From IMG/VR virus record IMGVR_UViG_3300028284_000013, positions 1 to 46,375 of that record: 46,375 nucleotides of DNA, one strand, 5' to 3'. The position numbers and the translations under genes are program-made. This DNA is from a virus. Positions 1 through 46,375 of the stretch are shown in pieces (positions within the stretch are counted from its first letter, which is position 1; every line of letters begins with the position of its first letter). The notes beneath the pieces were generated by a model. That model was not told the origin of the DNA, made no database searches, and worked only from the letters and a program-made list of their open reading frames with translations.

Positions 1-457
1 TTTTAGAGTAAATCAGTTCCATATTAACGAAATTCAACCCGTTCGCGAACATTGATTGATCCTTAAGCGCTGGGAGCGCCTCTGCTAGATCTTTAGCAGC
101 AAAGATATATGTTTCTTCAACCAGCTTTGACGCATGACCAGTGAACATCTTAATGATACCATTTAGGTCTAGCGGATTTATCATTTGCCCTTTATTTCTA
201 GCAAACATTGCTTGACCATCTTTTACAGTTGCAAATAGGTTTTGACCATCAGTCTTTTCAGTTGGAGTTTCTTCAAAATCTAACCCACCTTGTAGTGATG
301 ATTTAACAATAGTCTTGAAATCTGCAAAAGTTAATGAGTGGTCATCGAAAGGGTGCATCATGTGTCCTGCTGCCCCACCTTCAAATACGAAATTATCCAA
401 GTTGCTTACCTGGATTTTTTCGTTTAAGAATTCTGTAAAATTTGTGTATATCTTCAT
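1..457 (-). CDS. Ligase/nucleotidyltransferase-like protein, 3' end cut by window
   Basis: The N-terminal 152 residues of a protein that runs off the left edge, read from the ATG at 457. Residues 23-40 include FEGGAAGHMMHPFDD. Residues 67-72 read EKTDGQ, which fits the KxDG lysine motif (Lys68) of the covalent nucleotidyltransferase family (DNA/RNA ligases, capping enzymes). It is followed by ARNKG, a plausible motif-Ia-like arginine, and near the edge by NMELIY, which resembles the motif III acidic stretch. The N-terminus MKIYTNFTEFLNE resembles the capsid-targeting peptide of T4 internal proteins and ends in LxE, the prohead-protease cleavage pattern. Seen: the open frame and motifs. Inferred: ligase fold and head packaging. 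The gene lies 20 bp downstream of the 473-aa gene and probably shares its promoter. Confidence 0.6.
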   Translation of the reverse strand, partial: MKIYTNFTEFLNEKIQVSNLDNFVFEGGAAGHMMHPFDDHSLTFADFKTIVKSSLQGGLDFEETPTEKTDGQNLFATVKDGQAMFARNKGQMINPLDLNGIIKMFTGHASKLVEETYIFAAKDLAEALPALKDQSMFANGLNFVNMELIYSK

Positions 458-477
458 AAGAAGTATTTAGTTTGTTT

Positions 478-1899
478 TTATCCTAATGATGATGTTAGTG
501 CTCCAATTGCAGCGCCATATTCTTCACCATGTTTAGACAATAAACCGTCTACCACTTCTTGTGCTTTTTCTTCGTCGAAATCATCTCCAAATGCTTTACC
601 TAAAACAGCAAATGCATATTCTTTAAATTCTTCGTCAGATTTAACTTCTGCTTCATTTACCTTTGGAGCTTCTTCAACTTCTTCAGCTTCGTGAAATTCT
701 TGATCTTCTTCTTCAGCCTCTTTAACTTCTGCTGAGTTATTAATTACTGGAAAGTTCTTACCGTTAAATTCAAATTCTTCAGCATCTTCTTCAACTGCTT
801 TAGCTCTTGCTGCTAAGAATGCATTACCTTCGTTCATTACAGACTCATTAGCCCATATTAATTCAAAAGCATCTACTATTTTCTGAGCAGTATCGCTGTG
901 GCCAAATCCGTCTAAGAATAGTGCCATACCTTCAACAATACCAATACCAGACCAACTAGCAGCGCTAGCCATAAATGCTCCAGCGTCATCTAATAAATTA
1001 ATAATTGATTTTTTACCTACTGGAACGTTAATACCTCCTAGGCGGTCAATCTCTACCATTACTGTTGTAATTCTACCCTTTATTGCTTTACTTACAGGTT
1101 CTCTATATGAGTGAAAATTAGCATCTGTTAGTGCTTCTGCAATCATGTATTTACATACTCCTAGTAAAAGTTCTGAGTTCTCTGTTAATGCAACATGCTT
1201 CATAAAGAATTGCTCTAGAGACTTATTTACTTTCTTAGCATCTCTTAAATTACCTTTAGATACTACAAACTTTTCGTTGATTATCATATTGTTTAGTGAT
1301 TCAAATGCTGGAACTAAATCGTAACTGTCATAAACATCAACCATGTACCATTTAGAATCTCTTTCAGAATATAAGTAGATAAATTCAGCTCCACCGTTAT
1401 TAGCGGCATCTTTTACGAACTTCTCAGTATCTTTCATATCTCCATCTATAGTGGCTTTATCGCCGTAGAAGTTAATATCATCTATTTTTACTTCTAGACC
1501 TGAACCACCCCCTTTCTTCAGTAGTAAGTCTACTGCCTTTCCATCTTTGTAACCTTTTTTAATTATAGGTAACATGTGGTCTGGGTAACCGTCATAGTGC
1601 ATATACACTGCTGTGATTTTTCCGTTCTTTTTTATTTTACCGATTTGAGATCTTGTACCCTCTTCGATTATAGCTAATGATTCAGAAACAGATGAAGTAC
1701 CTAATTTAGAAAAGAATTTAGTTCTATCTTCTTCGTTAAGTTCTTTTATAGAGGTAACTCCAAATTCAGCTAATAAGTTTTTAAATGATTCTGCAGCAGT
1801 ATCTCGTGCAGCTCTTTGTTCTTCTTCTAATTTAGCAGTGTGCTCTATTTCTGATGCATTTGCAAAGTCTTCAAAAGATTGTAATTTTAGTGAACCCAT
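478..1899 (-). CDS. DGYP-domain protein, possible packaged head protein
   Basis: 473 aa, ATG start, downstream of a GATATATAAT promoter. Residues 97-135 contain VYMHYDGYPDHM followed by LLLKKGGGSGLEV. This matches a pattern I recall from uncharacterised phage and bacterial proteins (hydrophobic-x-H-x-DGYP, then an LL..G..S.L segment); no function is established for it. The N-terminus (LQSFEDFANASEIEHTAKLEEE) resembles the head-targeting sequences seen on its neighbours, with LEE at residues 24-26 as a possible cleavage site. The middle is mostly helical, and residues about 395-430 are strongly acidic (EEEDQEFHEAEEVEE). I cannot assign an activity. The neighbouring ligase-like gene and shared promoter suggest late expression with structural genes. 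Confidence 0.75.
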   Translation of the reverse strand: MGSLKLQSFEDFANASEIEHTAKLEEEQRAARDTAAESFKNLLAEFGVTSIKELNEEDRTKFFSKLGTSSVSESLAIIEEGTRSQIGKIKKNGKITAVYMHYDGYPDHMLPIIKKGYKDGKAVDLLLKKGGGSGLEVKIDDINFYGDKATIDGDMKDTEKFVKDAANNGGAEFIYLYSERDSKWYMVDVYDSYDLVPAFESLNNMIINEKFVVSKGNLRDAKKVNKSLEQFFMKHVALTENSELLLGVCKYMIAEALTDANFHSYREPVSKAIKGRITTVMVEIDRLGGINVPVGKKSIINLLDDAGAFMASAASWSGIGIVEGMALFLDGFGHSDTAQKIVDAFELIWANESVMNEGNAFLAARAKAVEEDAEEFEFNGKNFPVINNSAEVKEAEEEDQEFHEAEEVEEAPKVNEAEVKSDEEFKEYAFAVLGKAFGDDFDEEKAQEVVDGLLSKHGEEYGAAIGALTSSLG

Positions 1900-1934
1900 G
1901 TTGAATAAATTTTATTTTATTATTTTAGTATTGT

Positions 1935-1944
1935 ATTATATATC
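1935..1944 (-). promoter_or_regulatory. Candidate late promoter for 473-aa gene
   Basis: The minus strand reads GATATATAAT 36 bp upstream of the ATG at 1899. It overlaps the uvsW stop codon. The same 10-mer recurs upstream of four other transcription units, and the motif resembles the T4 late element TATAAATA. Confidence 0.5.
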
Positions 1945-3444
1945 CCCCTCAAATGTGACATTTTTTACCTCGAACGGAAACTTCTGTTCTCGATAGATTT
2001 TTTGCCTAGCTTTTGAATGCCTAATCAGGTAATTATCCCAATCAGGAGATGATAAGTCATCTACAAAATCAATGATATTAACATCCGTTTTAGACTTATG
2101 TTTTCTTAGACCCCTACCAATAGATTGCCTAATAATAACTTCCGACTTAAATGATTCCGTAAAGAATATGTTATGTATCTTGTTAATACTGATACCTGTG
2201 GAGAATGTACCATAACTAGCTACAATCACTAATTCAGCACCAGCTTCCATCTTCTTTTTATATTCTTCTCTAATATCTTTATCTGTATTGCCATCTACAT
2301 AATATACTACTTTGTCGGACTCTTGTCTTAGTTTTTCATAGATCCGCTTACCATGTTCAATCCTATGGAATAAAACCAGCCCGTTGCCTTTTACTCTAGA
2401 TATAATACTACATATAAATGCAAGCCTGCCTGGGGATTGAATTACATAATTGCTTTCAAACTTATAGACGTCTTTACTCTCATATCTGTTTTGTGACATT
2501 TCTCGGAAAGCATCTTTAGTAGTTTGCGGTGCGTAATCCATTTTTATTATCTTTACATTACACCCTGCAATATGGCCCTCTCCTTGTAAAAAGTTAGCGC
2601 TAACCTCTGTAATCACAGGTCCCGTATGTGCCATTAATGTTAATCTATCTAAAGTACCGGCTTTAGGTATTGTACCTGATAAACCGAATCTGTAATTAGC
2701 AGCAGTACATTTTCCTAAAATTGTTTTAATAGATTGTGATTTCGCCTTGTGCGTTTCATCAATAATAACTGCGTCAAATTGTTGAAAATATTCTTTATCC
2801 TTTTTAACTAGAGATTGGTATGTGCCTATTACTACATTTCTACCAGCTCTAATCTTTTGACCAGAATATATTTGTTGTACTTTAATGCCTACTTGATTTT
2901 TCCAGTTATAGTCTTGAAAATCTTCCGAGGCTTGAAGTACTAATGATACATTTGGTACTATAAAAAGAATTCTGCCAGCCTTTTGTTTTTCTAGGAGGTA
3001 AGCTACTGCCATGAAAGAAATTAATGTCTTACCTGCCGACGTTGCCAACTCACTTAAACAGTTTCTAAATTTAAGTATATTATATGCTGCTTCAATTTGA
3101 TAATCTCTAGGTACTATTTCAGATCCATCAAAGAATTCTGCTACCCATGATTCAAAATCAGCTGCTTTTATATTAGTATCAAACAGCCTAGTAATACCAT
3201 TAAGTTTAAGCTCATACTTATATTCTTTACATAAGCCCATGACCTCTCTCCATAGTCCGGAAGGAATCCATTTATCATCTTTAATATAAGAGATATATCC
3301 ATCCCAAAGACCTTTCTTTACTAGAGGGTGAAACCTCCAAGAGTCTATGCGTCTATTTAATGTAATGTTGAGTTGTTCAACTTCCATTTCAGTCGCGGTG
3401 TCGACTCGCAAAAATTGCTTATTATCTGTTAAAGTTAATTCCAC
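1936..3444 (-). CDS. uvsW: UvsW-like recombination helicase
   Basis: 502 aa, essentially the length of T4 UvsW. It is an SF2 DNA/RNA helicase that in T4 unwinds R-loops and branches recombination intermediates when origin firing gives way to recombination-dependent replication. Motifs seen: Walker A ATSAGKT at 134-140, DETH box at 229-232, motif III LSGT at 255-258, motif V-like region ASYGTFSTGISI near 409-420, and motif VI QSIGRGLR at 440-447 with arginine finger candidates R444 and R447. The start is GTG at 3444 with no Shine-Dalgarno, 6 bp after the uvsY stop. Last gene of the gp32-gp61-uvsY-uvsW cluster. Start codon is the only real uncertainty. Confidence 0.92.
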   Translation of the reverse strand: MELTLTDNKQFLRVDTATEMEVEQLNITLNRRIDSWRFHPLVKKGLWDGYISYIKDDKWIPSGLWREVMGLCKEYKYELKLNGITRLFDTNIKAADFESWVAEFFDGSEIVPRDYQIEAAYNILKFRNCLSELATSAGKTLISFMAVAYLLEKQKAGRILFIVPNVSLVLQASEDFQDYNWKNQVGIKVQQIYSGQKIRAGRNVVIGTYQSLVKKDKEYFQQFDAVIIDETHKAKSQSIKTILGKCTAANYRFGLSGTIPKAGTLDRLTLMAHTGPVITEVSANFLQGEGHIAGCNVKIIKMDYAPQTTKDAFREMSQNRYESKDVYKFESNYVIQSPGRLAFICSIISRVKGNGLVLFHRIEHGKRIYEKLRQESDKVVYYVDGNTDKDIREEYKKKMEAGAELVIVASYGTFSTGISINKIHNIFFTESFKSEVIIRQSIGRGLRKHKSKTDVNIIDFVDDLSSPDWDNYLIRHSKARQKIYREQKFPFEVKNVTFEGDI

Positions 3445-3450
3445 TTATTC

Positions 3451-3873
3451 TTATAGATCTTTTATGGCTAACCTATTTCTAATAGCAAAGCCCATATTAT
3501 CTAGTGTTTTTACTGAGTCTCTTAGCCAATCCATTTGATTCTCTAAATGAGATAGAATCATATTATCATCTGCTAAATCGTTTTCTAAGAACTTCTCCTT
3601 TTGTTTCTCACCTAACTTATAGTCATAGTTGTAGTATCTGATATAAGCCTCTCTGTATCTGCCGGCAATAACTTTCTTTTGTTGTTTTATTTTGACATTG
3701 ATATATGCCATTTGATCGACTAAGGTCTGTCTAGAAGATAACACGTTAGCGATAACTGCTTCCATGCCGTTTATATGTCTAAGTCCTTGTGCTAATTCTC
3801 GAATAGTAACTGACCATTCGTTTCTTTGTGCACTAAGTTTTTGATCTAATATTAGTATTTTTTTACTATCCAT
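3451..3873 (-). CDS. uvsY: UvsY-like recombination mediator
   Basis: 140 aa; T4 UvsY is 137 aa. UvsY loads the UvsX recombinase onto gp32-coated ssDNA. The match is in pattern rather than in a catalytic motif: a basic helical N-terminal half (KIKQQKKVIAGRYREAYIRYY, similar to the T4 ..KKVALKARLDYYSG region) and a C-terminal segment ending LDNMGFAIRNRLAIKDL, compared with T4 ..IKSRGFAIKHIQDMRAF. The gene sits directly upstream of uvsW, as the two are neighbours in T4 too. Highly charged and helical, no cysteines. No UvsX gene is present in the window, so it must lie elsewhere if the system is complete. Confidence 0.8.
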   Translation of the reverse strand: MDSKKILILDQKLSAQRNEWSVTIRELAQGLRHINGMEAVIANVLSSRQTLVDQMAYINVKIKQQKKVIAGRYREAYIRYYNYDYKLGEKQKEKFLENDLADDNMILSHLENQMDWLRDSVKTLDNMGFAIRNRLAIKDL

Positions 3874-3883
3874 ATATGTTATA

Positions 3884-4144
3884 TTAAAAGAGCGACGGTT
3901 TGTTCCTATCCGGCTTAATAAACTTTGAAGTCTTTTGTCCCGGTTTAAGTTTAGGTTTACTAAATTTCATATCGGGTGATTCTTCTCCAACATTAAACGT
4001 AGGCATTTCAAAATCAATTAACATCCTCATTTTCTTGAAGCGGTCGCTATCCTTAAAAAAGTCCTCTAATGTATCTTCCATGTCTTCTATACGTACCATA
4101 AGTCTAAATCGCTTGATGTGAAATAATTCTCTATTTGCTTCCAT
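3884..4144 (-). CDS. Small protein in the replication cluster, unknown
   Basis: Up to 86 aa, not recognised. The N-terminal half is charged and helical (MEDTLEDFFKDSDRFKKMRML) and the C-terminal third is basic and Pro/Lys-rich (FSKPKLKPGQKTSKFIKPDRNKP), which suggests a disordered nucleic-acid- or protein-binding tail. The first ATG at 4144 would overlap the primase 3' end by 58 bp. In-frame ATGs at 4099 (11-bp overlap) and 4081 (just after the primase stop, preceded by AGAAG) are alternatives, and I cannot decide between them. The position between primase and uvsY suggests a role in replication or recombination, but this is context only. Confidence 0.6.
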   Translation of the reverse strand: MEANRELFHIKRFRLMVRIEDMEDTLEDFFKDSDRFKKMRMLIDFEMPTFNVGEESPDMKFSKPKLKPGQKTSKFIKPDRNKPSLF

Positions 4145-5163
4145 GCGTCAGACTTTTGAGCGTAACACACTTTAATCAAATCGTTTAGATCTTTGATATT
4201 ATATGTATCTAACTTAAAATCACCTAGAAATTTAGACCACATAAATACAGGCCTTCCTCTCTTTAGTTTCTCTGTCATTTTCTTTTTGCCAGTAGCATCA
4301 TTATCAAATAAATATCTGACTGTCGCGATTTCGTCAAATTCTTCTGTTGATCTACCTGCAGTTGCTAACGCAATTGAGTTATGCATAAACTTCGCATCAA
4401 TCGGTCCCTCGAATAAAGTGACTGGTTGTTGGAAATTAACCTGCATAATTCCAAAAAGTGTAGAAGCCTTTGCTAATTTAGTTAACTCTTCTGGAGCTAA
4501 TTCTAAGGGCTTATTCCACTCTTCATATATTTTTGGCAAGTCATAAGTGAGATACCTAGAACCATAGCCTTTCATTCTTCTGGATTGTGCGCCGATAATT
4601 TTGCCTTCCATCCCCATATTTAAAATCCAAAGACGATTGCCTTTTGGGGAAAAAAGAAACTCACTAGCTTTATTATGAAGTAAGCGCTCTTTTAATTGAA
4701 ACCAGATCCATTCTCCAGGTTCAACCTCTTTAGCGTTAAATACTTGTTTAAACTCATCTCGAGTTAATGCTTTCTCTTGGACGCTAGCAAGAGATGCATT
4801 CTGTAATACTTGTTCCTGATTAACTGTTTGTTTATTCTCTTTAATATAGTCAATAATAGTAAAGGAATCTCCAGTGTTAGGCATTCTAACTTCATGGTCT
4901 TTTAATAGTCCATAAAGATTAGTATGGTGTGAACAATTGTAACAATGATACTGAAGCGTATCCCAATATAAGTTTCCACGTTTCTTTGTGTCATCTTCAT
5001 GTGAGTCACCACAATAAGGACATGCCAGGGTTATTCGCCCTGGCATATCTTTAAGTAGTTGCTTATTTGGAGCGGGGTGTTGTTCTACGCAAACTTGTTT
5101 GAGTGAAACCTTTATCCTACTCTTAAGCTCTTCAGTAAGTTTTATATTAGATGTTGAGGTCAT
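4087..5163 (-). CDS. 61: DNA primase, T4 gp61-like
   Basis: 358 aa (T4 gp61 is 342). Makes RNA primers for lagging-strand synthesis with the gp41 helicase. N-terminal zinc ribbon: C48, C51, C74 and C77 in CPYCGDSHED...HCYNCSHH, close to the T4 CPVCGDS...HCYNCNYH. TOPRIM catalytic domain: FEGPIDAKF with E252, and LFDNDATGKKKM with D287 and D289. NIKDLNDLI at 322-330 corresponds to T4 KDVNDMI. The gene begins inside the gp32 3' end (17-bp overlap), implying translational coupling. No Shine-Dalgarno is visible before the ATG at 5163. All key residues are present, so it should be active. Confidence 0.92.
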   Translation of the reverse strand: MTSTSNIKLTEELKSRIKVSLKQVCVEQHPAPNKQLLKDMPGRITLACPYCGDSHEDDTKKRGNLYWDTLQYHCYNCSHHTNLYGLLKDHEVRMPNTGDSFTIIDYIKENKQTVNQEQVLQNASLASVQEKALTRDEFKQVFNAKEVEPGEWIWFQLKERLLHNKASEFLFSPKGNRLWILNMGMEGKIIGAQSRRMKGYGSRYLTYDLPKIYEEWNKPLELAPEELTKLAKASTLFGIMQVNFQQPVTLFEGPIDAKFMHNSIALATAGRSTEEFDEIATVRYLFDNDATGKKKMTEKLKRGRPVFMWSKFLGDFKLDTYNIKDLNDLIKVCYAQKSDAWKQIENYFTSSDLDLWYV

Positions 5164-6064
5164 CTAGGAAAGAATCTAAGTCATCATCTGTAGTTACCTT
5201 GCTCTCAGTAGTTGTCGCCGCTGCCGCTGGAGCTGATGCTCCTGCTGTTGCTTCTACTTTTGCCTTAGGAGCCGGAGCAGCCTTTGGTGCAGAAGTTACT
5301 GACGCGATGTCATCCCCTGGATTAAGATACATTCTCAATACATTGTTTACAAAAGCTCTGGTATCTTCATCCCATGCCTTGTAATCGTAGAGTGCTAAAG
5401 ATGGTGCACTTTCAAGTTCTTCCTTGATAGCCGCCATAGTCTCTTTCGTTCTTTCTGCTGGAGCATCGCCCATTAGAATAGCATTCTTGCTAGAAGAGAA
5501 TTTAGATTTATCATAATTGTTATATTCACCCTGTCTTGTAATTACAAGCTCGAAGTTCTTACCTTCGAATAGGTCAAATACTTGTGTTGGTTCACCAAAG
5601 TCTGGCTTCAACTCAGAATCAATCTTCTCTTTAATCTTATATCCAAATTTGAATACTTTGTAAGTACCTTCCATTTCTGGATTTTGTGGATCTTTAATGA
5701 TCTTAATAAGAGAATAATACTGTTGACGTCTCTTCAATTTTTCAGAAGATTTTCTGTCTACAGCAGAATCTGATTTTCTCAACTTCCAGAATACATCTGC
5801 AATAGGGCAGTGTTCTCCAATAGTTTGAGGTGAGTCTACTAGTTTACCATCTCCAGAAGAGTTAGTTAACCAGTGTACGTATTTTTGAACCAAAGATTTT
5901 CTTGGGTTCTCTGGATTAGGTACAAAACGTATTAATGCTTTGTAAGTTCCATCTTTGCCGTCATCGGCAGTTGGTTTGTAAACTTCGTTTGTTGAAGTTT
6001 TTTCAGGCTGGTGTGTTTCCACATCTTCCACGCCTAAATTAAAAATGTCAAATGAATCGCTCAT
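5147..6064 (-). CDS. 32: Single-stranded DNA-binding protein, T4 gp32-like
   Basis: 305 aa (T4 gp32 is 301). Coats ssDNA cooperatively and organises replication and recombination. Core features: YKALIRFVPNPENPRKS near 41-57, IKIIKDPQNPEMEGTYKVFKFGYKIKEKI near 120-148, FEGKNFELVI near 166-175, and the NNYDKSKF segment (T4 SNYDESKF). The C-terminus is a flexible Ala/Pro/Lys linker (about 258-285) ending in the acidic tail DDDLDSFLDDLNI, the region that in T4 recruits partner proteins. Odd point: of the four T4 zinc ligands only the His (H64) and one Cys (C86) are retained, so the zinc subdomain looks lost. First gene of the cluster, with an 85-nt leader. Confidence 0.93.
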   Translation of the reverse strand: MSDSFDIFNLGVEDVETHQPEKTSTNEVYKPTADDGKDGTYKALIRFVPNPENPRKSLVQKYVHWLTNSSGDGKLVDSPQTIGEHCPIADVFWKLRKSDSAVDRKSSEKLKRRQQYYSLIKIIKDPQNPEMEGTYKVFKFGYKIKEKIDSELKPDFGEPTQVFDLFEGKNFELVITRQGEYNNYDKSKFSSSKNAILMGDAPAERTKETMAAIKEELESAPSLALYDYKAWDEDTRAFVNNVLRMYLNPGDDIASVTSAPKAAPAPKAKVEATAGASAPAAAATTTESKVTTDDDLDSFLDDLNI

Positions 6065-6149
6065 AATTTTCTTTTAGTTGTTTAATTGTTTAATAATGAA
6101 ATACTTTAATGTCTTTCAGTTCCTTATAGTTGTACAATATACAATAGTT
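6065..6149 (-). promoter_or_regulatory. gp32 leader, possible autoregulatory region
   Basis: Gene-free leader before gp32. On the minus strand it holds TTGTATATTGTACAA (6145-6131), whose arms TTGTA/TACAA can form a 5-bp hairpin, followed by a long unstructured A/T-rich stretch up to the ATG. T4 gp32 represses its own translation by nucleating on a leader pseudoknot and spreading along an unstructured A/U-rich region. The layout is compatible with that, but I see no convincing pseudoknot and no GATATATAAT promoter. Confidence 0.3.
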
Positions 6150-6320
6150 TCAATTAAATGTTAAGGTTGCTCCAGAAGGTTCCTTCCATACTCCGTCCTT
6201 AAGCTTAATCAGCCCTGATTTGTGGAGTAACACTAACTTCTCATCTTTCGTGAGTTGGTTCGCTGCCACTAGTTTGTCTAGGATCTTTACGAGGTGAAGG
6301 TATTCTGCAGTAATTAACAT
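6150..6320 (-). CDS. Small 56-aa protein, unknown
   Basis: I choose the ATG at 6320 (56 aa, MLITAEYLHLVKILDKL...EPSGATLTFN) rather than an upstream in-frame ATG at 6389, because a GATATATAAT promoter lies at 6349-6358 between them, and the leader before 6320 is A-rich like those of the other genes. The protein is helical in its first half (leucine-rich, KILDKLVAANQLTKDEKLVLLHKSG) with a short beta-like tail. Not recognised. It lies upstream of gp32 in the same direction and could be co-transcribed with it. Confidence 0.55.
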   Translation of the reverse strand: MLITAEYLHLVKILDKLVAANQLTKDEKLVLLHKSGLIKLKDGVWKEPSGATLTFN

Positions 6321-6348
6321 ATTGCTTGTTACTTTGTTTATTATACCT

Positions 6349-6358
6349 ATTATATATC
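6349..6358 (-). promoter_or_regulatory. Candidate late-type promoter before 56-aa gene
   Basis: Minus strand GATATATAAT, 29 bp upstream of the ATG at 6320. Same 10-mer as at 1935, 12554, 20725 and 35811. It may also feed gp32 downstream. Confidence 0.5.
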
Positions 6359-6413
6359 TAAGTTTTGTTTTGTTTCTAGATATTAGCATAATATATTTGT
6401 TTCAAAGTTTTTA

Positions 6414-6480
6414 CAAAATAGTTGCCTCTATATTTTTTTATGTCAATTATTATTCGTATATTAGTACTGTAATTAAAAAC
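6414..6480 (+). promoter_or_regulatory. Duplicated plus-strand promoter element, copy 1
   Basis: Begins CAAAATA, then TGCC, a run of seven T, ATGTCAAT, and ends CGTATATTAGTACTG and AATTAAAAAC, 9 bp before the ATG at 6490. The last 48 bp (6433-6480) match 35887-35934 at 45 of 48 positions, and the CAAAATA/TGCC part is conserved at the same spacing. Both copies sit directly before the only plus-strand genes in the window. It does not clearly match the Bacteroidetes TTG/TAnnTTTG consensus, although TATATTAG is a possible -7-like element. Confidence 0.65.
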
Positions 6481-6489
6481 ATATAAAAC

Positions 6490-6825
6490 ATGAGTAATCC
6501 ACACTACGAACATCAATTAAAATTAAACGCTATGAAGAAACACACTAAATTATCATCGAGAAACAAAACCCTTCTTTTAATGGGGGCTAAGACCACTGGA
6601 AGCTTTCTAGAGGGTTATTACTATATAGAAGAAAGCTTATATGTTAATGAGTCTAACTCGCTACATTCGTTCTGTACATGGATTGACGACATCATCGGTG
6701 GGGCAGGTCCTGTTAATATCGATATGCTATGGCTCGGGTTTAAATACCCAGAAGTAGACGAATACTCTATAGCTTGTGCAGAGATCAAGAAAAGAATGGA
6801 TGAAATTAACTCATATACTGCCTAA
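6490..6825 (+). CDS. Plus-strand island protein, unknown, probably early
   Basis: 111 aa, not recognised. Starts at the ATG just after the conserved plus-strand promoter, with the A-rich leader AATTAAAAACATATAAAAC. Sequence features: a basic N-terminus (KLNAMKKHTKLSSRNK), then LLLMGAKTTGSFLEGYYYIEE, then an aromatic and acidic C-terminal half with TWIDDIIGGAGPVNIDMLWLGF. No membrane segment or known motif. Its TAA overlaps the ATG of the next small gene (TAATG), so the two are translationally coupled. Opposite orientation to the structural genes and a separate promoter class suggest expression at a different time, probably early. Confidence 0.75.
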   Translation: MSNPHYEHQLKLNAMKKHTKLSSRNKTLLLMGAKTTGSFLEGYYYIEESLYVNESNSLHSFCTWIDDIIGGAGPVNIDMLWLGFKYPEVDEYSIACAEIKKRMDEINSYTA

Positions 6826-6977
6826 TGAAAGACTTTAAATGTGTAATCTGTAAGGAATTAATTAAAGAAGAGTGGGGTAATAACCCTGCTCCAGTAAAAA
6901 ATAGTGGTAAATGTTGTGATTCTTGTAACTATAAAGTTATCATACCTGCCAGAATGGGCCTTTTAATCCCTAGATAA
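6825..6977 (+). CDS. Zinc-ribbon mini-protein (50 aa)
   Basis: A short ORF, ATG at 6825 overlapping the previous stop (TAATG), TAA at 6975-6977. It encodes 50 residues: MKDFKCVICKELIKEEW, then GNNPAPVKNSGKCCDSCN and YKVIIPARMGLLIPR. The pairs CVIC (6-9) and CDSC (about 35-38) form a classic four-cysteine zinc knuckle. The NPAPV..G.CCD.CN..VI.AR signature is one I recall from many small phage proteins of unknown role. Probably a small nucleic-acid- or protein-binding factor. Followed at once by a weak terminator. Confidence 0.75.
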   Translation: MKDFKCVICKELIKEEWGNNPAPVKNSGKCCDSCNYKVIIPARMGLLIPR

Positions 6978-7006
6978 AAAAGATTGTAGATTTGTTGAAT
7001 CTTTTT
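6977..7006 (+). terminator. Weak intrinsic terminator of first plus-strand island
   Basis: AAAAAGATT (6977-6985) pairs with AATCTTTTT (6998-7006) around a 12-nt loop, giving a 9-bp stem that ends in a T run on the plus strand, right after the mini-protein stop. The stem is AT-rich, so it is weak, but its position between convergent units fits a terminator. On the minus strand the same stem also ends in T. Confidence 0.45.
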
Positions 7007-7133
7007 GAAACCTTTTCTGGGTATTAGCATATAAGTTATGTCTTTAACGTCAAGGCCAGATAAGGTTCTGGAATGTAAGCTTTAAGACTGTAAGCAGAGA
7101 CTAGTACAGAAAGGGCTTGAAGCAGAGACTTGG
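7007..7133. other. Noncoding stretch between convergent genes
   Basis: I see no ORF. It has a small hairpin (CCAGA at 7056-7060, TCTGG at 7067-7071, 6-nt loop) and an 11-bp direct repeat AAGCAGAGACT at 7092-7102 and 7120-7130. A small RNA or the 3' end of the nuclease message are possible, but no promoter was recognised. Confidence 0.35.
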
Positions 7134-7832
7134 TTAGTCTGGCAAATTTTCCCCTAGTTGCTGAAGCAAATAATGATTAAGGAACCAAGCATCGACAAGA
7201 TCATCAAATGGTTTCGGAACTTTAGTCACCTCACCTATTTCTGATACACAATACTTATGGAGATGGCTTGAAGCTAATTCATCACTCTCACATACATTAT
7301 TTAAGAATGACATCCAAAGAGCAGCTTTATTCATATTCCCTTTACCAGCGTGCTTCTTAATAGTAGTAGGTGCAACGGTCAGTAAATTTTTGACCTCGAG
7401 TTTTGAAATCATTTGTTCTTTTAATATAGCTGCACCTGCCGCCATATCAATAATATTATTAGTTCCCATTTTAGATCCGTATGACGAACCCTCAAATGCT
7501 ATATGATAATCTTCTGTAGTTTGTGTAATCCCTGTAATTAATTTAATAAGATGATCGGCTGTAGTCTTGTATCTTATTATTTTAGCAAACTCATTTTTAG
7601 AATAATCACCAACTGAAGATTTCCAATCAGGTTGATGAATTAAAGATACATCTGGAAATTGCTCTATTTCTTCTTGCCTTCGTTGTTCGGCTTTTGTGCC
7701 TGAATTAGGTTTAAGATATGAGATAAAGTGATACCTGTTTGTACTAGATTGCCAGATACAAATACCAGGGGAATTAAGCGAGAAGTCAACTGTAACTAGA
7801 TTCAATTTAGACTCTTTTACCCATCGCAGCAC
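7134..7832 (-). CDS. RuvC-like (RNase H fold) nuclease
   Basis: 232 aa from a GTG at 7832, which overlaps the upstream gene by 26 bp. A TTG at 7805, just after that gene's stop and preceded by AAGAG, would give MNLVTVDFS... and may be the true start. Acidic residues fit the RuvC layout: D16 in VTVDFSLNSPG (first strand), E114 in HIAFEGSSYGS (second), and D210/D211 plus D214 in KPFDDLVDAWFL near the C-terminus, like the DD..DA helix of RuvC. APTTIKKHAGKGNMNK (154-169) is also typical of RuvC-type resolvases. Likely role: resolving branched DNA before or during packaging. T4 uses the unrelated gp49 for this. Last gene of the adhesin/fibre block. Confidence 0.65.
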   Translation of the reverse strand: MLRWVKESKLNLVTVDFSLNSPGICIWQSSTNRYHFISYLKPNSGTKAEQRRQEEIEQFPDVSLIHQPDWKSSVGDYSKNEFAKIIRYKTTADHLIKLITGITQTTEDYHIAFEGSSYGSKMGTNNIIDMAAGAAILKEQMISKLEVKNLLTVAPTTIKKHAGKGNMNKAALWMSFLNNVCESDELASSHLHKYCVSEIGEVTKVPKPFDDLVDAWFLNHYLLQQLGENLPD

Positions 7833-8184
7833 CTAAAGCGGCACCAACTAATCTGGAAGTTAATAAATCGTAGAATACACCTTTTTGTATACCAAGTACT
7901 TTACAAATAACTTTACCAACAGATTTACCTAAAGCAAATCCAGCTAAACCACCAAAGATAGAACCTAAAAGACCTTCGTTAACAAAGGCTTCTTCTAATC
8001 TGTCTAATTCAAACGTACCATCTTCTTTTTGGTATTGTTGTACAAATTGCTCAAGAGCAAAATCTACTTTGTCTTCTAATTCAGTAGTCCACTCTGATTG
8101 TAAGCCTTCTTGTAAAAGTCGCATATCAGTATCTGTTAGTTGTTGTTCAACTAGGTACTCATTAAATGTTTTAGTATCTTTCAT
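7807..8184 (-). CDS. Small Gly/Ala-rich protein with head-targeting-like N-terminus
   Basis: 125 aa. The N-terminus MKDTKTFNEYLVEQQL resembles T4 capsid-targeting peptides (MKTYQEFIAE type), with LVE as a candidate prohead-protease site. The middle is helical and acidic. The C-terminal part is a glycine-zipper-like hydrophobic pair, LLGSIFGGLAGFALGKSVGKV and LVGAALGAAMGKRV, that could insert into membrane or pack as helical hairpins. Function unknown; an internal head protein ejected with DNA, or a membrane-active protein, are possibilities. GATATATAAA lies 3 bp before the ATG, probably too close to act as its promoter. Confidence 0.65.
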   Translation of the reverse strand: MKDTKTFNEYLVEQQLTDTDMRLLQEGLQSEWTTELEDKVDFALEQFVQQYQKEDGTFELDRLEEAFVNEGLLGSIFGGLAGFALGKSVGKVICKVLGIQKGVFYDLLTSRLVGAALGAAMGKRV

Positions 8185-8200
8185 GTTTTATATATCTTAT

Positions 8201-8752
8201 TTAATCTATCTCTAATCTTAAGTCTAACTTGTTATAGACAAAGTTGCACTCGAACGTACTGAAATCAGATACATTCTCCGCCATATTTAGATTTAATTCG
8301 TTTATTGAACTCATAATAATATTAGTAAATTCCATGTATGCCACAGAAGCACCTTCGGCGTCTAAAATCCTTAGAGTCATTGGGTCAATATATTGTTGCT
8401 TAGTGGTCCTAGCATAATAATAAAGCAGAGTGTCCATCATAATCCAATAATTAATATAACCATCTAACAACTGAAAAGTCACTGTAAATTCTCTGGTTAT
8501 TGTATTTTGAATTGGAACTGCACCTCTATGGTATCTTGTAGTACCGTCATTATCTGCTTGTGTTGTTGGATCAAAAGCAACTCCAGGAATATTAAGACCT
8601 TGAATAGAGTAATTGACAAAATCAATTGGCTCTGCTAAAAGTCCTCCCGGAACTCTGTTTAAATACTTCTTGTATTTTTCAGCAACTTCCTTAGGGATAA
8701 ATCCTCTAGGGAATCTAAAATCGTATGCGTTGTTTCTGCTATTTAATATCAT
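8201..8752 (-). CDS. Tail-tube-fold protein (gp19/gp54-like)
   Basis: 183 aa, near the size of the T4 tail tube gp19 (163 aa). The pattern fits the tube/Hcp fold rather than any catalytic motif: YSIQGLNIPGVAF near residue 48 (T4 ..KATALPAGI..), a strand pair REFTVTFQLLDGYINYWIMMDTLLYYY, and a C-terminal FSTFECNFVYNKLDLRLEI strand (T4 IQTFEVTLALDYW). It could be the tail tube or a baseplate tube-initiation protein (gp48/gp54 class). It overlaps the upstream 690-aa gene stop/start by one base (TAATG), implying coupled translation. No sheath gene is in the window. Confidence 0.5.
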   Translation of the reverse strand: MILNSRNNAYDFRFPRGFIPKEVAEKYKKYLNRVPGGLLAEPIDFVNYSIQGLNIPGVAFDPTTQADNDGTTRYHRGAVPIQNTITREFTVTFQLLDGYINYWIMMDTLLYYYARTTKQQYIDPMTLRILDAEGASVAYMEFTNIIMSSINELNLNMAENVSDFSTFECNFVYNKLDLRLEID

Positions 8753-10824
8753 TATCCAATAGTAAATTTACCTTTAGTAATCATAGTCTCATCTTTACCA
8801 TTATCAATACTGATATAAAATGAATCTACTGACATACCTCTGATACTAGAAGCATTAGCCTCATTAATCGTAAATAAAACTTCGCCTTTACCCATGTCAA
8901 TATCTTTATTAAAAACATGATTAAACTTCAGCTTAGTATTACCGTCGGTAAATGTAAGTATAACTCTTTCAGCATTTTCAAATGAAAGCATCTCAAAATC
9001 ATCCCCTCTTTTCTTAGCAATTGCAAACTTGTAATAAGAAGCAAAGGGAGGAATACTAATAGATAATTCACCTTCATTTACAAAATCAGTTGTATCGAAT
9101 TCTTCAACTGTTTTAATAATTGGATTATCACCAGCCCCTACTAAATTTACTTTAGCTGAACTAGCAATAACATTATGTCTTTCAACAAATGTAGGAACAT
9201 ATTTAATTGTTCTTGGTAAATTATCAGTAATAAAACCAGAAATAACTTTATTTGTAGCTAAGCTTGGCAGTATATTGTATACCTCAGTTAATATATTTGG
9301 ATTATCAATTTTTAAAGCATTTAACCTCTTACCGTATTTAGCAGCTTGATCTATTGTCAAACTAGCTCTTTTTACAATTTGAGTATTATCTGTTTGGTTG
9401 TAAATTCTCATAGTCACTTCGATTGAGAAGTTAACAGCTATATTAGCCCTATTAATTACAGGTCTAAATTTTAATGGAGTATTAAAATCTTCGTATTGTG
9501 TAAACTGAGTCGTATAAGACTTAATCTGAGCAGAACCTATCTGCTCGAATACATCCACATCATACATTACTATAATATCGTCAGAAGATGTCTGTATTCT
9601 ATCTAAGATATGTCCTTCAAAGTTATTTATAGAATTATCTTTCTCTCCATATATGTTAAAGTAATCTCCGTCGTCTGCGTCTTCTACTACAACCGTAAAA
9701 TCTGCAAATTCATCTTCTCTACTTACAGTAAATCTATTCTCTTCGCCAGTATATACATAATCAAACCCTTCAATAGTTTTTAACTCATCCAATAACGCAA
9801 ATCTAATTCCATAATTAGAAGTCACGTTTAAATCGCTAGAACCTATAGTTCCATCACCGTAGAATCTATCATTAAATTCTGCATTTTGATTTACTAGAGT
9901 AGGTACTTTTAAATTAATAAACTTAGACCAAAGAGTTTCACCTAAGATAAAAGGCTTAGGATTTGCATACTCATAATTACTTTGGTTTAAATAAACTAAT
10001 TGAGTTAAAAGGTTTTCAACACCTGTATTTCTTTGTGCAGAAACTTCAAATAAGAATCCTTGAAATCCTCTTGCTGCAAAACTAAAACCAGATTTTAAGT
10101 GTAATCTAATACTATCATAAAGTATATAATTTATATTAGCAGTAGCTTCGGTTTGATAATTTAAAAGATCGGCCTCATTACCACCAGTCCATAATGGGTT
10201 ATTGTTAATATAATTATGCATTTCATAATCACCCGTTGAATCGTATCCTAATAATGCGTACTTTGTAGCATCACCTAACCCCGGAGTTTTAACAGCATGG
10301 TACCTTCCAATTGTTTGGTTAATATCGTTTCCAGTAGACTCGTCTGGTGTAGAAAAAAGAGGGTTTGCCCTAGTATCTACGATTATCTTACCACCCTTTA
10401 AATTAGGATAACTATAAGATATTTTACCGTTTGTTGTTGGAGTAAACTCCCCTATATTAGTAACTGGTGAAAAAGTGTAAATACCTAAACTACCAGAAAT
10501 CGTAAACGATGCAGGAGCCGGTAAAGCACTTAAATCAAATTTATATGTCTTGCCATTCTGTAATAATAACGTTCTAGCTGCAAAGTTTTCTACAGCAACA
10601 TATCCGCTAATTACAGTTACATCAAAATTCACCACGGCACTTCCTAATTCATTAATTAAGTGTCTTGCAGAAAATGGATCTTGATCCACTGTATCTAAAA
10701 ACATTACTTCACTACCGTTATCATCTACCTCGATCTTATACTTTTCTAAGTCCCCTTGATCGTGGTACAAAAACTCTAATAAGATGTCTTCGTCTATTCT
10801 AAAATATCTGCTTGATTGTGCCAT
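8752..10824 (-). CDS. Large virion structural protein (690 aa), unknown
   Basis: 690 aa, beta-rich, no recognised catalytic motif. N-terminus MAQSSRYFRIDEDILLEFLYHD. Notable segments are YNQTDNTQIVKRASLTIDQAAKYGKRLNALKI in the centre-right and a beta-rich C-terminus (ERVILTFTDGNTKLKFNHVF...). It lies between the membrane-anchored spanin-like gene and a tail-tube-like gene, starting directly after the former's stop (no gap). Context and composition indicate a tail or baseplate structural protein. I do not recognise a named T4 counterpart. Confidence 0.65.
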   Translation of the reverse strand: MAQSSRYFRIDEDILLEFLYHDQGDLEKYKIEVDDNGSEVMFLDTVDQDPFSARHLINELGSAVVNFDVTVISGYVAVENFAARTLLLQNGKTYKFDLSALPAPASFTISGSLGIYTFSPVTNIGEFTPTTNGKISYSYPNLKGGKIIVDTRANPLFSTPDESTGNDINQTIGRYHAVKTPGLGDATKYALLGYDSTGDYEMHNYINNNPLWTGGNEADLLNYQTEATANINYILYDSIRLHLKSGFSFAARGFQGFLFEVSAQRNTGVENLLTQLVYLNQSNYEYANPKPFILGETLWSKFINLKVPTLVNQNAEFNDRFYGDGTIGSSDLNVTSNYGIRFALLDELKTIEGFDYVYTGEENRFTVSREDEFADFTVVVEDADDGDYFNIYGEKDNSINNFEGHILDRIQTSSDDIIVMYDVDVFEQIGSAQIKSYTTQFTQYEDFNTPLKFRPVINRANIAVNFSIEVTMRIYNQTDNTQIVKRASLTIDQAAKYGKRLNALKIDNPNILTEVYNILPSLATNKVISGFITDNLPRTIKYVPTFVERHNVIASSAKVNLVGAGDNPIIKTVEEFDTTDFVNEGELSISIPPFASYYKFAIAKKRGDDFEMLSFENAERVILTFTDGNTKLKFNHVFNKDIDMGKGEVLFTINEANASSIRGMSVDSFYISIDNGKDETMITKGKFTIG

Positions 10825-11628
10825 TTAAAATTGTAAAAATTTAGGTGAGTAATAAAGACCGAAACCTATAGAAGGGCCTGTACTAATCACTTGGTTGTTA
10901 TTTAAGTTAATACCATAACCAACGCCGAATCCAATCATCCATCTTGATTTCTTTTCAGCCTTTCTGTTTAGCCTAGTATTAACTAAATTAATATTTTCTA
11001 TATCTTGTATCTTTAATCCTGGATAACTGGTAGATAGTTTAAGTCTATCAGCACCATCTACATTCTCAATCGCAGCCATTAGGCTTAATGTTTGTGTTAA
11101 TTCAAATTTAGTTTGCAATACTGTAAACTGGCTACTATCAAATTTAACAGTAGAGAATCCACTTAGAATCCTAGAGTTACCACCACCAAAATCATCATTT
11201 GCTGCAAACGTAATTTTTGTGGTATCTAGTCCCACGCTCTCTGTAGTTGTGGTTACGTCTAAGCTATCTTTAATCTCTAAATTAGCAGAAATAAGAGAAT
11301 TAACTTCTTTTAAATCTTCGTTTAAATCTAAAACCTTTTTATACTTCTTTATTAAATTGCCTTGGCTTTTTTGTAAATTAGATACATCAAACTCATAAGA
11401 TCTAATTTGAGCTAATTGGTCTCCATTAGAATTTCTTAAAATAACAATTGAGTCTTGAGATGCTTTAAAATTATTAAGACTTCTATCAGCATCTTCTTGT
11501 GCTAATTTTACATCTTGTTTTAAATTCTCAATACTATTACATTGTCTAAGAAACAGCATAACAAAAAGACCCCCTGCGATAAACATCACCAGAGTCTTAT
11601 TTGAAAATATGTCTTTTATTTTACCCAT
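10825..11628 (-). CDS. Inner-membrane coiled-coil protein with OM-like beta hairpin; spanin candidate
   Basis: 267 aa. Three parts: a basic N-terminus plus one hydrophobic helix (about 12-27, TLVMFIAGGLFVMLFL) giving an N-in/C-out signal anchor; a long charged coiled coil (about 32-125, ENLKQDVKLAQEDADRSL...); and a C-terminal pair of amphipathic strands (about 229-267, WMIGFGVGYGINL and GPSIGFGLYYSPKFLQF) ending in Phe, like the C-terminal signal of outer-membrane beta-barrel proteins. That arrangement could bridge inner and outer membranes, as phage spanins do in lysis. C30 follows the hydrophobic segment but LRQC is a poor lipobox. Alternative: a host-derived surface protein. No holin or endolysin is recognised nearby. 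Confidence 0.5.
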   Translation of the reverse strand: MGKIKDIFSNKTLVMFIAGGLFVMLFLRQCNSIENLKQDVKLAQEDADRSLNNFKASQDSIVILRNSNGDQLAQIRSYEFDVSNLQKSQGNLIKKYKKVLDLNEDLKEVNSLISANLEIKDSLDVTTTTESVGLDTTKITFAANDDFGGGNSRILSGFSTVKFDSSQFTVLQTKFELTQTLSLMAAIENVDGADRLKLSTSYPGLKIQDIENINLVNTRLNRKAEKKSRWMIGFGVGYGINLNNNQVISTGPSIGFGLYYSPKFLQF

Positions 11629-11635
11629 AATTAAT

Positions 11636-12496
11636 TTATATTGATATTCCGTTACTATCTAGGGTTAAATCCCCACCTGAGATAGAGATCGAATCTCCAC
11701 TTAATGTTCCATCAGCCTGCAAGTTTAAATCACCTCCAGAAATAGAGATAGAATCACTAACAGCAGAACCACATGGTGCCATACAAAATTCAACCCATGC
11801 ATTATTAATATATCCTTCAAATTTTTGACCACCAGAATTATACCTAATCATCCCAGACTCCCAAGTACCAACAGCACCTGAGTTATTTAATCTAAAATTC
11901 TCAGTATATGTTGTTGGCATATTAATCTGAAATCTAATATCTGGTGCACTTCCAACAATAGGATTTACTGGAGATAGATTATATCTAACATATCCAGATT
12001 GATCTTCAGAATCAAGTTTAATCTTATTATCCGCGTTATGCCAGAAAGTAGCATATTCTGCATCAACTACCGTATTAGCAAAATTGTAATGTCTACCAAC
12101 ATTCAAAGTAGATCTTAAAATGGTTTCACCATCTGATGCCGAAGCACCCTCGTCAATGAATGAAGAATCCCCTAGCCAAATAACTGGAGTTTCTTTATTT
12201 GTAGAAGGCTTTGGTTTTAATATTGTAACGTTATCTACATTATCGTTAATATCTAAATCTATCGAAATAGATTTCCATGGGCTTGTAGTTTCTCCTGAGT
12301 CACCTTTAGCTCCCGTATCGCCTAGTTCACCCTTTTGGCCAGTTTGGCCAACAACTCCTTGGCCTCCCTTTAGACCTTTAGGTCCAACAGGCCCACCGCC
12401 GTTTGCTAGTATCTGATCGAAGTTATAGTTAACCTTATCGAACTTAATACTATCAGAGTCACTCGGATGTAATATTTCTTGAATGTTAATGGCCAT
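11636..12496 (-). CDS. Collagen-repeat tail fibre protein
   Basis: 286 aa. The N-terminal segment (MAINIQEILHPSDSDSIKFDKVNYNFDQIL) matches in pattern the start of the 187-aa fibre gene at 26420-26983, suggesting a shared attachment domain. Residues 35-70 are twelve uninterrupted Gly-x-y triplets (GPVGPKGLKGGQGVVG...), a collagen-like triple helix that would force trimerisation. A beta-rich globular part follows, and the C-terminus repeats DSISISGGDL at about 248-257 and 268-277. This is a typical short fibre architecture: anchor, stalk, tip. It carries its own candidate late promoter inside the end of the giant adhesin gene. Confidence 0.75.
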   Translation of the reverse strand: MAINIQEILHPSDSDSIKFDKVNYNFDQILANGGGPVGPKGLKGGQGVVGQTGQKGELGDTGAKGDSGETTSPWKSISIDLDINDNVDNVTILKPKPSTNKETPVIWLGDSSFIDEGASASDGETILRSTLNVGRHYNFANTVVDAEYATFWHNADNKIKLDSEDQSGYVRYNLSPVNPIVGSAPDIRFQINMPTTYTENFRLNNSGAVGTWESGMIRYNSGGQKFEGYINNAWVEFCMAPCGSAVSDSISISGGDLNLQADGTLSGDSISISGGDLTLDSNGISI

Positions 12497-12499
12497 TTC

Positions 12500-15400
12500 T
12501 TATGACTGTATTTTTATCATAGGTCTTATTCTATATGAGTAACCTAATCTTTTATTATATATCAACCTAAAATTAAGGGGCTTTTGTTCGTGCGCCTTAA
12601 AAGTAAAGTTCGTGTCATTTGTGAACCCTCCATCGTCTAGATTTGAGATACTTGCTGAAGATAAAACTTCTGAAGCTTCCCCTTTAATCCTACTTGTATA
12701 AATTTTAATCAAGTCCAAATTAAATGTGTTTAGTAAGTTATTTTCAACATAAAGCAATGCATCATCACTGGTTGTTGTTTTATCACCCGCAGAATTTGCT
12801 GCAGTTACAAATTTATTTATAGAATCTAAGACTCCATCTTGGCTTAATACACGTTTTATTGTTGTTGCAATATAAAAATCAATATAAACATATTTTTTAT
12901 CTTCAAATAACACAATATCAGTTTTATTAATATTATTTTCTAAAATACTATCTTGTTGTTCTTGTGAGTTTACAACATACGTAGTAAAATTAGTCATATT
13001 GTAAGAGTCTCTTACCTTCATTATAGTAGAACCTAAATAAGATCTTTCTTCTTTAGTTTCAAACGTTCCAGGTATAGCCTCTGTTAATCCTCCTGATAAA
13101 GATCTAGTATAATAGTTTTTATCCCAAGAAGACTTAAACACATTTATATCTTTCTTATCTATCGCAACTTCTCCTATTAAAGGATATAAAGGTAGTTTAT
13201 CAGTAGATGCCGATAGCTTAGTTACACCTGATGCGTTAGACTCATTTACTTTTCTATAGAAATGGTTTTTAATTACACCCCAATTAGAATCGTGAGTTCC
13301 ATCATCTTGTATAAATCCTAAATTAAAGGCAGTATTACATCTGTTGTACCTCTTGTAATAATCTCTAGCTAATTTAATCTCTTCAGCGTTAGTTAAAGAA
13401 TGTTTATACATTGATTCTTCAAAAGCTAACTCAGTTTGATTCAACGTTGTTTGAAGCGTGTTTGTTTTAAAGTGAGAATAAGTATCTGTAAAAGTTACAA
13501 CCGGGGTAGTGTCTACTGTATAATTACCGTTATGTCTAACTAAAAATGGATAATATGTATCTCCAGGTGCAAGGTTGTAGCCAATAGTACCCTGTTTTAA
13601 TTTAAAGGTCTTAGGTTTATCTTGATCAGAAACTGTAACTAAATTAGATTGTTTAATTATTTCAACACCGCTTTCAAACGATATTTCAAATCTATTATTT
13701 AATACCTCACCAGTTTCTTCAATAGTAGTATAAACAATCTCACCATCATTTAACCTTAATAAGTCAGCAACATTATTAACCGTCAACCTATCCATGATAG
13801 CCGTAAACGCATTCTTACCACCTTGTTTATATACATATTCAGCACTGTTTTGAACGTAACCAGCAATGTTAGAAACATTGACAGGGTTGCCACTTAAATC
13901 TACCGGACCACTTGCCAGAGTTATCTGGTTTTGGTCATCAATTGATTTAATTTTAAGAGCAAATGTAACTTGACCACTTGAATCAGTAACAGTAATTTGC
14001 AATTGACCAAATATATTATCTTCATCTGGACTAATTTGATCTAAGAATTGTGGAATACTACCTGACACATGATTAACGCCATTAGCCACTAAATAATCTT
14101 CGGCACCCGGGTCTGTAAAATTAATATCGTTAAGGTTTAACGCCCCAGTTAGGTTTATATCAGAATAAGAAAAGTCTTCCTCTTCGTGGTTCCATACAAA
14201 ACTGTGGTTTAATTCATATAAGAGTTTTCTATTCAAGGCGCCATCAATCCATAAATCATCTAAAGAAACTGTGATTAAGAATATTACAAACTTAAATTTC
14301 TTATTTTGAATTACTTCATATTCGATTCCATTAGTAGAGTTCCCGCCTCTAACCATCACTAACGTACTAAACTTATATCCATTAAAATCTGATGACTTAA
14401 CAAACTCAACAGCCTTAGGATTAACAAACTCTTTTCTATTTTTAAAATTTACTTTAATACCTTTAAATATAGTACTTGCAAATGAAATATCATTACCACC
14501 AGAAACAGGAGTATATTTCTTTTTAAGATTAGTCTTAATATACGATTGAATGTTAGATACGCCATTAATTTCAAATCCCTCACTAATCATAAATCTATCA
14601 AAGTAGTTATATGTTGTACTTTTAAAATGTGCAGGTGTAAGTTCAAATCCATCTAAGAAATTAACATAACTAAAAGTGTCGTTTAGTTGATCATGTTGTA
14701 AATACTTAGGCAAATTATCCATATAGAACCACTCATGTGTCATTCCTAATCTATCTCGACCATCTGATCCAAAATCAGGTGAGAAGTTTGTTCTACCAAA
14801 TGCCTCATTTGCATTTAAGTAATACGGTTGTTCTCTAACAGTTAATGAATCTTTTAATACCCACTTATTAATATTAGGCACTACTCTAGATTTTATAGCA
14901 AATTCTTTAAGGCTATTCTCTTCTAGTCTATCATATTCAGACCATAATTTAACCTCATTATATTCATCTAAAGTTTCTTCTGGTAGAATATCACTAATAC
15001 CTGAGAAGTAATTATCTGGAGATAAATCATAATCATTACCAAACACAGATAATGTATTTGTAGTACTTCTTTCTGGCTCATAATTAATACCAGCACTTGT
15101 TTCGTAATCTAATTCTTTAAGGTCTGAGTTTGATCTATCATAAAAATCAAAGTTCATATCGTGTATATCGTATGCAGAAAATAAACCTAGCCTAGCAATG
15201 TTCTCAGCGTAAACTTTATGTTCACCACTTTCTAGTGTGTTTGTATTATCCAGTATTATTTTCTTGTAAATAGAATTAGATCTACTAGTATCATCAACGA
15301 TATCAATTACAGTATTATACGTATTTAATGAACTGGTTTCTATCATATTTCCAACGACAACATCTGAGGCTGAATCCTTAGTTACTAAAACTGATTTCCC

Positions 15401-18400
15401 AGCCGAGTTACCACCGGACATATAATAAACCGCATTAAGAGATAGAGTGCCGGCACTTAATTTAAGCAATCCATTTGGATGTAATGTAGTCTTAGTGTCT
15501 CTATTTTCTAAAGTAATAAATTGTTCTGCGTTAGTACCTGGCACTAAAACGCCAGACTGCAAAAGCCTATATCCTTTTAGTTTAGATTTAATATAAAATT
15601 CAGCTGCACCATCTTCAATTAAAACATCAAAGTTAATAGGGCTGTTGTTAATACATCCCGCAATTGCTTTCGCAATCTCAGCGTTAGTACCTTGTAAAGA
15701 AAATGATGTACTGTTAAATGTTCCAGCAGATAAATCATGCGTTGCAAAGAACGTTGAATTATCTAAATTAACAGAAGATTGAATTTGCGTTACTTTAGCA
15801 ATAGAACTAGAAGTAAGTATATTTACAGGTGTAAAATTAAGTTCTAAATCTTGTAAAGTAGAATTTATTTCAGTAATAAAGATTTGATTATTATCTTTAT
15901 CTATATCTACATTAATATTAAAATCATTACTAAATAAGTTTTGTATAACTAAGAAAGTAAGCTCCATTGTAACCTGTGTTGAAACTTGGGCAGTGAATTC
16001 TACACCACCTTTATTACATACTAACTGCCAAACCTCACCTGGAATATGTCTTAGAAACTTAATAGAGTACGACGACTCTCTAGATTCAAAAACAACAAAC
16101 CTGTCATTTATAGCAGGAGTACTATTAATAGTTCCTTTGACAAAATCAACACCCGCAGAATCCTCTTTGACTAGATCAATAGAATTCCCATTAGGAGCTG
16201 TTCTAATCTCACCTGGTATTGCATTACTACTATCCTCAACAATTAAGTTTAACTCTTTAGTATCATATTTTGCTTTAGAAGATATTTTATAGAATGAATC
16301 ACTAATATTAATATAACCTAAAGTAGGAGTTCCGGAAATATGTTTAAATGAAGGAATTGCAGACTCAGGGCTTTCGTTAATATAAGAAACTAAATTCTTA
16401 AGAGTAACATGTCCATCAATAGATGAATTTACATTTCCATATCCTGAATCTATGTCATTTACATATAGCCCAAAATACCTATTAATAGTATAGTCGTTAG
16501 CATTATCATCAAATAAAAACTCTAAATTAATTAGATTAGCACTTGCTAGTTTATTTCTTTCAAAGCCATCTGTAATTAAAGCGTTACTTGCAATTAACGG
16601 ATTATCAGTTCTTATGAAATCTTTGTATAAGAATTCACCTTTAGAAGCAAACCCACCCTTGTCTAAATCAATACCTCTAAAGCTGCTCTTTTCTTCTCTA
16701 GCAAAATTAAACTGTATTGGTGACTTAGGAAATGCTTCAGCATTTACGTGCCTTCTAATATATTTACCTAAAGAAGAATCAGAGGTTAAATCAAATGTTT
16801 TAACAATCTCAGAGTTCTTTAAAATATCTTGTATGTTATCGTAATTAGTTATCGTATCAAAATCTAGTTCCCCAACAGGATCGTTAACCCTAAAGATAAC
16901 AAATTTCTTAGGAATATCTTTGTCCAACCAAATTGGCGCTAGTATCCTAAGGCCTTCCTCGTGTAGTTTAGAGTAATTATATGTAGTCCCATAGTGATAA
17001 ACCTCTTCTATTTGTTTATCAAAACTATCTTGGACTGCGTAGTCCGAATAATCAGATCTAGTAGCATACATAATATCAGATGGCGTTGAACTACTTTTGT
17101 AAAACTTATATAAATCGTATGCATAATCTCCATTTGGATTTAGTTCCCATTTTTTATACTCAACAGATGCCAGCTCTTTAGTTGCGTTAATAGACTCTAG
17201 ATATATTTTATCCACGCTATTTGCTACTAACTTAACGTTAGTTGATAACTTAGGGTTTGTTCTTAATAAAGGCTTAGATACATTCTCCAGTTCATAATTT
17301 TCTTCTAAATCAAAATTAGGCTCTGTTCTATTTAATATCTCAGCATTATCAATTGCAGGAAATGTATATGTAGTCCAAGTTCCAACGGGGCCTGCTTGTG
17401 TTATACAATCATAACATGCGACGTCAGTACCTGCGACACTAATGTCTTTGTAATTAACAGACGCCTGGCTTCCTAGTCCTAGATCAACTGCATTAATAGA
17501 AACTGGTTTAGCAGGAATATCTGAAATACCACTAGTAACTTCTTCTGCCTCAATTGCAGATTGCATTATATTTACAGCATCTGAAATATTAGTTGCCATA
17601 ATTGAATTAGTATAGGTATAACACTTGGAACCTATCTTAACCTGGCTACGAGTATCTGTACTTATACCAGTAATTTCTCTAACAAAATCATTTATATATG
17701 AAATGTCTGGATCTAGCATATTGACTTTATTAGCCATTCCATCTATAATATAGACCGGATAATAAGGAACACCTCCAGGTATACCTGGATCTAATTGTGC
17801 TTCACATCCATAAAATGCGTAATATATCGAAGTGTTTAAACCAGTATCATCTCCTAATCTAATTGAACCACCTGCCGAAGGGATGTTCCATAATGCAGGT
17901 CTATCATAATCTACATTAATATTCCCACCGCCATCGTCACATCCACCTAAAACCGATGTAGCTGTAGCAATTTCTAGTAAGTTATCGTTAGGGCTAAATC
18001 CATACCATCTATAAGATCCTGTATATCCAGTATAATTATCGTTGTCCCATACTACCATACCTCCAGTTGCAGGGTCTAATAACACAGCACTTGGTTGTAA
18101 CTCTTGGTAGTTTAAAGTATTTGCAGCAGTCATACCAACCCATACTTTTTCCTGTCCTTTTGCTAGATCTAAAAGAGTGTAAGGATCTGCAGCGTCTACG
18201 TCTTGTCTATAGTATAAAGTAATAAGTGTAAAATTACTTTGAGAATTTAACCATGTCATTCCGTTTTTAGCATTACATACAGCACCTACATTAGTAGGAT
18301 CTGGGTTATACCAATAAACAGATATTGCTTTTGTAGTATATGTAATCTCTTCTGGGCATGTGTAAAGATTTGTAGAAGCTCCATTCGCATCCGTAGTAGT

Positions 18401-20686
18401 CGACCATAAATTACCGTTCTGATAATAATAAGTATTAGTGCCCATCGGTGGGTTTAACCCATCTTGGCGATATGCTCCATCTGCAAGTACATAGTTTGAA
18501 GGAGCGTTGTTTTGTAAATATTGATTTGCGTAGTATTCCGATGCAAACAACTGCCCACCAGCCGAAACTACATCAGCTAGTGTCGCAGTTTCGCTAATAT
18601 TTTGCCACGCCTCACCCTCTTCATAAATACCATCACAATAAGTATTACCATTACTGGAATATCTTACAATAAGAGGCCATGCGTTACCACCTGTAACATT
18701 ACAGCTTAACACTTCTTCAATTGCTCCGGTGCTTGCGTTTAGCTTAAGGGCTTTTACAACAACATTGCTATTTGAAGTTTCTTCTACAGAAATCCAAGTA
18801 TTAGAAGTGCTCGTTGGAACTACTGGATCTAAAAGTGAAGATGTTTCATAAAGAAAATCTCCAACCGCTAACGTAGATAAAGTTGTAGACCCACCTGTGC
18901 CTGTATCATAATAATAAACAGAAGTAATTGGTCTATCTAATCCACATACAGAGGTATCTGAGTTAGACCATGGCCCAAATCTAACAGCCCTCCATGGAAC
19001 TTCTGTAACAGTAAAAGTATATGTTATATCATTGCTTGAACTAAAAGATCCGTATTCATCAGTAGCTCTTAAAACTATAGCAATACTTCCGGCAGCATTA
19101 CCAGTAACCGATAAAGTGCCATTAGAAAATGTAGCAGAACTTATAGGTCCTGTTTGTGATAGAATCGAAATAGTTACAGCATGTCCTTCGCCATCAGTAG
19201 CTGTAATTGCAGGAGATTGCCAACCACTTCCTTGTTGAATCTCTATTGCGAGGGGTGGCGGCGTTATATTAAAATAAGGAGATGTATTACCAGGCTCCGT
19301 TAATTGATATTGGATTTGACCGACTGCACTTAAACCATCGCTATCTGTGGCTTTAAAATAAAAAGTATCCGTTACCGTTGTGTCTCCCGGTGTAAGTACG
19401 GTACTTGAAGTATATACATAGTTTTCGCCATTAGTCTGGCTCACCTGCCCATGATTTAAACTTGTGTTTAATTGAGCTAATGTCTGTGTTGTGTTACCGT
19501 TTTGGGCCGTTACCCAATCAAAAGTAAGAGTAGTAGTATCTTCATCTCCTGCTGATCTACTAAAAAACTTTTGAATACCACTAGTACCTGCAGCAAAAGT
19601 GTCACCTTGTGCTTGTACAGTAGGCGCTTGATTTGCCGGTGCATTAACGGTTATAGTCTGAGTAGCTGTATTGCTATTATTAGAATTAACATCTACTGCT
19701 TTCCATGTAAATGACGCATTACCTTGGAATGTAGTTCCAGGTTTATATTTTGCTTGATAGCTAGATAATGTCTTTGGTAAATCACCGTTAACTAAAGGAG
19801 TATTCGGTAAACTCTGGTCAAACAATTCACCGTTTGCAGGCAATGATAAAATTACCCAAGTCATAGAGTCGTTTTCCGGATCATTTACATTCGCGGATAA
19901 ATCAATATCTACGTTATCATTTCCAGTTCCGTTTTGAGTTACTGTTGATGTACCATTAGTAGCAACCGGAGGTTGGTTGATACTAGTATCAATAATACCT
20001 ATAGTCTCTACGCCACCTGCAGTATTACCATTATTATCTGTAGCTCCTAATGTAACTATAAAAGTCTCTACGCCCTCAGATACTGTTATGTCATTTGAAA
20101 GTGTAAAACTAAGTGTAATAGTATCTGTACTTGTAAAGTCTAAAGTCTCGGTCACGTTTCCAGTACCTATTGGCCATACTGTAAAATCTGCTTCTGTAGC
20201 AGTTCCACTAAAAGTAGCTAGTAATTCATTACCTTGTACCCCACCGCTATCGATTGTAATATTAATTACATCTCCCTCATTGAAATTCATCGGGCTAGGA
20301 ATAGAGCCATTACTATCCTTTACCGTAATCGTATATGTTGGAATTGGGGCTGCTGTTGTAGTAGTTGTAGTACTTGAAGTCGTAGTAGTTGTCGTAAGTG
20401 TACTAACTAGACCCGCGGCATCTATTCGAACCGCAGCAATAGTAGCATCTGCTTTTTCAAATGCAAAAAAGTCAGTTGTGTTCCCTACAAATGGAGTACT
20501 TAAAGCACCTCCAGCTGCGTCAGGGTTTTGATCATTGTCTTCGTAAACTGTCTCGCCATTTGCAATGTCGACTCCAGCCGCATCAGCCCAAACCGTAAGA
20601 GTACTACCGGTACCCCAGTTCGCTATTGCGGTTGCAGCGGTTGTAAAACCTGTTGTAGTATTAAGTGTAAAACTTATATTTGCCAT
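12500..20686 (-). CDS. Giant multidomain tail adhesin/fibre (2728 aa)
   Basis: 2728 aa, the largest gene in the window. N-terminal domain about 1-95; Thr-rich linker 97-112; a Calx-beta-like domain about 117-233; three Ig/cadherin-like domains about 238-350, 353-467 and 468-563 (DPENDS, DEDTTT, TDGEGHA, ATDSDG and ATDEYG calcium-type acidic loops). Two Cys-containing domains at about 580-662 and 803-880 share a layout with each other and loosely with the N-terminal domain. The remaining roughly 1800 residues are beta-rich with no enzyme motif and end in YSYRIRPMIKIQS. The domain types are usual in cell-surface adhesins, so host binding is likely. A baseplate or long-fibre scaffold role for the C-terminal part is also possible. 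Confidence 0.8.
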   Translation of the reverse strand: MANISFTLNTTTGFTTAATAIANWGTGSTLTVWADAAGVDIANGETVYEDNDQNPDAAGGALSTPFVGNTTDFFAFEKADATIAAVRIDAAGLVSTLTTTTTTSSTTTTTTAAPIPTYTITVKDSNGSIPSPMNFNEGDVINITIDSGGVQGNELLATFSGTATEADFTVWPIGTGNVTETLDFTSTDTITLSFTLSNDITVSEGVETFIVTLGATDNNGNTAGGVETIGIIDTSINQPPVATNGTSTVTQNGTGNDNVDIDLSANVNDPENDSMTWVILSLPANGELFDQSLPNTPLVNGDLPKTLSSYQAKYKPGTTFQGNASFTWKAVDVNSNNSNTATQTITVNAPANQAPTVQAQGDTFAAGTSGIQKFFSRSAGDEDTTTLTFDWVTAQNGNTTQTLAQLNTSLNHGQVSQTNGENYVYTSSTVLTPGDTTVTDTFYFKATDSDGLSAVGQIQYQLTEPGNTSPYFNITPPPLAIEIQQGSGWQSPAITATDGEGHAVTISILSQTGPISSATFSNGTLSVTGNAAGSIAIVLRATDEYGSFSSSNDITYTFTVTEVPWRAVRFGPWSNSDTSVCGLDRPITSVYYYDTGTGGSTTLSTLAVGDFLYETSSLLDPVVPTSTSNTWISVEETSNSNVVVKALKLNASTGAIEEVLSCNVTGGNAWPLIVRYSSNGNTYCDGIYEEGEAWQNISETATLADVVSAGGQLFASEYYANQYLQNNAPSNYVLADGAYRQDGLNPPMGTNTYYYQNGNLWSTTTDANGASTNLYTCPEEITYTTKAISVYWYNPDPTNVGAVCNAKNGMTWLNSQSNFTLITLYYRQDVDAADPYTLLDLAKGQEKVWVGMTAANTLNYQELQPSAVLLDPATGGMVVWDNDNYTGYTGSYRWYGFSPNDNLLEIATATSVLGGCDDGGGNINVDYDRPALWNIPSAGGSIRLGDDTGLNTSIYYAFYGCEAQLDPGIPGGVPYYPVYIIDGMANKVNMLDPDISYINDFVREITGISTDTRSQVKIGSKCYTYTNSIMATNISDAVNIMQSAIEAEEVTSGISDIPAKPVSINAVDLGLGSQASVNYKDISVAGTDVACYDCITQAGPVGTWTTYTFPAIDNAEILNRTEPNFDLEENYELENVSKPLLRTNPKLSTNVKLVANSVDKIYLESINATKELASVEYKKWELNPNGDYAYDLYKFYKSSSTPSDIMYATRSDYSDYAVQDSFDKQIEEVYHYGTTYNYSKLHEEGLRILAPIWLDKDIPKKFVIFRVNDPVGELDFDTITNYDNIQDILKNSEIVKTFDLTSDSSLGKYIRRHVNAEAFPKSPIQFNFAREEKSSFRGIDLDKGGFASKGEFLYKDFIRTDNPLIASNALITDGFERNKLASANLINLEFLFDDNANDYTINRYFGLYVNDIDSGYGNVNSSIDGHVTLKNLVSYINESPESAIPSFKHISGTPTLGYINISDSFYKISSKAKYDTKELNLIVEDSSNAIPGEIRTAPNGNSIDLVKEDSAGVDFVKGTINSTPAINDRFVVFESRESSYSIKFLRHIPGEVWQLVCNKGGVEFTAQVSTQVTMELTFLVIQNLFSNDFNINVDIDKDNNQIFITEINSTLQDLELNFTPVNILTSSSIAKVTQIQSSVNLDNSTFFATHDLSAGTFNSTSFSLQGTNAEIAKAIAGCINNSPINFDVLIEDGAAEFYIKSKLKGYRLLQSGVLVPGTNAEQFITLENRDTKTTLHPNGLLKLSAGTLSLNAVYYMSGGNSAGKSVLVTKDSASDVVVGNMIETSSLNTYNTVIDIVDDTSRSNSIYKKIILDNTNTLESGEHKVYAENIARLGLFSAYDIHDMNFDFYDRSNSDLKELDYETSAGINYEPERSTTNTLSVFGNDYDLSPDNYFSGISDILPEETLDEYNEVKLWSEYDRLEENSLKEFAIKSRVVPNINKWVLKDSLTVREQPYYLNANEAFGRTNFSPDFGSDGRDRLGMTHEWFYMDNLPKYLQHDQLNDTFSYVNFLDGFELTPAHFKSTTYNYFDRFMISEGFEINGVSNIQSYIKTNLKKKYTPVSGGNDISFASTIFKGIKVNFKNRKEFVNPKAVEFVKSSDFNGYKFSTLVMVRGGNSTNGIEYEVIQNKKFKFVIFLITVSLDDLWIDGALNRKLLYELNHSFVWNHEEEDFSYSDINLTGALNLNDINFTDPGAEDYLVANGVNHVSGSIPQFLDQISPDEDNIFGQLQITVTDSSGQVTFALKIKSIDDQNQITLASGPVDLSGNPVNVSNIAGYVQNSAEYVYKQGGKNAFTAIMDRLTVNNVADLLRLNDGEIVYTTIEETGEVLNNRFEISFESGVEIIKQSNLVTVSDQDKPKTFKLKQGTIGYNLAPGDTYYPFLVRHNGNYTVDTTPVVTFTDTYSHFKTNTLQTTLNQTELAFEESMYKHSLTNAEEIKLARDYYKRYNRCNTAFNLGFIQDDGTHDSNWGVIKNHFYRKVNESNASGVTKLSASTDKLPLYPLIGEVAIDKKDINVFKSSWDKNYYTRSLSGGLTEAIPGTFETKEERSYLGSTIMKVRDSYNMTNFTTYVVNSQEQQDSILENNINKTDIVLFEDKKYVYIDFYIATTIKRVLSQDGVLDSINKFVTAANSAGDKTTTSDDALLYVENNLLNTFNLDLIKIYTSRIKGEASEVLSSASISNLDDGGFTNDTNFTFKAHEQKPLNFRLIYNKRLGYSYRIRPMIKIQS
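12554..12563 (-). promoter_or_regulatory. Candidate late promoter for collagen-like fibre
   Basis: Minus strand GATATATAAT, inside the 3' end of the giant adhesin gene, 58 bp upstream of the fibre ATG at 12496. This is the longest spacing among the copies and therefore a weaker case. Confidence 0.4.
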
Positions 20687-20703
20687 TCAGTTAAATCTTA
20701 TTT

Positions 20704-20726
20704 ATAGAGGTATTTCAGTCCTCTAT
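20704..20726 (-). repeat. Inverted repeat in the adhesin leader
   Basis: ATAGAGG (20704-20710) and CCTCTAT (20720-20726) form a perfect 7-bp stem with a 9-nt loop, between the 1228-aa gene and the giant adhesin. It partly overlaps the GATATATAAT promoter. No T run follows on the minus strand, so it is not a standard terminator. It may be an operator or an mRNA 5' hairpin. TATAAATA (minus strand, 20706-20699) also lies here, only 13 bp from the ATG. Confidence 0.4.
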
Positions 20727-20734
20727 TATATATC
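20725..20734 (-). promoter_or_regulatory. Candidate late promoter for giant adhesin
   Basis: Minus strand GATATATAAT, 39 bp upstream of the ATG at 20686, in the 75-bp gap after the 1228-aa gene. Confidence 0.55.
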
Positions 20735-20761
20735 AAGATTATTATCTAACTAAATGAAGGA

Positions 20762-23700
20762 CTATGACTGGATTATATTCCTACCGTTTGATTGAGTGTA
20801 CCAAGATTGAAGTGGACTTGTTGAAACGTCTCTTGTCAATTTAGCAGCTTTAATAGAGTTTAAGTTTTTACCTTTAGGACTATATTTAGCGAATACTTCT
20901 AAATCAAAAGAGAATTGTTCACCGTATTTATCAAAAATATCAAAGCCAACTTTTTTAGTATAAGTCAAGTTATTGTAAGCTAATCTAGCAAATCCTCCAA
21001 TTCTACCAGTATCTAGAGATTCGTTATTTCCAAAATAATCTGTCATTCTATATTGGAATACGATGTCTACTGAAACTGCATTAGATTCATTATCTTTTTT
21101 AGGGTTTATTTCTTTTTTACTTCTTTTGGTATCACCTCCTACTTTTAACGTCTCGACGTTAATCGGAGACATATATAAGAATGAACCGCAAGATCTACCA
21201 CCTAACAAATACTGGTCATTTTCTTCGTATGACATTTTAATCGGCCTGTCTAGGTCTGCGCCCGGAGTTACAGCACTTAAACCTCTACCATTATGATAAG
21301 CAGTTTGTTGTTTGTTCTGTTCTCTATTTAGATTAGCATTATACCCAAAGAAACTAAATAATGTAGCACCTGTAGCAAGTACAGAAGTTTTAGGCATTGA
21401 GAAAATCATACTCGTTCTAACAGTATCTATATTGTAACTTCCACCGGTTCCATCTTCCCATATATTTGATAATAATGGATGATCTTTATGTAAATATAAA
21501 CCTCTGTTATATTGGTAAAGCCCAATATTACCGATACTAGTTACGTTAACTTTAGAATTAGACCAACTACCTGTAAAATCAGTAAATGTACCGTTCCATA
21601 TAAAATCGTCTGATCCTGCATTAGAAGCATTTAATGGCAAGGCACTACTGTAACTTAATCCATATTCATAATCACCTATATCGAAAGGCTGCGTTAGAGT
21701 TTCTACAGGTTCTATTATGTAATGTGGGTTTTGATTAGCAACGTCCATATATCTGCTATAAACAAATTGACCTCTTCTCTGTGCTGATTGATATGGAGCA
21801 TCTCCAGTCTCATCATAAGATTCAGTATCAACATTTTGAAACTGAACCGGAGCTAAGTCATATTTGCCTTCAGTAAGATAATAACTATCGTTTTCAACCT
21901 TTTTATCAAAACTGTCTGCATTGCTATCATTCAGTGCTAAACCAAATTTATTACTACTCTCTGTTGAATTTCCTGCAGAAGATCTATATGCTGGTTTATT
22001 TCGATCACCAACCAGTCTAGAAACTAATTCTAGCTTAGTAGCTTTACTATTTTCTAATTGTAGCTTAAATGTTTTATTAACAATATGTCCCTTTCTAATT
22101 GTAAGATCTGCAACCTCATCAACATAGTAACCTGCAAACATTTGAATGGTCTGATCTTTAGAAACATTTGTTACAGTACCGTCTTCGGCAACAAGCTTAA
22201 CAACAAGTTCTCCAACTTCAGCTTCAACACTACCTTTAAGGCTAGCGATCTGAGCTTCTAAGTCTGCAATCTTATCATAAACCGATATTGGCTTTTGTTC
22301 CGGAGATAAAAATCCTGATGCAATATTAGTTGCAATGTGAGCATAATAGCTTTCGTTAGCTGTAAAAGAATCTCCAACATGAGTGTAAATGCCTTGGGCA
22401 TTTAATTCCTCGGTCATTCTTACTCTAGCTAATTCTGCTAAGTTTTGTGTTATTTGATCTGAAATATCAGTAGTATCAAGTTCTGCTTCTGGAAATGCAA
22501 CAGTCATTGACTCTGACCAATCAGACATGATTGGGTTTTGAGGGAATCCAGCTTCTGAAACAGATTTTATTCTAATTTCAACAACCTCACCCTGGCTAAT
22601 TGGAATATCTAATTGATTAAAGTTAATCTCTTGGCCATCTTCAACTCTAGAGTCTTGCCATGTAAACTTAGTAGATACAGTTCCATCTGGGCTAATCGTC
22701 TTAGCTCTTGGTCTTACTTTAGTTTTCTTTTCGTTCCAATTTGAGAATACCGCAGTCTTTTCTCTACCTTCTTCTTTAAATTTAAGTTGAGCAGCTTCGC
22801 CTGATTTACCAGACGTTGATAGGTATCTATAAGCAACAATAAATTGTATAACTTGTTGATCTGCCGTATCAGCAACTTTCTTAGGTTTTGGAGTTGCCCA
22901 AAAACCTCTAATTCTATACTTAGGTGAAATATTCTTGACATTAGTATCTGAAGAAATGCTTTGAATTTGATTTACAACTGAAGTAAATAGTTTAGCCTCT
23001 GAAGATCTCTCTTCAATTAAAGAGCGTAACTCTGATTTATCTTTATCTTTTTGTACTTCAGATTCGTACTTCTTAGTAGCAATCTCTTCACGCTTTTTAG
23101 AGACAGTAGTGTCTAATTTCTTAACGGCTTCATCAACTGTTATTTTATCAGCAGCTAATTTTTTAATTTTATCTTTAGCATCATTCGAAGTTAAGTGAGT
23201 ATTAACCTGGACTACTTTAAAGTTTTCGCCATCTAATACTGGAGCATCCGGAGTAACACCAACTGCTGCTGGTGGAATTGAATCTGTTTTAAGAGCATCA
23301 ATCATTCTACTGAAATCAGCCACATTTTCTTTATAGTACTCTGCTAAGTTTATTTCTACGCCATCCTCTTGTGTAAGTAATAATTCATTTGTAAAGTAAC
23401 CAACACCAGGTGACCAGTTTTCTGCTAATAATTTTGAATCAGCATCAATAGCCTTCATAAACATTAGCACTCTTTCATTAAATCCACATGGAATTTCAAT
23501 AGAAAGATTGTTATCTTCATTCTTATAGATACCTAGCCCGTTTGGACCAATCTTAATAGCTTCATATCCTTCAACTAATCTAAGCTCCACCTGTCTAGTA
23601 GAAGAGTCTAGTTTGTCAATTACATATCTTGTGTTTTTAGAACCGCCAGCGACCATTAATTGATCACCAACTCGAAGCAACTCAGTCTGATCTAGGTCTT

Positions 23701-24448
23701 TGCTCTTATCAGAATATGTTAATTTATCTAAAGTGTATAATTTAATAGCCTGTTTTACAGCAACACCATTTTCCAATACCTCTACCTGAGAATTAGAAAT
23801 TGATAGGACATCAAACTTTCCAGTATATTGTCCAGTTCTGTAAGGCATGTCTCTTAATTCTTCATCTACGATATACTTAACATTATTATTAACAACATCT
23901 CTAATAGCTGTTAAATAAGATATGTTCTCTTGGTTCCTATAATTTTCATTAAAGAAATTTACCGCGTTTTGATCTGTAGAATCAAAGATAATTCTTTTTA
24001 CTAGTACTCTTTCAGTATCATTTGGAATTTGACCACTAACATCAAACGTAGTTTTAAGCATTGGATTTAAGAAATCCTCTGCAAAATAGTTTGGAGCAGT
24101 TGTAAAGTTAATAGGTCTATTGACAGTTGTTAAATCATTTGCAGGGCTTTTAAGAGCCGAAGTAATGATATTTTGAAAAGTTCCATCTGGTAGTTTAATC
24201 TTAGTACTACCTTTACCTAAACCTGTTAAAGCTTTTAAATTAGTATCTAATCTCTGTAACTCTTTTTGCATATAGCCAAATCCAGGAATAGTCACTATTT
24301 TAGTTCCTTCATCAGTAAGTATTTCCAATGGAATACTTTTCTGCTCAGTTGTTACTGCTTCATTAATTCTTTCAAAAGTTTTTAACGAGTTAGTATTAAG
24401 CTCTAAGAGCTTCTTTAATGAGTTGGAAATAGAGTTGTTTGTGTTCAT
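20762..24448 (-). CDS. Large tail/fibre structural protein with coiled coil and FN3-like region (1228 aa)
   Basis: 1228 aa. The N-terminal part is mixed. A charged coiled-coil segment lies near residues 420-510 (DKIKKLAADKITVDEAVKKLDTTVSKKREE...). It is followed by a fibronectin-III-like region (about 515-665) with WATPKPKK, QFIVAYRYLS, VFSNWNEKKTKVR and EIRIKSVSEAGFPQNPIMSDWS, a beta-sandwich arrangement seen in phage tail proteins. The C-terminal half is beta-rich without cysteine clusters. Starts one base after the stop of the 646-aa gene, so the two are translated together. Likely part of the tail fibre or baseplate periphery. No enzyme motif seen. Confidence 0.7.
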   Translation of the reverse strand: MNTNNSISNSLKKLLELNTNSLKTFERINEAVTTEQKSIPLEILTDEGTKIVTIPGFGYMQKELQRLDTNLKALTGLGKGSTKIKLPDGTFQNIITSALKSPANDLTTVNRPINFTTAPNYFAEDFLNPMLKTTFDVSGQIPNDTERVLVKRIIFDSTDQNAVNFFNENYRNQENISYLTAIRDVVNNNVKYIVDEELRDMPYRTGQYTGKFDVLSISNSQVEVLENGVAVKQAIKLYTLDKLTYSDKSKDLDQTELLRVGDQLMVAGGSKNTRYVIDKLDSSTRQVELRLVEGYEAIKIGPNGLGIYKNEDNNLSIEIPCGFNERVLMFMKAIDADSKLLAENWSPGVGYFTNELLLTQEDGVEINLAEYYKENVADFSRMIDALKTDSIPPAAVGVTPDAPVLDGENFKVVQVNTHLTSNDAKDKIKKLAADKITVDEAVKKLDTTVSKKREEIATKKYESEVQKDKDKSELRSLIEERSSEAKLFTSVVNQIQSISSDTNVKNISPKYRIRGFWATPKPKKVADTADQQVIQFIVAYRYLSTSGKSGEAAQLKFKEEGREKTAVFSNWNEKKTKVRPRAKTISPDGTVSTKFTWQDSRVEDGQEINFNQLDIPISQGEVVEIRIKSVSEAGFPQNPIMSDWSESMTVAFPEAELDTTDISDQITQNLAELARVRMTEELNAQGIYTHVGDSFTANESYYAHIATNIASGFLSPEQKPISVYDKIADLEAQIASLKGSVEAEVGELVVKLVAEDGTVTNVSKDQTIQMFAGYYVDEVADLTIRKGHIVNKTFKLQLENSKATKLELVSRLVGDRNKPAYRSSAGNSTESSNKFGLALNDSNADSFDKKVENDSYYLTEGKYDLAPVQFQNVDTESYDETGDAPYQSAQRRGQFVYSRYMDVANQNPHYIIEPVETLTQPFDIGDYEYGLSYSSALPLNASNAGSDDFIWNGTFTDFTGSWSNSKVNVTSIGNIGLYQYNRGLYLHKDHPLLSNIWEDGTGGSYNIDTVRTSMIFSMPKTSVLATGATLFSFFGYNANLNREQNKQQTAYHNGRGLSAVTPGADLDRPIKMSYEENDQYLLGGRSCGSFLYMSPINVETLKVGGDTKRSKKEINPKKDNESNAVSVDIVFQYRMTDYFGNNESLDTGRIGGFARLAYNNLTYTKKVGFDIFDKYGEQFSFDLEVFAKYSPKGKNLNSIKAAKLTRDVSTSPLQSWYTQSNGRNIIQS

Positions 24449-24449
24449 A

Positions 24450-26390
24450 TTATCTTAAAATATCTGCTTCAAATACGTAATTGGATGAGTCCATACAAAC
24501 TATTTCGATATATGGAGTTGTTGTAATTAACTGTGATGGGTCAATGTTTGCAACTGCCTGATCGTATCCAGTAGATGTGCTTGTCCAAATTTTTATATTG
24601 TTTCCGTTAATGGTTATGTTATCTAATGCGACTCTAAAGATTTGTCCGTTTGACCAACCGTTAGTAGAATCATCAATGTATATATTCAGGTCCCCATTGA
24701 ATGCATTAGGGCTTAACACGTTCTTTAAACTTAATCTATTAGAGAAAGGAACTAGTTTAGACCAGACTCCGTATTGGTTTGCTAAATTAGGATCAAATAA
24801 ATTTGTTGAAGATATTTGGCTTACAGTTGTTTTAGACGCTAAGTCCCAAACAAATGAGTCTGCAATCACATATCCGTTAACATTATTATTTACTTTGATC
24901 TTACCAGCGATTGATTTATCAATAGTAGTTCCCTTTCCTGCAAAAATTACATCTGTATTATATTGTAATTCCACCGGAATAGTTCCATCAATTAATGAGT
25001 TAATCTTAGTATGTGCGTTATTAACAAGATCCAGCAAAGCTGTCGCATCTTGTAACTGTAATGATGATGCAGTAAAATCATCTTCTACTGCTTTTATTCT
25101 TTTTTCAAGTGCTGCCGCTTTGGCAGTACCTAAAATAATATTTTCTAAAGTATCTAACCTATCAGTAACTTTACCATATCTGTTATTAGTTTGCAATAAT
25201 AGATCTGTTGCGTTTTCTAACGCAGTAGTAGTGTCCATGAAAAGGTCCATAGAGAAAGTAGTAAAATCATTTACACTTGTCTCAACTCCTACATTATCTA
25301 AAGATGAATTAAATTTAAGATTTAACTTTAATGAATAAGCATTACCATTTAAACCAGTAACTTCATTAGGCTTAAACTTAATTTGTTCATGTATTTTTGT
25401 ACCAGGTCCAGCAGTATCTTGAATATCATCTAAGATTAAGATACCATATAGGTTAGTAGATCTGTTTGCAGGAACTGACTGACTATATAAATCATAGTAA
25501 ACTAAAATCGCATTAAACTTAAATTGTGAGCCAGTCTTTGCAAAGTCTAATAAAGACTTTACGTCAGGGTTGTTTTGTATCCCAGCATAAGAAGATGTAT
25601 TAAAATCAATAACCACTGAATCTGTTGCATTTGTAGCTATATCATAATAAGCACCTTGGCTTACAGACCAGTTATCTACAACTGGTGACATGTTTAAATT
25701 TGGATCCGGGTGTGTTTGACCTTCTCTTCCCTCAATATTAGTTGCTTCGCTATCTGTTGGGAATAACTTGGTAGCTGTTGTATTATAGTCTTGTGGCTTA
25801 AATAAAACCAGTGGAGTATTTCCAACAGATGTTGGTACATTAATATAGACTTCATGATATGTATTACCTTGGTAAGCCACATCGTTCTCTGCATCTATAG
25901 TACCTAAATATTTTACGACTCTATCATAATTAGCGCCACCTAAAATTGCATTATCATTTTCAGCATAAGCACCAGTACTAGATTCGTTAGAATCTGTAGG
26001 TCTAAAGCCAATTGCTCCCATTGCAGATAACCACTTAAAGAAAATCTTTTCAGAATCAGATGCTAAAATAATTGGATCGTAGTCATCATCCTTTAAAAGA
26101 ATCTCTTCCATGTTTAAAGCATAATTCTGAAAGGTCTGCGCAAAATCAACATTAGGCGGACCTGCTTCATACGGAGCACCAGAAGCTTGCTTTAAATTCA
26201 GTTCAAAGTCTATGGTATTAGAGCCGGTTACAGAATCTGTAAAATCTGGTAAATCTAATAAAGCATATTTGCTAAATTCGAAGTTCAGATCAGAACTGTT
26301 AAACGCTCTAGTCATATCTCTTGCTGAAGATGCAAAAGCATACATTGTCCCGCCTTGCGGCTGTGGTATTCTAACTAAAGGAGTTGCCAT
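24450..26390 (-). CDS. Tail fibre/structural protein (646 aa)
   Basis: 646 aa, unrecognised. The N-terminus MATPLVRIPQPQGGTMYAFASSARDMTRAFN is followed by a beta-rich region, then a helical, probably coiled-coil segment near residues 385-470 (TTALENATDLLLQTNNRYGKVTDRLDTLENI... and LEKRIKAVEDDFTASSLQLQ), and a C-terminal beta-rich domain ending VCMDSSNYVFEADILR. A globe-stalk-globe layout fits a trimeric fibre. It sits between a small fibre-tip-like gene and the 1228-aa protein, all in one direction with gaps of 1-29 bp. Confidence 0.65.
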   Translation of the reverse strand: MATPLVRIPQPQGGTMYAFASSARDMTRAFNSSDLNFEFSKYALLDLPDFTDSVTGSNTIDFELNLKQASGAPYEAGPPNVDFAQTFQNYALNMEEILLKDDDYDPIILASDSEKIFFKWLSAMGAIGFRPTDSNESSTGAYAENDNAILGGANYDRVVKYLGTIDAENDVAYQGNTYHEVYINVPTSVGNTPLVLFKPQDYNTTATKLFPTDSEATNIEGREGQTHPDPNLNMSPVVDNWSVSQGAYYDIATNATDSVVIDFNTSSYAGIQNNPDVKSLLDFAKTGSQFKFNAILVYYDLYSQSVPANRSTNLYGILILDDIQDTAGPGTKIHEQIKFKPNEVTGLNGNAYSLKLNLKFNSSLDNVGVETSVNDFTTFSMDLFMDTTTALENATDLLLQTNNRYGKVTDRLDTLENIILGTAKAAALEKRIKAVEDDFTASSLQLQDATALLDLVNNAHTKINSLIDGTIPVELQYNTDVIFAGKGTTIDKSIAGKIKVNNNVNGYVIADSFVWDLASKTTVSQISSTNLFDPNLANQYGVWSKLVPFSNRLSLKNVLSPNAFNGDLNIYIDDSTNGWSNGQIFRVALDNITINGNNIKIWTSTSTGYDQAVANIDPSQLITTTPYIEIVCMDSSNYVFEADILR

Positions 26391-26419
26391 CTATTAGGTT
26401 TCGGTTATTATTTAATCGT

Positions 26420-26983
26420 TTATGCTATAGTACAAGCGTATGAGCCTATAATATACCATTTGTTTTCAAAACATCTTACTGTTAACGTTGAATTAGTGTC
26501 ATTTAATGCAATTGAAGTTGCACCAAGAGTTGCACCAGTTCCAGCTGTTATCGCTGAAGATGCACCACCTACATTAATTAAAGTTACTTCTGTTCCATCA
26601 ACTGCAGTTGGAATTGTAAATCCTGCATTAATAAAGTAAGAACCTTTTGTAATCTCAGTTGGAGCTAAGTTAGCTGCAGGAGCTGACGCAGTTCCAACAA
26701 CACCAGACTTAGCAATTCTTCCGGAGAAGGATGCGTTTCCAGACATCGTTACCGGAGTACTTACTGTCATTCCTGATGCGTTTACTACTAAAAGATTCGT
26801 ACCATCATTAACTGTTAAAGAACTTGTAGTTGCGCTAGTTAAACCCGATAATACCGAAGTAGTAGGATTTAAAAGTGCAGTTACAGAAGCTAACTCATCG
26901 TTTAATAACTCAAAGTTCGCGTTAATTGTTGGTCTTGAAGACGATACCGAATCGGTACCTAAAATTTCTGTAATGTTTGCCAT
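26420..26983 (-). CDS. Short tail fibre-like protein (187 aa)
   Basis: 187 aa. The N-terminus MANITEILGTDSVSSSRPTINANFELL has the same pattern as the collagen-like fibre (I-x-EIL-x-x-DS ... N-x-NF), suggesting both plug into the same attachment site. A Thr/Ser/Gly/Val-rich middle looks like a repetitive beta-helix or beta-prism stalk. The C-terminus ...STLTVRCFENKWYIIGSYACTIA has an aromatic, two-cysteine end common in fibre tips. Probably a small receptor-binding or decoration fibre. Next to the gp7-like wedge gene (6-bp gap). Confidence 0.65.
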   Translation of the reverse strand: MANITEILGTDSVSSSRPTINANFELLNDELASVTALLNPTTSVLSGLTSATTSSLTVNDGTNLLVVNASGMTVSTPVTMSGNASFSGRIAKSGVVGTASAPAANLAPTEITKGSYFINAGFTIPTAVDGTEVTLINVGGASSAITAGTGATLGATSIALNDTNSTLTVRCFENKWYIIGSYACTIA

Positions 26984-26989
26984 TTTAGT

Positions 26990-29749
26990 TTATTTTACTT
27001 TTATCATATTACGTCTTATGACGTTTTTGTTGTTATATGTATCTTCCACATCAAGTAGAATAGAGTAGTCTCCAGGTTCCTTGAAAATATACGTAAGCCA
27101 CATATTATTATAGTATATATCAGTGATTTCTGGGTTACTTAAATTTGTAATAGTCCATTTTGGATTTTTAGCTCCAGGAAACTTAGAAATATCAGTTGAT
27201 ATAGTTACATGAGTAGATCGATCTACTGTCGCATGGTGTTTAAACACTCTCGTGTCGTCCCATGTAGGATTGTAATGTTTTGTATGTACTTCACCGCTAA
27301 TTTGAGCATTCGAGCTATTATTAGCTTTTATTATCGTGACCGCTTGAAAGTCGTATGTTTTAGAATACTCTTGACCAGTACATAATATATACCAGAATTT
27401 ATCATTGATATCTTGAGCGTTATCATTATCGTTTAAATCTTCAAAAACACCATTATAGTTAAATTTAGAAATAATAGGGTCTGTACTAGCTTCAAGTTCT
27501 GCAATAATAGAGTTCCAACCTGCGAAATCAGCAGCGTTTATCGGAGTCGGTGTTGTAATAGTATGATCTCCGAATGTAACAGTATTTTTAACAGGATGTT
27601 TATGCACAATTCTTAAAACATCTCCTTGTTCAATCCAGTCAATTTTAAAACTAGCAGCTAAATCCGGTCCAACTCTCATTGCTTCCCACCAAAGGTGATC
27701 AGTATCTTTCCATCTAAAAGTAGACTCATCCCACTGATATGGCCCTGTAGTTTCCGAATATCCTGTTTCAGAGTAAATATCTTTATACCTCGATACTGTT
27801 GAAAATCTTATACCGCTATCTTCACTGTGTACATAGTTAGCCCTGTCTAGGGTTAAATACATAGTTGCTATATTATCATCCACTATCGTTTGGTTGTCCT
27901 GTGCGAAGTCCCAGTAGCCACCAGATCCGTTCCAGTTTAATGATTTAGAATTCCATGTTTGAGACATGGAATTAATATCAGTATCTAACCATTTGTAAAT
28001 GCCGTATAATTCTAAATCTTTTAATTTAACCTCAAATAAATCTTTTGTTTTATAGAAAGACATGTGGCCGAATAGGTCGTATGTTCTCATTTCTACAGTA
28101 TATGAACCTGCAAATGGCAGGCTAAGAGGTAATTGTTTGTAATCGTCAATTGCTCCTCTATATTCTTGATGAAATCCATTAGGGCCATCAATTAACCATT
28201 CAATTTCATAAACCCATTTCTTCCACCAGTTATCCCAAGTTACTTTTAAGTTTGCATTTGCATCTACTGCATCGTTCCAAACAAAATTAGCCTCATCCCA
28301 TACATCATCAAAAGAGGGTACTCCGTCTAAAATAACTGGACACCCAATTGGAATATCTTTGTTATATGAATGTAGATCTCTATCATGGTATGTCTCGTAA
28401 AACGTTCTATACGCTGTTTTTAATTCAGTTCTTTGAGCTTCAGTTAACGTACCTTCATCTCCTATTGTTAAATTTAAAAAGGTATCATAATTATTAGCTG
28501 GAATATTATGAGATAGGCTTGGTGATAAAACATTAGATATATCTTCGATAAAAAGATCTCTATCATTAGGGAATACTTGATATTTAACTTTGTGTCCTTC
28601 TGTAAAATAACCGATTGAATTTTTTACATTCCACATGTTTAAATTTCTATTCGTAAAGTAATCACCTTCACCTGTAATATCTACAATCTTAGCCTCAAGT
28701 GGCAAATAATCTTTTTGTAGTCTATTCTTTAAACCATATAGTTTAATAATAACTTCATCAGGAGTATAATCAAATACTTCATCTACCTTTGGAATATCCC
28801 ACTGATCAAATTGACCGTTAGTTTCGTTTAATCTATAAACTAATGAAAACCTGCTAGTTTTCTTTTTAGTACTAGATGGAACTTTAAACTTTAATCTCTT
28901 TCTAATCATTTCACCCCTAACAGATGAGTTAGGTACTGGGATTGCATGTAGTTTACCAAAATTACTCTCTGATTTATCTACATTAATCCAATATTCTTTA
29001 AGCGTAATTTTATCATAACCGAAGAAATCAATAGCATTTAAGATTGCTTTATATGTACCAACAAAGGGTTTAATGTTATGCAGCTCTAGCAATAACTCCT
29101 TTCTCTTTTGGTTCATTAATACTTGATCCGGAGCATTTTCAGTAATATCGTGTGATTTAAACAATAGAAAATCCGAATCTTGTAAAGTATTACCTAAATT
29201 AGATAATAACACCTTAAGCCTTTCGTCTTCTCCCTCAACCTCACCATAAACATCTATCCTAGCAACAATATCGGATCCTGCTTTAATCTCAAGTATTCTT
29301 CTATGGATACCTTCTTTAGTAGAGTTAAGAGCTATATTAATTTGAATAGCAACATTTGTATTAGCAGCTATCGTTTTTAAGTTATTAGCATCTTGACTTA
29401 CAATGTTTGAAAATTCATCTAGATCTTTACTTTGAGTTTTTAATTCTTTTATGAAAGGTTTATTATCTTTCATATCATAGCCATACATGATGATATCCTC
29501 AGATTGAAATACTCGAGTTGGTTCCCATTTAAAATCAAATGAAAGCGTACCATTATCCGGAGCAATAGGAGTATTAATAACACCGTCACCATTAGCGTCC
29601 ACTGCATCCTCTAAGATAAACAGGTTGACAGTTTCATACAATTGTGTAGATACAATAGGCATATAAATCTTACCTTCCCAGATGCCATCTACTTGCGTGA
29701 ACTGTAGCTCGCTTGTTAAACCGTTAAAAAATCTTAAATTATTCCACAT
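26990..29749 (-). CDS. Baseplate wedge protein, gp7-like/tail-protein-I region, PKD-like C-terminus
   Basis: 919 aa. T4 gp7 is 1032 aa and also follows gp6. Residues about 225-265 (ELHNIKPFVGTYKAILNAIDFFGYDKITLKEYW) resemble the gpI/wedge signature in which a GT-containing helix precedes a W-rich strand. The centre contains Trp-rich beta segments (WDEANFVWNDAVDAN, TWDNWWKKWVYEIEW). The C-terminus (KWTITNLSNPEITDIYYNN...FKEPGDYSILLDVEDTYNN) is a PKD-like beta sandwich. Position after gp25 and gp6 supports a wedge role. The gp7 equivalence is by position and partial pattern, not proven. Confidence 0.6.
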   Translation of the reverse strand: MWNNLRFFNGLTSELQFTQVDGIWEGKIYMPIVSTQLYETVNLFILEDAVDANGDGVINTPIAPDNGTLSFDFKWEPTRVFQSEDIIMYGYDMKDNKPFIKELKTQSKDLDEFSNIVSQDANNLKTIAANTNVAIQINIALNSTKEGIHRRILEIKAGSDIVARIDVYGEVEGEDERLKVLLSNLGNTLQDSDFLLFKSHDITENAPDQVLMNQKRKELLLELHNIKPFVGTYKAILNAIDFFGYDKITLKEYWINVDKSESNFGKLHAIPVPNSSVRGEMIRKRLKFKVPSSTKKKTSRFSLVYRLNETNGQFDQWDIPKVDEVFDYTPDEVIIKLYGLKNRLQKDYLPLEAKIVDITGEGDYFTNRNLNMWNVKNSIGYFTEGHKVKYQVFPNDRDLFIEDISNVLSPSLSHNIPANNYDTFLNLTIGDEGTLTEAQRTELKTAYRTFYETYHDRDLHSYNKDIPIGCPVILDGVPSFDDVWDEANFVWNDAVDANANLKVTWDNWWKKWVYEIEWLIDGPNGFHQEYRGAIDDYKQLPLSLPFAGSYTVEMRTYDLFGHMSFYKTKDLFEVKLKDLELYGIYKWLDTDINSMSQTWNSKSLNWNGSGGYWDFAQDNQTIVDDNIATMYLTLDRANYVHSEDSGIRFSTVSRYKDIYSETGYSETTGPYQWDESTFRWKDTDHLWWEAMRVGPDLAASFKIDWIEQGDVLRIVHKHPVKNTVTFGDHTITTPTPINAADFAGWNSIIAELEASTDPIISKFNYNGVFEDLNDNDNAQDINDKFWYILCTGQEYSKTYDFQAVTIIKANNSSNAQISGEVHTKHYNPTWDDTRVFKHHATVDRSTHVTISTDISKFPGAKNPKWTITNLSNPEITDIYYNNMWLTYIFKEPGDYSILLDVEDTYNNKNVIRRNMIKVK

Positions 29750-29750
29750 A

Positions 29751-30023
29751 TTATCTAATATACTTGTCGTCTTTTTTAACTGTATAGTTCTTATATCCTC
29801 TTAGAAATCTATTACCTTTAAGTATGTTTAAAAGAGCATCATCTAAAAATGAAATAAAAGCTTCTAATGTTTTATTTCTTTGTATATGTTTAGAAAGCAT
29901 CCTCTTTAATAAACCAGAACTTTGGTAATCGTTACCAACATTTAACTTACTATCCTTTCTTGATTTAGCAAAATCATAAAGACTCTTTCTTTTATATGAA
30001 AATAAATCGTTATATAATGACAT
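29751..30023 (-). CDS. Small basic protein between gp6 and gp7-like genes
   Basis: 90 aa, strongly basic (MSLYNDLFSYKRKSLYDFAKSRKDSKL...KNYTVKKDDKYIR), helical in the middle (LKRMLSKHIQRNKTLEAFISFLDDALLNIL). Not recognised. It overlaps the gp6 stop by one base (TAATG) and is followed one base later by the gp7-like start, so it is translated as part of the wedge operon. A minor wedge or assembly protein is a reasonable guess. Confidence 0.65.
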   Translation of the reverse strand: MSLYNDLFSYKRKSLYDFAKSRKDSKLNVGNDYQSSGLLKRMLSKHIQRNKTLEAFISFLDDALLNILKGNRFLRGYKNYTVKKDDKYIR

Positions 30024-31852
30024 TATTTCAAGGCCTTTCTATTTCCAGCCTGTACCCTAGTATAAATAGTTCTAGGTACTGGCGTTGGGTCAAAGTTAAC
30101 AGACAACGCTGCTTCTGCATTAAGTAAAGCTTGGTCGACAATCTCATCACCATCACGATCTAACCATCCGCCCCTAAAGACTGCAACTTCTTCTTTTTCC
30201 ATAATTATATCACCCCACTCGTCTAGGCCTGCAACTGTATATGGTATTACTGTAGTAGGTTCGACATCAACAGTCCTAACCTCTTCTACTTTTTTGAAAA
30301 AGATATATTTTTGTTTACCGTTACCTATATCCTCTAAGACCACTGGCTCTTGTGGTTGTACTGTTGTTGTAACAGATTCATAATAACCCTGTCTTCTAGC
30401 TGTTTCTTCAGTTTCTGAAATAAATCTAACATTTACAGAATCAATACCTTCTACCTCTTCTAAGATATAAACAATATCAGACTTAGGAAGTTTATCTCTT
30501 CTTGTTACATTTAACATATAATCACTTACCTTCGCTCTAACATCAGTAAAAATCTCCTCTCTGGTAAAGCCTTCGAAATATCTAATGTTAACATCCATGC
30601 TATATTTTCTAACTTTAGGCTGAACAAATACAACCTCAGTTGTAACCATTTGTTGCCCGCTGTCTTGGATAACTTTACCCATTTTATCATATTCGTTTTG
30701 ATCAAAAAACATTTCATTCTCCGGAATAGAAAAATAATCTTGTCCTGACGCTAATTTTCTTTTTACATCTGGTACAGCAAAAATATAGATAACATTATCA
30801 TCATCTAAGTATTCATCCGATGTCGTGTTGTAAGCGTCTATATATGAAAATAAACCATATCTTGATAAGAAATACTCGTAATTATCCGGGGTCGCTAAAA
30901 CAAACGATTTAGATGCTAACGGAGTCATGATCTTTGTAAAATCAGTAGACTCTCTATCTGCTCCCATCTTAGGAGAAGATGTCATTGTAATATCTAAGAA
31001 TGCATTTAAGTCATGTTCGGTGCCTAAAGAATCAGTTCCTTCAGCTTGCCACTTAAAAGTAATATCTCTACCATCATCCATATTACCCATAAAACCATCG
31101 TGGTTTATATATTCTACTTCAATAAGAGATCCTAGTGGTGGTATTGCACCAAATGCATCATTACCAAAATAAACATCAATACCGCCAGAGATACCTGTTT
31201 TTAATAAATAACCCTTTTCTTTATTTAATAAGTCATATAGTGAGTTATGCTTAGTCCATTTTTCACCGTTTACAGAAACATTAACTTTTGCATGATCTGA
31301 TAATTTCTTTGTTTGTACATTAAAAGACTGTAGCTTCTCTCCAGTTCCGGTCAGTGTTTGTCTTTCATATTCACCTTGGATAATTGCAGCCCTGAGCTTA
31401 GTAATATTAGATTTTTCTAATCTAAATCTATCTTTAGATGTTTCTAAAGTATACATCAATCCATTTTCTTCACATTTTAATAATGCTCTAGCATCAATAT
31501 TTAATCCAGTTCCTGCTACTTTAGATAAATCAGCACCTGGCTTCCATCTAAATTCTATCTCGCCCGTAGCTGCAAAGCCTCTTGTAGCGTCATGCCCAGT
31601 TAATCTTGACATACCATATATAGATTCTGCATGTTGAGCAGTATATATGTTTTGTTCGACAATAGCATCTTCAATATAGAACATGATTAGCTCGTATAAC
31701 TCCCCGAATACAGAAATTATTTGAGCAAAAGGAGAAGCCTCTGTAAATAGAGTATTAGCCCTTTTGTAAACTCTGCTAATCCAAGTCCTTGTGTCAGTCT
31801 TGATTTGCCCGGCGTTGTTCCTAACCGTCTGTAAAAATTTTAATTCAGCCAT
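30023..31852 (-). CDS. 6: Baseplate wedge protein gp6-like (baseplate J family)
   Basis: 609 aa (T4 gp6 is 660). gp6 forms the ring that closes the baseplate wedges and changes shape when the tail contracts. Features: N-terminal helices with the PFAQIISVFGELYELIMFYIEDAIVEQNIYTAQ segment, AESIYGMSRLTGHDATRGFAATGEI, and the central VYFGNDAFGAIPPLGSLIEVEYINHDGFMGNM motif that is characteristic of gp6/gpJ proteins (loading strand plus tight turn). The C-terminal VRAKVSDYMLNVTRRDKLPKSDIVYILEEVEGIDSVNVRF matches the J-family end. gp25 lies directly upstream, as expected for the wedge heteromer. Confidence 0.85.
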   Translation of the reverse strand: MAELKFLQTVRNNAGQIKTDTRTWISRVYKRANTLFTEASPFAQIISVFGELYELIMFYIEDAIVEQNIYTAQHAESIYGMSRLTGHDATRGFAATGEIEFRWKPGADLSKVAGTGLNIDARALLKCEENGLMYTLETSKDRFRLEKSNITKLRAAIIQGEYERQTLTGTGEKLQSFNVQTKKLSDHAKVNVSVNGEKWTKHNSLYDLLNKEKGYLLKTGISGGIDVYFGNDAFGAIPPLGSLIEVEYINHDGFMGNMDDGRDITFKWQAEGTDSLGTEHDLNAFLDITMTSSPKMGADRESTDFTKIMTPLASKSFVLATPDNYEYFLSRYGLFSYIDAYNTTSDEYLDDDNVIYIFAVPDVKRKLASGQDYFSIPENEMFFDQNEYDKMGKVIQDSGQQMVTTEVVFVQPKVRKYSMDVNIRYFEGFTREEIFTDVRAKVSDYMLNVTRRDKLPKSDIVYILEEVEGIDSVNVRFISETEETARRQGYYESVTTTVQPQEPVVLEDIGNGKQKYIFFKKVEEVRTVDVEPTTVIPYTVAGLDEWGDIIMEKEEVAVFRGGWLDRDGDEIVDQALLNAEAALSVNFDPTPVPRTIYTRVQAGNRKALK

Positions 31853-31868
31853 TTATTATTTATCTCTT

Positions 31869-32225
31869 TTATCTTAGGTTTATTTGTACTAGATATTTAC
31901 TATCAATTGTAATATCAATATAGGCAATATCCCTCACAGTACCTTTGAAGAATTTTACATCAGCAGCTACCTTGTATTTAGTAGCCAGTGGGCAATAAGC
32001 ATTTATCTGATTTGTAATCATTTGCTTGATATTAAATTCATTTTGTCCTAATGAATATACCAAGTCCTCTAAATTACAACCTAAATCAGGAGAACCCAAG
32101 ACTTCAGTTTTTCTAGTAAATAAAATAGTTTCGATCTGAGTAATCAATTGCTCAATCTCACCATTATTTTGCAACTGCGTCGAGTTGTAATTTGGGTCAC
32201 CTATGTATTTTATATAAAATTCCAT
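31869..32225 (-). CDS. 25: Baseplate wedge protein gp25
   Basis: 118 aa (T4 gp25 is 132). GPW/gp25 family protein, which caps the gp6/gp53 wedge core and contacts the sheath. The family signature is visible: ILFTRKTEVLGSPDLGCNLEDLVYS at about 34-58 (helix, T-R-K/G-E loop, P-D-L-G-C turn), then the helix KQMITNQINAYCPLATKYKV and two strands, DVKFFKGTVRDIAYIDITI and YLVQINL. Immediately followed by gp6. The pair is the most conserved part of contractile baseplates, so this is a firm anchor for the region. Confidence 0.87.
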   Translation of the reverse strand: MEFYIKYIGDPNYNSTQLQNNGEIEQLITQIETILFTRKTEVLGSPDLGCNLEDLVYSLGQNEFNIKQMITNQINAYCPLATKYKVAADVKFFKGTVRDIAYIDITIDSKYLVQINLR

Positions 32226-32245
32226 TTATATATGTATTCGGCTTA

Positions 32246-33094
32246 TTATGAATGGAACATCCAGTCCACGCCTTCATCGCCTTTAATTTCCTCTATTATC
32301 GACTCTAACTCGGTGTCTCCCATGTCTTTAATAGCATCGTAATCAAACTCTACATTACCAGGTAAAGCAAACTTAAAGATACCTAGCTTGGCACCTAACG
32401 CTGATTTTACCTTGGCGCTTACATATCTAAAGAAAATCTCATCCGAGTACAAAGCGCAATCAGATATAGTTTCATATACATGTAAGATCATATCTCCCTT
32501 TGGAGTATCTCCTAAAATCTTCAACTCACCATTTAATCTAGTGTATTGAAAGCTAATAGGGTTTTCTAAAATCTGTCTTGACAAATCTGCCATCGAGGCA
32601 TTCAAGACATAATATTGTAATTCTTCAGCGGTTTCTGCAGAAGAAGAGCTAGTAGCTCCCCCGAATAACATCTTTTCTAAAGCAAAATCTCCACCACTTT
32701 GAAATCTTAAATCCATTCCTTGTCCAACTCCATTAAAGCCAGATGCTAAATCAAATACTCCAAATACAGAATATACAGCACCACCATCTTCGCCATTAAT
32801 ACCACCTGCTTTAGGTAGGTTTAAACATCTATTGTTTTTAAAATATTCAGATTTAAAAACATTTTGAGGTACATGGTAATAGTTTTCTTTTACAGAATCT
32901 TCATACTGCTTATAGAACCACTTCTTAGCTCTTTTAATAATATTAACAATTTCTCTTTGCGGTAAATTAACCGGAACCATACATGCACCTGTTAAGTCAT
33001 CACCTATTTCTGTTAAGAAATCATTTAAACAAGTAGTACCAAAGTCTCTTGGTGTACTTAAATCGTTAAGATTGCCACTTCTAATTTCGCTCAT
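32246..33094 (-). CDS. Virion structural protein, possible neck/adaptor
   Basis: 282 aa, no named family recognised with confidence. N-terminal helix REIVNIIKRAKKWFYKQYEDSVKENYYHVP and C-terminal segment EIFFRYVSAKVKSALGAKLGIFKFALPGNVEFDYDAIKDMGDTELESIIEEIK follow a pattern I recall from uncharacterised structural proteins of large phages, some annotated as neck proteins. A Ser-rich loop (ATSSSSAETAEE) and DTPKGDMILHVYETI lie between. Ends 20 bp before gp25 and starts one base after the amidoligase stop. Neck or wedge-accessory roles are both possible. Confidence 0.55.
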   Translation of the reverse strand: MSEIRSGNLNDLSTPRDFGTTCLNDFLTEIGDDLTGACMVPVNLPQREIVNIIKRAKKWFYKQYEDSVKENYYHVPQNVFKSEYFKNNRCLNLPKAGGINGEDGGAVYSVFGVFDLASGFNGVGQGMDLRFQSGGDFALEKMLFGGATSSSSAETAEELQYYVLNASMADLSRQILENPISFQYTRLNGELKILGDTPKGDMILHVYETISDCALYSDEIFFRYVSAKVKSALGAKLGIFKFALPGNVEFDYDAIKDMGDTELESIIEEIKGDEGVDWMFHS

Positions 33095-33095
33095 T

Positions 33096-34409
33096 TTACG
33101 CTTTAATTTTTTTACTTACAATGACTTCCGTATCATCTCCAAATCTAGCATGAGGTCCGACCCCACCCTCTCTGAAAATACCACCTTCCATCTTACCTTT
33201 AAAAATACCATCTCTACCAAAGACATAGCAATTCTTTAAAGTACAACTCCCATGGACAAAACTAGACTCAACTTTAGAGTCTATAATCTCTGTACCTTGG
33301 TATAAATTTGATCTTAATATATTACCACCTGAAACCTTACTTCCATAAAGTTCACAAAATTCAATATTACCAGACAGCTCGCAATTAACAAATTCAAATT
33401 CACTTAACAAATATGCAGTCTTAAACTTACCATCCTTAATTTGAACCATTCCAAAATCAGAGTCATAATTAATTACTCCCTCTGACATGCCTCCATTTGA
33501 TAGAAGTTCTAAGACTTTTTTCTTAAATCTATTCCAATGCACGCCAATAACCTGCGGATCATCTTGCAAATCTACTAGTATATGTATCTCGGGCCAATGT
33601 TTATTTACGGCAGAATAGTCTTTTAGCATTTCCATAAGAGGTTGATTCTTATGTAAAATCCTTTTCATTTCAATTTTATTCTGAGGAGTAAACGCTTGAT
33701 TAAAACAAGAATGCCATATAGACATGATAAACATTTCTGCTAAATGTAGAATATCATCACACCTTTTTTCATAATCTTTACCACCAATATATCTAAATTC
33801 TAGGTAATTGCTTTGAGCCTTTTCAAAGTTAATTCCGTAGTATTTAGTATTTGCAAATGTAAAATTATCTGAGCTAATTAGATTTTCATTGTAGTAGAAT
33901 GCTTCTTGCTTAGGCATAACCCATTTAATAGATTTTGCATAAGTAGAATTCTCTCTATTAGGAAAATACTTATATACCCTAGCTTCGTCAAATTCTAAAA
34001 TAAACTTTAATATATTCATTTTAGAGATCATCATACTATCTTCTAAAACCCCTTTAGCAAATGACATGTTTAAGTGGATAGATGCTCGGTCAGTTGTATA
34101 ACCGTTCTCTCTAATCCATCCTAACATTTTAATAATAACTACTCTGGCGTCGCGATACAGCATCGCACCTGTTACTAGCTCCATAAGTCCCTTTCCACCA
34201 GACATGTCTGGTTCAAGTTTAAAAACTTCTGTATTAGGTTGGAAATCTGAATGTGCCTTATCCTCTAATCTAATTTTACGATTAAGTAGCTTAGATAAAG
34301 AGTCTACTGTAGCCTGAGTTTCTAGATTTGAATAGAATTCAAACTCGATACCGATCTGTCCTCCGTTCAGTACCGAGATTCTACTAGAGTCTTTGTTTAG
34401 TTTTTGCAT
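33096..34409 (-). CDS. Amidoligase (glutamine-synthetase-fold) fused to beta-helix
   Basis: 437 aa from the ATG at 34409. A longer TTG start at 34436 is rejected because it overlaps a candidate promoter. The N-terminal ~300 residues carry the hallmarks of the carboxylate-amine ligase group with a GS-like fold: GIEFEF (20-25), LEPDMS (65-70) with ELVTG (77-81), TDRASIHLNMSF (106-117) and YLEFRYIGG (202-210), i.e. the metal/ATP-binding Glu residues, the His-Asn strand and the E-x-R strand. Residues about 335-430 form a repetitive, pentapeptide- or beta-helix-like tail (FVNCELSGNIEFCELYGSKVSGG...). Such enzymes form amide or peptide bonds; the substrate here is unknown. No partner amidotransferase seen. 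Placed between the S1-like gene and baseplate genes. Confidence 0.65.
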   Translation of the reverse strand: MQKLNKDSSRISVLNGGQIGIEFEFYSNLETQATVDSLSKLLNRKIRLEDKAHSDFQPNTEVFKLEPDMSGGKGLMELVTGAMLYRDARVVIIKMLGWIRENGYTTDRASIHLNMSFAKGVLEDSMMISKMNILKFILEFDEARVYKYFPNRENSTYAKSIKWVMPKQEAFYYNENLISSDNFTFANTKYYGINFEKAQSNYLEFRYIGGKDYEKRCDDILHLAEMFIMSIWHSCFNQAFTPQNKIEMKRILHKNQPLMEMLKDYSAVNKHWPEIHILVDLQDDPQVIGVHWNRFKKKVLELLSNGGMSEGVINYDSDFGMVQIKDGKFKTAYLLSEFEFVNCELSGNIEFCELYGSKVSGGNILRSNLYQGTEIIDSKVESSFVHGSCTLKNCYVFGRDGIFKGKMEGGIFREGGVGPHARFGDDTEVIVSKKIKA

Positions 34410-34434
34410 ATATAAGAGTATGATATTATCTTTC

Positions 34435-34444
34435 AATATATATC
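34435..34444 (-). promoter_or_regulatory. Candidate late promoter for amidoligase operon
   Basis: Minus strand GATATATATT, a one-base variant of the recurring motif, 26 bp upstream of the ATG at 34409 and 18 bp after the S1-like stop. Supports the shorter amidoligase start. Confidence 0.5.
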
Positions 34445-34461
34445 AAACTCTTCTTACAACT

Positions 34462-35766
34462 TTATTGGGGCATCTTTAAGAATACCTTCATAGATCCTTC
34501 ATCTATTCTAGTAATTTGAACAGTTATCTTATCACCAGGGTTAAATACAGACATAGTCTCTTCCCCAATTTCGCTAACATGTAGTAATCCAGTTATACCA
34601 TTTTCAATTGTAATGAATAAACCATACTCCTTTTTAGACTTAACGGTAGCTTCTACTACGCATGGAATTGAGTACCTTTGATTTATGTTTATCCATGGAT
34701 TAAATTCTACAGTATCTTTTTGAGTTAACGTAATTTTATTATCACTAATAATATCTTTAACTTTAAAGTTAATAGGATCTCCAGGTTTAATTTCTCTAGC
34801 TCTAAACTTAACTAATGTATCTTCGTCTAAATCATTGTTATGAATCATACCAGTTAAACATTTATCAAATTCAACAAATACTCCGTATTTTGCAGTTCCA
34901 GTTACATTACCAGTTTTATCTTCTCCAATAGTATCTTTTAAGTTTTGAATTGACTGTGGTATTAATGCTTGTAAATATTTTCTATGTGATACAACAACAG
35001 TCCCTCTTTCTGCTGAGAAACTAACCGGTACAACATAAATCTCTTCTCCAACAATAGAACTAAAGTCAGATAATTTATTAATACCTGCTAGTGAACCTGG
35101 CATAAAGCAATTAATACCTTGCACTGTAACTACATAACCACCTTTGTCAATCATGTTTTTAACAGTACCTATCCATGCAGTTCTACCTTCTTCGATAGCA
35201 TCTCTTAGGTCCATGAATGTTTTATGTTTCACACCACCTGTAATTGTTCCACTTAAAAGAGCTTTATCTTCAAGAATTAATACTGCAGTTTTATCACCAA
35301 CTGATGATGCTTTAACTTCGTCAGACTCTTTACCAAACTTAACATATACTAGCTCTCTATAGCCTATATCTACTGTTATGTAGTTTTGATCTATTCCGTA
35401 TATAGTACCATCGTGAATTTCACCTGGGTTGACGATCGGCTTAATATCTGTACCAAACTCTTGCATCTTATTATACAATTCTTGTGCATAGTCTTCCCTA
35501 GAGAATACTTTGTCACCGTTTTGTGTTTTAATATGTGGGTTTGGTTTTCTATAACGCGTAGGGCAGGTGCCTTCGTATTTGTCCCAGAGGAATTCTCCGG
35601 CTTCGTCATAAAATTCTGAGTGATCGTTTCCAAGATCTTCACTAACTTCTGGTGTTTTGTTAATGTTAGCTTCTTCTTGTGGGTTTATAGCTTCTTCTGC
35701 TATAGTAATTGTGTTTGAATTGGTTGTAGTCGAATCTTTACCGATTCTTTTTCTTTGTCCTGACAT
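34462..35766 (-). CDS. Ribosomal protein S1-like protein with four S1 domains
   Basis: 434 aa. An N-terminal ~110-residue region, disordered for its first half (Ser/Thr/Glu-rich), then with FYDEAGEFLWDKYEGTCPTRYRKP. Four consecutive S1 OB-folds follow at about 115-173, 195-262, 284-350 and 366-432. Domain 3 (GNVTGTAKYGVFVEFDKCLTGMIHNNDL) and domain 4 (EATVKSKKEYGLFITIENGITGLLHVSEIG) are textbook S1 domains. This matches part of ribosomal protein bS1, which in bacteria captures mRNA on the 30S subunit. It probably binds phage mRNA or replaces or competes with host S1. Alternative: an RNA-binding regulator not on the ribosome. First gene of its unit, behind its own late-type promoter. Confidence 0.85.
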   Translation of the reverse strand: MSGQRKRIGKDSTTTNSNTITIAEEAINPQEEANINKTPEVSEDLGNDHSEFYDEAGEFLWDKYEGTCPTRYRKPNPHIKTQNGDKVFSREDYAQELYNKMQEFGTDIKPIVNPGEIHDGTIYGIDQNYITVDIGYRELVYVKFGKESDEVKASSVGDKTAVLILEDKALLSGTITGGVKHKTFMDLRDAIEEGRTAWIGTVKNMIDKGGYVVTVQGINCFMPGSLAGINKLSDFSSIVGEEIYVVPVSFSAERGTVVVSHRKYLQALIPQSIQNLKDTIGEDKTGNVTGTAKYGVFVEFDKCLTGMIHNNDLDEDTLVKFRAREIKPGDPINFKVKDIISDNKITLTQKDTVEFNPWININQRYSIPCVVEATVKSKKEYGLFITIENGITGLLHVSEIGEETMSVFNPGDKITVQITRIDEGSMKVFLKMPQ

Positions 35767-35810
35767 TTATGTTTTATTTAAAAGGTTGTCTTATACTATC
35801 TTAGTAACAT

Positions 35811-35820
35811 ATTATATATC
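35811..35820 (-). promoter_or_regulatory. Candidate late promoter for S1-like gene
   Basis: Minus strand GATATATAAT, 45 bp upstream of the ATG at 35766, in the divergent gap shared with the plus-strand island. Confidence 0.55.
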
Positions 35821-35867
35821 CACTTCCTTTAAGTGTTTATCCGTTTTATGTTAAATAAATTATTTTG

Positions 35868-35934
35868 CAAAATAAGTGCCAAAAAGTTTTTTTATGTCAA
35901 TCTTTTTTCGTATATTAGTACTGTAATTAAAAAC
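35868..35934 (+). promoter_or_regulatory. Duplicated plus-strand promoter element, copy 2
   Basis: CAAAATA, TGCC, seven T, ATGTCAAT, then CGTATATTAGTACTG and AATTAAAAAC, ending 11 bp before the ATG at 35946. See copy 1 at 6414-6480: identical at 45 of the last 48 positions, with the three differences confined to the spacer between ATGTCAAT and CGTATATTAG. Confidence 0.65.
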
Positions 35935-35945
35935 AAACAAAAACT

Positions 35946-36347
35946 ATGGCTATACCTAAAATTTACAAACACGGAATCGAAATTACTAAACCATGGTCTA
36001 CTGAAATGTATGCCTATAATGATGATGTTAGAGAATATATGATTAAAGAGATTAAGATCTGTATTAATTCATTAGAAGATAAAGAGACTGCAAATAAACT
36101 TGCAAGAATAATCAACCCTTCTACTTATGGCGAAGGCTTCGATGTTACAGAAATTAAAGCAGATCTATTAAACAATGCTGAAACCTTTGAAAACTACTGG
36201 CTAGCAGAAATATGGGACGATCTTATTTCTGAAGATTGGGTTTTACCTAACTTTATCGAAGGCAACGAAGTTCACCACATTATCGGCTTTGAATCTAAAG
36301 AAGAGATTTTAGAACTAAGAGCTAAATTTTCAAAACTAAATAAATAA
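35946..36347 (+). CDS. Plus-strand island protein 1, unknown
   Basis: 133 aa, not recognised. Directly behind promoter copy 2 with an A-rich leader (AAACAAAAACT). Acidic, helical protein: residues 1-20 include KIYKHGIEITKPWSTEMYAY, later ENYWLAEIWDDLISEDWVLPNF and HHIIGFESKEEILELRAKFSKL. No cysteine pairs, signal peptide or membrane segment. Shares promoter type and strand, but no clear sequence similarity, with the 111-aa protein at 6490. Probably an early or middle gene acting on the host. Confidence 0.75.
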   Translation: MAIPKIYKHGIEITKPWSTEMYAYNDDVREYMIKEIKICINSLEDKETANKLARIINPSTYGEGFDVTEIKADLLNNAETFENYWLAEIWDDLISEDWVLPNFIEGNEVHHIIGFESKEEILELRAKFSKLNK

Positions 36348-36350
36348 AAT

Positions 36351-36761
36351 ATGAGTAAATTTAATGTAAATGAAGTAAAGTGTAATGGAGTCGGCGGCTC
36401 AGGCTATCAAGCCGTTCTTAAACACAAAGACCAGATTCAATCTATTTGCCAAGAGGTTCGAGACTTACTCGGCGATAAACTCTGGGATAAAATGATTAAA
36501 CAAGCATCTGAAGTAGATACTTATACTGATTATCATTCAGGTATTAGATACAACAGCGTAAAAGATAATGCTTATAGATTGGTTACTGGAATTGCTGGAC
36601 ATGTATCTTCTTACCTTGACTCTGATGAACTAATTGAGATGCACGTAGGCGCCGTTCTAAACAATCTAACTATTGACGAAAAGGTTTATATGGTTCTTGA
36701 TGCTCTTCGTGACTGTGCGTCCGCAGACCATTGGTACACTTTCGAAAAGGACTGGGGTTAA
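36351..36761 (+). CDS. Plus-strand island protein 2, unknown
   Basis: 136 aa, not recognised, 3 bp after the previous stop, so co-transcribed. Mostly helical and acidic, with HKDQIQSICQEVRDLLGDKLWDKMIKQASEVDTYTDYHSG and DEKVYMVLDALRDCASADHWYTF. Its TAA overlaps the stop of the convergent 639-aa structural gene by two bases (both stops lie within TTAA at 36758-36761), leaving no room for a separate terminator between them. Confidence 0.75.
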   Translation: MSKFNVNEVKCNGVGGSGYQAVLKHKDQIQSICQEVRDLLGDKLWDKMIKQASEVDTYTDYHSGIRYNSVKDNAYRLVTGIAGHVSSYLDSDELIEMHVGAVLNNLTIDEKVYMVLDALRDCASADHWYTFEKDWG

Positions 36762-38677
36762 AATACAATAGGTACAAAACCTACCATCGGAACTGGTCCT
36801 GCGGGAGTTGGTATACCTCCAAGGTATAATAATTTAAACTCTAATAAATGTAACGCATAAGCTCCTGCTACTGCAGTTGCGGTTGCATTTGATGCTGGTT
36901 GTTGAGTTCCAGGTGTTGCAAAAGATTTACCTGTATTCCAGGCTCTTCTTAAATTATTTGCTAAACGATTTGCACTTCCATAATAAATTGGAATATAAAT
37001 TCCTGTTAGTGGTGCTGGTATTAATGCTGGTGGTGCAGATGGGGTTGGCTTAAATGGTTTAACAATACAAGCATACCAATATGCTATTGTAACTCTTGCC
37101 ATCATCATATAAGGATCTCCGCTAAATGATTTACCACCAGGAGTAGTTCCACTTGGATCCCATGGATGTCCGACTTCAGTCATTGGTTCTTCACAATTTT
37201 CAGCAGCTTTAACTGCACAATATGCTCTATGATACTCAAACTTATATTGAGTTCCGGCTTCTCCTCCAGTAAAATTATCACCATTCCAACCTAATGCTAA
37301 GAAGGCATAAGTAGGAGATGACTTACCCATAAATTTAAGATCATCACTTGCTCTAGCAGCTGCTAGTAATTTACCTTCAGGTGGGACTCTTCTCCATTTC
37401 TTCTTCCACTCATTAACCTCATACTTCTGTTTTACCCAATCAGTAGTCTTTTCATAATGCAACCCATTTTTCCTAAATTCACATTCTAGGTTATTAGTAA
37501 TATATGGAACATCGTTATTAGAACCGAAATTACCATCAGTTTCTCTAGTACCTGGATAATATGTAAATGTTGCTACTACATTCGATGTTAAAATCTTAGG
37601 TCTTTGGCTATCCTCTTCAAAGTCATAAGCCACTTGTATTTTATATGGATTAATAGGACAAAAATCCGGAGTAATATCTTTACCAGATTCATCCTCTAGC
37701 GTAGGGTATTCTATTTCATTTACTGGTCCTCTTTCAATTCTCTTTTTTATTGCAGAACTAACACCTATGTAATATCCATCATCTTCAGCTACAGGATGTG
37801 CTGCTAAAAGGGCATCTTTTGCAAGCTTAGATACATTATCAGCTAATTCTGTATATTCATAACCAGCATTATTAATATCGTTTCTACATCTAGTAGATAT
37901 ATTACGGTATGGCCTACCTTGTATACCATTGTAACCACCATAATAAGCAGTGGTATCATAATTAGCTTTACCTAAATGACAAACCCAAACAAAGTAATCC
38001 CACCTTTGCTCTCCTGTATTCATCATCTGATAACCCATTAAAATCCTAGTAGCAAAGACAACTTCTAATTCTCTTTGAGTTTCTTCACCTGTCAGGCATG
38101 GGAATTGATAAAACTTAAATTTATGTAGATTATAGTTTTGAATATTTTCACCATTCGCAAATGCATTAAATGCTTTAGTGTTTTCAGCTTCAATTTTAGC
38201 TAAAGCTTCTGCGTCTGGTTCTTTAACCTCTGGGCAGAAATCGGCATAAGCAGGATGAGACTCTTTACCCATCTCAATCAGATTACCATCCTCATCGTAT
38301 TGGTCTTGTAGAGGTATATCTCCCTCTCTTAAAAGTCTTTCGAATGCAATACCATACCCTTCTTTTAAAAGTGTCTCAGCACCCCCGTTATTAATATGTA
38401 ATTCCCCAACGTGAGTTTGTGCCATATTCTTTACAGCGTCTAAATAATGTTGAGCAACTTCTTTACCAAAATCATATCTACCAGAAAGTGGATTAGCATT
38501 AAAAGAATTAATATAATCTGCCTGGTTAGATTTTAATACGGCATTAGCGGGATTTCCAACTACAGAATCTTGCACCGGAAGCTCATAAGAAATACCAGCT
38601 CCACCTGGTTTAGTAAACTTCTGGCTTTGTAATGTACTTGCTAACGCTGGAATAAATGCTCCCCAATTTGCTGGCAT
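36758..38677 (-). CDS. Large virion structural protein (639 aa), baseplate region
   Basis: 639 aa. The N-terminus MPANWGAFIPALASTLQSQ and early segment GKEVAQHYLDAVKNMAQTH suggest an N-terminal helical region. The middle has Tyr/Trp-rich segments (TGEQRWDYFVWVCHLGKANYDTTAYYGGYNG). The C-terminus is Pro/Ala/Gly-rich and hydrophobic, with IPIYYGSANRLANNLRRAWNTGKSF and LGGIPTPAGPVPMVGFVPIVF. Lies 2 bp after the gp5-type spike gene and ends the hub operon. No T4 counterpart recognised. Possibly a baseplate peripheral or puncturing-device partner. Confidence 0.6.
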   Translation of the reverse strand: MPANWGAFIPALASTLQSQKFTKPGGAGISYELPVQDSVVGNPANAVLKSNQADYINSFNANPLSGRYDFGKEVAQHYLDAVKNMAQTHVGELHINNGGAETLLKEGYGIAFERLLREGDIPLQDQYDEDGNLIEMGKESHPAYADFCPEVKEPDAEALAKIEAENTKAFNAFANGENIQNYNLHKFKFYQFPCLTGEETQRELEVVFATRILMGYQMMNTGEQRWDYFVWVCHLGKANYDTTAYYGGYNGIQGRPYRNISTRCRNDINNAGYEYTELADNVSKLAKDALLAAHPVAEDDGYYIGVSSAIKKRIERGPVNEIEYPTLEDESGKDITPDFCPINPYKIQVAYDFEEDSQRPKILTSNVVATFTYYPGTRETDGNFGSNNDVPYITNNLECEFRKNGLHYEKTTDWVKQKYEVNEWKKKWRRVPPEGKLLAAARASDDLKFMGKSSPTYAFLALGWNGDNFTGGEAGTQYKFEYHRAYCAVKAAENCEEPMTEVGHPWDPSGTTPGGKSFSGDPYMMMARVTIAYWYACIVKPFKPTPSAPPALIPAPLTGIYIPIYYGSANRLANNLRRAWNTGKSFATPGTQQPASNATATAVAGAYALHLLEFKLLYLGGIPTPAGPVPMVGFVPIVF

Positions 38678-38679
38678 AA

Positions 38680-39396
38680 TTATTTACCTTTTTGTTGATA
38701 GTTAATATGAGTGCTAGATAGTTTTGCTACTGTTACTGGAGTAGGAGGCATTGGAGGACCTGATGGTCCGACACCTGTTGGATGTATATGTGCATTATAG
38801 TCATCTAATAAAGCTTGTAGCCAATCTTGTAAAGACTGTCCTCTTACTGCAGGTTCAGTTTCATCTGCTCCGCCCTCTCCGGTATTAGATACAAATATAT
38901 CACCACAATCCATAAAGATTTTAGCATCCGTTGAGATCTTAATAAAACCTTCTTCGTCGATTTGCATTAGAGGTCTCTCTTTAGCTCCAGTACCACGTGC
39001 TATAACTAGCCCATCTTCTGGTGAGTGATAAATTCTTACATTACGTTCTGCATCGTATACTAAACTAATTACATTATGTGGTTCTCCTGATGCTTCAAGA
39101 ATATCTGCTTTAAGTTCTACGTTCTGGTCTACTTGAAACCAGTATTCTGGGTGATATATGTTTCCGTTATCAAATCTTACCGCAACAATATCTCCAACTC
39201 TAGGTACATGATGAGAGCCTACAGCATCTCTATTCATTGCAGTTGCCCATGGAATAGCTTCGTTTGGAAGTTTATCAAATTTGCCATATACTTTTACACG
39301 AGCCCTACTTTGTAGTAATGGATCTTCAATATCAACTACTTCTCCTAGCCAATGTGCATCTCGTAAATTATCTCTAAAAAGTTCACTATTATTCAT
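38680..39396 (-). CDS. 5: Baseplate central spike, gp5-type OB-fold protein without lysozyme
   Basis: 238 aa, far shorter than T4 gp5 (575). The N-terminal OB-fold (about 15-90) has WLGEVVDIEDPLLQSRARVKVYG, IPWATAMNRD and VPRVGDIVAVRFDNGNIYHPEYWF, matching gp5/gpV. A short beta-rich stalk follows (AERNVRIYHSPEDGLVIARG, IKISTDAKIFMDCGDIFVSN), then a C-terminal tip with HIH at 203-205 in NAHIHPTGVGPSGPPMPP. In P2 gpV an HxH tip motif holds an iron ion in the trimer, so a metal-bound tip is plausible here. No lysozyme domain is present. Overlaps the next upstream gene by 8 bp. Confidence 0.8.
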   Translation of the reverse strand: MNNSELFRDNLRDAHWLGEVVDIEDPLLQSRARVKVYGKFDKLPNEAIPWATAMNRDAVGSHHVPRVGDIVAVRFDNGNIYHPEYWFQVDQNVELKADILEASGEPHNVISLVYDAERNVRIYHSPEDGLVIARGTGAKERPLMQIDEEGFIKISTDAKIFMDCGDIFVSNTGEGGADETEPAVRGQSLQDWLQALLDDYNAHIHPTGVGPSGPPMPPTPVTVAKLSSTHINYQQKGK

Positions 39397-40726
39397 GTAC
39401 GTTATCGTTTAAGTTACCATCCGGAGATGAATCAACACCAGGATCATGTATTCTATAATTTAAGAAACCATCCGGAGATGAATCAACTCCAACTGGATGT
39501 ATGTTTTCATTTATGCTACTTGGACCAGAATTACTACTACCGCCAAACAAGCCGCCTAGTTGATTCGCGATCGCGTTAATAGACCCTGCTTGTACTGCGT
39601 CTAAAAGACTTCCACCGCTAACACCATGTACGTTACCTAATAATAATCTACTCATAATAGCATCTTCAGCTCTATTGACTAGAGTTGATGCTAGGCCTGT
39701 AGTCCCACCGTGTACATTACCGATAGTACTATTATTTTGTAGAGTTAAAGAATTCTTAGCGCTATTGATTCTACCTTCAATACCTCCAAGAGCATCTTTA
39801 GCAGCATCTCCTATTTTACCTAAAGTAGCATCTTTAAGTGTGTCTTTAAAGTTCTGTCTAGTATTTGGTTTTGTATTTTCTTTATCATCAGCCTGTGGAT
39901 CAAATGGGCTATAATCTCCATCTTCAGAAGGATCTGTAAATACGCCATCAAATTTATCTTCTTGTACTTTTTCAATATTAGCTCCTAACTTTTGGCTAAT
40001 TTGCTGAACAGTACCCCATTTAATTCCAATCTTAGGTTTTTTAACTTCAGGGTTCTTACTTAGGTCTGCAAACATAGGAGCAATACTATCAATATCCCAT
40101 TCGCAATGTGAAAACTGAAGTTGTATAAATGGCTTTGCACTTAGGCTTAGCCCTTCATTTAGCTTAGTTACAGTTCCACCTTTAGCACCTTTACCGTAGA
40201 AGTTTAAATCTTTAGCATCAGTATCCTGTTGAAATGCTCTTACTTCAGATACCCAAACTTGCATTCTAAAATGTCTTAAGTTTCGTGGAATTACTTCAAC
40301 CCATCTTTCAAAATCAAAAGCTGCCCTCTTATATAAATCCATAAGACCTATTGCAGTTAATTCGACATTCTCTTCTAAACACTCAATCTCTAGTTTAGGT
40401 TTTTCAGAACCCCACCAAGGTTCTTTCATATCACCATAAGTCATTGCTGCATCTAATCCTGAAAGGTTCTGCCAAAACCATGGCATTTCCTTATTGATCT
40501 TCATTAGTACTTTCTTAAAGTTTTCTAATGCATCTGAGAATTTCTTACTATGCTCAGTATTTAATACTTTAGTTAAATAGTCATGTGCTGCTCCAGCAAA
40601 AAGAGGAGATTCCTGCCTAGCTTGGTCATCGAATACGAAGAAAAAACTAAGATAGGTCGGGTCCTCGTTCAACTTACGAAGTAACGATCCCTTTCTAAAC
40701 TCATTAGGTGTTTTAAAATCAGCCAT
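39389..40726 (-). CDS. Baseplate tube/hub-associated protein with repeated C-terminal tip
   Basis: 445 aa. The N-terminal half (about 1-250) has a tube-like mix of helices and strands (FERWVEVIPRNLRHFRMQVWVSEVRAF, FIQLQFSHCEWDIDSIAPMF), reminiscent of gp48/gp54-type tail tube extension proteins, but without a decisive motif. The linker (about 265-330) is charged and likely disordered. The C-terminal third has recurring x-(V/I)-H motifs: GNVHG twice, NIHPVGVDSSPDG, RIHDPGVDSSPDG and NVHE. The last two repeat units are also visible as a DNA repeat. The IHPxGV form recalls the spike tip encoded next door. Between the hub (gp27-like) and spike genes. Confidence 0.5.
   Translation of the reverse strand: MADFKTPNEFRKGSLLRKLNEDPTYLSFFFVFDDQARQESPLFAGAAHDYLTKVLNTEHSKKFSDALENFKKVLMKINKEMPWFWQNLSGLDAAMTYGDMKEPWWGSEKPKLEIECLEENVELTAIGLMDLYKRAAFDFERWVEVIPRNLRHFRMQVWVSEVRAFQQDTDAKDLNFYGKGAKGGTVTKLNEGLSLSAKPFIQLQFSHCEWDIDSIAPMFADLSKNPEVKKPKIGIKWGTVQQISQKLGANIEKVQEDKFDGVFTDPSEDGDYSPFDPQADDKENTKPNTRQNFKDTLKDATLGKIGDAAKDALGGIEGRINSAKNSLTLQNNSTIGNVHGGTTGLASTLVNRAEDAIMSRLLLGNVHGVSGGSLLDAVQAGSINAIANQLGGLFGGSSNSGPSSINENIHPVGVDSSPDGFLNYRIHDPGVDSSPDGNLNDNVHE
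39410..39500. repeat. Imperfect 40-bp tandem direct repeat
   Basis: Units at 39410-39449 and 39461-39500, 51 bp apart start to start. Each has TAAG, ACCATCCGGAGATGAATCAA and a ..CCA..ATGT end. It encodes the duplicated DSSPDG-containing C-terminal segment of the 445-aa gene. Confidence 0.75.
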
Positions 40727-40744
40727 ATATTATCTATCTTTCTT

Positions 40745-42250
40745 TTATTCTAAGTTCTTTATTCTTGTAGGCCATTCTCTTCTAATAAGAGTAACGATTT
40801 GTCTTAATTCAGCTTCCGGACCTTCAATTATGTAATCTATATTCTCTATAATATAATGTCCACTTATGAATCTATCCATTACTTGTTGTGCATCATTTGC
40901 ATCTTCTGCTTTTCCAGCACTAAATGGCTGATCTTTAAATCCAGCTTCTTCTCTTTTGTAATCACCATGTCTTGAAGCCTCAGCTCTTTGGCCATCATAG
41001 TGGTACATTATTACTGGAATCTTTGAAAACTTATATATGGATGGATTAAATGAAGATAAAGTCATTTTAACTTTCATCTTCTCAGTCTCCATTTGATTTT
41101 GCTTATTGTGTAACTTAGAAAAAGCTGCATTAGGATGGCAGTTGCCTAGCCCATCCTCACCTGCATTTTGTCTACCCATGTATTTATGTTTTACTTGAGT
41201 TTCGTAACGATTATCTTTTTCATTGCCCTTTAATGGAGCTTCAATATCCGGTAAGTTTTCAGATACTAGAGCTTCTACTTTAAATTCTTGTAATCTTTCT
41301 CCTGGCTCTGAATTATTGTCGTACACCTGAATGTTTCTAGCATACCCAGCTGCAAGACTAATTTGAGATGAGTTATTTATCAACTCAAACTTATCAACAT
41401 AGCAGCTCAACCCCATTGTGTCTTTATGGTTAGTTAACATTAAAGGTACTTCAATATTATCACCTTTATTATCTCCACCTTCTTCGGCGTCATTATCTTC
41501 TACCATACTAGCAGCAAAAGAAGTTAATACTGACATAACCTCATCTAGTTTAGGGTTGGGGGCATTAAATATTTTATTAATATTAACATAGGTCAAATAG
41601 TAATATTGATCTATATAGTATTTTGTAAACGCCTCATCTGAAATATAACTATCTTCTACAATATCTTTTATGAAATCAGCAAATGTAATATATGATTGCA
41701 ATCTAGGTTGGCTATCATCAGTAGTATCTACATTAGTTGATAAACCTAATTCTAAATCTCTCGCGATCAATTCTAAATGATTTAAAGAACTATCAGCATC
41801 TAATAATTGACAATCTTCTGCATAAAGTCTAGGAATCTTTGCAATACCTTCCATTGTAATTGTTGGAGGCACGCCTTCAACTTCTGGAGTTGTTTCAATT
41901 TCTATAATATCGAAGTCCATGTGAATAGACTTAAATGTTTCTTGATGTTTTGAGTTTAATAATATGGTAAAGAAATCTCCATCTCTAGGATATGATTCTA
42001 CTTGGAATGCATTCTTTTTATCTAATACAGTTATCGTACATTTAGGAACAATTCCTCCACATTCTAAACTAAAAGATTGAATATCAGCAGGGCCAAATTG
42101 ATATGAGTTAACCAGAACAAACGGTTTTAAAGTACCTATTGCTTTAGTCTGTTTTGCACCACCGCCATCTTCACCTAAATTATCTAATTCGATCTCAGTA
42201 GGTAGTATTGCCGGTTCAACAACCGCTAATAAATGATTATCTAACTCCAT
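40745..42250 (-). CDS. Baseplate hub protein, gp27/gpD-like
   Basis: 501 aa (T4 gp27 is 391). Hub proteins form the trimeric ring joining tail tube to spike. Supporting patterns: VNSYQFGPADIQSFSLECGGIVPKCTITVLDKKNAF (first tube-like barrel), LLDADSSLNHLELIARDLELGLSTNVDTTDDSQPRLQ (gp27/gpD-type insertion with the 'sly aDs' style turn), and a C-terminal GHYIIENIDYIIEGPEAELRQIVTLIRREWPTR strand pair typical of hub proteins ('V..I.......g....m.L.R..'). An acidic loop (VEDNDAEEGGDNKGDN) lies in the middle. Position between LysM/gp53-like and spike genes fits a hub. Confidence 0.65.
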   Translation of the reverse strand: MELDNHLLAVVEPAILPTEIELDNLGEDGGGAKQTKAIGTLKPFVLVNSYQFGPADIQSFSLECGGIVPKCTITVLDKKNAFQVESYPRDGDFFTILLNSKHQETFKSIHMDFDIIEIETTPEVEGVPPTITMEGIAKIPRLYAEDCQLLDADSSLNHLELIARDLELGLSTNVDTTDDSQPRLQSYITFADFIKDIVEDSYISDEAFTKYYIDQYYYLTYVNINKIFNAPNPKLDEVMSVLTSFAASMVEDNDAEEGGDNKGDNIEVPLMLTNHKDTMGLSCYVDKFELINNSSQISLAAGYARNIQVYDNNSEPGERLQEFKVEALVSENLPDIEAPLKGNEKDNRYETQVKHKYMGRQNAGEDGLGNCHPNAAFSKLHNKQNQMETEKMKVKMTLSSFNPSIYKFSKIPVIMYHYDGQRAEASRHGDYKREEAGFKDQPFSAGKAEDANDAQQVMDRFISGHYIIENIDYIIEGPEAELRQIVTLIRREWPTRIKNLE

Positions 42251-42260
42251 AGTTTATAGT

Positions 42261-43094
42261 TTAATTACAAGGTGCTCCGTCATTAGCAATGTCATTTCCT
42301 CCGCCAGTAGATTCAGGAGCTGTACCATCTGTTGATCCGCCACCGGTAGAATCTGCTTCACCTGCTCCAACACCAGCGCCTCTAGAAGAACCTCCTTGGC
42401 CTGCGTGGTTAAGTAGGTTATTTTCTAATTGATTTTCAGTAAGACTTTTTCCAGCTCCACCAGAACCACTTCCACTTCCTGATCCAGCTCCTAATGCAGC
42501 TTCTAAATCATCAATCTGACCTTCTAGTTGATTTATTCTATCTTTAACTAATTGATTTGATTGTGATGAAAGATCTGATAAGATCGACTGAGTTACTTTA
42601 TCATTCTGAGCTTGGGCTCCAAGTATAACAGTTCCTCCTTTAGTAAATTTAAAGTTCTTCTTCCCAAGAGCTATTACGTTAGGTGGTAATAATGCATCTT
42701 TATTATATTTCTTTTTGAGGGCTTCAATTCTATTCTTATCCTTTTGGCTAAGTTTTTTACCCTGAACAAATTCGTTTTTAATTTTATTGTCTTCTTCTTG
42801 TTGAGGTCTTTCTAATTTATAGAACGGTACCATATCGTTAGGAATCTCTAAAATCTCTCCGGGCTGTAAAGAAAATGGATCTGATATACCATTCCATTTT
42901 AAAACAATATCGGTTTTAGTATGAGTACCATAATGCTCTAAAGAAATTAAATCAGGTCTTCCTATTTCATCTTCTTTAACAACATGATACGCAATAATAG
43001 AAACAGCATCTCTATTTCTAAATAGCATGGTCGGCTGTGCTAGAATTAACTTAGCGCCAGCTAACGTTTTATTTAATAACATTTTTAAATTCAT
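42261..43094 (-). CDS. LysM-like baseplate protein (gp53 class) with coiled coil and Gly/Ser tail
   Basis: 277 aa. Residues about 35-88 (IIAYHVVKEDEIGRPDLISLEHYGTHTKTDIVLKWNGISDPFSLQPGEILEIP) match the LysM-like core of wedge protein gp53 and related baseplate proteins: a Y-G turn, helix, NGISDPF and PGEILEIP. A basic helical stretch follows (QKDKNRIEALKKKYNK), then a coiled coil (NQLVKDRINQLEGQIDDLEAAL, about 188-209), then a Gly/Ser-rich low-complexity tail (GAGSGSGSGSGG... to the end) that is probably disordered. The tail is unusual for gp53. Transcribed just before the hub gene. Confidence 0.65.
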   Translation of the reverse strand: MNLKMLLNKTLAGAKLILAQPTMLFRNRDAVSIIAYHVVKEDEIGRPDLISLEHYGTHTKTDIVLKWNGISDPFSLQPGEILEIPNDMVPFYKLERPQQEEDNKIKNEFVQGKKLSQKDKNRIEALKKKYNKDALLPPNVIALGKKNFKFTKGGTVILGAQAQNDKVTQSILSDLSSQSNQLVKDRINQLEGQIDDLEAALGAGSGSGSGSGGAGKSLTENQLENNLLNHAGQGGSSRGAGVGAGEADSTGGGSTDGTAPESTGGGNDIANDGAPCN

Positions 43095-43096
43095 GA

Positions 43097-44851
43097 TTAT
43101 CCGTGTCCAAAGTTAGATATTTTTTCTGCGAACCCTTTGTTTACATGGGCTCTATCTTTATTTCCATAAGATGATACATCTACTACATCATCAAGACTAA
43201 CAGATCCTTCAACTTCTGGTTGCAAATACATTCTACCTCTACCAGCATTAAACATACTTTCTATTTCACCCTTATCTCTAGGCCTTGCAGGTTTTAACGT
43301 ACATGTTAATTTTATTTTACTAGGAAATCCTTCATAACCTAAAGGTCCTTCAAATTCTACATTAGAAGATTGTAAAGCCAAGTTACCAACAACCATCATT
43401 GGATTCATCGGATTACCTACAGTCATGTGCCACGCACCTGTTGGATCTCCAGTTAAGAATGCATTAATAACAGTACCTCCTTGAGGCCCGTTCATTAATT
43501 TCATTAAACCACCACCGATAATGTTATCCATAATCTTAGAATCACCTAATGCATTAATTCCCTTTCCATTTAATAAACCACTTGCAGCTTTACCAATATC
43601 ATCAAACGCACCACCCATTGAAGATTTTAATTGACTAGTTACGGAGCTTAAGAAACCAGAATAGTCTCCACTCTTTAATTTATCATAATCACCAAATGGT
43701 TTACCCACTGAGCCACTTCCAGTATATCTGACAGCACCACCCCAGAAAGGAGCATTGTTATATGTTAATGCTAATATGTTCGACAGAGTGTCCATGAATG
43801 CCACTTTAGGAGAAGTACCGAAGTAGCCTCTTAAATCATAATGGAATGTCAATGTAAACTCACTATCAAAGTTAAGTCCTTGCTCTCTAGCCAATACTTT
43901 CTTAATAACGTTTAATGGTCCAAATACTTTATTAGGATATGTTTCTTTCATTGGATCAAAACCAGGACCCTTATCTCTAATTTGTGCAGATTCAGCAGCG
44001 GACTTACCACTAAGACCTGCTTCAACAGCACGACCTAATGAAGATGAATCCATCATTGCCCCAAGTTTACCTCTACTTGCTGCATTACCTTGCGCCTCCT
44101 GTATTTTAGATTCAACATCTTTCCATGGGAAACCAACGCCAAACTTCATAACCTCTTTCATGTCATTTCCTAAAGAAGGAGACATCCATGTTAAAACTCT
44201 AGCTAAGTCAGGTTGTGAAGAATCAAATTCAACACCATCACTACCAATACCCCTTACGTTCATAATATCATCTCCAGTCGGATATGCATATCTTCTTAAT
44301 GTAATTAAGTATTCGTTTGAGATTTGACCATAATGTTCCGTTTGTACAAAATCACTAAAGTTATATGTAAAACCTACACCACCTTTATTTTGTGCATATT
44401 CTACAATTCTTTTTGCAGTTGGATTAAGTATATTACGCTCGTCTCCTGCTAAAACAGATTTGTTATAGTTCTCATAAGCGTTTTTACCACCTGAGACACC
44501 AGAGGCAGCACCGTTGTAATTATGCAAAGACCACTTATTATACAATGATCTTACACCATCACCGACGTTAATATCTTTGTCTGGATCCTTTACTTTAAAT
44601 GTTCTACTACCAAAAGCATTTGTGCCATAGGCAGAAGTATGATCAGCCTCAGCATCTTCTATAAAAGTAGTAGAAGCCGGTGGAGCTGCATCGTTTCCAG
44701 CATCTTCAGCCTCATCATCGCCTATTACGCTTGATGCAGGTGTAATTTTAGTACTTCTAGTAGTCTTCTCTCCGGTTTCTAAATCTTCATAAGTATAAAG
44801 TCTCTTACCAGTATTAAGGAACACAGTGTCTATTAAAATGTAATCAGCCAT
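43097..44851 (-). CDS. Large virion structural protein (584 aa), baseplate region
   Basis: 584 aa. The start (MADYILIDTVFLNTGKRLYTYED) leads into an Ala/Asp-rich linker. The middle includes TLTFHYDLRGYFGTSPKVAFMDTLSNILALTYNNAPFWGG, and the C-terminal region has GAWHMTVGNPMNPMMVVGNLALQSSNVEFEGPLGYEGFPSKIKLTCTLKPARPRDKGEIESMF. That last block (W-H-x-TVGNP ... GPLG..GFP ... LK.ARPRD) is a pattern I recall from structural proteins of large myoviruses and fits a baseplate or tube-attached protein. First gene after a candidate promoter at 44873. Exact role unknown. Confidence 0.65.
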   Translation of the reverse strand: MADYILIDTVFLNTGKRLYTYEDLETGEKTTRSTKITPASSVIGDDEAEDAGNDAAPPASTTFIEDAEADHTSAYGTNAFGSRTFKVKDPDKDINVGDGVRSLYNKWSLHNYNGAASGVSGGKNAYENYNKSVLAGDERNILNPTAKRIVEYAQNKGGVGFTYNFSDFVQTEHYGQISNEYLITLRRYAYPTGDDIMNVRGIGSDGVEFDSSQPDLARVLTWMSPSLGNDMKEVMKFGVGFPWKDVESKIQEAQGNAASRGKLGAMMDSSSLGRAVEAGLSGKSAAESAQIRDKGPGFDPMKETYPNKVFGPLNVIKKVLAREQGLNFDSEFTLTFHYDLRGYFGTSPKVAFMDTLSNILALTYNNAPFWGGAVRYTGSGSVGKPFGDYDKLKSGDYSGFLSSVTSQLKSSMGGAFDDIGKAASGLLNGKGINALGDSKIMDNIIGGGLMKLMNGPQGGTVINAFLTGDPTGAWHMTVGNPMNPMMVVGNLALQSSNVEFEGPLGYEGFPSKIKLTCTLKPARPRDKGEIESMFNAGRGRMYLQPEVEGSVSLDDVVDVSSYGNKDRAHVNKGFAEKISNFGHG

Positions 44852-44872
44852 TAAAGAGTTGTTCTTATTTTT

Positions 44873-44882
44873 TATATATATC
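44873..44882 (-). promoter_or_regulatory. Candidate late promoter for hub operon
   Basis: Minus strand GATATATATA, 22 bp upstream of the ATG at 44851, in the 55-bp gap after the 198-aa gene. Variant of the recurring GATATATAAT. Confidence 0.45.
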
Positions 44883-44906
44883 TGTGCAATATATTACACT
44901 AATATG

Positions 44907-45503
44907 TTAGACCCATTCACCACGATCCATTTCGTCATGGTTTGGTCTATATAACACAGAGTCTACCCAATCATCATCCTTAGGGTATCTATCACCTAAA
45001 AACTTTTGAAGTGCTTTAACAAACTCACCTTTTGTGTGAAATTTAAAATTACCAGTATAGGAACTTCTATTTGAGAGGTTAAATAAAGCCTTAATTGTGG
45101 ACTCTACTTGAAAGTCTTGTATCTTATTAAATAATTTTATTTGTTCAGCTCTGGTCTTAACACAAAATACAGAATCTACACATAACATATATAGATCTTG
45201 CTTTTCACCGCCAAATACCCTGTCTTCCAGTTCTTTAACAGTATTGTATTCTTGTCTCTTTAAGTTAATTCTAGTATCTTTGCCTTCGAAGTTCTTAATA
45301 AACCTACCACCAAACAGATTTCTTTTTAAGAAATTGATAGTATCATAAAACTTTTTGATTTTTATTTGGTATTGTGGGTTGACGTCATCAAACTTAACGT
45401 CGTATATCATAGCCCTAACAGGAATTAAAACATTAGGTGCTTGTGTAGTGGAGATTAAAGCTTGTATGTAATCTCCCTTTGCAAATATTTTATGTTTAAT
45501 CAT
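44907..45503 (-). CDS. Unknown protein (198 aa)
   Basis: 198 aa, basic, not recognised. MIKHKIFAKGDYIQALISTTQAPNVLIPVRAMIYDVKFDD begins with strands; the middle is Lys/Phe-rich (IKIKKFYDTINFLKRNLFGGRFIKNFEGKDTRINLKRQEYNT); the end is SYTGNFKFHTKGEFVKALQKFLGDRYPKDDDWVDSVL. No signal peptide or membrane segment. Overlaps the upstream gene by 8 bp. A DNA- or protein-binding role is possible from the charge but not supported by any motif. Confidence 0.65.
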   Translation of the reverse strand: MIKHKIFAKGDYIQALISTTQAPNVLIPVRAMIYDVKFDDVNPQYQIKIKKFYDTINFLKRNLFGGRFIKNFEGKDTRINLKRQEYNTVKELEDRVFGGEKQDLYMLCVDSVFCVKTRAEQIKLFNKIQDFQVESTIKALFNLSNRSSYTGNFKFHTKGEFVKALQKFLGDRYPKDDDWVDSVLYRPNHDEMDRGEWV

Positions 45504-45903
45504 GATCGATGAATCTTACGTTATCAAATTTACTTAGAACTCCTTTTTTAGGATAGTCGCAGCGGTTTATGATAATAAGATCCAAATCGAAAGGTTCTTC
45601 TAATAAGTCATTTACAAATTCTTTAAATCCTAATACTGAACCAGAGTCTAGGGTCTTAAACATGTAAAGTATTTTGGCTCCATCTTTTTCACTTGTTAAT
45701 GTCTCATTGATTAACCGTTGTATAAGCTTCCTAATATAAAGAGAAACTATAATATCTGATGGTTCCTTGCTATATGGATCAGATTTAATCAGCCTATTGA
45801 ATATATCAAAATAAGAGACTGTTAAATCATATTCACCGGACTTTGCTAATCTTTCAAACTCAGTCCTAGTTTTGCACCATACACCTTCTACCTGTAATTT
45901 CAT
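45496..45903 (-). CDS. Unknown protein (135 aa)
   Basis: 135 aa, not recognised. MKLQVEGVWCKTRTEFERLAKSGEYDLTVSYFDIFNRLIKSDPYSKEPSD, then a helical stretch IIVSLYIRKLIQRLINETLTSEKDG, then FDLDLIIINRCDYPKKGVLSKFDNVRFIDHD at the end. Overlaps the 107-aa gene by four bases (ATGA) and the 198-aa gene by eight, so the three are one translational unit. Confidence 0.65.
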   Translation of the reverse strand: MKLQVEGVWCKTRTEFERLAKSGEYDLTVSYFDIFNRLIKSDPYSKEPSDIIVSLYIRKLIQRLINETLTSEKDGAKILYMFKTLDSGSVLGFKEFVNDLLEEPFDLDLIIINRCDYPKKGVLSKFDNVRFIDHD

Positions 45904-46223
45904 TTATCTAATAGTCGAGTAAGCCCTTTTATTTCTTTTTGGAGTTTAGCTACTCTTGTTTTTATCTCAGAATCAGTAGGAACATATTTCCCACCCCATT
46001 CTAATTTTATCTCCAGTTTATCACGATCAATATCACTGCCGGTACTCATACCTAGATCTAATATTAAGTCATTAAAAAACTTAGCTTGTTGTTGTCTACC
46101 TAAGTAGCCTTCAAAATCATAAACATATCTAGAAGTGAATTCTTCACCACCTCCATTTACATTATCATCAATTAAGAATTTAACAACCCCATTATCAGCA
46201 GGTTCGATTTGAATAGTAATCAT
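45900..46223 (-). CDS. Conserved phage protein of unknown function (107 aa)
   Basis: 107 aa. The first half is beta-rich (ITIQIEPADNGVVKFLIDDNVNGGGEEFTSRYVYDFE), the second half has DLILDLGMSTGSDIDRDKLEIKLEWGGKYVPTDSEIKTRV, then a helical tail KLQKEIKGLTRLLDK. The IEP..NG..K...DDN.....E....VY.FE signature is one I recall from small hypothetical proteins of marine T4-like phages; this is memory, not a search result. Function unknown. Its stop overlaps the next gene's start (ATGA). Confidence 0.7.
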   Translation of the reverse strand: MITIQIEPADNGVVKFLIDDNVNGGGEEFTSRYVYDFEGYLGRQQQAKFFNDLILDLGMSTGSDIDRDKLEIKLEWGGKYVPTDSEIKTRVAKLQKEIKGLTRLLDK

Positions 46224-46230
46224 TTATCTT

Positions 46231-46375
46231 TTACTTTTTTCTAGAATGAAACGATTCTCTTGCCTCTTTCTGTAGTTTCTTAATAGTCAGCTTATCTTCT
46301 TTACGTGTAGATTTATCTTTAATTGCACTAAGTGCCCAAGCCTCTTCTAATTTATTTATCTCACTAGCATTATAG
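46231..46375 (-). CDS. C-terminal end of a truncated gene
   Basis: An open frame enters from the right edge and stops with TAA at 46231-46233. It gives about 48 residues: NASEINKLEEAWALSAIKDK, then STRKEDKLTIKKL and QKEARESFHSRKK. Strongly basic and helical; unrecognised. It ends 7 bp before the ATG at 46223, which fits the tight spacing of the operon. Confidence 0.6.
   Translation of the reverse strand, partial: YNASEINKLEEAWALSAIKDKSTRKEDKLTIKKLQKEARESFHSRKK

Follow-up and report, generated by a model that had tools for sequence, protein, structure and literature searches.

The window analysed here, a 46,375-base stretch of virus DNA from IMG/VR, holds an open reading frame on its minus strand (33096-34436) that encodes a two-domain protein among tail genes. 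As the alignments of relatives begin at residues 6-10 (mostly 8 or 10) of the longer, TTG-started form, the most likely start is the ATG at 34409, and residues are numbered accordingly in the resulting protein of 437 amino acids. The genes and domains of the locus are the following.

30023-31852, minus strand: gp6/J-like baseplate wedge protein (PHROG 219, 3.7e-23; Baseplate_J, 7e-4)
31869-32225, minus strand: gp25-like baseplate wedge protein (GPW_gp25, E 0.0016, below cut-off; PHROG 43, E 0.0013)
32246-33094, minus strand: adaptor-like gene, 282 amino acids (PHROG 211, 1.3e-10)
33096-34409, minus strand: amidoligase/pentapeptide-repeat protein, 437 amino acids (ATG at 34409; stop TAA at 33096-33098)
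33099-33494, minus strand: pentapeptide-repeat quadrilateral beta-helix of that protein, residues 306-437 (Pfam, PDB profiles, domain model)
33498-34409, minus strand: GS-fold amidoligase domain of that protein, residues about 1-304 (model, Foldseek and PF12224 matches), with putative Mg, ATP and substrate residues E22, E24, D68, E77, H112, K135, R152, K189, N194, E204 and R206
34462-35766, minus strand: S1-domain protein, 434 amino acids, directly upstream (Pfam S1, 2.8e-22)
38680-44851, minus strand: tail block of g38.7 (gpV/gp5 OB), g39, g40.7, g42 and g43 (Phage_base_V, 3.4e-6)

An earlier note on this DNA had placed the gene between an S1-like gene and gp25/gp6. The S1 gene is indeed directly upstream, but the gene directly downstream is the adaptor-like one, with an ATG that begins one nucleotide past the amidoligase stop, and the gp25-like and gp6-like genes follow it. 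The tail block also contains, flanked by the gpV-like gene and by two small ORFs on the opposite strand, a gene for a 639-amino-acid protein (36758-38677, minus strand) that has no Pfam or PHROGs family match and is present in some relatives and absent from others.

A tblastn search of phage genomes found relatives that match over their full length at 31-39% identity. They come from six huge-phage records of 462-735 kb that carry no annotation; two of these records have equal lengths and match at an identical position. Salicola phage SCTP-2 gave only a weak, partial match. The 735-kb record is LR756501; the paper on huge phages has a genome of 735 kb and assigns to the Mahaphage clade those of its genomes that exceed 634 kb (PMC7162821). 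Scans of IMG/VR found relatives on at least 487 contigs. The GTDB genomes yielded three loci only, one on a 254-kb contig beside another large ORF and the others on contigs of 4-6 kb, which are most simply explained as phage contigs in MAGs; thus, the family is viral, and its origin in a bacterial host was rejected. Each of 11 matching records has one full-length copy of the amidoligase. The fetched loci supplied 184 distinct full-length proteins for an alignment, and 69 representatives were left after clustering at 80% identity; the counts of members with Pfam and PDB profile matches are taken over an alignment of 64 members. One member of the family has already been deposited without a name: A0A6J5PQ40 of an uncultured Caudovirales phage ("uncharacterized protein") has the same two-domain length, is a full-length structural match (TM 0.85, 23% identity), and is unannotated.

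When the window protein was searched as a single sequence against Pfam and PDB, it returned no match, to Amidoligase_2 (PF12224) or otherwise; the sequence signal is seen only through its relatives. In the HMM search that the earlier note had proposed, Amidoligase_2 was matched by 20 of the 64 members at E values up to 1 (best 1.8e-7); most members score under the curated Pfam cut-off of 22 bits, but a relative on a MAG contig (L289) reaches 38.6 bits over profile positions 2-224 of 245. Profile comparison by hhalign with 12 bacterial Amidoligase_2 proteins gave a weak match that falls in the right place (62% probability, E 7.4e-5, only 54 columns), and hhalign against the single E. coli GshA sequence gave none. 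An AlphaFold2 model of the full protein (pLDDT 92.6, pTM 0.83) has the GS fold, the absence of which would have counted against the assignment. In PDB, Foldseek pairs it with GshAB (E 2.1e-4) and with glutamine synthetases, at a probability of 0.97-1.0 for the best eleven but with low TM-scores of 0.21-0.29; in BFVD, A0A6J5PQ40 is followed by dozens of annotated phage amidoligases (E 4.5e-12 to about 1e-5), with which the fold is shared. It is well supported that the N-terminal half is a divergent Amidoligase_2-like carboxylate-amine ligase of the GS fold. Like the phage amidoligases of Amidoligase_2 (for example A0A6J5L6S9 and A0A2L0UZM1 of Atu_ph07), it has the motif order G-x-E-x-E, D/E then an E strand, H-x-N and an E-x-R-like end; unlike them, its family adds a C-terminal pentapeptide helix and a setting in a tail operon, has complete relatives that lack a GATase_6 partner, and mostly falls below the Pfam cut-off. 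Glutamine synthetase and gamma-glutamylcysteine ligase/GshAB have the catalytic fold in common with the window protein, but not at the level of sequence in the case of GshA, and the window family lacks their accessory domains.

The four signature segments of GS-fold ligases that the earlier note had read in this gene are all found: GIEFEF (20-25), EPDMS with ELVTG (66-70 and 77-81), SIHLNM (110-115) and YLEFRYIGG (202-210). Residues D68, S70, G72, E77, K135, E142, R152, Y157, K189, Y190, G192, N194, E204, R206 and Y207 are the same in 184 of 184 relatives, and G20, E22 and E24 in 183 (one gap), so the loss of glutamates in homologues, anticipated as a possible objection, is not seen at E22, E24, E77 or E204. 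H112 is His in 179 relatives and Gln in five; this substitution in the SIHLN motif occurs in L184, L195, L196, L197 and L161, and also in L290, with the other putative catalytic residues kept. Acidic metal ligands and an active-site His and Arg are thus conserved as in a GS-fold ligase, and conservation in so many distinct full-length relatives means that the motifs are not due to chance. The order of conserved residues is that of the metal and substrate ligands of GS-fold ligases, and the spacing of the metal-binding acidic residues and the His is the same as in E. coli GshA. As relatives of roughly 30-85% identity show virtually no change in the putative metal, ATP and substrate residues, the window protein is predicted to be catalytically active.

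The beta-helix-like C-terminus that had been described from the sequence is borne out by the full model and by a separate model of the C-terminal domain (pLDDT 94.0), but it is of a different kind from the helices of virion fibres: it is a quadrilateral pentapeptide-repeat helix. In the AlphaFold2 model its strands come at five-residue intervals (353, 358, 363, 368, 374, 379); Pentapeptide_4 is matched by 33 of the 64 members, and the PDB profile matches are AlbG (McbG-like), MfpA and Qnr. Foldseek with the domain model placed AlbG, QnrB1 and MfpA among the top matches and also matched Rfr23, most fold matches being pentapeptide proteins and SV2 luminal domains. AlbG, MfpA, Qnr and HalA share with it the five-residue strand periodicity and the Pfam, PDB profile and fold matches, but the window helix is short (about 12-13 small strands), is always fused to an amidoligase, and closes with a motif of its own, GGIFRxG, nearly invariant in the family as GG-I/V-FR-x-G. 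The C-terminus is not an ordinary extension of the catalytic domain.

Both halves are present in 280 of 281 proteins, and the only ORF with the N-terminal half alone is an 88-amino-acid fragment of a broken gene; among the ORFs of the fetched loci, neither half was found by itself. Thus, the tail is a defining part of the family. All 280 relatives with adequate coverage show the same fusion, for which reason a recent fusion was rejected, and the view of the tail as an unusual local addition gives way to one in which it characterizes the whole subfamily. In two huge phages there is a further amidoligase-like gene, without the C-terminal tail, at a site remote from the tail block (L474:3254-4348, minus strand, E 5.5e-5; L475:3032-3889, plus strand, E 1.2e-4). 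Salicola phage SCTP-2 has adjacent paralogous amidoligase-like genes, gp125 and gp124 (L006:11077-12897 and 12894-14837, plus strand), in which a long insert separates the first motif from the rest and which have no pentapeptide tail. Many unrelated ORFs share an N-terminal peptide such as MKYILEYEEFLLE or MKHIRQFESY (L001, L003 and L474; LR756500 and LR756502). It occurs in 6 of 29 ORFs of L001, 3 of 21 of L003 and 3 of 12 of L474, and at no internal Met codon in these three loci; the W03 copy of the tail-less gene starts with MKHIIKFSLFEE, which is loosely like it. The peptide resembles the capsid-targeting peptide of T4 internal proteins, and it may mark proteins that are packed in the head.

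The setting in a tail operon, already noticed from the window, proved to be very strongly conserved. Throughout the window lineage, with divergence to about 30%, the order S1, amidoligase, adaptor-like, gp25-like, gp6-like is constant, and the S1 gene is present in all 70 loci with room for it. Scans were begun from the adaptor gene so that they would not be selected for the amidoligase: the latter lies within the 3-kb upstream flank on the same strand in 80 of 80 loci. A more distant scan placed it immediately upstream, again on the same strand, in 78 of 78 testable loci, a tally that leaves out two further contigs that begin inside the adaptor. The two scans together give 158 of 158 loci, some contigs possibly being common to both. 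In the Mahaphage-type lineage (31 of the 69 representatives), gene order and orientation differ from those of the window lineage, and the frequent neighbours C3, C4, C7, C19 and C20 are homologues of the sheath/hub genes g43, g42, gpV, g39 and g40.7 respectively (97-100% probability by hhalign against the window tail genes). In the Mahaphage-type records examined, no S1 match adjoins the amidoligase. The nearest one lies at a distance of about 23 kb in LR756502 and about 48 kb in LR756504; in LR745206 the gap is about 86 kb, and in LR756501 it exceeds 400 kb. Since the far lineage keeps the tail homologues but not an adjoining S1 gene, linkage to the tail block is old and adjacency to S1 is lineage-specific, and partnership with S1 was rejected as a general rule. 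The amidoligase gene is a fixed part of a huge-phage tail block.

The explanation preferred here, tentatively and at somewhat less than an even chance, is that the protein works as an ATP-dependent ligase, docks through its pentapeptide helix, and either amidates a tail or baseplate protein or joins it by an isopeptide bond. The amidoligase would use ATP-Mg to phosphorylate a carboxylate, be it a C-terminus or the side chain of Glu or Asp, and would then form an amide or isopeptide bond with an amine, while the helix would be a rigid docking module that delivers the enzyme to the protein it acts on. Given the fixed place of the gene in the tail block, the most likely target would be a tail or baseplate protein produced simultaneously, and the enzyme would serve in tail maturation or cross-linking. 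Modification of a tail protein is the best-supported reading, and what points to it is linkage to structural genes, which could also reflect nothing but shared late expression. A Pup-like donor or a conserved C-terminal acceptor tail was sought in the proteins of the block, but none stood out when their C-termini were scanned.

Modification of the host envelope (for example of peptidoglycan stem peptides), which would block superinfection or ease entry or lysis, is an unlikely alternative. Known phage GS-fold amidoligases belong to a cassette for which the synthesis of unusual linkages in peptidoglycan has been proposed (PMC5498523), an amidoligase cassette is found in the LUZ24-like gene set (PMC3890496), and in the far lineage the tail genes near the amidoligase carry envelope-active VanY and chitinase-like domains. 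However, the podovirus cassettes proposed to act on peptidoglycan have GATase_6 and COOH-NH2_lig as partners (PMC5498523, PMC3890496), the cassette of UFV-P2 is an early module (PMC3890496), and the window gene lies inside the tail block. GATase_6, the customary partner, is missing from all six whole genomes searched, by a search that detected 14 of 14 controls; COOH-NH2_lig was likewise not found, an absence that is unproven because its positive control also went undetected. No co-encoded cassette of this kind was thus seen.

That the protein resides in the virion or is injected with the DNA and acts at the start of infection, mounted on the baseplate by its helix, is distinctly improbable. 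The fixed place of the gene among baseplate genes is in keeping with it, and beta-helices are common in phage tail parts. The C-terminal domain, however, turned up in no further ORF of the window or the fetched loci and so is no anchor common to virion proteins. In structure it is related to soluble pentapeptide proteins with regulatory functions, and the single phage tailspike among its fold matches is weak and low-ranked. A literature search found no proteomics of the particles; a single paper names the gene, and only in a figure list. RimK glutamylates S6, and by that precedent the enzyme might modify translation components, with the S1-like neighbour as partner or target; an S1 gene directly upstream in every window-lineage locus with room for it suits this proposal, but the tail linkage persists in Mahaphage-type records that have no adjoining S1, and it is given little probability. 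It is very improbable that the pentapeptide domain has the main function, as a DNA mimic that binds gyrase or another DNA enzyme like MfpA and Qnr, with the ligase as accessory: AlbG, QnrB1 and MfpA are the best structural and profile matches of the tail, but pentapeptide repeats serve generally as a scaffold, conservation is higher in the ligase half than in the helix, and a tail operon does not suggest gyrase. That the GS fold has lost catalysis and become a structural part of the tail is likewise very improbable: the operon position and the failure of the window protein to reach Amidoligase_2 detection would fit, but hardly the near-invariance of its metal, ATP and substrate residues.

Both domains are of known kinds; their family-wide pairing, fixed in a tail operon, appears to be new. 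The Amidoligase_2 and phage GS-fold amidoligases were reportedly surveyed by Iyer et al. in 2009, and a literature search that did not extend to that survey returned no relevant paper on an amidoligase with a pentapeptide repeat. The gene is a conserved marker for a group of huge phages. Tail modification by a docked ligase, the preferred reading, might be extended to Mahaphage-type huge phages and their relatives from the sea, in which a dedicated and essentially universal tail-maturation ligase would place an amide or isopeptide bond on a baseplate or sheath protein with the helix as template, a proposal that is possible but doubtful. If a tail-maturation ligase is indeed present, it would represent a post-translational step of tail assembly that has not been described before. 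The substrates of phage amidoligases are largely unknown, and an enzyme that in widespread huge phages is encoded in one copy, linked to tail genes and universally fused narrows the search to a few co-encoded tail proteins, so that the question of its substrate becomes testable by mass spectrometry of particles or infected cells.
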